41,977 bases of DNA. Source: Petrachloros mirabilis ULC683 (GTDB lineage: Bacteria > Cyanobacteriota > Cyanobacteriia > Thermosynechococcales > Thermosynechococcaceae). The stretch covers positions 1 to 41,977 of the forward strand of contig NZ_WVIC01000037.1 in the NCBI RefSeq assembly GCF_009939295.1, written 5' to 3'. Positions 1-41,977 of the stretch are shown here, piece after piece. The position numbers and the translations under genes were made by a program. Numbering within the stretch: the stretch's first letter is position 1; each line of letters begins with the position of its first letter. Below the pieces are notes generated by a model. It ran no database searches. It was not told where the DNA came from and was given only the letters and a program-made list of their open reading frames with translations.

Positions 1-54
1 GCGTGGGGGTTCCACCCCCACACCCCGTACCTCACTCAGGTGAGAACCGCTATA
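1..54 (+). repeat. Family A palindromic repeat, truncated by window edge
   Basis: This is the right half of the repeat seen complete at 930-1037, 19976-20083 and 32327-32434. It has the GTGGGGGT/ACCCCCAC hairpin, the CTCAC-tcag-GTGAG hairpin and the terminal AACCGCTATA. The left half lies outside the window. It sits 43 bp upstream of the first gene. Confidence 0.85.
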
Positions 55-97
55 GAGTGACAAAAGAGAAATATAACTATTTTGAATAAATTGAGTT

Positions 98-898
98 ATG
101 AAACAAAAAACTAAATCATTTCTTTATTCTTTTGCTCCTGATATCCTTAATTTATACCAGGCCATAAATAATCGACGTTACTTTAAAAAAAGATACAATA
201 ATTTCCAAAATAATTTAACTTCTAGCTTATTTCCTCAAAATAACATTTCCGTTTTATTTGGCCCATTCAAGGGCATGAAATATATTAATGAAGTTGTTTG
301 GGGATCTATTACTCCAAAGTGGTTAGGTAGCTATGAATGTGAATTACATAGTGTTATTGAGGAAATTATTAAGATTGGTTATGACACTATTATTGATGTC
401 GGATGTGCTGAGGGTTATTATGCTGTGGGAATGGCTTTTAGAATACCACAAGCCTACATTTATGCTTACGATACAGATTTTTTATCTAGAAAACAAGTAC
501 GTCGTCTTATAAAGTTGAACAACTTAGAGTCTAGAATTTGTGTTAAAAAGTTTTGCTCTCACAATGAAATTGAGAAAATTGCAAGAAACTCCACACTTAT
601 TATTTGTGATATTGAAGGGTTTGAACGAGAACTATTAAATCCAATAAAATGTCAAATTTTAAAAAAAATTGATATTCTTGTTGAAGTTCATGAAGGCTTT
701 GGCAAACCATTGACGATCAATCTTCTAAAAGAACGCTTTCAGGAGTCACATTTAATTCAAGAAATTGATGCACAATCTCGTCATTCATGGATAAAGGATA
801 ATGAAGAAAAAATTCATATAAATAGTAAAATTTTATCTCTTGCTACTGAAGAGAGTCGCTCAAATGGCCAAAAATGGTTGTTTATGAAAAGAAAATAA
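98..898 (+). CDS. class I SAM-dependent methyltransferase (FkbM-like)
   Basis: A 266-residue protein with a class I Rossmann methyltransferase core in its middle third. The SAM-binding motif I is IDVGCAEGYYAVG at about residues 98-110, followed by an acidic YDTD at the end of the next strand and a later DIEGFE segment resembling FkbM-type methyltransferases. The natural substrate cannot be read from the sequence. The neighbouring gmd suggests a sugar or polysaccharide role, which is inference. The gene is strikingly AT-rich, with A/T at most third positions, unlike almost everything downstream, and it is bracketed by two copies of a mobile palindromic repeat; both point to horizontal acquisition. 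No clear Shine-Dalgarno precedes the ATG. Confidence 0.7.
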   Translation: MKQKTKSFLYSFAPDILNLYQAINNRRYFKKRYNNFQNNLTSSLFPQNNISVLFGPFKGMKYINEVVWGSITPKWLGSYECELHSVIEEIIKIGYDTIIDVGCAEGYYAVGMAFRIPQAYIYAYDTDFLSRKQVRRLIKLNNLESRICVKKFCSHNEIEKIARNSTLIICDIEGFERELLNPIKCQILKKIDILVEVHEGFGKPLTINLLKERFQESHLIQEIDAQSRHSWIKDNEEKIHINSKILSLATEESRSNGQKWLFMKRK

Positions 899-929
899 AC
901 TGATTGATTTTGTGTTTTTATTTGGTTAA

Positions 930-1037
930 TATAGCAGTTTACAGATTAATGGAGTATATGGGGTGCAGGGGGCACTGCCCCCTGCGTGGGGGTTCCACCC
1001 CCACACCCCGTACCTCACTCAGGTGAGAATCGCTATA
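930..1037 (+). repeat. Family A palindromic repeat (108 bp, complete)
   Basis: The copy begins TATAGCAGTTT and ends AATCGCTATA, giving inverted termini. Inside are three successive hairpins: GCAGGGGGCA/TGCCCCCTGC, GTGGGGGT/ACCCCCAC with a TCC loop, and CTCAC/GTGAG. It occupies about a third of the 310-bp gap between the methyltransferase and gmd. The rest of that gap is AT-rich with no recognisable gene. Confidence 0.9.
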
Positions 1038-1208
1038 ACTATACCCATGAAAATATCTCTTCTGAATCCATGATAAAACTTGTTTAGTAGAATGCATTTT
1101 ATTTTTTATATATAAGCTTAAAATTTTTGCTTAATTGCCTATAAATTTTGATTATTATTACAATTCTGTAATAATGTTTTTAGCGCTCTTAAATAAGAAT
1201 ATAACTTC

Positions 1209-2171
1209 ATGTCAAATAAAGCCTTAATTTCTGGAATTTCTGGTCAAGATGGTGCTTATTTAGCTCAGCTTTTGTTGAGTAAAGGGTATGAAGTCATTGG
1301 TACATCTCGTGATGCTCAGATGTCTTCATTTTCTAAGCTTCGCCTTTTGGACATACTCGAACATGTTAAGCTGGAGTCCATGATACTGACAGATTTCCGG
1401 AGTGTTCTCCAAGTCATTTCTAAGATCCAGCCAGATGAAATTTATAACCTTGCGGGGCAAACCTCTGTCGGTCTTTCTTTTAATCAACCGGTAGAGACTT
1501 TAGAAAGTATTGCTACGGGTACGCTAAATCTTTTAGAGGTAATACGTTTTCTTGAACGCCCGGTTAAGCTCTATAATGCGTGTTCCAGTGAGTGTTTTGG
1601 TGAGCTCAATGGCCGTGCGGCTGATGAGTCAACTCCGTTTCGGCCTTGTAGTCCCTATGCCGTGGCCAAGGCTGCTGCCTTTTGGCAAGTTGCTAACTAT
1701 CGGGAGGCTTATAATCTCTTTGCTTGCTCTGGGATTTTGTTTAATCATGAGTCCCCTTTGCGTCCTGAACGGTTTGTAACTCAGAAAATTGTTGTTGCTG
1801 CTTGTCGTATTGCCCAAGGAAGTCAAGAGAAGCTGCACCTTGGCAATCTTTCCATTCAACGGGACTGGGGTTGGGCTCCTGAATATGTTGATGCTATGTA
1901 TCGGATTCTTCAGCAAGAGCAACCGGATGATTTTGTCATTGCTACGGGCAAAAGCTATCCGCTTGAGCAGTTTGTTGCGGCAGCTTTTGCTTATGTCGAT
2001 TTAGACTGGCAAGAGCATGTCTTCACGGACTCTAGCTTGAAACGACCTACAGATTTAAGCTTCAGCCGGGGTGATGCTTTTAAGGCGGAGCAGAAGTTAC
2101 AGTGGCAGGCTCAATACACAATGCCAGATGTTGTTCAGATGATGATGGAATCAAGGCTGAGTCAAGCCTGA
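1209..2171 (+). CDS. gmd: GDP-mannose 4,6-dehydratase
   Basis: A 320-residue extended short-chain dehydrogenase. It converts GDP-mannose to GDP-4-keto-6-deoxymannose, the precursor of GDP-fucose, rhamnose or perosamine sugars for surface polysaccharides. The N-terminus has the dinucleotide-binding motif GISGQDGAYLAQ. The catalytic region shows SSECFG followed by the YAVAK signature (Tyr-x-x-x-Lys) and the GMD-typical NHESPLRPERFVT stretch. Length is at the short end for the family. No fucose synthase or reductase follows within the window. The stop codon lies inside the 10-bp target duplication of a palindromic mobile element (2176-2509). Confidence 0.93.
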   Translation: MSNKALISGISGQDGAYLAQLLLSKGYEVIGTSRDAQMSSFSKLRLLDILEHVKLESMILTDFRSVLQVISKIQPDEIYNLAGQTSVGLSFNQPVETLESIATGTLNLLEVIRFLERPVKLYNACSSECFGELNGRAADESTPFRPCSPYAVAKAAAFWQVANYREAYNLFACSGILFNHESPLRPERFVTQKIVVAACRIAQGSQEKLHLGNLSIQRDWGWAPEYVDAMYRILQQEQPDDFVIATGKSYPLEQFVAAAFAYVDLDWQEHVFTDSSLKRPTDLSFSRGDAFKAEQKLQWQAQYTMPDVVQMMMESRLSQA

Positions 2172-2175
2172 AGCG

Positions 2176-2509
2176 CTACTGTGTCCACACAAGTCCAATT
2201 TACTGCGCACACCCTGCACTACCCCCCTTAATCCCTCCTTGCCAAGGCTACGGTGTATACACATCTCTAGTTCTCCGTGTTCCACGCTGCATTAGCCCCC
2301 CCAACCCCCCAATTCTGGGGGGAGAAATCCGAAAGTTAGGGCTGGTTCCCCCCAGAATTGGGGGGCTAGGGGGGCGAGCGCAAAGATTTTGAATCTTTTC
2401 AAGACTTGTGTGTACACCGTAGCTTGCCAAGGGGAGGGCTAGGGTGGAGTCATGCAGGAGGTTCAAACATAGACTCATCAGTTATTTCAAACTTGTGTGG
2501 ACACCGTAG
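2176..2509. mobile_element. Family B MITE-like element (outer copy), interrupted by a second copy
   Basis: The termini are inverted repeats CTACTGTGTCCACACAAGT (2176-2194) and, read on the minus strand from 2509, CTACGGTGTCCACACAAGT: 18 of 19 match. The flanks GCCTGAAGCG (2166-2175) and GTCTGAAGCG (2510-2519) form a 10-bp target duplication matching at 9 of 10. Removing the inner element and one copy of its duplication leaves a 149-bp palindromic sequence with no ORF of substance. The left duplication contains the gmd stop codon. No transposase is encoded, so this is a non-autonomous element. Confidence 0.85.
2248..2422. mobile_element. Family B MITE-like element (inner copy, nested)
   Basis: A 175-bp palindromic element beginning CTACGGTGTATACAC and ending GTGTACACCGTAG. 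It is flanked by a perfect 10-bp direct repeat CTTGCCAAGG at 2238-2247 and 2423-2432. It carries CCCCCCAATTCTGGGGGG and its inverted counterpart, allowing a long hairpin. It lies near the centre of the outer element, so it inserted later. The same element occurs at 16396-16569 and 23575-23744. Confidence 0.92.
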
Positions 2510-2644
2510 GTCTGAAGCGGATTTGCGGGGCCAAATATTGGGATTCAGAGGGGGTCTCTGTGACTGCCAGGGCCTTGTCCTCGCTAGGATGGTGATATCG
2601 AGTTGAATCAGCGATCGCACCCCTAGCCCGGACTCATACATTAG

Positions 2645-4282
2645 TTGGTGTCTCATCCCCTTTTCACAGACGAGCAGGTTTTATTTACGCCTGTTCAGCC
2701 TCATACCGATGCCATTCCGTTGATTTTGGCGTTTCCCAATACCTATAGCGTGGGTATTACTAGCTTGGGCTACCAGGTGGTCTGGTCGTTGCTGGCCAGC
2801 CTTCCGGGTGTGGCTGTGAGTCGCTTATTTGCCGATGGCCAAGAGTTGCTGCCTCGCCATCCTGAACTGTTGGGCTTTTCTTTTTCTTGGGAGTTAGACT
2901 ACGGCAACATTCTCTCGTTGCTGGAGTCTTTAGAGATTCCCTTGCGAGCCGATGAGCGCACCGATATTCATCCCCTTGTTTTTGGTGGCGGTCCTGTGTT
3001 GACTGCCAATCCTGAGCCCTTTGCTGATTTTTTTGATGTCATTTTGCTGGGGGATGGCGAAGATCTGCTGCCCCAGTTTGTCAGTGCCTATCAATCGGTG
3101 CGTCAGGCTCCGCGCGAGGAGCAGTTGTTGACCCTGGCTCAGGTGCCCGGCCTCTATGTGCCCAGCCTCTATGCTGTCACCTATCACAGTCTGACGGGAG
3201 CCATTGCCACCATTAAGCCCACGGATCCGCAGGTGCCAGCTCAGGTGGTGAAGCAAACCTATCGGGGCAATACCCTCTCGGCATCTACGGTGGTGACTCC
3301 CCAGGCGGCTTGGGAGAGTATCTATATGGTGGAAGTGGTGCGTAGTTGCCCGGAGCTGTGCCGCTTTTGTCTGGCTAGTTATCTGACGCTGCCCTTTCGC
3401 ACGCCCAGCGTTACCGCGTCCCTGATTCCGGCGGTGGAGCGAGGGCTGAAGGTGACTTCGCGAATTGGACTGTTGGGGGCATCGGTAACTCAACACCCGG
3501 AGTTTGACGAGTTGCTAGATTTTTTTGATCGTCCGGCCTGCGATGGGGTGCGCCTCAGCATTGCTTCAGTGCGTACCAATACGGTGACGGCGAAGCTGGC
3601 CAAAATTTTGGCTAAGCGGGACACCCGCTCGATCACCATTGCCATTGAGAGCGGTTCCGAAGCCCTGCGCCAGATTATTAACAAAAAACTGCACAATGAT
3701 GAAATTTTGGCGGCGGCAGCCCATGCTCAGGTAGGGGGGCTGAAGGGAATCAAGTTCTATGGCATGGCCGGAGTACCCGGTGAAGTCGAGGCCGACTTAG
3801 AGGCCACCGTTGCTCTCTTCCAAACTCTGAAGCGCCAGGTTCCGGGCTTCCGGTTTACCCTAGGGTGCAGCACCTTTGTGCCTAAGGCTCACACTCCTTT
3901 TCAATGGTGTGGTGTCAATCCCCAAGCCCAAAAACGGCTGCAATATTTGCAGAAGCATCTGCGCCCCCAGGGCATTGACTTCCGACCTGAAAGCTACAAT
4001 TGGTCGGTGATCCAAGCATTGCTGTCTCGTGGAGATCGCCGCCTAGCGCCCCTGCTGCTTCGCACTCGCTACTATGGCGACTCCTTGGGCAGTTATCGCC
4101 GTGCCTTTAAGGAACTGCGGGGGCAGCTTCCGGATTTAGATTTTTATGTCTTTGCTGACTGGCCTTTAGATCAGGTACTCCCCTGGGCGCATCTGCAAGG
4201 GCCGCTGCCTACCGCTACTTTGGCTAAGCATCGGGAGCGTGCGCTTAATCCTGATGCTCAAGGGGTGAGGTTGCCTCGATGA
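2645..4282 (+). CDS. B12-binding-like radical SAM protein
   Basis: A protein of about 545 residues. The N-terminal 200 residues resemble the B12-binding-like domain found ahead of many radical SAM cores (FPNTYSVGITSLGYQVV, then GGGPVLTANPEPFADFFDVILLGDGE in two parts). The radical SAM cluster motif CPELCRFC (Cys235, Cys239, Cys242) would bind a 4Fe-4S cluster and SAM. The core continues with AIESGSE and a GVPGE motif. This architecture is common in cyanobacteria but I know no established substrate. The reading frame has a stop just upstream (2642-2644), so translation starts at TTG 2645 or GTG 2648; neither has a good Shine-Dalgarno. The 3' end overlaps the convergent diguanylate cyclase gene by 38 bp. 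Confidence 0.85.
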   Translation: MVSHPLFTDEQVLFTPVQPHTDAIPLILAFPNTYSVGITSLGYQVVWSLLASLPGVAVSRLFADGQELLPRHPELLGFSFSWELDYGNILSLLESLEIPLRADERTDIHPLVFGGGPVLTANPEPFADFFDVILLGDGEDLLPQFVSAYQSVRQAPREEQLLTLAQVPGLYVPSLYAVTYHSLTGAIATIKPTDPQVPAQVVKQTYRGNTLSASTVVTPQAAWESIYMVEVVRSCPELCRFCLASYLTLPFRTPSVTASLIPAVERGLKVTSRIGLLGASVTQHPEFDELLDFFDRPACDGVRLSIASVRTNTVTAKLAKILAKRDTRSITIAIESGSEALRQIINKKLHNDEILAAAAHAQVGGLKGIKFYGMAGVPGEVEADLEATVALFQTLKRQVPGFRFTLGCSTFVPKAHTPFQWCGVNPQAQKRLQYLQKHLRPQGIDFRPESYNWSVIQALLSRGDRRLAPLLLRTRYYGDSLGSYRRAFKELRGQLPDLDFYVFADWPLDQVLPWAHLQGPLPTATLAKHRERALNPDAQGVRLPR

Positions 4283-5237
4283 CTTGAGAGACGATGCGAT
4301 CGCGCCCCTGTTCCTTGGCTCGATAGAGTGCCTTGTCAGCCTCAATCACAAGCACATCTGGCTCAAACCTAGCACTGGGCTGTATGCTTGCCAAACCAAT
4401 ACTGATGGTGACCACGGGTCGAATTGCAGAGGCTTGGTGAGGAATCTGGAGGTCTTGCACCGCAGTCTGCAGGCGCTCCGCCACATAGGTAGCTCCCTTG
4501 ATGCTGGTGCTGGGCAAAAGAATGGCAAATTCCTCTCCACCATAGCGAGTTACAATATCAAGGGGACGACAGACCTGCTGAGATAGGGCTTGGGCGATAT
4601 CTTGTAAGCAGGCGTCTCCCTGAAGATGGCCGTAGGTATCGTTGTAGGGTTTGAAAAAATCGACATCGCACATGAGCAGAGACAGCCATTGCTGCTCGCG
4701 CTGCATCAACCGCCACATCCGAGCCAAGTGATCGTCAAAACTGCGGCGATTGGCAATCTGAGTTAGCCCATCTTGTGAAGCCAAACGAGACAACTGCTGA
4801 TTCATCTGTTCGAGATGCTGATAGAACTGAGATTCCCGAATCAGCCGTCGCACCCGTTGCTGCAAAATAGCAACGTTGATGGGCTTGGTCACATAGTCAG
4901 TTACACCGGCAGCAAAGGCACGATCAATGGAGTCCCGGTCGTCCAGTGCTGTAATGAGTAGGATGGGGGTTTTCTTGGCACCGGGCATCTGCTGTAATTG
5001 CTCACAACAGGTAAAACCATCAATCCCTGGCATCACTGCATCCACTAAAACCAGTGCAGGTTGCAGAGATGAAAAAATCTGTAGGCACTGCTCTCCGGAA
5101 ATAGTCTCGGCAATGCGATATCCGGTCTGCTCTAGGGCATTGCTGAGAGATAGGCGTGCCACGCGATCATCATCGACAATCAAAATGATGGGAGCCGTTG
5201 GCTCAGAAAGAAGGGGTGACAAAACCTGTGGTTGCAT
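4245..5237 (-). CDS. PleD-like response regulator with GGDEF diguanylate cyclase domain
   Basis: A 330-residue two-domain protein that would make cyclic di-GMP from two GTP when phosphorylated. The receiver domain (about 16-130) has the acidic pocket DDD 22-24, phospho-acceptor Asp66 in LVDAVMPG and Lys118 in TKP. A short coiled linker leads to a GGDEF domain (about 155-318) with an intact GGEEF active site at 233-237. An RxxD inhibitory I-site (Arg224, Asp227) lies exactly five residues upstream, so product feedback inhibition is likely. There is no cognate histidine kinase nearby, so the input is unknown. The ATG at 5237 is the first in the frame. It is divergent from chlD across a 298-bp gap. 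Confidence 0.93.
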   Translation of the reverse strand: MQPQVLSPLLSEPTAPIILIVDDDRVARLSLSNALEQTGYRIAETISGEQCLQIFSSLQPALVLVDAVMPGIDGFTCCEQLQQMPGAKKTPILLITALDDRDSIDRAFAAGVTDYVTKPINVAILQQRVRRLIRESQFYQHLEQMNQQLSRLASQDGLTQIANRRSFDDHLARMWRLMQREQQWLSLLMCDVDFFKPYNDTYGHLQGDACLQDIAQALSQQVCRPLDIVTRYGGEEFAILLPSTSIKGATYVAERLQTAVQDLQIPHQASAIRPVVTISIGLASIQPSARFEPDVLVIEADKALYRAKEQGRDRIVSQVIEATSPLEHQD

Positions 5238-5535
5238 GGTTCTGAATCTGACAAACTGATGCTGTCAAAAATAGAGATGGTGGAGGACTGAGGCTGTCAA
5301 ACTCTAACTTTGTATCAGGAGCAGCAAAGAATTGGCAATCCTGAATCATTCTTGATACGAAAATCACCGCAATGGTTCTCAAGATTCTACCCTAGTATGG
5401 ATTCAAAAGTAGAACATTTTGTAGTACTGGTACTTGCCTGTTTTTATGGAGCTTAGCCACTCCGTGACAAAGTTGGCCGTGAGGGACGGATCAGATCTTG
5501 TTATTCTGAAAGTCTAAACCTTCTGTGCAAAAGCA

Positions 5536-7539
5536 ATGCCCGGCCTGGAAACTCCCTTGGCGATTACCACTTTTCCCCTGACTGCTGTGATCGGACAGCA
5601 AGCGATCAAAGTTGCACTGCTATTGGCGGCGGTCGATCCGGGACTGGGAGGGGTTGCGATCGCAGGTCGTCGGGGCACCGCCAAATCCGTGATGGCACGG
5701 GGAATCCACGCCCTATTGCCCCCCATCGAAGTTGTCAGAGGCTCCATGAGCCACTGCGATCCCCAAGATCCCAGCCAGTGGGACGACGCAGTCTTAGCGA
5801 CGTGGAATCCAAGTCAAAGCGAACCCGAAACCGAAATTATTTCCACCCCCTTTGTGCAAATTCCCCTCGGGGTCACCGAAGATCGCCTGTTAGGCTCAGT
5901 CGATGTGGCCAAATCGATTCAGGCTGGAAAAACCATTTTTCAGCCCGGTCTTTTAGCCGAAGCCAATCGGGGCGTGCTCTACGTCGATGAAATCAACCTC
6001 CTAGATGAGCAAATCGCCAACCTGTTGCTCACCGTCCTCACCGAAGGCCGCAATCAGATTGAGCGAGAAGGCATTAGCTTTCAGCATCCTTGCAAGCCTC
6101 TGTTTATCGCCACCTACAACCCCGAAGAAGGGGGACTGCGAGAGCATCTCCTCGATCGGATTGCCATCTGTCTGTCTGCGGATGCCGTCCTAGGCTTAGA
6201 TGAGCGCGTTCAAGCCGTCGAACAAGTCACCACCTACGCCAATTCTCCCCAAGACTTTCTGGCTCAATACGCCCCAGAAATCGAAGACCTAAAGACCCAA
6301 ATCATTCTCGCCCGAGAATGGCTCAAAGATGTGCGCATTCAAACCGACCAAATTGCCTACTTGGTCAACGAAGCCCTGCGCGGCGGCGTCAAAGGCCACC
6401 GCGCAGAACTCTTCGCAGTGCGCGTCGCCAAAGCCCATGCCGCCCTACAAGGACGCTCAGCAGTCACAGCCGAAGATCTCCGTCGCGCCGTCGAATTGGT
6501 GATTGTGCCTCGGGCCACCACTGTTGAAGTGCCCCCTGAGCAACCCCAGCCCCCGCCGCCCCCTCCACCCCAGGATTCCGACAACCCCGATCCAGAAAAT
6601 GAAGATGAGCCTGAGGACGAGCCCCCCGAAATGGAGGAAACCCCCAGCATCCCAGAAGAGTTTGTCTTTGACCCCGAAGGCGTGGTGCTTGACCCCCAAG
6701 TTCTCTACTTTGCCCAAATGGCTCAGCGCCAGGGCAAATCGGGCAGCCGTAGCCTTGTCTTTTCCCAAGACCGAGGACGCTACATCAAACCCATGTTGCC
6801 CAAAGGCTCCGTAGGTCGCATTGCCGTCGATGCCACCCTCCGAGCCGCCGCACCCTATCAAAAAGCCCGTCGCGCCCGCCAGCCCGGACGTCGAGTCATT
6901 GTCGAGCAAGCAGATGTACGCACCAAGCGGCTAGCTCGCAAGTCCGGTGCCCTGGTAATTTTCGTCGTAGATGCCTCGGGTTCCATGGCACTTAACCGGA
7001 TGCAGTCCGCCAAAGGCGCAGTGATGCGACTTTTAACCCAAGCCTATCAAAACCGCGATCAAGTGGCGCTGATTCCCTTTCGGGGTGAACGCGCTGACGT
7101 CCTGCTGCCCCCCACCCGCTCCATTGAAGCCGCTCGCCGCCGCCTCGACACCCTCCCCTGCGGCGGTGGCTCCCCCCTAGCCCATGGTCTCACCCAGGCC
7201 GTGCGCGTCGGTCTGAATGCCCTTTCTTCCGGAGATATTGGCCAGGTAGTGGTGGTGGCGATTACCGATGGTCGGGGGAACATCCCGTTGTCAGTGTCTT
7301 TAGGAGAACCCCAAGCTGACGGCGAAAAGCCAGATATTAAAGCTGAGCTGCTAGAGATTGCCGATCGCTTCCGGGCTTTGAACCTGAAGTTGTTAATGAT
7401 CGACACTGAAAACAAATTCATCTCCACTGGATTTGCCAAGGAATTAGCCAAACATGCGGGGGGCAAGTACTACCACCTACCCAAGGCCACGGATCAGGCC
7501 ATTGCGGCTGTGACCCAAAATGCCTTGGGCAGCCTGTAG
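5536..7539 (+). CDS. chlD: magnesium chelatase subunit D (ChlD)
   Basis: A 667-residue protein close to the usual cyanobacterial ChlD length. ChlD forms the AAA+ motor complex with ChlI and delivers it to ChlH, which inserts Mg2+ into protoporphyrin IX, the first committed step of chlorophyll synthesis. The N-terminal AAA domain has GRRGTAKS at 44-51. The middle is a proline run followed by an acidic Glu/Asp/Pro linker (roughly 335-385). The C-terminal von Willebrand A domain has a complete MIDAS motif DASGS starting at Asp479. ChlD often has a degenerate ATPase site; the P-loop here retains Lys and Ser. The 298-bp upstream region shared with the diguanylate cyclase presumably holds both promoters, but I see no clear box. 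Confidence 0.96.
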
Positions 7540-7620
7540 GGTTTGCCCACACAAGACAACATTCATTCCCGACTGGTTCCGCTATGATGAGAGCCTGAAA
7601 CCTGTTCTGGAGAACATGCA

Positions 7621-8688
7621 ATGGGGTACCCGGTTACGCTAATTCGGGGAGATGGCATTGGCCCAGAAGTGGCTGAAGCGGCTCGCATAGCCGTTGACGC
7701 CACCGGCGTGTCCCTTGACTGGAACATTGTAGATGCTGGGGCTGTGGCCATAGAGAAATATGGCACACCCCTGCCTGAGCCGATGTTCGAAGCGATTCGG
7801 GATACCAAAATCGCCCTCAAAGGCCCGATCAGCACCCCATCGGGGTATAAATTTCCCGTCACCATAGAAATCTGCAAACAGCTTAATCTCTTCGCCAATC
7901 TCCGTCCTGTCCAGTCTATTCCCGGCGTCAAAAGCTATTTCCAGGACATTGATCTGGTGATCCTGCGGGACAATACCGAAGATCTTTATGCCGGTATCGA
8001 GTTTGAGCGCACCTCTATAGAGGCGGCAGATGCCCGTACCTTTTTAAGTAAATTGTCTGGCCAGACCATCCGCGATGATGCCGCCATTGGCGTAAAGCCG
8101 ATCTCCGTCTTGGGCAGCCGCCAAATTGTAGAGTTTGCTTTGCAATATGCTCAGACCCATAGCCGTCGTAAGATCACGGTGGTGCATCAGGCCAATAGAA
8201 TGAAGTTTACCGATGGCCTGTTTTTGGACGTAGCTCGTGAAGTGGCCAAGAGTTATCCCGAGCTGGCCTTTGAAGACCAATCGGTAGACAATGTGTGTTT
8301 GCAACTGATGCAGAAGCCCCAGCAATATGACCTTTTGGTGATGTCCAATCTCTATGGCGATATCCTTTCGAGTTTGGGGGCAGGCATGATGGGGGGGCTG
8401 GGGGTTGCACCTAGCGCCAATATTGGGGATGACTATGCGGTGTTTGAGGCGGTTCATGGCTGTGCCCCCAAATATGCTGGGCAAAATAAAGCCAATCCAA
8501 CTGCCTTAATTCTGTCGGGTGCGCTGATGCTGCAACACCTGGGTGAGCAAGAAGCCGCCACAAAATTGCAAAAAGCAGTTCAGTCTGTGATTCATGCTCA
8601 AGTAGTCACCTGCGATCTGGCTGCTTCTGGGGTAGAGCCGGTGGGCACCCGAGAAATGGCTGAGGCCATAGCAGCGGCCATGGTTTAG
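7621..8688 (+). CDS. isocitrate/isopropylmalate dehydrogenase family protein
   Basis: A 355-residue beta-decarboxylating dehydrogenase. Family features include RGDGIGPE at the N-terminus, [13 protein letters not shown] in the substrate-binding region, [13 protein letters not shown] (metal-binding Asp) and HGCAPKYAG near the C-terminus. Whether the substrate is isocitrate, homoisocitrate or isopropylmalate cannot be settled by eye. The size is that of NAD-IDH or LeuB, while the Lys-Tyr after HGCAP matches residues linked to NADP preference in E. coli-type isocitrate dehydrogenase. A GGAG at 7609-7612 sits 8 nt before the ATG and supports this start. It lies 81 bp downstream of chlD in the same direction, with its own likely initiation. 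Confidence 0.88.
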
Positions 8689-8750
8689 GGGCTGTGGTGT
8701 ACAAACATTTCCCCTAGACTAGAGAGATCGTTTGATTTTGCCCTGGGGTT

Positions 8751-9257
8751 ATGACTTTTCAATTTGAAGCCGACTTTGTAGATACACTGCGTTGTATTCC
8801 CATGGCGGTGCGCTATAAGCTCGACACCTGTGGCATCAAGCTCAAACTTGATCAATGGCATCAGTTTCCGTTCGCGGCTCGGCAAGCCCTAGTGGAGATG
8901 CCCTGTGACACCACTGAACAGGACACCACTGAACAGGACACCACTGAACAAGACACCACTAAACACATTCAGCAGTACCGGCTGTACCTCCAGGACCTGA
9001 TCTGGCAGTACAGTCATGTTAAAGCCACGGAACTTCCCATTGACCCCCATCCCCCTTGGTTAGACACCACCCAAACCCCAACTGATCTAAATGCCAAAGC
9101 TGAAGCCGCTGGACTCTCTGTGTCCTTATCCCAATGGCAGCAGCTCACGCCCCTACAGCGGTTTGCGCTGATCAAACTCAGTCGCCCCAGCCACGAAAGT
9201 CGAAATTTTATCCCTGCTCTGAAAGAATTTGGACTGTTGCCTGCGCAGTCTGCCTGA
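8751..9257 (+). CDS. narM: nitrate reductase-associated protein NarM
   Basis: A 168-residue cytosolic protein. The start matches the cyanobacterial nitrate reductase-associated family (PF09655 type): FEADFVDTLRCIPMAVRYKL, then GIKLKLDQWHQF. In cyanobacteria NarM is needed for active ferredoxin-dependent nitrate reductase (NarB), probably in maturation. narB and the nitrate transporter are not in this window, so the gene is detached from its usual partners. A 15-bp tandem repeat inserts three DTTEQ units plus DTTKH at about residues 53-72, splitting the conserved N-terminal part from the rest. The ATG follows an AT-rich leader without a strong ribosome-binding site. Confidence 0.88.
   Translation: MTFQFEADFVDTLRCIPMAVRYKLDTCGIKLKLDQWHQFPFAARQALVEMPCDTTEQDTTEQDTTEQDTTKHIQQYRLYLQDLIWQYSHVKATELPIDPHPPWLDTTQTPTDLNAKAEAAGLSVSLSQWQQLTPLQRFALIKLSRPSHESRNFIPALKEFGLLPAQSA
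8907..8966 (+). repeat. 15-bp tandem repeat inside narM (4 units)
   Basis: The units start at 8907, 8922, 8937 and 8952, each reading GACACCACTGAACAG or a close variant. The first three units differ only at the last base; the fourth is diverged. The unit length keeps the reading frame and encodes DTTEQ. Confidence 0.97.
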
Positions 9258-9321
9258 TCGCAGCAGCAGCATTGTGGGTACGCTCAGGGTGTGGTCTGTT
9301 CTCTCACTGTGGAGCTGGGTC

Positions 9322-9546
9322 ATGTTTTCTCGCACCAATTTAATCGTGTTTGGCACTCTGGTGCTGTTGTTTGTGGCTCTTGGCGATCGCATCTTACCTG
9401 ATCCGCTTGGCTCTGCTAGTGCCACCACTCGTAAAACCCTCAATCAAGCATTGGTCAACCTATTTCCAACCTTTCGCCCCCCCCTTGATCCCCACGAGCG
9501 CACTGAAGACGCAATTCAGCAGCAGCAACGCCGCCCTAATCCTTGA
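9322..9546 (+). CDS. small single-pass membrane protein, conserved hypothetical
   Basis: A 74-residue protein. Residues 5-22 (TNLIVFGTLVLLFVALGD) form one membrane segment, followed by a polar tail with RTEDAIQQQQ. The ATG at 9322 has GGAG at 9311-9314, 7 nt upstream, and is preferred to a longer in-frame start at 9229 that would overlap narM. I recognise the pattern (short N-terminus, GDRxLPxPL, TRxxxNQ, RTE) as similar to small conserved cyanobacterial proteins, but no function is known to me. Confidence 0.65.
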   Translation: MFSRTNLIVFGTLVLLFVALGDRILPDPLGSASATTRKTLNQALVNLFPTFRPPLDPHERTEDAIQQQQRRPNP

Positions 9547-9592
9547 TGTGCCTGGGTGCAACTGCTGTTGGGATTCCGGCTCGCATTGTGTC

Positions 9593-10396
9593 TCAGTAGC
9601 CCTGCGCTGCCAAATTAAGCTGCTGTTGCATCTGGATCCGCCGAACCTGAGTTGCAAAGGATCCATCGGGATTGAGGGTTAAGCAGCGATAGCCTGGGTT
9701 GATTTCATCTAAGGCAAACCCACTGCTTTGGGGTGCAAATTGAATACAGGTTGAGGGTGTGCTGAGATAGTGTACGCCCTGACGCTGGCGATGAAATTCC
9801 TGGTGAATATGTCCAAACAAGACGAGCTTGATGTGGTTGTAGCGATCCAAAATGGCAAACAACGCCTCAGAGTTTTGCAGCCCACTTTTGTCTAGCCAGG
9901 TGGAATTAACTAAAAAGGGGGGATGGTGCAAGGCAATTAAGGTGGGGTGGGGGGCTGCCACCTGGAGTTCTTGTTCTAGCCAAGCCAAACTGGTGGCGGA
10001 TAGGTGGCCATGCACTTGGCCGGGAACGCTAGAGTTGAGGAGCAGCAATCGCCAAGCGCCACAGTGAATGGACTTGTCTGGGTAAAGGGGTGGGGTACTC
10101 AGGGCTTGCTGCATGGTGGGCAAGTGATCATGATTACCCGGTAGCCAGTAGGTGGGCGTGTTTAAGGGCCGCAATAAATTGCCAATGCGGGCATAGGCTG
10201 CTGGAGTTTCATCTTGGGATAGGTCGCCGGTCAGTAACAGTAAATCTGGTCGCGGGTGCTGTTGCCCCAGGTCTGACAAAATGGCCTCAAAGGAGTCGAG
10301 GGTTCTCAGCCCCAGAAGGTCGCTCTCTGCTTGGGCAAAGAGATGCAAATCGGAAAGCTGCACGAGCTGGAGTGGCAGGGTGTGACTGAGCATCAT
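9593..10396 (-). CDS. cpdA: CpdA/Icc-type metallophosphoesterase
   Basis: A 267-residue calcineurin-like phosphoesterase of the class III cyclic nucleotide phosphodiesterase group, which hydrolyses 3',5'-cAMP in characterised members. All five metal-ligand blocks are visible in order: SDLHL, TGDLSQD, LPGNHDH, LHHPP and FGHIHQEF. The protein lacks a signal peptide and should be cytosolic. Two adjacent ATGs (10396 and 10393) are possible starts. Cyanobacteria use cAMP signalling, so a cAMP role is plausible, but other phosphodiester substrates are possible. Confidence 0.87.
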   Translation of the reverse strand: MMLSHTLPLQLVQLSDLHLFAQAESDLLGLRTLDSFEAILSDLGQQHPRPDLLLLTGDLSQDETPAAYARIGNLLRPLNTPTYWLPGNHDHLPTMQQALSTPPLYPDKSIHCGAWRLLLLNSSVPGQVHGHLSATSLAWLEQELQVAAPHPTLIALHHPPFLVNSTWLDKSGLQNSEALFAILDRYNHIKLVLFGHIHQEFHRQRQGVHYLSTPSTCIQFAPQSSGFALDEINPGYRCLTLNPDGSFATQVRRIQMQQQLNLAAQGY

Positions 10397-10481
10397 ACTA
10401 AGATGGGGAGCAATGACGAGCAGACAGATTTCATCATAGGATGCCCGAAGGCTGTAGCAACTCCTACAGACCTAAGTATTT

Positions 10482-10635
10482 ACGTGAGTTCGACAGCTCT
10501 CGTCTGCCCTCACCCCAACCCCTCTCCCAATGTTGGGAGAGGGGCTAAAACCTTGAATTTGTGCTCTGTTCCCCCTCTCCCAATGTTGGGAGAGGGGGCT
10601 AGGGGGTGAGGGCGGATAAGTCCTCGAACTCACGT
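10482..10635. mobile_element. Family C MITE-like palindromic element with 9-bp target duplication
   Basis: A 154-bp element with 12-bp perfect terminal inverted repeats ACGTGAGTTCGA (10482-10493) and TCGAACTCACGT (10624-10635). It is flanked on both sides by TAAGTATTT (10473-10481 and 10636-10644). Inside are two copies of CCTCTCCCAATGTTGGGAGAGG, each a hairpin, and the whole is a larger palindrome. It fills most of the 288-bp gap between cpdA and the M41-like gene and has no coding capacity. Confidence 0.9.
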
Positions 10636-10684
10636 TAAGTATTTCTAGTTTAGGGATCAAGATCAAGATTGCCTGTGACTCTTG

Positions 10685-11353
10685 TCACGAGTTATCGCTC
10701 AGAATAGCGTGTTGAATACAAGTTTGGCAGTCTGAAACGGAAGCTCGTTCTCCCATGGCTGCAATCAGGGCTTGGTAGGCACTCCAGTGCGATCGCAGCA
10801 ATTCCCTGGCTCGGCGGGTGGCCTGCTGAACTTGAGATTGTGGATCTACCCCCCGTTGGGTAAGGAGCGCCCAAGCCTGAGCCTGATCGTCTTTTCCACC
10901 CTCAGCAGTGCCGTAGACCAAAGCTTCTGCGACCTGACCTGCCATCCAAACCGTGCAATAGTGCTCAACCTGAGAGGGGGAAAGCGATGCGATCGCAGCC
11001 GGTTCATCTAGCCAAACTCCCCCTTGACCAGGGAGTCCCTGCCGCCAAGTCTCCCAAGCACTGAGGGCATAGCCCGTAATCGGAATGTCGAGCAGATAAG
11101 CCACCAAAAAATGTCCAGCTTCATGGTGCAACACCCGCTGGCGGTGCTGAGGCCAACGCTGAGCCCACCAATCTAAGAGCAGCGTTGTTCCCTGAGCGTT
11201 CCATCGAGCCGTGTCTAGGGTCACTAAGCTGAGGCTAACCACAATAACCCCTGTCGGCCACAGGGGGGACAGGTGCAAGGCTGGCCCGAGTAACACCGAA
11301 AATGTCATCAGCCCCATAAACAGAGCAATTACATTAATCATCAATGGGTTCAT
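10685..11353 (-). CDS. membrane M41-like zinc peptidase without AAA domain
   Basis: A 222-residue protein. Two hydrophobic segments near the N-terminus (about 5-25 and 33-48) are followed by HHEAGHFLVAYLL, which contains the HExxH zinc site of peptidase family M41 (FtsH protease domain). The remainder resembles the helical FtsH C-terminal part (TAEGGKDDQAQAWALL, then a C-terminal helix). There is no AAA ATPase module. Cyanobacteria and plastids have such FtsH-like proteins of unclear function, some probably inactive or regulatory. The start overlaps the stop of the upstream carboxypeptidase gene by ATGA (11350-11353), so the two are probably translationally coupled. Confidence 0.8.
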   Translation of the reverse strand: MNPLMINVIALFMGLMTFSVLLGPALHLSPLWPTGVIVVSLSLVTLDTARWNAQGTTLLLDWWAQRWPQHRQRVLHHEAGHFLVAYLLDIPITGYALSAWETWRQGLPGQGGVWLDEPAAIASLSPSQVEHYCTVWMAGQVAEALVYGTAEGGKDDQAQAWALLTQRGVDPQSQVQQATRRARELLRSHWSAYQALIAAMGERASVSDCQTCIQHAILSDNS

Positions 11354-12093
11354 AGAGACTGACGCGCCCGATAGAAGGTTTCGAGGCTATGGGAATCGCC
11401 CACGAAGCGCCAATGCCAGGGTTCATAGGCAATCTTCTGGGCATTATCTCGGGGAAAAGACAACTCAAAGCTATAGCGAGCGGCATTTTGTTCTAACCAT
11501 GCATAGGCTAGGGTCTGCTCAAAGCGCTCACTCAGATCGGTTTCAGGCTGTGAACCATCGCCAATATCCAGGGCATAGCCCGTATGGTGCTCACTATAGC
11601 CCGGGGGCGCGCTCACCTCGGCACGGGTGGAAACCTCTTGATTTCGCTGTTCTCTCACCCGGAAAAATAAATACTCTTGATCTTCAACAGACCGAAAGCC
11701 AGACAAGGGCACCAGGGTTATGCCTGCTGCTCGGGCATCGGCCTCCATGCGTTGATACGCAGTCGCTGCTGCGGTTCGCAAGGTCACGGAGCCATCTGCG
11801 GTAATGGGCATTAGCTCCCCTGATGCTGCTGCTTCGTAGGGATAATGCCCGAGCAAATCTTCTGCGGTGACAACCCGCTCTTGAATTTGAACGGCGGGCG
11901 GTGGGGCTTCAGAGGTGACAGGAGGAGCCCCAGGCACCAAAATTCTCCAAAGACTGCCCAGCACAATAATCAGCAGTGCTGAAATAGCTGCCAACATCCA
12001 CCACCGGAAGCGGAAAGGGCGCGGACGCTCAGGGACATCATAGAGGGATTGCCGGAGTGCCTCGGGAATATCATCATGCATCAGCTTCGCCAT
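11350..12093 (-). CDS. VanY-type D-alanyl-D-alanine carboxypeptidase
   Basis: About 248 residues from the ATG at 12093 (a second ATG lies at 12081). A basic cytoplasmic N-terminus precedes one membrane anchor (WWMLAAISALLIIVLGSLW). The periplasmic peptidase M15B (VanY) domain shows SGFRSVEDQ, then SEHHTGYALDIGDG with the zinc His and Asp, and EPWHWRFVGD with the second zinc His. It would trim the terminal D-Ala from peptidoglycan stem peptides. A longer open frame extends to 12471 but overlaps yebC on the other strand and lacks family similarity there, so I chose the shorter start. Confidence 0.9.
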   Translation of the reverse strand: MAKLMHDDIPEALRQSLYDVPERPRPFRFRWWMLAAISALLIIVLGSLWRILVPGAPPVTSEAPPPAVQIQERVVTAEDLLGHYPYEAAASGELMPITADGSVTLRTAAATAYQRMEADARAAGITLVPLSGFRSVEDQEYLFFRVREQRNQEVSTRAEVSAPPGYSEHHTGYALDIGDGSQPETDLSERFEQTLAYAWLEQNAARYSFELSFPRDNAQKIAYEPWHWRFVGDSHSLETFYRARQSL

Positions 12094-12222
12094 TCGCGGT
12101 TTAACATCATTTACAGTAACGATTGTAGTGCTGATACTCTGGTTGGGGCAGACTGCTGATTGCAGAAAAGCCCCAGAGCAGGTGAAGCCAAGTGGTTGAA
12201 AAGAATTTGCGATCGCACCCCT

Positions 12223-12990
12223 ATGGCTGGACATAGTAAATGGGCAAACATCAAGCGCCAAAAAGCACGGGTTGACGCCAAAAAAGGCCAAGTCTTTGCC
12301 CGGATTTCCCGAGCCATCATTGTGGCTGCCCGCCAAGGGCTCCCCGACCCAGAGGCCAACTTTCAATTGCGCTCTGCCATCGAAAAAGCCAAAGCCGCCG
12401 GGATTCCCAACGACAACATTGAGCGCGCCATCGCCAAAGGCTCCGGCCAACTCGGAGCCGACGGCGATCAATGGGAAGACATCCGCTACGAAGGCTATGG
12501 CCCTGGCGGTGTTGCCATTTTGATTGAAGCTATGACCGACAACCGCAATCGCACCGCTGCTGACTTGCGAGCTGCCTTTAGTAAAAACGACGGCAACCTC
12601 GGTGAAACCGGCTGTGTGGGCTGGATGTTTGACCAGAAAGGCATCCTTACCATTTCTGACCCCCTAGATGAAGAAGTATTTCTAGAAGCCCTAGTTGAGT
12701 CTGGAGCTGAAACCTATGAACTGATCCAGGAGGAAGACGAAATCTTTGCCGAAGTCTGTGTGGAAGTCACCCAGCTAGACACAGTGGCTCAAGCACTCAA
12801 AACCCAGGGCTACACCATTCAAGAGGCTGAACTGCGCTGGCTAGCTGCCAACACCGTTACCATCGAAGATGCCGATCGCGCCCGCAAGCTGCTGCGGCTG
12901 ATGGACACCCTAGACGAGCTTGACGATGTGCAAACGGTTACAGCGAACTTTGAGTTGCCTGAACCCTTACTGGCTCAAGTAAACCGGTAA
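12223..12990 (+). CDS. yebC: YebC/PmpR family protein (TACO1-like)
   Basis: A 255-residue protein with the near-invariant family start MAGHSKWANIKRQKARVDAK. It continues with PDPEANFQLRSAIEKAKAAG and the alternating acidic C-terminal domain typical of YebC. Members are cytosolic; they have been described as transcriptional regulators and, more recently, as factors that relieve ribosome stalling. The ATG at 12223 is chosen over an in-frame start 63 bp upstream because homologues begin at MAGHSKW. A HIP1 site GCGATCGC lies just upstream of the start. Confidence 0.96.
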   Translation: MAGHSKWANIKRQKARVDAKKGQVFARISRAIIVAARQGLPDPEANFQLRSAIEKAKAAGIPNDNIERAIAKGSGQLGADGDQWEDIRYEGYGPGGVAILIEAMTDNRNRTAADLRAAFSKNDGNLGETGCVGWMFDQKGILTISDPLDEEVFLEALVESGAETYELIQEEDEIFAEVCVEVTQLDTVAQALKTQGYTIQEAELRWLAANTVTIEDADRARKLLRLMDTLDELDDVQTVTANFELPEPLLAQVNR

Positions 12991-13134
12991 AATAAGTGGG
13001 TCAGCCATGGGCAGGCTGCTGATCAATTGTGCTCAAAATTGGGTACTCCTAGAAACAGGAACTGAGGTTATGCCTAAACTAGGCGTGTTTAAAGCGATCG
13101 CTCCGCCCGTTTACTATTGTCTTTCCTGCTGCTG

Positions 13135-13419
13135 ATGCTGTCTTACAACCCTTCTGCTAAACGCCTAGGAAGCTATTTACTAGATGCTGGCCTCCTGACA
13201 GAAGCCCAGATTGATGTTGCCCTAAACGATCAAGAAGCCACTGGGCTGCGGTTTGGCGACATTCTGGTCGAACGGGGCTGGGTCACTCGCAAAACCATTG
13301 AATATCTTTCCTACAAGGTGATTGAGCTAGAGCGACAGTTGGGCGAACCCCTAGAGCCTGGCATTTTGCAAAGCAGCTACAGCATTCGCAAGCGCAAAAA
13401 ACAGCAAGAAACCCTGTAA
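13135..13419 (+). CDS. small protein resembling the T2SS GspE/MshE N-terminal domain
   Basis: A 94-residue protein. The pattern RLGSYLLDAGLLTEAQIDVAL, then RFGDILVERGWVTRKTIEYL, is two helical repeats like the N-terminal domain of GspE/PilB/MshE ATPases (MshEN-like), here without any ATPase. A basic tail (RKRKKQQ) ends the protein. Some MshEN domains bind c-di-GMP, but this gene lacks the usual length and binding is not shown. I chose the ATG at 13135; a TTG at 13117 is in frame. It is convergent with the following glycosyltransferase gene, 9 bp apart. Confidence 0.6.
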   Translation: MLSYNPSAKRLGSYLLDAGLLTEAQIDVALNDQEATGLRFGDILVERGWVTRKTIEYLSYKVIELERQLGEPLEPGILQSSYSIRKRKKQQETL

Positions 13420-13428
13420 ACAGACGAT

Positions 13429-14610
13429 TCAGAGTAAGCCCATAGCGGTGAGTTGTTGATGTAGTTGTTCGGCCTGAATGGGCTTGTGCAGACGGTGCAA
13501 ATGCAGCGCCTGGGCAAAGGCTTGCTGACTTTGTGCCACCTGTCCTTGTTTGAGCAAGGCCACACCTAAGTTTTGATAGGCATCACCATAGTCAGGATCT
13601 AGCTCAATGGCTTGGCGGTAGGCGGCGATCGCACCCCCTAGATCTCCTAGGGCGCGCTGGGTTAAACCCAGATTGTAATGGGCTTGGGGAGAATCTGGCT
13701 GGAGCGCCAACACTCGCTGATAGAGGGGCTGAGCTTGTTCCGCCTGACCTGTCTCTAGCAATAGGCTGGCCAGGTTTGTATAAGCCCCAATTTTAAGCAG
13801 ATCCGGCAGATCTTGGGCTAGTGCCAGTTGATACTGGGTGATGGCGGGCTGGATCTCCCCTTGCCGACAGGAGGCCAGCCCCAGGTGATAGTGAAGTTCA
13901 TAGCGAACAGGAGGGTCTGGGGGCTGAATGTCCAGTCCCCGTCGCAGAAGTGCCAGACCCGCTTCAAGATCGCCCGCTTCAACGTAGAGAGCCCCCAGCT
14001 TGCTGCATAGATAGGCATCATCAGGATGCTGAGCTAGGTGCCGAGCCATGATGCGGCGGGCGCGATCTATTTTGGGGGCGATCGCAGCCGGTCGATAGCC
14101 ATCATGCTCAATCACCACCCTCGGCAGTGCCCCAATTTGCCAGTGAGGCTCTTGGGCTTGAATCGCCTCAACGCTGGCTTCTACCGATTCATGGTATGGC
14201 CGCTCAAAGGCAATGCGAGGATGGCGTCGGAATAGTCGCGCCACCTGGGAAAAAGGGGACTGCTTTGCCCCCACCTCCTGGCGAATTAAATTTACTAAAA
14301 GGTACTGAGGGCATCCCATAACTGCTCGGAGGGGGGCAACGGCGTCCGGACAGAGCACCTCATCTGCATCCAGCACCAGCACCCAATCCCCCGTGGCCTT
14401 TGCTAGCGCTATATTGCGGGCAAGGGCAAAGTCATCCTCCCAGGGTGCCTCATAGACCTGTGCTCCCCACCTCCGAGCCACTCTAACAGTCTCATCTTCA
14501 GAGCCAGTATCCAGCACCACAATTTCATCTACCAACCCCTGGGTACTGGCAAGACAGCGAGGCAGCCGTGCCGCTTCGTCACGCACAATCATACACAGAC
14601 TCACACGCAT
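13429..14610 (-). CDS. family 2 glycosyltransferase with C-terminal TPR repeats
   Basis: A 393-residue protein. The N-terminal GT-A domain has the GT2 opening SLCMIVRDEAARLPRCL, the nucleotide-sugar region VLDTGSEDET and the DADE metal-binding motif. From about residue 180 it carries tetratricopeptide repeats (QAHYNLGLTQRALGDLGGAI, then DAYQNLGVALLKQGQ). This GT2-TPR fusion is frequent in cyanobacteria and Firmicutes, and the sugar acceptor is unknown. Start chosen at MRVSLCMIVRDE (14610); an upstream in-frame start at 14685 adds 25 non-conserved residues. Confidence 0.88.
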   Translation of the reverse strand: MRVSLCMIVRDEAARLPRCLASTQGLVDEIVVLDTGSEDETVRVARRWGAQVYEAPWEDDFALARNIALAKATGDWVLVLDADEVLCPDAVAPLRAVMGCPQYLLVNLIRQEVGAKQSPFSQVARLFRRHPRIAFERPYHESVEASVEAIQAQEPHWQIGALPRVVIEHDGYRPAAIAPKIDRARRIMARHLAQHPDDAYLCSKLGALYVEAGDLEAGLALLRRGLDIQPPDPPVRYELHYHLGLASCRQGEIQPAITQYQLALAQDLPDLLKIGAYTNLASLLLETGQAEQAQPLYQRVLALQPDSPQAHYNLGLTQRALGDLGGAIAAYRQAIELDPDYGDAYQNLGVALLKQGQVAQSQQAFAQALHLHRLHKPIQAEQLHQQLTAMGLL

Positions 14611-14697
14611 GGCTGAGACCGCCTCCTGGGCATCCTGCGCCTTGATTATACTCAGTGGCTCACCCTGCCACTTGAGTCGAAACACACCGGATTCCAG

Positions 14698-14729
14698 ACA
14701 AGAGGTATATAGTACTATATACCTCTTGT
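14698..14729. promoter_or_regulatory. 32-bp perfect palindrome, putative VapB(C) operator
   Basis: The palindrome is centred on GTAC at 14712-14715; its core is GTATATAGTACTATATAC and it extends with perfect symmetry to ACAAGAGG/CCTCTTGT. It ends 36 bp before the vapB start. AbrB/MazE-fold antitoxins autoregulate by binding such palindromes. Its AT-rich core may overlap the promoter. Confidence 0.75.
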
Positions 14730-14765
14730 GTTCGTGAGAAATTAGGATGATTCAGGTGTCAACCC

Positions 14766-14981
14766 ATGCGTACTCGTGTTTTCCAGAGCGGTAATTCCCA
14801 AGCCGTTCGGATTCCTAAAGAGCTTCAGTTTGAACGCTCAGATATCGAGTATGAAATTGAGCGCCAGAGAGATGCTTTGATTATTCGGCCTGTGGATGCT
14901 TCCCTAATGGATGTCTTGGAGCGGTTTGCCGCATTTTCCAAGGACTATATGGTTGAGGGTCGGCCTGATCAGGGCATCTAA
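14766..14981 (+). CDS. vapB: VapB antitoxin, AbrB/SpoVT/MazE fold
   Basis: A 71-residue DNA-binding antitoxin. The swapped-hairpin fold is recognisable from VFQSGNSQAVRIPKEL (residues 5-20), the typical VapB/MazE start. The C-terminus (SLMDVLERFAAFSKDYMVEGRPDQG) would be the toxin-neutralising tail. It lies 14 bp upstream of the remains of vapC and directly downstream of a large palindrome that is probably its own operator. Confidence 0.9.
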   Translation: MRTRVFQSGNSQAVRIPKELQFERSDIEYEIERQRDALIIRPVDASLMDVLERFAAFSKDYMVEGRPDQGI

Positions 14982-14995
14982 GAGCGGGATATATT

Positions 14996-15100
14996 GTGAA
15001 GTACCTGCTTGATACGAATATCTGCATATACCTGATGAAGCACCAGCCTCCATCGGTTGCTAAGCGGTTTGCTCAATGCCGTCAGGGAGATGTTTCGAGT
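14996..15100 (+). pseudogene. vapC: vapC toxin, truncated PIN domain
   Basis: From a GTG at 14996 the reading begins KYLLDTNICIYLMKHQPPSV, the first acidic site and helix of a VapC PIN ribonuclease. Family similarity stops near residue 35. The frame stays open to 15400, but the rest (for example RVNRKLKQTQTKLADL) does not resemble a PIN domain, runs into tRNA-Gln and lacks the remaining conserved acidic residues. The toxin is therefore a 5' remnant, probably cut by a deletion or insertion around 15100. Normal VapC is about 130 residues. What the 15101-15240 segment derives from I cannot tell. Confidence 0.8.
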
Positions 15101-15241
15101 GTACCCAAGCATGATGTTGGAAAACTGGGTCTCTGGCAACCTAAATTAGGACCGTTCCCATGGAACTCGGCGGAGCGGGTGAACCGCAAACTGAAACAAA
15201 CCCAAACCAAACTCGCCGATCTCCAAGGCCAGCGCAATCAC

Positions 15242-15272
15242 TTGACAGTAAAGCCAAGAGAACTGCTAAAAT
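15242..15272 (+). promoter_or_regulatory. putative promoter of tRNA-Gln
   Basis: A perfect TTGACA (15242-15247) and TAAAAT (15267-15272, preceded by TGC, extended -10-like) lie 30 bp before the mature tRNA. The 19-bp spacer is longer than ideal. Confidence 0.5.
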
Positions 15273-15302
15273 ACTTAGGCTTGAGAAAATACAAGCCCAT
15301 AT

Positions 15303-15374
15303 TGGGGCGTGGCCAAGTGGTAAGGCAGCGGGTTTTGGTCCCGCCATTCGGAGGTTCGAATCCTTCCGCCCCAG
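15303..15374 (+). tRNA. trnQ: tRNA-Gln(UUG)
   Basis: The acceptor arms TGGGGCG (15303-15309) and CGCCCCA (15367-15373) pair fully, with G at 15374 as discriminator. The anticodon stem GCGGG/CCCGC (15328-15332/15340-15344) encloses the loop TTTTGGT with anticodon TTG at 15335-15337. The T arm carries GGTTCGAATCC. CCA is not encoded. A palindromic repeat begins 22 bp downstream. Confidence 0.96.
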
Positions 15375-15395
15375 TTTTTGCCACAGTTAAATGTT

Positions 15396-15490
15396 TATAG
15401 CGGTTTAGAGATCAATGGAGTATATGGGGTGCAGGGAGCGCTGCCCCCTGTCTGGGGGTTCCACCCCCGTACCTCGTGAGAACCGCTATA
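15396..15490 (+). repeat. Family A palindromic repeat (diverged, 95 bp)
   Basis: Termini TATAGCGGTT and AACCGCTATA are intact. The interior is shortened: the first hairpin is imperfect (GCAGGGAGCGCTGCCCCCTG) and the last hairpin lost its CTCAC arm. It lies just after tRNA-Gln. Confidence 0.85.
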
Positions 15491-15568
15491 AGTCAGATGA
15501 GCGGGTCGGGGGAACTGCTCATCTCAATGTCTAAGTTTGCTATTGAGTGTGCCTGCATCCTTGAATTT

Positions 15569-16345
15569 ATGGCCTTTCTCCTCCCCCAGACGATTGCCCT
15601 TGATTTTGACGGCATTATTTGCGACGGTCTTCTGGAATATTTTCAAACGGCTTGGCAGGTCTATCGCACCACCTGGCCGACCTCCAACAGCACCCCCCCT
15701 AAATTTCTGGCAGAGACTTTTTATCGCTTACGTCCAGTGGTCGGCACCGGATGGGAAATGCCCATCTTGCTACGCGCAGCCATTAAGGGGTTTAGCGAAA
15801 CCAGTATTTTAGAGCAATGGCCTAGCATCTGCACCCGGATTGTGGCCGAAGAAGATCTCAACCTCCAAAATATTGGTCATCAAGTCGATGCTGTCCGCGA
15901 TCGCTGGATTCAGCAAAACCTAGAAGAGTGGTTGGAGCTGCATCACTTTTACCCCGGTGTGATTGCCCAACTGCAAAGGTGGCAAGCCGCAGGGGTGCCA
16001 CTTTGGATTATTACCACCAAAGAAAGTCGCTTCGTTGTACAACTGCTGGCTACCGCTGGCGTCACCTTGCCATCTACCCAAATTTACGGCAAAGACTCTC
16101 AGCAACCCAAGCCAGAAACCCTGCGGCAGCTCCAGGGCACTACGCCTTTGCCAATCTGGTTTGTAGAAGACCGCCTAGCAACCTTGCAAAAAATCAAAAC
16201 CCAAGACGACCTCAAAGATATCGGTTTATTTTTGGGAGATTGGGGATACAATACCCCCCGCGATCGCCACATTGCCCAACAGGACGAACGCATCACGCTG
16301 ATCACTCTGGCACAATTTCAGCAAGAGTTTACTAGCTGGACGTGA
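15569..16345 (+). CDS. HAD-superfamily hydrolase
   Basis: A 258-residue cytosolic phosphatase-like protein. The HAD motif I ALDFDGIICDG (nucleophile Asp) is near the N-terminus with a helical cap of about 110 residues after it. Motif II is WIITTK, a Lys follows in QIYGKDSQQPKPE, and motif III may be WFVEDR or FLGDWGY. Related cyanobacterial proteins are annotated as HAD hydrolases without known substrate. ATG 15569 is used because the longer open frame starts inside a repeat. Confidence 0.82.
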   Translation: MAFLLPQTIALDFDGIICDGLLEYFQTAWQVYRTTWPTSNSTPPKFLAETFYRLRPVVGTGWEMPILLRAAIKGFSETSILEQWPSICTRIVAEEDLNLQNIGHQVDAVRDRWIQQNLEEWLELHHFYPGVIAQLQRWQAAGVPLWIITTKESRFVVQLLATAGVTLPSTQIYGKDSQQPKPETLRQLQGTTPLPIWFVEDRLATLQKIKTQDDLKDIGLFLGDWGYNTPRDRHIAQQDERITLITLAQFQQEFTSWT

Positions 16346-16395
16346 GTTTTCCGTTTTAGCTTTTAGATGGGAAGTCTCGCGCTCTCCCCCAAGCG

Positions 16396-16569
16396 CTACG
16401 GTGTACACACAAGTCTTGAAAAATTCAAAATCTTGGCACTCGCCCCCCTCGCCCCCCAATTCTGGGGGGAACTAGTTCTAACTTTCGGCTTTCTCCCCCC
16501 AATTTTGGGGGGTCGGGGGGGCTAATGCAGCGTGGAACACGGAGAACTAGAGACGTGTATACACCGTAG
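16396..16569. mobile_element. Family B MITE-like element (inverted orientation)
   Basis: The element runs from CTACGGTGTACACACAAG to GTGTATACACCGTAG and is flanked by a perfect 10-bp direct repeat CCCCCAAGCG at 16386-16395 and 16570-16579. It is the reverse of the copies at 2248 and 23575. It sits between the convergent HAD and GH116 genes, where its CCCCCC/GGGGGG hairpins could also act on read-through transcripts. Confidence 0.92.
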
Positions 16570-16596
16570 CCCCCAAGCGTGAGTATCGAGAGCCTG

Positions 16597-19032
16597 TTAC
16601 CGCTCAATGCGATAATTGCCAGTCAACACGCCATAAATTAGCCAAATGGCCATGGGGCGTAGATACATGCAGGCGCGAAAGGTGCCCAGGGCGGTAATGG
16701 CCTCTGGGGTGCGGAACTGGAGGCCGTGGGTGTAGATTTGCTCCACCACCGTTTCAGCCAGCCCTAGGGCTTTCTCTTTTTCCCCCATTTGGACTAGGAA
16801 GGCCGCCAGACCAAAGTTAATCCCCGTCCACACTTCGAGGGGATGGGTGTCATTGGGCTTTTCGGGGATGCCACCCGGACGAAGGCCATTGGCCGCCCCC
16901 AGGGTGCCCTTGTGAAACTGAAGAAAACAGGTTTTATAGACTGTCTCCAATGCCTGACGGGTGCAGTCTTCGGGGACTACATCGGGCAGTCCCAACAGGC
17001 GGGCATAAAATTGGCCGCAGAGTTGATCCGCCATGACCACATCCGAGCCGCTGTTGCTGTCGAGTCGATAGTATTGGCCATTCCACAGGGTGTCCTGGTA
17101 GAGAGGGCGGGCTTGGGTGAGCCAGGTCTGATAGGTGGCGATCGCACCCTCTAGCTCCACCACCGCAAATCGCTGCCCCCCTAAAAGCTCTTTGGTAATG
17201 GCAATGGCCGCCTCCAGAGCGGCAATCCACAGTCCCCCACAGTAGGCGCTAATGCCCTGCAAGCGCCAGTCGTCAAAGGTTTGGTCGGGGGCACCGGAGT
17301 TTTCGGGGATGCCGTCGCCGTCGAGATCAAAGGTTTTCAGATAGGCCAGAGCCGCCTGCACCGCAGGCCAGCACTCGGCCAGGAAGTCCAGATCCGTGGC
17401 TCCGGTGAGGTAGAAGTCACGGTAGACCAGCAACACAAAGTCGGAGGGCAGGTCTTTCCAGAGGTTGCAATCCTGGTAGCTGGTGTAGTTGGTCTGCTCC
17501 CAGGGGTGTTCGTTGGGGGCACCCAGGTCGTGGGGGGTGGCGTTGAGGGTTTTACGCTGGGCGATGGGACTTTCGACGCCTAGGGTGTGGTAGTAGCCAA
17601 TCACCCGGGTGCGCGCATCGGCGGTGGGAATGGCGCGGGCAAAGGCGCGCATCACGGCCTTGTCCAGGTCGGGCCACAGCATGAGCAGGGCAAAAGATCC
17701 GTAGAGGCGCACGTCCAGGCTTTCGTACCAGCGATAGTCCAGGCTTTCGAGGACGGCGAACTGCCCCAGGGGGTCGCGCTCGTTCGCGGCACTCCAGAGG
17801 GTGCCACCGCTGGTGAGGTCGTAGAGTTCGTTGAGGAGCCCCATCTTGAAGGTGTCTGACAGATCGGTGCGCTCTAGGATGGGCTGCTGCCATTGTTGGA
17901 TTTGGGCTTTCCAGTCGGGATAGTGCTTGAGGGCGGTGCGGGCGATCACCCAGGCATTTTGACCCGAGCGGCCAAAGAAGTCGGTGTAGCGACGGTAGGC
18001 GGTGATGCCCGCCGCAAATTCGGTCACTGGGAAATCCCAGGCTACCCCAAAGGGAATCTGGCGAGTTTCGCCGGGAGCGAGGGTGAAGCGCACTGCGATC
18101 GCAGCCCCAATTTGCTCTCCCTCACCGGCTGGGGTTTCATCGGTCTGATTGGGAATCGACCCCTCTTGAGAAAAGGTGTCCCACAGCACCGCCCCATCGC
18201 CCACAGGGTTCCAGCGACCATGGTAGAAAAACTCCAGGTCATCATTGGGCAACAGCGTGGCAATGGCCCACTCCCCATCCCCTTCTGCGGGGGCGTGGGA
18301 AAGATCTTGACCTAAAACACAGCCGACGCGATCGCGGTTCTCCACCACTAAATTCACATTCCCGGTGCTTTTGCCCAACCGGGGCTGATAGGCATACTCC
18401 GGGCTGCCGTCATCTCGCACCGTCACCGTGGGCGACTTCAGGGCATTGGTAAACCAGCCCGCCATGTTCTGCCAGGTCAGCATCAAGCTCAGGGTCAGGG
18501 GCTGATCCGTGGGGTTATGGGCAGTCCAAGCAAAGATCGCCACCGGATAGCTGGTTTCCTGGTAATTCCCCGGCAAAATCGGCGAAAACTGCTCACAGGC
18601 CAGTTGAGCCGCAAAGACCCCCTCATAGCTAAACCCACTGCGAGGATAGAGGGCAGCGTAGGTTCCAGTCGTCTGTTCCGAGGTGCTAGCGGGGTACCAC
18701 TGCCAGGTACTCAAGCTGCCATCTTCAGGCGCTTCGGTGCTGAGGGCATAAGCTTGTGGGGGCGCAGAACCCTGCTGCTCAAACACACTAAATTGGCAAG
18801 CAGGCATAGCTTGAAACACATGCTCGCCGCCGTCGATATGCCAGAGATTAAATTCTCCCCGAGAGTTTCGCCCCATGCAGCCCGCCCCAAAGCCCCCCAG
18901 GGGCATCCCGTGCCAGGAGCCATCATCCAGGTTGCTGGCATAACGCACGGTATAGGGGTTTTCCCAGCCTAAGCCCAGGGGACGCTGCCAGGCACAGTTG
19001 GGGAAATCAAGCCAGGGAGATGATTTTTGCAT
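16597..19032 (-). CDS. GH116 (GBA2-type) beta-glucosidase/glucosylceramidase-like
   Basis: A protein of about 811 residues with the family's two parts: an N-terminal beta-sandwich (NPYTVRYASNLDDGSWHGMPLGGFGAG in its opening, split here by position 26-50) and a C-terminal (alpha/alpha)6 barrel. In the barrel, YESLDVRLYGSF carries Glu437, corresponding to the family nucleophile. PDQTFDDW carries Asp583, corresponding to the acid/base Asp. Characterised GH116 enzymes hydrolyse beta-glucosides. There is no signal peptide, so it should be cytoplasmic. The ATG at 19032 is only 9 bp after the pstA stop, so it is probably cotranscribed with pstSCA. A GTG at 19038 is an alternative start. Confidence 0.92.
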   Translation of the reverse strand: MQKSSPWLDFPNCAWQRPLGLGWENPYTVRYASNLDDGSWHGMPLGGFGAGCMGRNSRGEFNLWHIDGGEHVFQAMPACQFSVFEQQGSAPPQAYALSTEAPEDGSLSTWQWYPASTSEQTTGTYAALYPRSGFSYEGVFAAQLACEQFSPILPGNYQETSYPVAIFAWTAHNPTDQPLTLSLMLTWQNMAGWFTNALKSPTVTVRDDGSPEYAYQPRLGKSTGNVNLVVENRDRVGCVLGQDLSHAPAEGDGEWAIATLLPNDDLEFFYHGRWNPVGDGAVLWDTFSQEGSIPNQTDETPAGEGEQIGAAIAVRFTLAPGETRQIPFGVAWDFPVTEFAAGITAYRRYTDFFGRSGQNAWVIARTALKHYPDWKAQIQQWQQPILERTDLSDTFKMGLLNELYDLTSGGTLWSAANERDPLGQFAVLESLDYRWYESLDVRLYGSFALLMLWPDLDKAVMRAFARAIPTADARTRVIGYYHTLGVESPIAQRKTLNATPHDLGAPNEHPWEQTNYTSYQDCNLWKDLPSDFVLLVYRDFYLTGATDLDFLAECWPAVQAALAYLKTFDLDGDGIPENSGAPDQTFDDWRLQGISAYCGGLWIAALEAAIAITKELLGGQRFAVVELEGAIATYQTWLTQARPLYQDTLWNGQYYRLDSNSGSDVVMADQLCGQFYARLLGLPDVVPEDCTRQALETVYKTCFLQFHKGTLGAANGLRPGGIPEKPNDTHPLEVWTGINFGLAAFLVQMGEKEKALGLAETVVEQIYTHGLQFRTPEAITALGTFRACMYLRPMAIWLIYGVLTGNYRIER

Positions 19033-19041
19033 CCCCACATC

Positions 19042-19935
19042 TTAATACTTCTTTTGTGCGGTAATCACCCGCGAGGTGATGCTAAAGGTCAAGATAATCA
19101 CCAGCAACACTAAGGCAGCAGCCCAGGCCAGTTGTTGCTGGGGTTTGTAAGGAATAATCGAGAAGAAGTAAATTAACACCGACATGGTGGCAATGGGCTG
19201 CGTTGGGTCTGTAGACCAGAAGTTATTGTTCAGCGCCGTAAACAGCAGCGGAGCCGCTTCGCCACCCGCACGGGCTAGAGACAGGGTGACCCCAGTGGCA
19301 ATGGCCGGCAGCGCTGCCGGAATCACAATCTTAGAAATGGTCTGAAACTGATTGGCACCCAAGGCCAGGGATGCCTGACGCACCTCCAGGGGCACCAGAA
19401 GCAGCCCTTCTTCGGCGGTGCGCAGCACAATGGGCACCATTACCACCGATAGCGCTACCCCACCAGCAAAGGCCGAAAAGCTGCCCGTGGTTAACACCAC
19501 CACCCCATAGGCAAACAAGCCACAGAGAATCGCGGGCACCCCACTGAGCACATTAGCGGCAAACCGCACCCAATAGGCAATGCGAGTGCCCCGACCAAAC
19601 TCCGTCAAATACACCGCCGCCATGACCCCAAACGGCACACTCAACAGTGCCCCAATTCCCAGGGTAATCAACGTGCCAATAATGGCATGACCAAATCCAC
19701 CTTCTGACAACCCCGGCGGTGGGGGTAGTTGGGTAAACAGGTCTAGACTCAGGAGTCCTATTCCTTCCCTGGCCACATCAAAAATCACCGCCACCAAGGG
19801 AATCAACGTGACCAGAGTAAACACAGCCACCAGAATCGACATTCCTGTGGCAAATAAATTCCGTGACGAAGTTCCTGAGCGTGTCAAGCCTGCCAACTCA
19901 GCACCAGAGGCAATTTGCTTGTCTGTCTCAGCCAT
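19042..19935 (-). CDS. pstA: phosphate ABC transporter permease PstA
   Basis: A 297-residue inner-membrane permease with about six membrane segments. The coupling helix for the ATPase is visible as LEVRQASLALGANQFQTI, and the PstA-type LARAGGEAAPLLFTA follows. It forms the channel of the high-affinity phosphate importer with PstC. pstC lies upstream but is separated by 212 bp containing a mobile repeat, which is unusual inside this operon. The next gene is a glycoside hydrolase, not pstB. Confidence 0.95.
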   Translation of the reverse strand: MAETDKQIASGAELAGLTRSGTSSRNLFATGMSILVAVFTLVTLIPLVAVIFDVAREGIGLLSLDLFTQLPPPPGLSEGGFGHAIIGTLITLGIGALLSVPFGVMAAVYLTEFGRGTRIAYWVRFAANVLSGVPAILCGLFAYGVVVLTTGSFSAFAGGVALSVVMVPIVLRTAEEGLLLVPLEVRQASLALGANQFQTISKIVIPAALPAIATGVTLSLARAGGEAAPLLFTALNNNFWSTDPTQPIATMSVLIYFFSIIPYKPQQQLAWAAALVLLVIILTFSITSRVITAQKKY

Positions 19936-19975
19936 AACAACTGTCTCCCTTTAGTGCAAATGCAAACATAAACGT

Positions 19976-20083
19976 TATAGCGGTTTACAGATTAATGGAG
20001 TACATGGGGTGCAGGGGGCAGTGCCCCCTGCGTGGGGGTTCCACCCCCACACCCCGTATCTCACTCAGGTGAGAACCGCTATA
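19976..20083 (+). repeat. Family A palindromic repeat inside the pst operon
   Basis: A complete 108-bp copy with TATAGCGGTT/AACCGCTATA ends and all three hairpins. It lies in the pstC-pstA intergenic region, so the transcript would contain three stable stem-loops between these cistrons. Confidence 0.93.
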
Positions 20084-20147
20084 AATCAGCGTCAAATCTA
20101 TGAATCTCTAAACTATTCCTGGATGTGGCCACCTGTCACAGCCAACC

Positions 20148-21116
20148 CTACTCAACGTTTTGGAACCGCTTAATAATGTATTCCGCCAAAATATTGACCA
20201 ACAGGGTCAAAATCATCAGCACCAAACCGGCATAGAGCAAAGCCGCCACCTGCACACGCCCCGCTTCGCCAAATTGAGAGGCAATCAGAGAGGCAATGGT
20301 CGCCCCTGGATCCAGAATGGAAATGCTAATGCGGTTGGTGTTCCCCACAATCATGGCGGCTGCCATGGTTTCACCCAGTGCTCGACCCAGCGCCAGCATC
20401 ACTGACCCCACAATCCCAGAAAAGCCAGCGGGAATTAAGACCTTGAGAATTGTTTCCCAGCGAGTGGCACCTAAAGCCATGGAGCCACTTCTCAGTTCCG
20501 GGGGCAGTGACTTCAGGGTTCCCCGGGAAATGGCAATAATGGTCGGGATAATCATGATGGCTAGGACAATGCCCAAGGTCAACAGGCTATTGCCCCGAGG
20601 GGTTGTGGAAAACAGCGGAATCCAGCCCAAATTATCGTGCAAAAAATTAAAGAACGGACGCAAAAAGGGAATCAACACAAAAATGCCCCAGAGGCCATAG
20701 ACCACGCTGGGCACCGCTGCTAGTAGCTCCGTGGCAAAGGCAATGGCGTTCTGAACCTGGGGGGGCAAGAAATCTTCACTCAAGAAGACCGCAACCCCCA
20801 ACCCCATGGGCACGGCAATTAAAAGGGCAATAATAGAGCTAACCAAGGTGCCATAGATTTGGGGCAACACGCCATAAATATTGCGGACTGGATCCCAGGT
20901 TGTCGTCATTAGAAAGCTAAACCCATTGGCTTGAATTGCGGGCATGGCCTGCATAGCCACATTCAGGACAATCCAGGTCAGCACGACCCCTAGTCCCACG
21001 GCAAACGTCAGTGTCAGCCAATAGAATGTCTGATCGACGATCCGAATTGGGGTAGATCGTTTTTCAATGGTGTTGGTTTTTTGCCTAAATAAATTCGTTC
21101 CGGTGGCTGAGGTCAT
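20148..21116 (-). CDS. pstC: phosphate ABC transporter permease PstC
   Basis: About 322 residues from ATG 21116, which has GGAG about 11 nt upstream; a GTG at 21158 would add 14 residues. It has six predicted membrane segments, the family segment AVPSVVYGLWGIFVL and the coupling region LRSGSMALGATRWETILKVLIPA followed by ALGRALGETMAAAM. It pairs with PstA. It lies 126 bp downstream of pstS. Confidence 0.95.
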   Translation of the reverse strand: MTSATGTNLFRQKTNTIEKRSTPIRIVDQTFYWLTLTFAVGLGVVLTWIVLNVAMQAMPAIQANGFSFLMTTTWDPVRNIYGVLPQIYGTLVSSIIALLIAVPMGLGVAVFLSEDFLPPQVQNAIAFATELLAAVPSVVYGLWGIFVLIPFLRPFFNFLHDNLGWIPLFSTTPRGNSLLTLGIVLAIMIIPTIIAISRGTLKSLPPELRSGSMALGATRWETILKVLIPAGFSGIVGSVMLALGRALGETMAAAMIVGNTNRISISILDPGATIASLIASQFGEAGRVQVAALLYAGLVLMILTLLVNILAEYIIKRFQNVE

Positions 21117-21242
21117 CGCCAGTGAGTCTCCAATCTTTGCAGGGTGTGGATGTGCCACTTTCTGAATGTGTGCTGAGCAGACAGAAAGTGGCGCGGCTAA
21201 TATTGGTCAAAAAGCCAAATCTTTACAGATTCGGTGTGATGC

Positions 21243-22334
21243 TTAAGCTTCAACTTGAGCCAAAACATCCTTGACCCGCTGAATAATATCAGGCGGCATG
21301 GGCACATAGTCTAGCTCGACCGTGATGTCTTCCCCTTCGGTGAGTGCCCACTCCATTACAGATTTGAGCGTGTTCCATTGGGTGGCATCATCATAGGAAG
21401 GATAAACCAAAATCCAGGTCAGACCCGCAATGGGAAAGGCTTCAGGACTCTCTGGATCCGGCACCAAAAGCCCGAAGTCTTCGGGCACTTCTGCTCCTTC
21501 AAAGGCCTTAGAAGCAGATTCTGGGGTGGGCTTGACATAGTTGCCCGCTTTGTTCTCTACCGCTGCCATTTGAATGTCGTTGAGTTTGGCATAGGCATAC
21601 TCAATGTAGCCAATGGTGCCTTCATTTTGTTGAATTTGGGCGGCCACCCCTTCGTTGCCCTGTCCCCCCACGCCAGTGGGCCAGTTCACAGAAGTGCCGA
21701 CACCGGCCTCCCAGTTGGGACATACCGTATCAACATGGTTCACAAAGATAAAGGTGGTACCACTGCCATCTGAGCGGTGGGCAAAGGTAATGGGTTGATC
21801 GGGGAGATCAACTCCCGGATTAGAAGAGGCAATGGCGGGGTCATTCCAGCGAGTGACGCTGCCTGTGGCGATGCCACAGTAAGCATCCCGAGACAGGTTG
21901 AGTTCATCAAATCCTGGTAGGTTGTAGGCTAACACCACCGCACCTCCAGCCATAGGCACCTGAATCGGCTCGGCATTGTAGCGAGATCGGAAAGATTCTA
22001 AACGGTCGCCTGCAATGGGGGCATCACTGGCTCCAAAGTTCACAGTGCCGTTGATGTATTGCTCTAGACCCGCACCGCTGCCCACAGACTGGTAGCTGAC
22101 CCGCACATTAGAATCAACTTCTCGGTTATAAGAATCAAACCAGCGCTGATATAGTGGCGCTGGGAAAGTCGCCCCCGCACCACTCAGCGCCACAACGCCG
22201 CCGGGAGCGGAGCCTTCAGCACCGGGTTCGCCCGGTGGTGGCGCTTCGCCACCACCACAGGCCGCTACACCCAGTGAGATCGCAGCTAAGGACGCCATTA
22301 AAGCGCTTTTGCCAGTGAATCGTTTGAATCGCAT
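21243..22334 (-). CDS. pstS: phosphate-binding lipoprotein PstS
   Basis: A 363-residue periplasmic phosphate-binding protein. A lipoprotein signal ends in VAAC with lipidated Cys26, followed by a Gly/Pro/Glu-rich spacer. The mature domain opens with LSGAGATFPAPLYQRW, and HRSDGSGTTFIF supplies phosphate-contacting Ser/Thr/Arg residues. It delivers phosphate to PstC/PstA. GGAG lies about 10 nt upstream of the ATG. A Pho-box-like site lies about 345 bp upstream. Confidence 0.96.
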   Translation of the reverse strand: MRFKRFTGKSALMASLAAISLGVAACGGGEAPPPGEPGAEGSAPGGVVALSGAGATFPAPLYQRWFDSYNREVDSNVRVSYQSVGSGAGLEQYINGTVNFGASDAPIAGDRLESFRSRYNAEPIQVPMAGGAVVLAYNLPGFDELNLSRDAYCGIATGSVTRWNDPAIASSNPGVDLPDQPITFAHRSDGSGTTFIFVNHVDTVCPNWEAGVGTSVNWPTGVGGQGNEGVAAQIQQNEGTIGYIEYAYAKLNDIQMAAVENKAGNYVKPTPESASKAFEGAEVPEDFGLLVPDPESPEAFPIAGLTWILVYPSYDDATQWNTLKSVMEWALTEGEDITVELDYVPMPPDIIQRVKDVLAQVEA

Positions 22335-22841
22335 TGTTAAGAATCTCCAGACAAGTTCAGAAAATTAATGAATACTGATCAATTCAGGTGAGGGGCAAAC
22401 CAGAAGGGAACCTACAACTCTGCGCTCCAGTCCAGAATTTTGGGCGTTAATCATCCATTTGGCCAATGCGATCGCTGCTAGGGAATGCCTCAACCTCAAC
22501 TAAATTAGCCTGGGCTTCACCGCCAGAATGAGCGCTAGAGCAGTAGAAACTGACTTGGCTAGCGACTCAGGATTCTGCTCAAGAAGCCCACCGTGAGATG
22601 ACGCACAACATCTCGTTTGTATTCCGTCACCAGAGTACTTTGAGCATGTAGGCTTCGCCGCCGTATTTTACGGACTAGAAGTTAAATCAACATTAAGGCT
22701 AGGCAAATCCGCTCAAATTCTCTGATGGGGTGGAAATCCGAACGAGCCTGCCGGTCGTTTAGATCTTCAGACCCGTCAAAAATAACGATACGATAAATAA
22801 CAGGTTTGACTTCGTTGTAAGAAATCTAAAGAGAACGCTCT
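22335..22841. other. divergent intergenic region between pstS and cysE
   Basis: About 507 bp without a convincing ORF. It contains one HIP1 site (around 22470) and a Pho-box-like repeat pair at 22679-22697. Promoters for both genes should lie here, but I see no unambiguous -35/-10 pair. Confidence 0.6.
22679..22697 (-). promoter_or_regulatory. putative Pho box (SphR site) for pstS
   Basis: Read on the minus strand the site is CTTAATGT, a 3-bp spacer TGA, then TTTAACTT. This fits the cyanobacterial Pho-box pattern of 8-bp units (Py-TTAA-Py-Py-T/A, one deviation in the first unit) repeated every 11 bp. It faces pstS but is far from its start codon (about 345 bp), implying a long leader or a more distal promoter. 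Confidence 0.5.
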
Positions 22842-23573
22842 GTGCTGAGAACCCTGAAAGCCGACCTGAAAATTATCTTTGAGCGCGACCCTGCGGCGCG
22901 CAACTGGCTAGAGGTCTTGTTCTGCTACCCTGGTTTGCAGGCTATTTGGCTGCATCGGTTTGCCCATTGGCTGCATCACTTGGGGTTGCCCTTTATTCCT
23001 CGCCTTATCTCCCATGGGTCTCGATTTCTCACCGGCATTGAAATTCACCCAGGTGCCACCCTCGGACAGGGGGTGTTTATCGACCATGGTATGGGTGTTG
23101 TTATTGGGGAGACAGCCATTGTCGGCGACTACAGCCTGATTTACCAGGGGGTCACTCTCGGGGGTACCGGCAAGGATACGGGGAAACGACACCCCACCCT
23201 GGGAGAAAATGTGGTTGTGGGGGCTGGGGCTAAAGTTCTGGGCAATATTCAGTTGGGGAATAATGTCCGCATTGGTGCTGGCTCAGTTGTCTTGCGAGAT
23301 GTGCCTTCAGAATGCACGGTCGTTGGGGTGCCGGGTCGCATTGTCTACCGGGAGGGTGCCAAGGTTAATCCATTGGATCATGGCTGCTTACCCGATTCTG
23401 AAGCCCAAGCGATTCGCTACCTAATGGATCGCATTGAAGCCCTAGAGCAAGAGGTGCAATCGCTTCGGCAAGAAAAACAAGACCGAGGAGATGTGATGCC
23501 TGTGGGGGCACATAACTGGTGCCGTTTGGAAGACAAGATGATCGAGCAATTTCTGGAAGGATCCGAGTTGTAA
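22842..23573 (+). CDS. cysE: serine O-acetyltransferase
   Basis: A 243-residue enzyme transferring acetyl from acetyl-CoA to serine, the first step of cysteine synthesis. An N-terminal helical part precedes the left-handed beta-helix with hexapeptide repeats. Conserved IEIHPGATLGQGVFIDHGMG carries the catalytic Asp-His pair, followed by GVTLGGTGKDTGKRHPT. The tail (about 200-243) is longer than in minimal CysE and ends with a coiled stretch. The start is GTG at 22842. The TAA stop at 23571-23573 lies within the target duplication of the following mobile element. Confidence 0.95.
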   Translation: MLRTLKADLKIIFERDPAARNWLEVLFCYPGLQAIWLHRFAHWLHHLGLPFIPRLISHGSRFLTGIEIHPGATLGQGVFIDHGMGVVIGETAIVGDYSLIYQGVTLGGTGKDTGKRHPTLGENVVVGAGAKVLGNIQLGNNVRIGAGSVVLRDVPSECTVVGVPGRIVYREGAKVNPLDHGCLPDSEAQAIRYLMDRIEALEQEVQSLRQEKQDRGDVMPVGAHNWCRLEDKMIEQFLEGSEL

Positions 23574-23574
23574 G

Positions 23575-23744
23575 CTACGGTGTACACACATCTCTAGTTC
23601 TCCATGTTCCACGCTGCATTAGCCCCCCAACCCCCCAACCTTGGGGGGAGAAATCCGAAGGTTAGGACTAGTTCCCAGAATGGGGGGGCTAGGGGAGCGA
23701 GTGCAAAGATTTTCAATCTTTCAAGACTTGTGGGTACAGGGTAG
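23575..23744. mobile_element. Family B MITE-like element abutting cysE
   Basis: A 170-bp copy starting CTACGGTGTACACAC, with a partly degenerate right end (GTGGGTACAGGGTAG). It is flanked by GAGTTGTAAG (23565-23574) and GAGTTGTAGG (23745-23754), a 10-bp duplication matching at 9 of 10. The left duplication contains the cysE TAA; the right contains TAG in the same relative place. More decayed than the copies at 2248 and 16396. Confidence 0.88.
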
Positions 23745-23784
23745 GAGTTGTAGGCGAGGTCGCGTCACACTGGGTCTGAAGGTT

Positions 23785-24621
23785 ATGGCTGCACCGGTTA
23801 CCTTACTCACAGATTTTGGCCAGTCTGATGCCTATGTTGGCATTCTTAAAGGGGTCATGCTTGGAATTTGTCCCTCCCTTGAGTTTGTTGATCTCACCCA
23901 CGAGATTCCAGCCCAAAACGTGGCATTGGCCAGTTTTCAACTCCAGAATGCCTTTCCCTATTTCCCGGCTCAGACGGTGCATTTGGCTGTCGTGGATCCG
24001 GGGGTGGGTAGCGAGCGACGTGGGATTGCGGTTCAGTTGCCCACGGGATTTTTGGTTGGCCCTGATAATGGTCTCTTCACAGGGGTTCTTGCTGCTGCCG
24101 CTTCCCAGAATTGGCCTGTGCAAGTCGTGGAGCTGAACCAGCCCCAGTATTGGCGCACGGCTCAGCCAAGTGCCACCTTTCACGGACGGGATATTTTTGC
24201 GCCGGTGGCGGCTCACTTGGCGCGGGGGGTGCCCTTAACCCATCTCGGGTCGTCTCTTTCTGAAGCTGATTTACAGGGATTGACGTTGCCCACTTGGTGT
24301 CCGACTAGGGGGCAAGGTGCGATTCAAGCCATCGATCATTTTGGAAATCTGATTACCAATATTCCGGGACAGGTCGCCTGCGGAACCTGGTCTTTGGTCT
24401 ATGATTCTGGGCAAATTCCCGGTGGGCGCACCTATAGTGATCAACCTCTGGGCACCCTTTTGGGTCTGGTGGGCAGTCATGGCTGGGTAGAAATTGCAGT
24501 CAATGGTAACAGTGCTCAGGCGCGGTTACAGGCGAATGTGGGCGATAGGGTTAGGCTTGTGAACTGGGTTGATAATGGCCTATCGGCTGCAAACTGCGGG
24601 GAATTTAAGCCAAGCCACTAA
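23785..24621 (+). CDS. SAM hydroxide adenosyltransferase (DUF62)
   Basis: A 278-residue enzyme of the family that hydrolyses S-adenosylmethionine to adenosine and methionine and is related to fluorinase and chlorinase. The family blocks are VTLLTDFGQSDAYVGILKG, VVDPGVGSERRGIA, GPDNGLF and TFHGRDIFAP. The C-terminal domain contains AIDHFGNLITNI. Halogenase-specific loops are not apparent. AAGG precedes the ATG at 23785. The longer open frame to 23641 starts inside the mobile element and is not real. Confidence 0.92.
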   Translation: MAAPVTLLTDFGQSDAYVGILKGVMLGICPSLEFVDLTHEIPAQNVALASFQLQNAFPYFPAQTVHLAVVDPGVGSERRGIAVQLPTGFLVGPDNGLFTGVLAAAASQNWPVQVVELNQPQYWRTAQPSATFHGRDIFAPVAAHLARGVPLTHLGSSLSEADLQGLTLPTWCPTRGQGAIQAIDHFGNLITNIPGQVACGTWSLVYDSGQIPGGRTYSDQPLGTLLGLVGSHGWVEIAVNGNSAQARLQANVGDRVRLVNWVDNGLSAANCGEFKPSH

Positions 24622-24662
24622 AATAAAGGAAATGGAACGGCTTGCAGTGCGGAGGACAGATC

Positions 24663-25328
24663 ATGCTTAAGTTGCTGGCGCAGACGGGTGAGGTTTACCA
24701 GGGCCAGTTTGGCGAGTTTACGATTTCTAGCCTCGATCGTCGGGATGTGGTTATCTATCGGGGCGGGCTGCTGGTGGCAGCGCTGGCCTTTGGTCTGGGG
24801 GTACTTCAGGTTTTGATAACCCCTGAAGGGGCTGGGACTCAGCCCCTTTTAACCTGGCTTTTTGCGGTCTTTTGTCTGGCGTTGGGGGTGAGCTTGGTTA
24901 CGATTCATATCTATATGGCGGCGTTGCACCGAGCACTACAGGTTTTTTGGTTAGTGGGCTGTGGGGGTGCGATCGCGCTCACCCTCTTACAACCTGATCC
25001 TCTCGCCTTAGCCGTCTATGAGCAACCTCTCGCCCTAATGGGAGTGGGTTGGGTTTTTGTCGCCCTCACCGGATTGTTTTTCAAAGAAGCCTTTTGCTTT
25101 AACCGGCTCGAAACCAAAGGATTAGTAGTGCTGGTACCGTTGCTGCTCCTAGGCCATTGGCTGGGGCTATTGCCCCTAGAAGCCGAACGGATTCTCTTGG
25201 TTGCCTGGGCGAGTCTGTTCTTGATTTTTGCCCTGCGAAAGGTCATCCAGCCTATCCCTCCTGATATTGGCGACAAAAGTGTCTTTGCCTATCTCCGTCA
25301 AGGTGAACCAGCAACGCCAGGCGTTTAG
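24663..25328 (+). CDS. DUF2301 integral membrane protein
   Basis: A 221-residue protein with about six hydrophobic segments after a cytoplasmic N-terminus GEFTISSLDRRDVVIYRGG, the recognisable start of DUF2301 membrane proteins found in cyanobacteria and plastid lineages. Function unknown to me. A strong GGAGG lies 7 nt before the ATG and fixes the start. It is 41 bp after the SAM hydrolase gene and 12 bp before the YihY gene, so the three probably form an operon. Confidence 0.85.
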   Translation: MLKLLAQTGEVYQGQFGEFTISSLDRRDVVIYRGGLLVAALAFGLGVLQVLITPEGAGTQPLLTWLFAVFCLALGVSLVTIHIYMAALHRALQVFWLVGCGGAIALTLLQPDPLALAVYEQPLALMGVGWVFVALTGLFFKEAFCFNRLETKGLVVLVPLLLLGHWLGLLPLEAERILLVAWASLFLIFALRKVIQPIPPDIGDKSVFAYLRQGEPATPGV

Positions 25329-25340
25329 TGCGGGCAAATC

Positions 25341-26339
25341 ATGAGATCTCAACGACTTATTTATAATCCTCGAATTCTCTGGCAACTGCTGCGAGAAACA
25401 GTAGTGCAGTGGCAGCAAGACAAAGCCTCGCGTCTGGCTGCCGCGCTTGCCTATTACACCGTCTTTTCGCTGTCCCCGCTTTTAATTATTGTGGTGGCTA
25501 TTGCGGGCTTTTTCTTTGGAGAAGCTGCCGCTCGGGGCGAAATCGTCGCTCAAATTCAAGGCTTAGTGGGCCGTGAAGCCGCCACTGTCATTCAAAATGC
25601 CCTAGAGAATGCTGGGCAGCCAGCGTTCGGGGCAGGACTCATTGCCTCGTTGATTAGCCTGGGCATTTTACTGTTTGGTGCAACTGGCATGTTTGTGCAA
25701 CTCCAAGATGCCCTCAACACCATTTGGGATGTGGCTCCGCGACCCAACGCCAATCTGCTGACCTTCATTCGCAAACGGGTTTTGTCCTTTGCCATGGTGG
25801 TTGGCGTGGGCTTTTTGCTCCTAGTGTCCCTGTTGGTCAGTGCCGCCTTGGCCGCGCTCCATCACTTTGCCACCGACTTAGTGCCTGGGCTAGAAAGCAT
25901 TTGGCAGATCTTGGAGCTGCTGCTCTCCTTTGGGGTGATTACGCTGCTGTTTGCCATGATCTATAAGTTTTTGCCCGATGTGCGCATTGCCTGGTCTGAT
26001 GTTTGGGTTGGGGCAGCCATCACCACCGTGCTGTTTATCGTGGGCAAGTTTGCCTTGGGGATGTATCTCGGGAATAGCAGTTTTGGCTCAACCTACGGTG
26101 CTGCCGGGTCCCTGGTGATTATTTTGGCCTGGGTGTACTACTCTGTGCAAATTCTTTTTTTGGGGGCAGAGTTTACTCAGGTCTACGCTCACCGCTATGG
26201 CTCCTGTATCCAGCCTAGCCGTCATGCCGTCTCGCTTTCAGAGGCCGACCGAGCCCAGCAAGGGATTCCCCGTAACGATATGCTCAAAATGGCAGGCCAT
26301 CATCAACCCCGACCCGGTGAAAATCACCCCTCAAATTGA
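25341..26339 (+). CDS. YihY/BrkB family inner-membrane protein
   Basis: A 332-residue polytopic protein with about six membrane segments. Family signatures are DKASRLAAALAYYTVFSLSP near the N-terminus, WDVAPRP in the middle and FGSTYGAAGSLVIILAWVYYS near the C-terminus. Despite old annotations as ribonuclease BN or virulence factor BrkB, the biochemical role is not established. The hydrophilic C-terminal tail is of variable type. Confidence 0.92.
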   Translation: MRSQRLIYNPRILWQLLRETVVQWQQDKASRLAAALAYYTVFSLSPLLIIVVAIAGFFFGEAAARGEIVAQIQGLVGREAATVIQNALENAGQPAFGAGLIASLISLGILLFGATGMFVQLQDALNTIWDVAPRPNANLLTFIRKRVLSFAMVVGVGFLLLVSLLVSAALAALHHFATDLVPGLESIWQILELLLSFGVITLLFAMIYKFLPDVRIAWSDVWVGAAITTVLFIVGKFALGMYLGNSSFGSTYGAAGSLVIILAWVYYSVQILFLGAEFTQVYAHRYGSCIQPSRHAVSLSEADRAQQGIPRNDMLKMAGHHQPRPGENHPSN

Positions 26340-26444
26340 GCCGGTAGCCATCGCGCCCCCAATGAGATAGTTGTGCTGTTCAGGTGGCTTGCTTTTCTAA
26401 TTAGTTTTACTTATCACCATAGATCCAAGAGAGCCTGCGAATTT

Positions 26445-26867
26445 ATGAGTTACGATAGTGCTATTTCCTACGCGGCTTCGGGGACTATGGATATGACTGG
26501 AGTATCCCACCACCAATCGGCCATCATTCGTACAGAGCGAGGGCTGACAATTTCTGGCACTCGTATCACCCTCTACGACGTGATGGACTATGTAGCGGCT
26601 CAGTATCCCTCAAAATTTATTCGCTCCTTATTTGATCTAACAGAGGAGCAGATTAACGCTGCCTTATCTTACATCGAAGCAAATCGCCCTGAGGTTGAAG
26701 CAGAGTATCAACTAGTTCTAAAACAAGCTGAGGAAAATCGGCAGTATTGGGAAGAGCGCAGTCATGAACACCTTGCTCGTGCAGCAAAGAGATCTCCTCA
26801 GCCAGGTCAAGAAGTTCTTTGGGCAAAACTTCAAGCGCAGAAAGCTAGACATGAGCTAGAAGCATGA
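26445..26867 (+). CDS. DUF433 antitoxin-like protein
   Basis: A 140-residue protein. The DUF433 helix-turn-helix core is RGLTISGTRITLYDVMDYVA followed by FDLTEEQINAALSYIEANR. The C-terminal half is a charged helix. DUF433 proteins usually pair with a DUF5615 PIN-like toxin (VapB45/VapC45 type), and here the stop overlaps the start of such a gene by ATGA. Start chosen at ATG 26445; a start at 26373 is in frame but adds unrelated sequence. Confidence 0.82.
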   Translation: MSYDSAISYAASGTMDMTGVSHHQSAIIRTERGLTISGTRITLYDVMDYVAAQYPSKFIRSLFDLTEEQINAALSYIEANRPEVEAEYQLVLKQAEENRQYWEERSHEHLARAAKRSPQPGQEVLWAKLQAQKARHELEA

Positions 26868-27259
26868 ACTTTTTGATCGATCACAATTTGGGAGGACACG
26901 CAGAAATTTTATTGGGTAATATCGCGAGTCAAGGTTGGCTAGAGCTACTTCCAATTCGTTTTGTCACCTTCAAGGCAATGAATTTATCGATTGACAGTAA
27001 TGATCGAATTGTTTGGCGACTTGCTCAGACAAATTAGATGATTTTGCTGACTGCTAACCGAAGTATGAAGGGTAAAGACTCACTAGAACAAGTTCTTCGA
27101 GAAGAGAACTCAGTCGATTCCCTTCCTGTTATTACAATTGGAGATGCAGATCGATTTTTAGCTGATCGACTTTATCGAAACCGTTGTGTTGACCGCATTA
27201 TCGAAATTGTGTTGGATATCCAAACCTGGATGGGTGTTGGCCGTCTTTTTGTTCCATGA
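26864..27259 (+). pseudogene. DUF5615 PIN-like toxin, interrupted by an in-frame TAG
   Basis: Reading from ATG 26864 gives NFLIDHNLGGHAEILLGN, the PIN-like acidic start of DUF5615 proteins. The frame then meets a single TAG at 27035-27037 after WRLAQTN and continues unchanged as MILLTANRSMKGKDSLEQV to GVGRLFVP. The full length would be about 131 codons, normal for the family, and no frameshift is needed. The stop is followed at once by ATG, so a 73-residue C-terminal piece could be re-initiated. Most likely a nonsense-inactivated toxin beside an intact antitoxin gene. Confidence 0.85.
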
Positions 27260-27283
27260 CGGGCTTGAATTGACCCCACCCAC

Positions 27284-29140
27284 TCAGGCTGTTGTGGCTT
27301 GTCGAGTTGCATTCAAGCGCTCTTCGTGACTTAACCAGGTTTTAAACAAATCCAGGGTCACTTCAATAAAAGGATTTTGGGTGAGTACCCGTTCTAAGGC
27401 AAAGCTTCCGGCCTGGGTGGCGCGTATTAAGCCCGCCTTGAAAATGGGATCAGTATTGGCCTGGTGCTGCACCTCCAGGGCTGCCACCGTGACCCGTTGG
27501 ACTTCACTGGCTTCAGGATAGCGTTGTGCGAGTTTTTCTAAGATGCTTTCCACTTGGGCAATGGCACCGACAGCCTCCGGAGTGCGTGGCGGGTACCAAG
27601 TCTCTGTGGCTGTAATATCCACGGTTTGGGTCGGCGGGGCGGCCGCAGCCATGCTGGGATTTAGCAGGGAAAACAGGGTGTTGATCGATTCCCGTTGAGA
27701 TGGGATCGGAGACTCTGCGCCCCCCATGAGCCGATCTCGAACATTTTTTTGATTGCTCTCAAGAAGGAGTTGGTGGGTGTCTGCATAAATATGCAGAATT
27801 TCTTGATGAATCGCGCTCTTGTCTACCTCAGGTGCAGTGCTGACCCGCACCATGATCGCCCCATCTGACTTATTTTCTAAGCTTTGAATTCCGAGCTCAG
27901 CCTGGGGATGCTTGGCCTGCATTCGTTTGAGTGCATAGGCAAAGGCAGTCCAGTCAACCCCATCTTGAAACAGCAGATCTACGGTTTCCAACACTTTTTG
28001 GAAAAGCAGTTGAAACTCTCCGGGCAAAAAGCTACCCGTTTGAGGATGGCGCTCCTGGTCATTGCCCTTTAAGTACAGATAGTCGCAAATGACATGCTCT
28101 AGGTGGGTCGCGCTATTGGGGTGCACATCTTCTAAGCAAGCCCCAGTTAGAGAGGCTCCTTCTAAGTTGGTATTCACGAGTAGGCTACGGGTTAAATTGG
28201 TTCCAGTGAGCTGGGCTTGACTTAAGTTGGCTCGATTGAGGTCGGCTGTACTCAGATCGGCCTCGGTCAAGTCTGCGTGGGTGAGATCAGCTTTAACCAG
28301 CACCACCCCACTGAGTTTCGCTTCTTTCAAAATGCTGTGGGACAAGTTGCTCTTACTGAGATCAGATTTAATTAAATCGACTTCGATCAGGGTTGCCCCA
28401 CTCAAAACCGCCTCGCGCAGATCCGCGCCACCAAGGCTGGCACGACTGGCACTCACGCCTTTCAAGCTGGTGCCTCTGAGGTGAGCCCCGCGCAGGTTAG
28501 CTTCAATCAAGATCGACTTAGTGAGGTTGGCGCTGCTGAAATTGGCCTCAATGCAGTTGGCAAAGCTGAGGTCGGCTTTGCTGAGATTTGCTTCGGTGAG
28601 GTCGGCACTCCGGAGGGTGGCTTCGCTGAATAGAGCTTTACTAAAATTTGCCCCTTTGAGTGTGGCTTGGCTGAGGTGGGTTTCAATCAAGACAGCTTTG
28701 AGGCCACTCGCGTTGTGCAGGTCGGCTTTACAAAGATTGGCGCGGCTGAGGTCAGCATAGTTTAAGTTGGCGGCCTCCAGAATTGTTTCTGCCAAAATGG
28801 CTTTGACCAACTGAGCTTCAATCAGAGATGCCTGGGTGAGATTCGCAAAGCTGAGATCGGCTTTGAATAAATTGGCTCGACTGAGGTTCGCACAGCAGAG
28901 ATTGGCCTCGCTCAAGTAAGCTTCGCTAAGATTTGCCCCACTGAGAAAGGCGTGGCTCAAGTTTGCCAGTCCTAAATTGGCTTGGGTTAGGTTGGCTCCA
29001 ATGAGATTGATGCCACGCAAATCTAGGCCGCTTAAGTCCGCTTTGCTGAGGTCAGGCTGTTCAGAAAATTGGGTTTTGCGCCACCGATTCCAGCGCTCAA
29101 CTCCGCGCTTGATTAACTTGAGGTGAGTGTCATTTGCCAC
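27284..29140 (-). CDS. large pentapeptide-repeat protein with uncharacterised C-terminal domain
   Basis: A 618-residue protein. After a short N-terminal segment (LKLIKRGVERWNRWR), residues about 28-345 are continuous pentapeptide repeats of the A(D/N)LxX type, forming a right-handed quadrilateral beta-helix of roughly 60 units. The C-terminal 270 residues are not repetitive: GEFQLLFQKVLETVDLLFQ, then GVDWTAFAYALKRMQ, leading to helical and linker regions. No signal peptide or membrane segment is seen. The GTG start at 29140 is supported by AGGAG 7 nt upstream. Function unknown; the C-terminal part recurs in other cyanobacterial repeat proteins as far as I can recall. Confidence 0.88.
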   Translation of the reverse strand: MANDTHLKLIKRGVERWNRWRKTQFSEQPDLSKADLSGLDLRGINLIGANLTQANLGLANLSHAFLSGANLSEAYLSEANLCCANLSRANLFKADLSFANLTQASLIEAQLVKAILAETILEAANLNYADLSRANLCKADLHNASGLKAVLIETHLSQATLKGANFSKALFSEATLRSADLTEANLSKADLSFANCIEANFSSANLTKSILIEANLRGAHLRGTSLKGVSASRASLGGADLREAVLSGATLIEVDLIKSDLSKSNLSHSILKEAKLSGVVLVKADLTHADLTEADLSTADLNRANLSQAQLTGTNLTRSLLVNTNLEGASLTGACLEDVHPNSATHLEHVICDYLYLKGNDQERHPQTGSFLPGEFQLLFQKVLETVDLLFQDGVDWTAFAYALKRMQAKHPQAELGIQSLENKSDGAIMVRVSTAPEVDKSAIHQEILHIYADTHQLLLESNQKNVRDRLMGGAESPIPSQRESINTLFSLLNPSMAAAAPPTQTVDITATETWYPPRTPEAVGAIAQVESILEKLAQRYPEASEVQRVTVAALEVQHQANTDPIFKAGLIRATQAGSFALERVLTQNPFIEVTLDLFKTWLSHEERLNATRQATTA

Positions 29141-29290
29141 GGCAGAACTCCTAGCCCTTTAGGGTTATGGATAAAGCGTTGAATTTTTACGTTCGTCCCC
29201 TTGCTGGATTTGAACCCATGGGAGTGTTGCCACTCTAGTAGGCCAAAACCCAACCCCCCCAAGCTAATGCTCGATTTTTTGGCCACTGCA
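29141..29290 (-). other. structured leader of the pentapeptide gene with tRNA-like T-loop
   Basis: On the minus strand this leader contains a hairpin GAGTG-GCAA-CACTC (GNRA tetraloop), then CCCATGGGTTCAAATCC, which includes a tRNA-like T-loop sequence, then AAGGGGACGAA. The T stem does not pair well and no acceptor or anticodon arm fits, so it is not an intact tRNA. It may be a tRNA remnant or a leader structure. Confidence 0.3.
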
Positions 29291-29409
29291 ACCAAAATTG
29301 CTCAGTATGACAGAAATTCACAGAGAACCTGATTATAAATTGCTCTATGATTCCTGTGAATCGCATCATACCAATTTCCGGTTTAGATGCAAAAAAATTC
29401 GATTTTTGA

Positions 29410-30981
29410 TTATGGCTGGGGATGCGCTAACAAAGAAGCGAGCTGAGGATCTAGGTCTTGATCGGTGCAGCAGACCAAGCTGTGGGCTTGCTCTGCTGCA
29501 CTCAGGGGTTCGAACTGAGCCTGTTGCTGGGCCAGCAGAGCTTCGGTGGCATCGGCAATGTCTCCCTGGCGCGATCTCAGCCGCTCTTCTAGCACCCTTG
29601 CAGGGGCGGTGCAAAACACAATCTGAACTGGAATTTGGGCAGATTCCGCCTTAGCGTACACAGCCTGGCGCAGGGCTTGGCGATCATACTTGGCATCTAA
29701 AACCACCGACTCTCCTTGCTGAGCCAGAAATAAGCCTAAATCTAGCAGGCGGTCGTAGGTCTTCTGGGTCATTTCTGGGGTATAAATCCCCCCTCCAAAA
29801 ACATTGGGGTCTGCACCACGCTGCTCCAGAGGAATCCCCGCTAGGTGCTTACGAACCGCATCGGAGCGAATGTGGAGTGCCCGCAAGCCGCTCGCCACGG
29901 CGCGTGCCACCGTGCTTTTGCCAGACCCAGATAGACCACACATGATCCAGAGGCGGCCTGGGGGACGTTGGGTATATTGCCAAGCGGCCTGGTAGTAGGC
30001 TTGGGCGCGCCCCAGAAAGCCTTGCTTCTCAGAGTCAGAAATGGCGCTATCGTTGAGCGCCAAGGAATTCACATTGCCGCGAATATAGGCTCGCATACTC
30101 AAATAAAGCGGTAGCAGGGCTGCCCCCCAATAGTCACCCGTACGCTCTAGGTAAGCATTCAAGAAAGCATTGGCTAGGTCAGGTCGTCCCTGAAACTCTA
30201 AATCCATGACCATGAAAGCCACATCATAGATGACATCGATGTTCCGAAACTCCCGATTGAACTCGATGCAGTCAAAGACCTGAATCTTGTCCTGGTAGCG
30301 ACAGACATTATTCAGGTGCAAATCACCGTGACATTCCCGAATTTTACCTTCGGCCTGGCGCTGGGCAAACCAGTCCCCATGGTTGGCAAAGAACTGGCGT
30401 GTAAAGGTACGGGTTTGCTCAAGCCGCTCCTGGGTTTGAGAGTGCCCCAGAAACCCTTCACTGAGGGCATAGTTGTTTTCATCCACCTGTTGGATGGCCG
30501 CTCTGTCGCCAAAGGCTTGAATGTCTGCATCGGTGGCAGCCGTTTCATGGAAAGAGGCCACTTGGCGTCCCAAGCCTGACATCAGTTCTGGGGTCAGTTC
30601 CCCACGCTCAAATAGCCGACTCAACAACTGAGACTGGTCAAACTGACGCATTTGCACGGCATACTCCACCGGCTCCCCAATGCCCTGCCATCCGTAGCCC
30701 TCGGCAGTGTATTGGTACAGAGGCACCACCCCCACATAAAGCGATGGCGAGAGGCGTTGGTTCAATCGCACCTCCTCTTCACAGAAATGATGCCGCTGAG
30801 TCAAGGTCGAGAAGTCCAAAAAACCAAAGTTGGCCGGTTTCTTGATCTTGTAGGCATACTCCCCAGTCAGCAATACATAGGAAATATGAGTCTGTAACAG
30901 TTGCACAGGCTCGCTGACGGCGTGGGGGTAAAAATCAGCTTGCAGCATTTGCTGGATTAAGGCGGGTAGGGCAGGATCCAT
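29410..30981 (-). CDS. aminoglycoside phosphotransferase-like/AAA ATPase fusion
   Basis: A 523-residue two-domain protein. The N-terminal kinase-like domain (about 1-335) has the APH catalytic loop CHGDLHLNNVC and the DCIEFNREFRNIDV metal-binding region. The C-terminal P-loop domain (about 345-520) has a perfect Walker A GLSGSGKST and resembles small-molecule kinases of the zeta-toxin/AAA_33 type. Such fusions are widespread in bacteria and annotated as bifunctional APH/ATP-binding proteins; the substrate is unknown and resistance should not be assumed. ATG at 30981. Confidence 0.87.
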   Translation of the reverse strand: MDPALPALIQQMLQADFYPHAVSEPVQLLQTHISYVLLTGEYAYKIKKPANFGFLDFSTLTQRHHFCEEEVRLNQRLSPSLYVGVVPLYQYTAEGYGWQGIGEPVEYAVQMRQFDQSQLLSRLFERGELTPELMSGLGRQVASFHETAATDADIQAFGDRAAIQQVDENNYALSEGFLGHSQTQERLEQTRTFTRQFFANHGDWFAQRQAEGKIRECHGDLHLNNVCRYQDKIQVFDCIEFNREFRNIDVIYDVAFMVMDLEFQGRPDLANAFLNAYLERTGDYWGAALLPLYLSMRAYIRGNVNSLALNDSAISDSEKQGFLGRAQAYYQAAWQYTQRPPGRLWIMCGLSGSGKSTVARAVASGLRALHIRSDAVRKHLAGIPLEQRGADPNVFGGGIYTPEMTQKTYDRLLDLGLFLAQQGESVVLDAKYDRQALRQAVYAKAESAQIPVQIVFCTAPARVLEERLRSRQGDIADATEALLAQQQAQFEPLSAAEQAHSLVCCTDQDLDPQLASLLAHPQP

Positions 30982-31130
30982 CGGCTCACATCAACACAAC
31001 CCACTTATTCTACAAAGCCCTGAACTATTGACCACATTGACCTGACCGAAATTCTAGATTTCTGGTTCTTCGTAATCATGCTCAAGTTGAAAGGGGGTCT
31101 CTACCGCTCGCGACCCACTTGTCGATAAAG

Positions 31131-31170
31131 TTTAATTTATGTTACTATTCTTTACAGACAAGGTTACAAA
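31131..31170 (+). promoter_or_regulatory. HLR1-like direct repeats upstream of hli
   Basis: GTTACTAT (31141-31148) and TTTACAGA (31151-31158) are spaced by 2 bp, matching the HLR1 pattern (G/T)TTACA(T/A)(T/A) twice with one deviation in each. A further TTTAATTT (31131) keeps the 10-bp phase and GTTACAAA (31163) follows out of phase. HLR1 is the binding site of RpaB at light-responsive promoters, including hli genes. The closeness to the start codon would suit repression. Confidence 0.65.
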
Positions 31171-31186
31171 AATATAAGGAGCAGCA

Positions 31187-31399
31187 ATGGCACCTCGCGG
31201 ATACACCACCGAAGAAACTGGGCTCATCAATAACTTTGCTGTTGAGCCTAAGATGTATGTAGATGGCACCAAGCAGTTCGGCTTCAACGAATATGCCGAA
31301 AAGATGAATGGCCGGCTAGCCATGATTGGGTTTATTTCCTTGCTGGCCTTTGAGGTGTTGACCAAGCATGGACTTCTAGACTGGTTGGGATCTTTATAA
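31187..31399 (+). CDS. hli: high-light-inducible protein (Hlip, CAB/ELIP superfamily)
   Basis: A 70-residue thylakoid protein with one membrane helix. The chlorophyll-binding motif lies in FNEYAEKMNGRLAMIGF (residues 33-49: Glu, Asn and Arg as in ELIP helices). Hlips bind chlorophyll and carotenoid and dissipate excess energy under light stress. The soluble N-terminus (1-30) is longer than in minimal Hlips. AAGGAG (31176-31181) is 5 nt before the ATG. HLR1-like repeats lie directly upstream, and an RpaB-like gene is convergent 65 bp downstream. Confidence 0.95.
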   Translation: MAPRGYTTEETGLINNFAVEPKMYVDGTKQFGFNEYAEKMNGRLAMIGFISLLAFEVLTKHGLLDWLGSL

Positions 31400-31464
31400 G
31401 CTCTTATGGGCTTGAATTTTCAGGCTGCTCCTCTTTCAGACACGGGCTTTAGCTGGCATTGATT

Positions 31465-32211
31465 CTAAGCACTCACCACTTGAGACGAGTCGCTGTTTCC
31501 CTGAAAGAAGTAGCCTGTCCCCCAATCGGTGTGAATAAACTCAGGGCTTTTGGGGTTGTCTCCAATCTTCGATCGCAGCCGAGATACATGCACATCCACG
31601 ACTCGCATATCGGCATAGTGACGGGGGGAGTAGCCCCAGACTTTTTGCAAAATGTCTGCACGAGACACTGTTTTGCCAGGGGTTAAAGCCAACAGCTCCA
31701 GAAGGTCAAACTCCATGCCAGTTAAGGCGACACGCTCATTGTTGAGAAAAACTTGACGCTTGTGGGTTTCAATCCGCAGGGAACCGGCTTGAATTACCCC
31801 TACGCCGCCATCAGTAGCGGTTGCTTTGGCGCTATTGCTCTTGAGACGGCGCAAAATTGCATGAATTCGTTCTTCGAGCTCTTTGGGAGAAAAAGGTTTG
31901 GGCAGATAGTCGTCAGCCCCGAGTTGCAAACCCATAATTCGATCTGCAACATCGCTGAGCGCTGTTAGCATCACAATGGGAGTATCTGAAACTTTACGCA
32001 ACTCTTGACAGACTTCTAGGCCGTTGAGCTGGGGCATCATCACATCTAAGACGACTAAGTCGGGAGATTCTTGCTCAAATTTTTCTAGCGCTTCAATTCC
32101 ATTGCTAGCAACGATGACCTGGTAGCCTACCATGGTCAGTCGAGTGGACAAAATCCGACGAATCATAGGTTCGTCATCCACAATTAAAATTTTACCTTTA
32201 TCGCTGCCCAA
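31465..32211 (-). CDS. OmpR/PhoB-family response regulator, RpaB/Ycf27-like
   Basis: A 248-residue regulator. The receiver domain has VDDE at 11-14, phospho-acceptor Asp56 in VLDVMMPQLNG, and Lys105 in LPKPFSPKEL. The winged-helix DNA-binding domain runs from about 140 to the end (LTGMEFDLLELLALTPGKTV, then VVDVHVSRLRSKIG). The receiver phrases RRILSTRL, TALSDVADRI and GADDY are those of RpaB/Ycf27, the light- and redox-linked regulator that binds HLR1. It is more diverged than canonical RpaB, so it may be a paralogue. RpaA is excluded by its different receiver sequence. The neighbouring hli gene carries HLR1-like sites. Confidence 0.82.
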   Translation of the reverse strand: MGSDKGKILIVDDEPMIRRILSTRLTMVGYQVIVASNGIEALEKFEQESPDLVVLDVMMPQLNGLEVCQELRKVSDTPIVMLTALSDVADRIMGLQLGADDYLPKPFSPKELEERIHAILRRLKSNSAKATATDGGVGVIQAGSLRIETHKRQVFLNNERVALTGMEFDLLELLALTPGKTVSRADILQKVWGYSPRHYADMRVVDVHVSRLRSKIGDNPKSPEFIHTDWGTGYFFQGNSDSSQVVSA

Positions 32212-32954
32212 GGGACTTGCTCCTTGCCTTAACAGTTAGATGAAACTTAGGAAACCGGCTGCCCCTATTACGGGCAATTGCTGGAGGGCGTACCGGCATA
32301 GCAGAGATTGAAAGCCAGAGCTGAAATATAGCGGTTTACAGATCAATGGAGTACATGGGGTGCAGGGGGCAGCGCCCCCTGCGTGGGGGTGGAACCCCCA
32401 CACCCCGAACCTCACTCAGGTGAGAACCGCTGTATACAGGAAAGCACTTGAATACAAAAGTTCTTAACTGTTGTCAGTTTGTACCAAAAAGTAGAGCAAG
32501 ACAAAGTGGACTTGTCTTACAAAAATTTCCTGTAGATTCCTTAATAACGCCCATTATGATTGAATTTGCGTCGGTTTCTACATCGGGGCTTGATAACAAA
32601 TGATAACAGAAATTATCACTCTTGGGATTGCAAGATCCCCTGGGATTGTCAGCCTCTTAACATAGAGAAATCTCAATCAAAGTTTTTCCAGTACACACCA
32701 AGTCAGATAAGTAAGATTACCTAAGATTTAGTTTCACCTTCTAGCCTAAAGCAGTGAGGTCATTGAATCAACTAGTCTGGGACTGGAGTTGCGACTGCTC
32801 TTTCACGATGGCTTGTGCCGACGGGGTATTCGGTTAAATTCTGTTGCAAAACTGAGGACTGAGCGAACAAACTTGTAACTCCCTGTCACATTTTCTGGGC
32901 TGGGGATCATCACCTGGTATTATCTATGGTCGAGCCATGGCCAGGGGATATCCA
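32212..32954. other. long divergent intergenic region
   Basis: About 740 bp without a supported ORF. It contains a complete Family A repeat (32327-32434). It also has a set of TGATAACA direct repeats at 32591 and 32601 with an inverted AATTATCA at 32611-32618, and a TATTAT (around 32918) that may serve the next gene. The length suggests complex control of the response-regulator gene or an unseen small RNA. Confidence 0.5.
32327..32434 (+). repeat. Family A palindromic repeat with inverted hairpin loop
   Basis: A complete 108-bp copy. The second hairpin reads GTGGGGGT-GGA-ACCCCCAC here (32383-32401), while other copies read GTGGGGGT-TCC-ACCCCCAC; the loop is the reverse complement. The right end is AACCGCTGTA, one change from the consensus. 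Confidence 0.93.
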
Positions 32955-33212
32955 ATGGCGAACCCTTTTATTGGTGTCAGAATTCCACCTGATTTAGAAG
33001 CTGCGATCGCACAAAGAATGCAGGTGACAGGGCAGTCTAAGTCAGATATTGTCATTGATGCTTTGCGAACCTATTTGGGCTTAAAGCATGGTGAAGAACG
33101 GCTCGCAGAGATTGAAGAGCGCCTTACGGTTCTAGAATCTCTTGCCGATCAAGCTGAGTCTCAGCGTCAGCATGGTTTAGAAGCCGCTCCAGCTTCTGAG
33201 CATCGGGGCTAA
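32955..33212 (+). CDS. ribbon-helix-helix domain protein
   Basis: An 85-residue protein. The start PFIGVRIPPDLEAAIAQRMQ, then GQSKSDIVIDALRTYLGL, is a ribbon-helix-helix DNA-binding fold as in CopG/ParD antitoxins, followed by a charged coiled-coil (EERLAEIEERLTVLESL). No toxin gene is adjacent, so it may be a stand-alone regulator. The ATG at 32955 has AGGGG upstream; an ATG at 32937 is in frame. Confidence 0.72.
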   Translation: MANPFIGVRIPPDLEAAIAQRMQVTGQSKSDIVIDALRTYLGLKHGEERLAEIEERLTVLESLADQAESQRQHGLEAAPASEHRG

Positions 33213-33235
33213 AGTCGATGCTCAGAAGCTTCCGC

Positions 33236-33484
33236 TCAAGTGGGGATTAGTTCCCCAGGGCGTAAGCGAGACCACTTCCCCATATCAGCCGTGAAACTGC
33301 TACAGCCAACGACATCCCACTCCATTTGAATTTCTTCTCCTTGGGTGCGAACGTTCACATTAATCGTCGGCTCCAGGGGTTCAAAGCGAGGATCTAGGGT
33401 CAAGTGGGGCTGCTGATGCTGGCCTTCAACAGCATGGTAGGTCGTGCATTGATCCACGTAGTGGCAATTGACGCAGATACACAT
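33236..33484 (-). CDS. ycf34: Ycf34 family iron-sulfur protein
   Basis: An 82-residue soluble protein with the family opening MCICVNCHYVDQCTTYHAVE. Cysteines 4, 7 and 13 and a later Cys in VVGCSSF are candidates for cluster ligands. Ycf34 of cyanobacteria and plastids has been reported to bind an Fe-S cluster and to influence photosynthetic electron transport. ATG at 33484, only 23 bp from the convergent RHH gene. Confidence 0.9.
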   Translation of the reverse strand: MCICVNCHYVDQCTTYHAVEGQHQQPHLTLDPRFEPLEPTINVNVRTQGEEIQMEWDVVGCSSFTADMGKWSRLRPGELIPT

Positions 33485-33891
33485 GGGTTTACCCCCAAAA
33501 GACAGCCTGTGCCGTAATTGTCCAGGATTAGGATCTGTTCGGCTTATAAAAATTTTAACCTTTCCAGAATGCTTTCGAGATAGAGGTCAACATAGCGATG
33601 GCTGGAACTGAAGGCAATCTGCCCCCGAGACCTCATCCCTCTTAGAGGCTGCCTCTAACTAAAGTCTTCCCATACTCTACGGTCGCCCCCCAACCCCCCG
33701 GGGGGCTTTGATCACTCTTAAGTCCCCCAGAATGGGGGATTTAGGGGGCGGGTGCAAGGCGTTAGAAACTTTTCAAACCGCCTTTTAGCGTTCCGTCGGG
33801 AGAACTTTGAGGGGTCGCAGGCTCCTCAAAGTTTAATCCCCATCAACTTCTGGGTACTCAGCTATCCTTCAAGACAAAGTTGACAGACTAC
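33485..33891. other. intergenic region with palindromes and a degenerate C-rich repeat
   Basis: No ORF is supported. It holds TTAGAGGC-T-GCCTCTAA (33642-33658), a degenerate C/G-run palindrome (about 33677-33757) that begins CTACGGT like Family B but has no matching right end, and a perfect 10-bp stem AACTTTGAGG/CCTCAAAGTT (33803-33833). None is followed by a T-run, so I do not call a terminator. Confidence 0.55.
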
Positions 33892-34095
33892 TTAGCTGGC
33901 AGAGCGATTAAAGAGAGAATTTAAGTAAACGCGGGCAGCACGGCGATCGCAATTCCCGTTTTGCAGCAGAAACAGCGAAAGAGCCGCAGCAAAGACCCGA
34001 TCTTGATCCCAGTCAGGGTGAGACTCTAGATAGCTTTTTAGGGTTTCGTGCAGGTCTTCGGGAATCTCGGCCAAAATGCTGATAGTTGCGTTCAT
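33892..34095 (-). CDS. DUF2811 protein
   Basis: A 67-residue protein with the cyanobacterial DUF2811 pattern: NATISILAEIPEDLHETLKS, then SHPDWDQDRVFAAALSLFL, resembling a small helical fold. Function unknown. ATG 34095 fits homologue starts; the longer frame to 34125 does not. Confidence 0.8.
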   Translation of the reverse strand: MNATISILAEIPEDLHETLKSYLESHPDWDQDRVFAAALSLFLLQNGNCDRRAARVYLNSLFNRSAS

Positions 34096-34586
34096 GCCTT
34101 CTTGACTCGTATGACGGGTTTGCAACAGTTGTTACCTTCCTGATGAATTGAGAGGACACCAAAAACTCGCCCTCAGCGATCTTTGAGTTGGGCTCATCTC
34201 CAAAGCGATGAACCTAGCTAGCGCGATCGCGAGTGCTCGGTTAACGTGGGTCGCACCATTGTGCGCTATGGGGGGGGAGGGTTGTCAATGGGTGAGAAGT
34301 GACAAGATTTTTAATAATTTCTGTTGACGGCCACGAATTTACTAGCTTTGAGTCCTCTATAATTTAACTTACTTTACAAAAAACGAGGCAATTCTCATTT
34401 TTGAGCATAATCCCCAGAATAGGAGCAAGTGCCCATAAACCCGTCATTGACCTGTGGAAAACATCCATGAATCTGTGGAAAACTTTTTCGCGGCTGTGGA
34501 AAACCTGTGGAAAACCCTGGAGCCATGCTCGAAAAATAAATTTTGATTTCTCCGTTTTAAGCGTCAGCATTTGGTGACGCATCAGG
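34096..34586. other. intergenic region with phased DnaA-box cluster (oriC or DnaA locus candidate)
   Basis: Four perfect TGTGGAAAA boxes (minus-strand TTTTCCACA, the DnaA-box form reported for cyanobacteria) start at 34453, 34474, 34495 and 34506. All are in the same orientation with spacings of 21, 21 and 11 bp. About 100 bp upstream is a very AT-rich stretch (about 34357-34386), and there is another near 34306-34322; either could be an unwinding element. A HIP1 site is at about 34223. No protein gene fits. The region ends at the HpnA-like gene. Confidence 0.7.
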
Positions 34587-35573
34587 TCACGCGCCCTTGA
34601 CGTATCCATGAGCCGTAAACCAATCAATGGCATCCTTGAGGGCAATTTTCACTGGCGTTTGGGGCAGTTCCAGCTCCTGCACCGCTTTGGAGGCATCATA
34701 AAACATTTGCTGCCGCGCCATTTTCACTCCATCAATTGGCACCGAGGGGGGTTTTCCAAACCGAGCCAGTACTTGTTCATCCAGGTAAGCAATGAGCAAC
34801 GGTAGACAGGCCGGAATCCCAAACCTGGGGGCAGGCAACTCTGTTAGCGTAGAGAGTAGTCCTAGGATGTCTTTCAGGGTCAAGTTTTGATTCCCCAAGA
34901 TATAGCGCTCTCCGGTGCGGCCTTTTTCCAAAGCCAGCAGATGCCCTTGAGCCACATCTTGGACATGAATCAGGTTTAGACCCGTATTCAGATAAAACGG
35001 CATTTGCTGCCGTAAAAACCGCAGGATGATTTCGCCCGTGGGCGTGGGCTTGACATCCCAGGAGCCAATTGGGGTGCTCGGATTCACAATCACCACATCT
35101 TGACCCATTTTCACAGCCTGATGTGCTTCCTGCTCGGCCCAGAACTTTGACTTCTTATAGTCTCCCACCAGACGCTCCACGGGGCTTTGGTAGGTTTCAT
35201 CGGCCACCCCACCCTCGCGCACGCCAATGGCCGCCACAGAGCTCGTATAAACAGTGCGCTCCACGCTTGCATCTCGCGCCGCCTTCAAAATCCGACGCGT
35301 ACCCAGAACATTACTTTGGCGGAGCAGCTTGCGATCTGCTCGCCAAAGGCTGTAGTGAGCAGCAACGTGAAACAGGACTTCACAGCCTTTGAGCGCTACG
35401 GTCAAGCCCGGATCACTCAGATCGCCAGTGATGCACTCAACATCCAAACCTTGGAGATTATCTAGTCGGCTTTGAGGACGAACTAACGCCCGCACTTGAT
35501 ACCCTTTCTGCAAAAGCAACCGCACTAAGTTAGCTCCTACAAACCCGGTTCCCCCTGTCACAAAAACTCGCAC
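34587..35573 (-). CDS. HpnA/dihydroflavonol-reductase-like NAD(P)-dependent epimerase/reductase
   Basis: About 328 residues of the extended SDR family. The start has VFVTGGTGFVGANLVRLLL for NAD(P) binding; the catalytic region has TSSVAAIGV and YKKSKFWAE (Tyr-x-x-x-Lys). The overall pattern (FHVAAHYSLWRAD, VNPSTPIGSWD, YILGNQNLT) matches hopanoid-associated sugar epimerase HpnA more closely than plant dihydroflavonol reductases. The start is GTG 35573 or TTG 35576, with AGGA upstream. It is the last gene of an apparent operon after an ABC exporter, 11 bp downstream, so the substrate may be a glycolipid or hopanoid sugar. Confidence 0.83.
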   Translation of the reverse strand: MRVFVTGGTGFVGANLVRLLLQKGYQVRALVRPQSRLDNLQGLDVECITGDLSDPGLTVALKGCEVLFHVAAHYSLWRADRKLLRQSNVLGTRRILKAARDASVERTVYTSSVAAIGVREGGVADETYQSPVERLVGDYKKSKFWAEQEAHQAVKMGQDVVIVNPSTPIGSWDVKPTPTGEIILRFLRQQMPFYLNTGLNLIHVQDVAQGHLLALEKGRTGERYILGNQNLTLKDILGLLSTLTELPAPRFGIPACLPLLIAYLDEQVLARFGKPPSVPIDGVKMARQQMFYDASKAVQELELPQTPVKIALKDAIDWFTAHGYVKGA

Positions 35574-35584
35574 CAAGTTCTTTC

Positions 35585-36340
35585 CTATACTAAATGAGTA
35601 AAACTAGAAGGAGCCTCTGGCAAAATCATGCCGTCTTCGACATAGACCACCCGATCAGCTAGGTCAATAATGCGAGGGTCGTGGGTCACCATGAGCACGG
35701 TGCAGCATTCTTCCTTAGCCAACTTCCGCAACAGCTCAATGATGATTCGTCCCCGTTGTGAATCTAGGGCAGCAGTGGGTTCATCCGCCAAAAGCAACCG
35801 AGGCTTACCGGCCAAAGACCGGGCAATGGCCACTCGCTGCTTTTGCCCCCCAGATAAGTCCTGAGGTAAATTGTCTCCCTTATCCGCCAGACCCACCTGC
35901 TCTAATAACCGCCAAGCTTCTTGGCGAGCCTCACGACCATAAACTCGCTTTAAGTTTAAGGCTGCCTCGACATTCTCAGCAGCCGTCAGGGCAGGAAATA
36001 AATTAAATCCTTGAAAAATAAACCCGATGTGGTTTAACCGGAACTTGGCTAGTTTTGGGCGCGACAGTCCAGTAATCTCTTGACCCAGCAAAGACACAGA
36101 ACCACCCGAAGGCGTCAAAATCCCCCCCAAAATGGATAGGAGAGTGGTTTTGCCAGATCCAGAGGGTCCCATGAGAAGCTGAATATCTCCAGTGAGAATT
36201 TTGAGATCAATTCCCTTAAGCGCTTTGAAGGCTTGATCGCCGCTGCCGAAGACCATTTCCACGCGCTCTGCCGAAATTGCATACTGAACGTTTGGCGCTG
36301 CTATATCCGTCTGAATGTCCGTCATAAAGGGAAAAGGCAT
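35585..36340 (-). CDS. DevA/MacB-type ABC exporter ATPase
   Basis: About 251 residues. The ATPase has Walker A GPSGSGKTT, the signature LSGGQKQR, Walker B LLLADEPTAALD and the switch His in MVTHD. The order and spacing are those of the LolD/MacB/DevA group, which works with an FtsX-type permease, here the gene directly upstream. The start is uncertain: ATG 36340, ATG 36325 or TTG 36346 are all possible. Confidence 0.9.
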   Translation of the reverse strand: MPFPFMTDIQTDIAAPNVQYAISAERVEMVFGSGDQAFKALKGIDLKILTGDIQLLMGPSGSGKTTLLSILGGILTPSGGSVSLLGQEITGLSRPKLAKFRLNHIGFIFQGFNLFPALTAAENVEAALNLKRVYGREARQEAWRLLEQVGLADKGDNLPQDLSGGQKQRVAIARSLAGKPRLLLADEPTAALDSQRGRIIIELLRKLAKEECCTVLMVTHDPRIIDLADRVVYVEDGMILPEAPSSFTHLV

Positions 36341-36436
36341 ACCCAAAATGTCCAGAGGTTAACAATGATGCACTGTTTGACAATTCGCAATGGGGTCAGT
36401 ATACCCACTCATTTACCCCTGAGAGGCAAATTACGC

Positions 36437-37615
36437 TCAAGAGGACTTAAAGACTACCGCTGGGTCTAAGCGAGTCACCTTTTGAATGGCAAACACAGCT
36501 GCACCACTACACATGGCAACTGTGACCACAAAGACCCCTACCGCTGTGGTGGGGCCGATGAGAATTTGGACGGCTTGGGCTTCCAGGGTCCAGGCTCCGA
36601 CGCCCAAGCACAGCGCCATCCCCGGCAGATACCCCAGCACTGCCATCCACAAAGCCTGCTCTAAGATGATTCGGTAAATAAACCAGTCAGAAGAGCCCAT
36701 GGCTTTCAAGGTGCCAAATTCTCTGAGGTGATCTGAGACCGAGGAATAGAGGATTTGACCGACCACCACGGTTCCGACAATAATACCGACCACGGCACCC
36801 AGTCCCAAAATAAAGCCTACGCCAGTACTTTGTCGCCAGTAGTCTTGAGTTAAATCTGCTAGTTCATCTTGGGTCAGTGCCATCACATCCGGAAGCGCCA
36901 CCTCTAAACGCCGTTTCAGTTGCTGCAAGTTTTCGTCGGGTCTGGCTTTCACCAGCACAAAAGTAATGAGAGACTCAGGCTGAAGCTCAGGGGGGACAGG
37001 TGGGTCGCTCACCGGAGCAGCGACTGGGGAGTTCAGAAAGGCAGTGGCATTATTCAGTGAGGTGAATACAAAAGGACTCGACACAATGGATCGAATCCCT
37101 GAGGTAATTGCCACTACATCTGTGCGAAAAGAGCCAATTTCGGAGGTGTCACCGAGGCCAGTCACATCTAAGGTGGTTAAGTCTAGGCGATCAATGGCGA
37201 TCGCGTAAGGATTGTTCAACTCAGCCCAACTGCCTTCAATCAAAGGTTCCGGTTGAAACAGTTCCCCCTCGGGGTCAAAACCCACAATGCGAATGGGAGC
37301 AATCTGACTGATGCCGTATCGCCAGACCGAGCCCTGGGTGATCAATGCCTCTGCCTGTTCGACACCATTCACATTTCGGGCTTGCTCTAGGCGCTCGTAT
37401 GGAATCGGCAGGGTTAAATCTAAATAACGGAGTTCTTGGGAGGCCACCCAAATATCTGCGGTGGAACTATCTGTCAGCAAACTGGAAGAACGAGTAAACC
37501 CGTTGAGCAACCCCATTTGAATCGTGACCAAGCCCACGGCAAACATAATGCCAGCTTGAGCCACGATGAAGCGGGGTAGGTCTTGAAAGAGATTTTTGCG
37601 GGCAATGGAAACCAT
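36437..37615 (-). CDS. DevC-type FtsX/MacB-like permease
   Basis: A 392-residue permease. One membrane segment near the N-terminus (FIVAQAGIMFAVGLVTI) is followed by a large periplasmic domain (about 40-260). Three membrane segments then make up the C-terminal FtsX domain (GVGFILGLGAVVGIIVGTVV, then LREFGTLKAMGSSDWF). This is DevC architecture, as in the DevBCA exporter that secretes glycolipids in heterocystous cyanobacteria. The adaptor gene devB is not adjacent: the next gene upstream is dnaX. Confidence 0.87.
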   Translation of the reverse strand: MVSIARKNLFQDLPRFIVAQAGIMFAVGLVTIQMGLLNGFTRSSSLLTDSSTADIWVASQELRYLDLTLPIPYERLEQARNVNGVEQAEALITQGSVWRYGISQIAPIRIVGFDPEGELFQPEPLIEGSWAELNNPYAIAIDRLDLTTLDVTGLGDTSEIGSFRTDVVAITSGIRSIVSSPFVFTSLNNATAFLNSPVAAPVSDPPVPPELQPESLITFVLVKARPDENLQQLKRRLEVALPDVMALTQDELADLTQDYWRQSTGVGFILGLGAVVGIIVGTVVVGQILYSSVSDHLREFGTLKAMGSSDWFIYRIILEQALWMAVLGYLPGMALCLGVGAWTLEAQAVQILIGPTTAVGVFVVTVAMCSGAAVFAIQKVTRLDPAVVFKSS

Positions 37616-37823
37616 GTATTAAAACTATCGCAGTTTACTGAGAGCCGCTTGAGAATCGCCAGCGAAGTCACAACCCAGACAACGGCTTAAGAATCTCAGA
37701 GACAGGAAGTCTAGATTGTCAGGTTTAAGGATCACCACTCTATTCCATCGGTTGGATGGCGAGGATGTCAACTAGCAATGACGATAACTCTGTGGCAGAA
37801 GATCCCGACTTGGGCAGACCGGT

Positions 37824-39674
37824 TTACTCAGGGATGTCAGCAGTGGTTGGCACATCGGGCTCTAAGGTGACTAGGGTACCATTGAAAAACTCAGCAAAAC
37901 TGCGGCTGGCTTGATCAATTTCATCTTCCAGCGGCCAAACTGGAGCAGCAGGTGCGGGTCTGTTTTGGGGAGGCTCCCGGGACGGGGGAACCAGGTGATC
38001 GGGGGGGGCAGGCAACTCTACAGGCGGAGTAGGCTGGGCGGCAGATGGGGGCGGCAGGGTTGCCATGGCTGGCGGCGGCTCTGTAGCGGGGCGCTGTGGA
38101 GACGTTGCACCCGGTAAGGGGTCAGGGGTCGCTAGGTGTAAGGTGACCTTGATCTTCCGACGTAATTGCTGCTGGAGGGCGGCTTCGACTTCGCCGAGTT
38201 TGGGCTGAGCAATTCTGGCCAGGTTTTTACTGATTTGTATCCCTGCTTCTGCCCCTTGAAAGAACACGAGCTTGCCATGCTGGCTAAATAAGGCGCGGCT
38301 GGGCAAGTTGAGCTGAGCCAAAATCTGCTGCCAGAGTTGATCTAAGTCTATCTCTACGGGGGCAGTCTCTATGGGAGCAGTCTCTGTGGGGGCAGTGGGT
38401 GCGGCTGCTGGGGGCGGATTGGAGCTGACTGGGGCTGGCTGAGGTTGAGGCGCAGCGGTTGCTGGATTTGGGGGAACACAGAGGGAAGCGGGTTCTTGCC
38501 CAGGCTGTGGTGAAGAGGCTGGGATCGCTGGAGCCATTGACTGAGGGGAAGCAGACCCAGAAGTGGGGGTAGAGGTAGAGGTGTCGGCATCTAGCAGTCC
38601 CAAAAGAGCCACTTCCAGCCACAGTTTAGGCTGAGTCGTGTTTTTGACCTGGGGTTCACATTGGCGCAGGTGTTGTTGCCCCATCAATAGGCTGCTCAAG
38701 GACATTTGCTCTACGAACTCACAGAGGGGCTGCCAGGTGGCCTCGGTAATGGCCACGAGTTCCCGCTGCTTGGGGGCGGTTTTGGCAATGAGGAGATCGC
38801 GGTAAAACTGAGCTAGATTTTGGAGAACCCCTAGGGGATCTCGGCCTCGATCTAGAAGGTGATGAATGTGCTCCAAAATCAAGGCGGGTTGGCGAGAAAC
38901 GATGGCTTTCACCAGGCTGAACAGGTCTTGCTCAGGAACAGACCCAACTAAGTCCCAAACCTGGGCTGGGGTAATGGTGTCTTCCTGCAAGCTCAGTTGG
39001 TCGAGGAGGCTTTCGGCATCTCGGAGACCCCCCTGGGCAATTTGGGCAATGAGTGCGATCGCATCCGGTTGAATGGCAATATCTTCTTGGGCTGCAATAT
39101 AACTCAAGTGATCCATCATTGCCGAGAGGGGAATCCGGCGAAAATCAAACCGCTGGCAGCGAGAAATAATCGTAGGTAATACCCGCTGGGGGTCAGTGGT
39201 GGCCAGCACAAAAACCACATGCAGGGGGGGTTCTTCTAAGGTTTTGAGCAGGGCATTAAAGGCTGCGGTACTGAGCATGTGGACTTCATCTAGGCAGTAG
39301 ACCTTGTAGCGACACTGAGCGGGGGCAAACTGAGCCCGCTCAATCAGCTCTCGGATATTGTCTACCCCCGTATTGCTGGCAGCATCAATTTCAATGACAT
39401 CCAGGGCGGTTCCCCGGGCAATGGTTTGGCAAGCGTCACAGGTGCCGCAGGGGGTAACCGTGGGGTGGGCGCTGCTGAGGCAGTTCAGAGACTTAGCCAG
39501 AATGCGGGCACTGGAAGTTTTGCCAGTGCCCCTTGGCCCTGTAAAAAGGTAAGCGGGCGCAATGCGTTGCCGTTCAATGGCATGAGTCAGTGTTGTGGCA
39601 ATGGCATTCTGTCCGACCAGATCGGCAAAGGACTGGGGTCGGTATTTGTGGTGAAGCGGTTCGTAGAACGCCAT
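37824..39674 (-). CDS. dnaX: DNA polymerase III subunit gamma/tau
   Basis: A 616-residue clamp-loader ATPase. The start MAFYEPLHHKYRPQSFADLV is typical. Walker A is GPRGTGKTS, the zinc module is formed by Cys residues in CGTCDACQ plus the preceding Cys, and the sensor region has TTDPQRVLPTIISRCQRF. From about residue 360 a Pro/Ala/Ser/Thr-rich linker and tau-like tail follow. Some cyanobacterial dnaX genes carry inteins; none is present here. A longer frame starting at 39710 is rejected. It lies about 3 kb from the DnaA-box cluster. Confidence 0.96.
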   Translation of the reverse strand: MAFYEPLHHKYRPQSFADLVGQNAIATTLTHAIERQRIAPAYLFTGPRGTGKTSSARILAKSLNCLSSAHPTVTPCGTCDACQTIARGTALDVIEIDAASNTGVDNIRELIERAQFAPAQCRYKVYCLDEVHMLSTAAFNALLKTLEEPPLHVVFVLATTDPQRVLPTIISRCQRFDFRRIPLSAMMDHLSYIAAQEDIAIQPDAIALIAQIAQGGLRDAESLLDQLSLQEDTITPAQVWDLVGSVPEQDLFSLVKAIVSRQPALILEHIHHLLDRGRDPLGVLQNLAQFYRDLLIAKTAPKQRELVAITEATWQPLCEFVEQMSLSSLLMGQQHLRQCEPQVKNTTQPKLWLEVALLGLLDADTSTSTPTSGSASPQSMAPAIPASSPQPGQEPASLCVPPNPATAAPQPQPAPVSSNPPPAAAPTAPTETAPIETAPVEIDLDQLWQQILAQLNLPSRALFSQHGKLVFFQGAEAGIQISKNLARIAQPKLGEVEAALQQQLRRKIKVTLHLATPDPLPGATSPQRPATEPPPAMATLPPPSAAQPTPPVELPAPPDHLVPPSREPPQNRPAPAAPVWPLEDEIDQASRSFAEFFNGTLVTLEPDVPTTADIPE

Positions 39675-39764
39675 GAAATTATGCTGAGAGTGGCAGCAGA
39701 CCCAATACAACTACTGTGACATACTCCGATGCTGCCTTACCTACGGGGTCAGGGTTGGGGTATG

Positions 39765-40496
39765 TCACGCTTCTTGGGGATGCTCTTCCCAGAGAAGGGT
39801 GGTTTGCCGGAGGCTGCAATAGTCACCATTGCCTAAAATTAAATGATCTAAAAGAGGAATACCCAAAAGCTGAGCCCCCGCCAGTAACTGCCGGGTCAAG
39901 CTCAAGTCAGCAGCACTGGGCTCTAGATTACCGGAGGGGTGATTATGGGCAACAATGACGCGGGTGGCTCCTTGACGAATCACCTCTCGAAAAATGTCTC
40001 GGGGGTGGGCTAAGGTTTCGGTCGCCGTGCCGATGCTGACGACTCGGGTTCCCATGAGTCGATGTTTAACATCTAGCATCAGCACTGCAAAATGCTCTTG
40101 AGACTGCCACATCAATTGAGCAGACAGGGCAGCAGCAGCAACGGCAGGGTCGTCAATCACGGCTTGCTCTGCTGGCCGAGACTGGAAGACCCGTTTGCCC
40201 AATTCGATGGCGGCCAAAATTGTGGTGGCCTTGGCAGGGCCAATGCCAGGAATCTGCATCAGCTCAGGCGCTTTGATGTCTCGTAAAACGGTGAGCGGAT
40301 CGCGCTGATCTTGGCCGAGCTGATGCAAAATATACTGCCCCAGGCCAATGGCTGAAAGTTTACCTGCCCCTTGTCCGGTACCCAGCAAGATGGCGAGCAG
40401 CTCTGCATGGCTGAGAAACTCAGCTCCCTGCGCCATTAATCGCTCTCGGGGGCGCTCACGACTGGGTAAATCAGCAACACGCAGCGAGTAGGTCAT
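39765..40496 (-). CDS. radC: RadC/JAB-domain DNA repair-associated protein
   Basis: A 243-residue protein. The N-terminal helix-hairpin-helix segment ([18 protein letters not shown]) precedes a RadC JAB domain with the full metal motif [14 protein letters not shown] and an upstream Glu. Despite the name, RadC's repair role is unproven. Start at [11 protein letters not shown] (40496), preferred to an in-frame start at 40562. Confidence 0.94.
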
Positions 40497-40582
40497 CGCA
40501 ATTTGGGGGGTAGCTGTGGCAAGTTGAAGACATGGCATCACCATGACACCATCAATCCTCAAGATACTCAGGGTACCCGTTT

Positions 40583-41941
40583 ATGCCCCCCGCCCAACAC
40601 TATGAAGCTGAGTCTCGGTCTATTGCTGATCTGCCCCTGCCACCCGGAGGACTGGGCTGGCCCTGGCTAGGCGAAACCCTGGGGTTCTTTCGGGACCGAG
40701 ATTTTGCTCTCAAGCGTCACCAGCGCTATGGCTCAGTTTTCAAAACGCGGATTTTGGGACAGCCCACCATTTTTGTCCGAGGTGCTGAGGCCAATCAGTT
40801 TGTCTTCAGCAATGAAAATGAGTATTTCCAGGTGAGCTGGCCACCCAGTACCCAAGCTTTGCTAGGACCTCTGTCTCTGGCGTTGCAAAGGGGAGAAGAA
40901 CACCGCAACCGCCGCAAGCTCCTGGCTCAAGCCTTTATGCCCCGCGCCCTTGCGGGCTATATCGAAGCCATGTCGGCAATTACCTTAGACTATGCCCAGC
41001 GCTGGGTCACTCAGTCGCCCCTCACCTGGTATCCAGAGCTGCGAAATTACACCCTGGATGTGGCTTGTAAGCTTTTGGTAGGTTTAGATTCTGGCTCTCA
41101 AACCCGTTTGGGTCATTTTTTTGAAACCTGGTGTCAAGGGTTGTTTTCGGTGCCAGTGGCGCTGCCCTGGACGGCCTTTGGGCGGGCGAAGCGCTGTCGC
41201 AGCTTGTTGCTGGATGAAATTGAGGCTCTGATTCTGAGCCGTCAGGCGGCTCCAGAGCCGGGTCAAGATGCACTGGGTCTTTTGCTGACGGCGGTGGATG
41301 ACCAGGGTGATCGTCTCACAGTCGCAGAACTCAAGGATCAAATCTTGCTGCTGCTGTTTGCAGGCCATGAGACGCTGACCTCTGCGATCGCATCCTTTTG
41401 CCTCCAGGTTGCTCAGCATTCGGAGGTGCGATCGCGCCTCCAGCAAGAGCAGCAACAGTGGCTCGATCATCCCCTCACCTTGGACACCCTCAAGCAGATG
41501 ACCTATCTCGATCAAGTTCTCAAAGAAGTGCTGCGTCTAGTACCCCCAGTCGGCGGTGGTTTTCGCACCGTCTTAAAATCTTGTCAACTAGACGGGTATC
41601 AGATTCCCCAGGGCTGGAGCCTTCTGTATCAAATTGGAGCCACCCATGCTGATGCCCAAACCTATGACACACCAGCACAGTTTAATCCTGAGCGATTTGA
41701 CCCCGAAGCGGCTACAGCAGCCCACAAATTTGCCTTCGTTCCCTTTGGGGGTGGCATCCGTGAATGCCTAGGCAAAGAATTTGCCCGCTTGGAGATGAAG
41801 ATCTTTGCAGCTTTGTTGCTACGCACCTATACCTGGGAACTGCTGCCCAATCAAGATCTCACCCTAGTTACGATTCCCACCCCCCACCCTCGGGATAACC
41901 TTCGAGTTAGGGTCATTTCATTCTATAGCAATCCTAATTAA
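40583..41941 (+). CDS. cytochrome P450, CYP120-like
   Basis: A 452-residue soluble P450. Features in order: the proline-rich start LPLPPGGLGWPWLGETLGF, the I-helix LLLFAGHETLTSA with the oxygen-activating Thr, the K-helix EVLR, PERFDPE, and the haem loop FVPFGGGIRECLGKEFARLE with the Cys ligand. Long stretches match my recollection of Synechocystis CYP120A1, which hydroxylates retinoic acid, so a retinoid or apocarotenoid substrate is the best guess. The ATG at 40583 is 86 bp from the divergent radC start. Confidence 0.94.
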   Translation: MPPAQHYEAESRSIADLPLPPGGLGWPWLGETLGFFRDRDFALKRHQRYGSVFKTRILGQPTIFVRGAEANQFVFSNENEYFQVSWPPSTQALLGPLSLALQRGEEHRNRRKLLAQAFMPRALAGYIEAMSAITLDYAQRWVTQSPLTWYPELRNYTLDVACKLLVGLDSGSQTRLGHFFETWCQGLFSVPVALPWTAFGRAKRCRSLLLDEIEALILSRQAAPEPGQDALGLLLTAVDDQGDRLTVAELKDQILLLLFAGHETLTSAIASFCLQVAQHSEVRSRLQQEQQQWLDHPLTLDTLKQMTYLDQVLKEVLRLVPPVGGGFRTVLKSCQLDGYQIPQGWSLLYQIGATHADAQTYDTPAQFNPERFDPEAATAAHKFAFVPFGGGIRECLGKEFARLEMKIFAALLLRTYTWELLPNQDLTLVTIPTPHPRDNLRVRVISFYSNPN

Positions 41942-41977
41942 TTTATGAACAAGGTGAATATTGTTCTATTTTAGGAA

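Follow-up and report, generated by a model that had tools for sequence, protein, structure and literature searches.

The window examined here, 41,977 nucleotides from Petrachloros mirabilis ULC683, carries four copies of TGTGGAAAA at positions 34453-34461, 34474-34482, 34495-34503 and 34506-34514. Read on the minus strand, these are four exact copies of TTTTCCACA, which has been described as the DnaA box of S. elongatus, Anabaena 7120 and Cyanothece 51142 (PMC4674748), arranged head to tail (34453..34514) in the orientation of the neighboring DUF2811 gene. Their start-to-start spacings are 21, 21 and 11 bp, or 11/21/21 bp in the direction of that gene. Five exact boxes were observed in the window against 0.58 expected, a number reached in 0 of 100 dinucleotide shuffles, and in 300 versions of the window simulated by Markov models (orders 1-3) two or more same-strand boxes never fell within 62 bp. 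A preliminary description of this DNA had reported four identical single-strand boxes at these spacings, in the form of the S. elongatus DnaA box and beside an AT-rich stretch. All of this was borne out: the cluster stands far above chance, the box form is the one reported for S. elongatus (PMC4674748), and the 147 bp adjoining the array (34306-34452) are 63% A+T compared with 48% across the window. A structured RNA at the array was considered and rejected, since Rfam gave no match there; the sole match in the window is a tRNA elsewhere.

The genes named earlier as neighbors are also present, namely DUF2811 (PF10929, E 3e-30) and an NAD-dependent epimerase-type (HpnA-like) gene, and dnaX lies approximately 3.3 kb from the array, close to the distance first given. 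The DUF2811 gene (33892..34095, minus strand; PF10929, E 2e-30 for the annotated feature) encodes 67 amino acids from a conserved ATG at 34095. This start was set by homologues beginning MNAT or MNTT; the listed open reading frame begins at an upstream TTG, 34125. On its downstream side, DUF2811 is adjoined by Ycf34 (PF10718), a conserved plastid-type hypothetical gene at 33236-33484 (minus strand). Among the relatives checked, the HpnA-like gene neighbors the array in its own genome only.

Several further elements, all on the minus strand, lie between the array and DUF2811. Just past the array, CTGGGGATT (34409..34417) is conserved in most family representatives of an anchored alignment and reads as an inverted weak variant of the DnaA box; it may act as a box. 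An AT-rich motif with a consensus of about TTTTGTAAAGtAAtGTAACAAAA (34361..34383) follows between the array and a promoter-like element and is kept in relatives that lack dnaA. The promoter-like element, CATTGACAACCC..CCCCC..ATAGCGCACAATGrTGCGACC (34245..34290), was matched by nhmmer upstream of DUF2811 in 45 loci. It comprises a −35-like TTGACA (34283-34288), a 19-bp spacer and a −10-like CACAAT (34258-34263), the latter overlain by an inverted repeat, CGCAC-AATG-GTGCG (34252-34265). Promoter function is predicted, and we regard the element as putative because the 19-bp spacer and the −10 are weak. The anchored alignment also shows an upstream AT-rich TTCTTAT stretch, more weak boxes and a GTAAAG..GTAACAAAA motif.

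The architecture and phasing of the array and its linkage to DUF2811 recur far beyond this genome. A search of relatives with a 501-bp region returned two separate conserved pieces with similar spacing. Among the loci found by that search, those without DUF2811 were two-strand, origin-type box clusters, and all others had DUF2811 downstream. We then retrieved 80 DUF2811 upstream regions from sampled genomes, oriented by gene strand. At least one box in the forward (DUF2811) orientation was present in 78 of the 80, so that species-type boxes are conserved upstream of this gene beyond chance, as expected of a DnaA-regulated promoter. Forward boxes in these loci numbered 165 against 5.4 expected, with only 17 in reverse, and 49 of the 80 contained a pair 20-22 bp apart, where about none would be expected. 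The commonest spacings were 21 bp (40 times) and 22 bp (16), along with 11 bp (7) and 33 bp (4). In another collection, 80 named loci were examined and 77 of them have boxes, one being from a Gloeobacterales genome; contig ends truncate two of the three that lack them. Boxes also precede DUF2811 in 34 of 36 further loci from genomes with dnaA. Between the end of the last box and TTGACA there are 172-176 bp in 40 of the 55 loci scored, which span many families, and approximately 165 bp in the window. There are exceptions: most members of the Nostocaceae-like family f32 keep one consensus box, and G420 and G345 have dnaA and DUF2811 and no consensus box. Judged by these comparisons, the box array is one component of an ancient conserved intergenic module beside DUF2811 that reaches Gloeobacterales.

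Of 291 Cyanobacteriia genomes sampled, 286 have DUF2811 itself; among 14 control genomes only S. elongatus has it. A monomer model of the 67-residue protein contains three helices; with a mean pLDDT of 61, this low-confidence model gave no useful fold match. Profile comparison with a hand-written ribbon-helix-helix (RHH)-like sequence detected no similarity. An RHH fold, a candidate for this protein, gained no support from these comparisons but may still apply. No DUF2811 relatives were found in phage records or viral contigs, and a phage link was rejected. Many genomes contain multiple DUF2811 matches (2-5), and in G197 a separate DnaA-box array and GTAACAAAA motif accompany the second copy (L348:2024-2766). 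A literature search, with most subscription papers outside its reach, returned none naming DUF2811 or PF10929 and none giving DUF2811 expression.

The distribution of DUF2811 largely follows that of dnaA (PF08299), which was found in 284 of 291 genomes of the class. In the order of G161, 64 of 391 genomes lack dnaA, 49 of them among the 340 of good quality; this set was partly inferred by absence from the list of positives, and the total of 64 agrees. Among the 49, DUF2811 is intact in 7, a pseudogene in 2 (G450, G567) and absent in 40. By group, family f36 has DUF2811 in 0 of 13 dnaA-less genomes, 33 further dnaA-less genomes yielded 7 matches (2 of them broken), the f35 genomes G161 and G297 have an intact DUF2811, and G154 has none. 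By comparison, good-quality genomes with dnaA have DUF2811 in 255 of 257 cases in the class sample and 36 of 37 in the same-order sample. For the class table, p is about 1e-41 by Fisher's test, a value far too strong given the relatedness of the genomes, which are non-independent data points, and several dnaA-less lineages have reduced genomes. The losses are spread over roughly twelve families or genera (f31, f32, f34, f35, f36, f43, f48, f52, f53, f60), and both states occur within genus g146, where G340 has dnaA, DUF2811 and boxes and G321 has neither gene. The 7 dnaA-less genomes with intact DUF2811 imply either that DUF2811 can function without DnaA or that the loss is recent. Three dnaA-less genomes (G468, G525 and G587, the last counted among the 7) keep boxes; all are incomplete drafts, so dnaA may merely be missing from the assembly. 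On these counts, a lineage that loses dnaA appears usually to lose the array or DUF2811 as well.

The dnaA-less cyanobacteria discussed in PMC7198777 are symbionts and a single free-living clade. Family f36 would fit the Cyanobacterium/Geminocystis clade, which that paper gives as lacking dnaA. The 49 good-quality dnaA-less genomes in the order of G161 span more lineages (f43, f48, f53, f60 and parts of f32 and f34) than that paper discusses.

Family f35 separates the array from the gene. DUF2811 is kept in 9 of 9 f35 genomes. All six members with dnaA have boxes, one to three each, with the last box 174-175 bp from TTGACA, compared with none of the three dnaA-less members (Fisher p 0.012). 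In these three, TTGACAA..CCCCC..GACGACAATAGAGCGAC and the GTAACAAAA motif still align well, and the TGTAACAAAA motif stays. One of them, G295, is only 85% complete, which makes its lack of dnaA less certain. Because the boxes were lost while the promoter-like part was kept, the boxes follow dnaA in evolution and the promoter-like part does not. Such dependence of the boxes on dnaA is expected of a DnaA-regulated promoter. Genomes of other families vary in this respect: no boxes are present in G529 and G325, and a single one remains in each of G458 and G488.

Taken together, these observations make it reasonably probable that the array serves as the DnaA-binding site within a conserved region that regulates DUF2811, whose product would work in the DnaA pathway. 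The head-to-tail boxes share one helical face, on which DnaA is predicted to assemble cooperatively. Bound there, at a near-fixed distance upstream of the promoter-like element, it could tune DUF2811 transcription according to its level or nucleotide state. Approximately 165-175 bp separate the array from the −35-like hexamer downstream, a long reach for DnaA to touch RNA polymerase directly, and this speaks against a regulatory role; action on the promoter would probably involve DNA looping. Activation by DnaA is only slightly favored over repression, owing to the weak −10 and the 19-bp spacer. The promoter-like element and the gene persist in dnaA-less genomes, so DUF2811 probably has basal expression in the absence of DnaA. 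The 67-residue protein may in turn feed into DnaA-dependent initiation, for example as feedback; we place it in the DnaA pathway because its gene is usually lost together with dnaA.

The array might instead be a cyanobacterial counterpart of datA or DARS that acts on DnaA through titration, ATP hydrolysis or nucleotide exchange, with its adjacency to DUF2811 fortuitous and gene control secondary or absent. Like E. coli datA, DARS1 and DARS2, which control DnaA activity, it is a short non-coding locus with several DnaA boxes away from oriC; it combines tandem boxes with other conserved motifs, it depends on dnaA in evolution, and similarly laid-out arrays occur at non-conserved places in several genomes. 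The E. coli loci, the only datA/DARS systems compared, work with IHF and/or Fis, and what defines them is a change in the nucleotide state of DnaA (PMC4585315, PMC8682772), whereas the array described here is always attached to a promoter-like element and one gene. Constant class-wide linkage to a single gene is unlike a position-free DnaA sink, the distance to the promoter-like element is fixed in the orientation of DUF2811, and DUF2811 is itself lost with dnaA. We therefore consider this explanation unlikely, though deserving of some weight. The extra arrays, each of three exact boxes 20-21 bp apart, were seen near guaA-like, glgA-like and sigma-factor-like genes in G173, G376, G027, G040, G276, G047 and G160 (L336-L342) and are possibly movable DnaA sinks.

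It is very improbable that a factor other than DnaA uses the TTTTCCACA repeats and that they match the DnaA box incidentally. Binding of DnaA at the DUF2811 array is a prediction, which leaves room for such a factor, but the boxes are gone from the three dnaA-less f35 members while adjacent motifs stay, and across the order of G161 the presence of DUF2811 varies with that of dnaA.

The preliminary description had offered the cluster as a candidate replication origin or a DnaA reservoir and, failing an origin, as a possible titration or regulatory site. In keeping with an origin, the boxes adjoin an AT-rich stretch (63% A+T), the module is conserved class-wide, and cyanobacterial origins sometimes lie away from dnaA. 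Like the cyanobacterial oriC at dnaN (S. elongatus, Anabaena 7120, Cyanothece 51142; PMC4674748), the array has the TTTTCCACA box and AT-rich surroundings; unlike it, the array is one-directional, phased and linked to DUF2811, away from dnaN and the skew switch. The host genome (4.12 Mb, 79 contigs) contains 44 exact boxes, and its densest group, nine on both strands, lies at G000:C23:33075-34680 (L091:7076-8681). Seven of the nine fall within approximately 360 bp before the start of dnaN (identified by PF00712), and two form an inverted pair just past the gene. This is the probable oriC of the genome, as oriC stands next to dnaN in most cyanobacteria (PMC4674748; for S. elongatus also PMC7198777). 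The array adjoins neither dnaN, on contig C23, nor dnaA, on C18; the window is on C55. In the complete genomes compared, the DUF2811 locus is never beside dnaN, and the distance between them varies widely. With the host genome in 79 contigs, GC skew was sampled in an S. elongatus-type relative, G052, as 20 stretches of 20 kb. Between 0.27 and 1.49 Mb the skew there is mostly negative, and at 1.62 Mb, the position of dnaN, it is positive; DUF2811, at 0.77 Mb, sits within the negative arm rather than at the switch. The origin of PCC 7002 has been mapped near dnaA, at position 1 (PMC7198777). On the strength of the dnaN box cluster, the skew and the chromosomal position, we reject the array as a chromosomal origin, or an alternative or ancestral one, as scarcely credible; the other part of the earlier claim, a putative DnaA regulatory site, is favored by the class-wide DUF2811 linkage and the co-loss with dnaA. 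Two-strand DnaA-box clusters directly downstream of dnaA, not at dnaN, were seen at L343:1535-1868 (G040) and L344:1566-1744 (G009), where the origin may lie in these genomes.

Regulation of DUF2811 by DnaA would have a parallel in B. subtilis, where DnaA is described as a transcription factor at eight intergenic regions outside the origin (Ishikawa et al., 2007, as cited in PMC7198777). As at those sites, an intergenic box cluster outside oriC lies upstream of a gene. Here, by contrast, the target is a cyanobacterial DUF that is usually lost with dnaA, and the array-promoter geometry is near-constant class-wide. DnaA-controlled promoters and datA/DARS are known kinds of element; no description of a class-wide array tied to one gene co-lost with dnaA was found in the literature searched, and within the same reach 'DnaA regulon' was never paired with cyanobacteria.

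Little is known of DnaA regulation in cyanobacteria, and the DUF2811 array offers a specific candidate target. The function of DnaA is unclear in species that replicate without it, such as Synechocystis 6803, Nostoc 7120 and PCC 7002 (PMC7198777). The array persists in genomes resembling such DnaA-independent replicators (f32 and f37, judged by genome layout). More tentatively, and with real doubt, DUF2811 may be a cyanobacteria-specific regulator of DnaA-dependent initiation, in a feedback loop through a box array that predates the divergence of Gloeobacterales, and the locus could be a main remaining DnaA target where replication no longer needs DnaA. The association with dnaA provides a first functional lead for DUF2811, a near-universal cyanobacterial protein without a known role.
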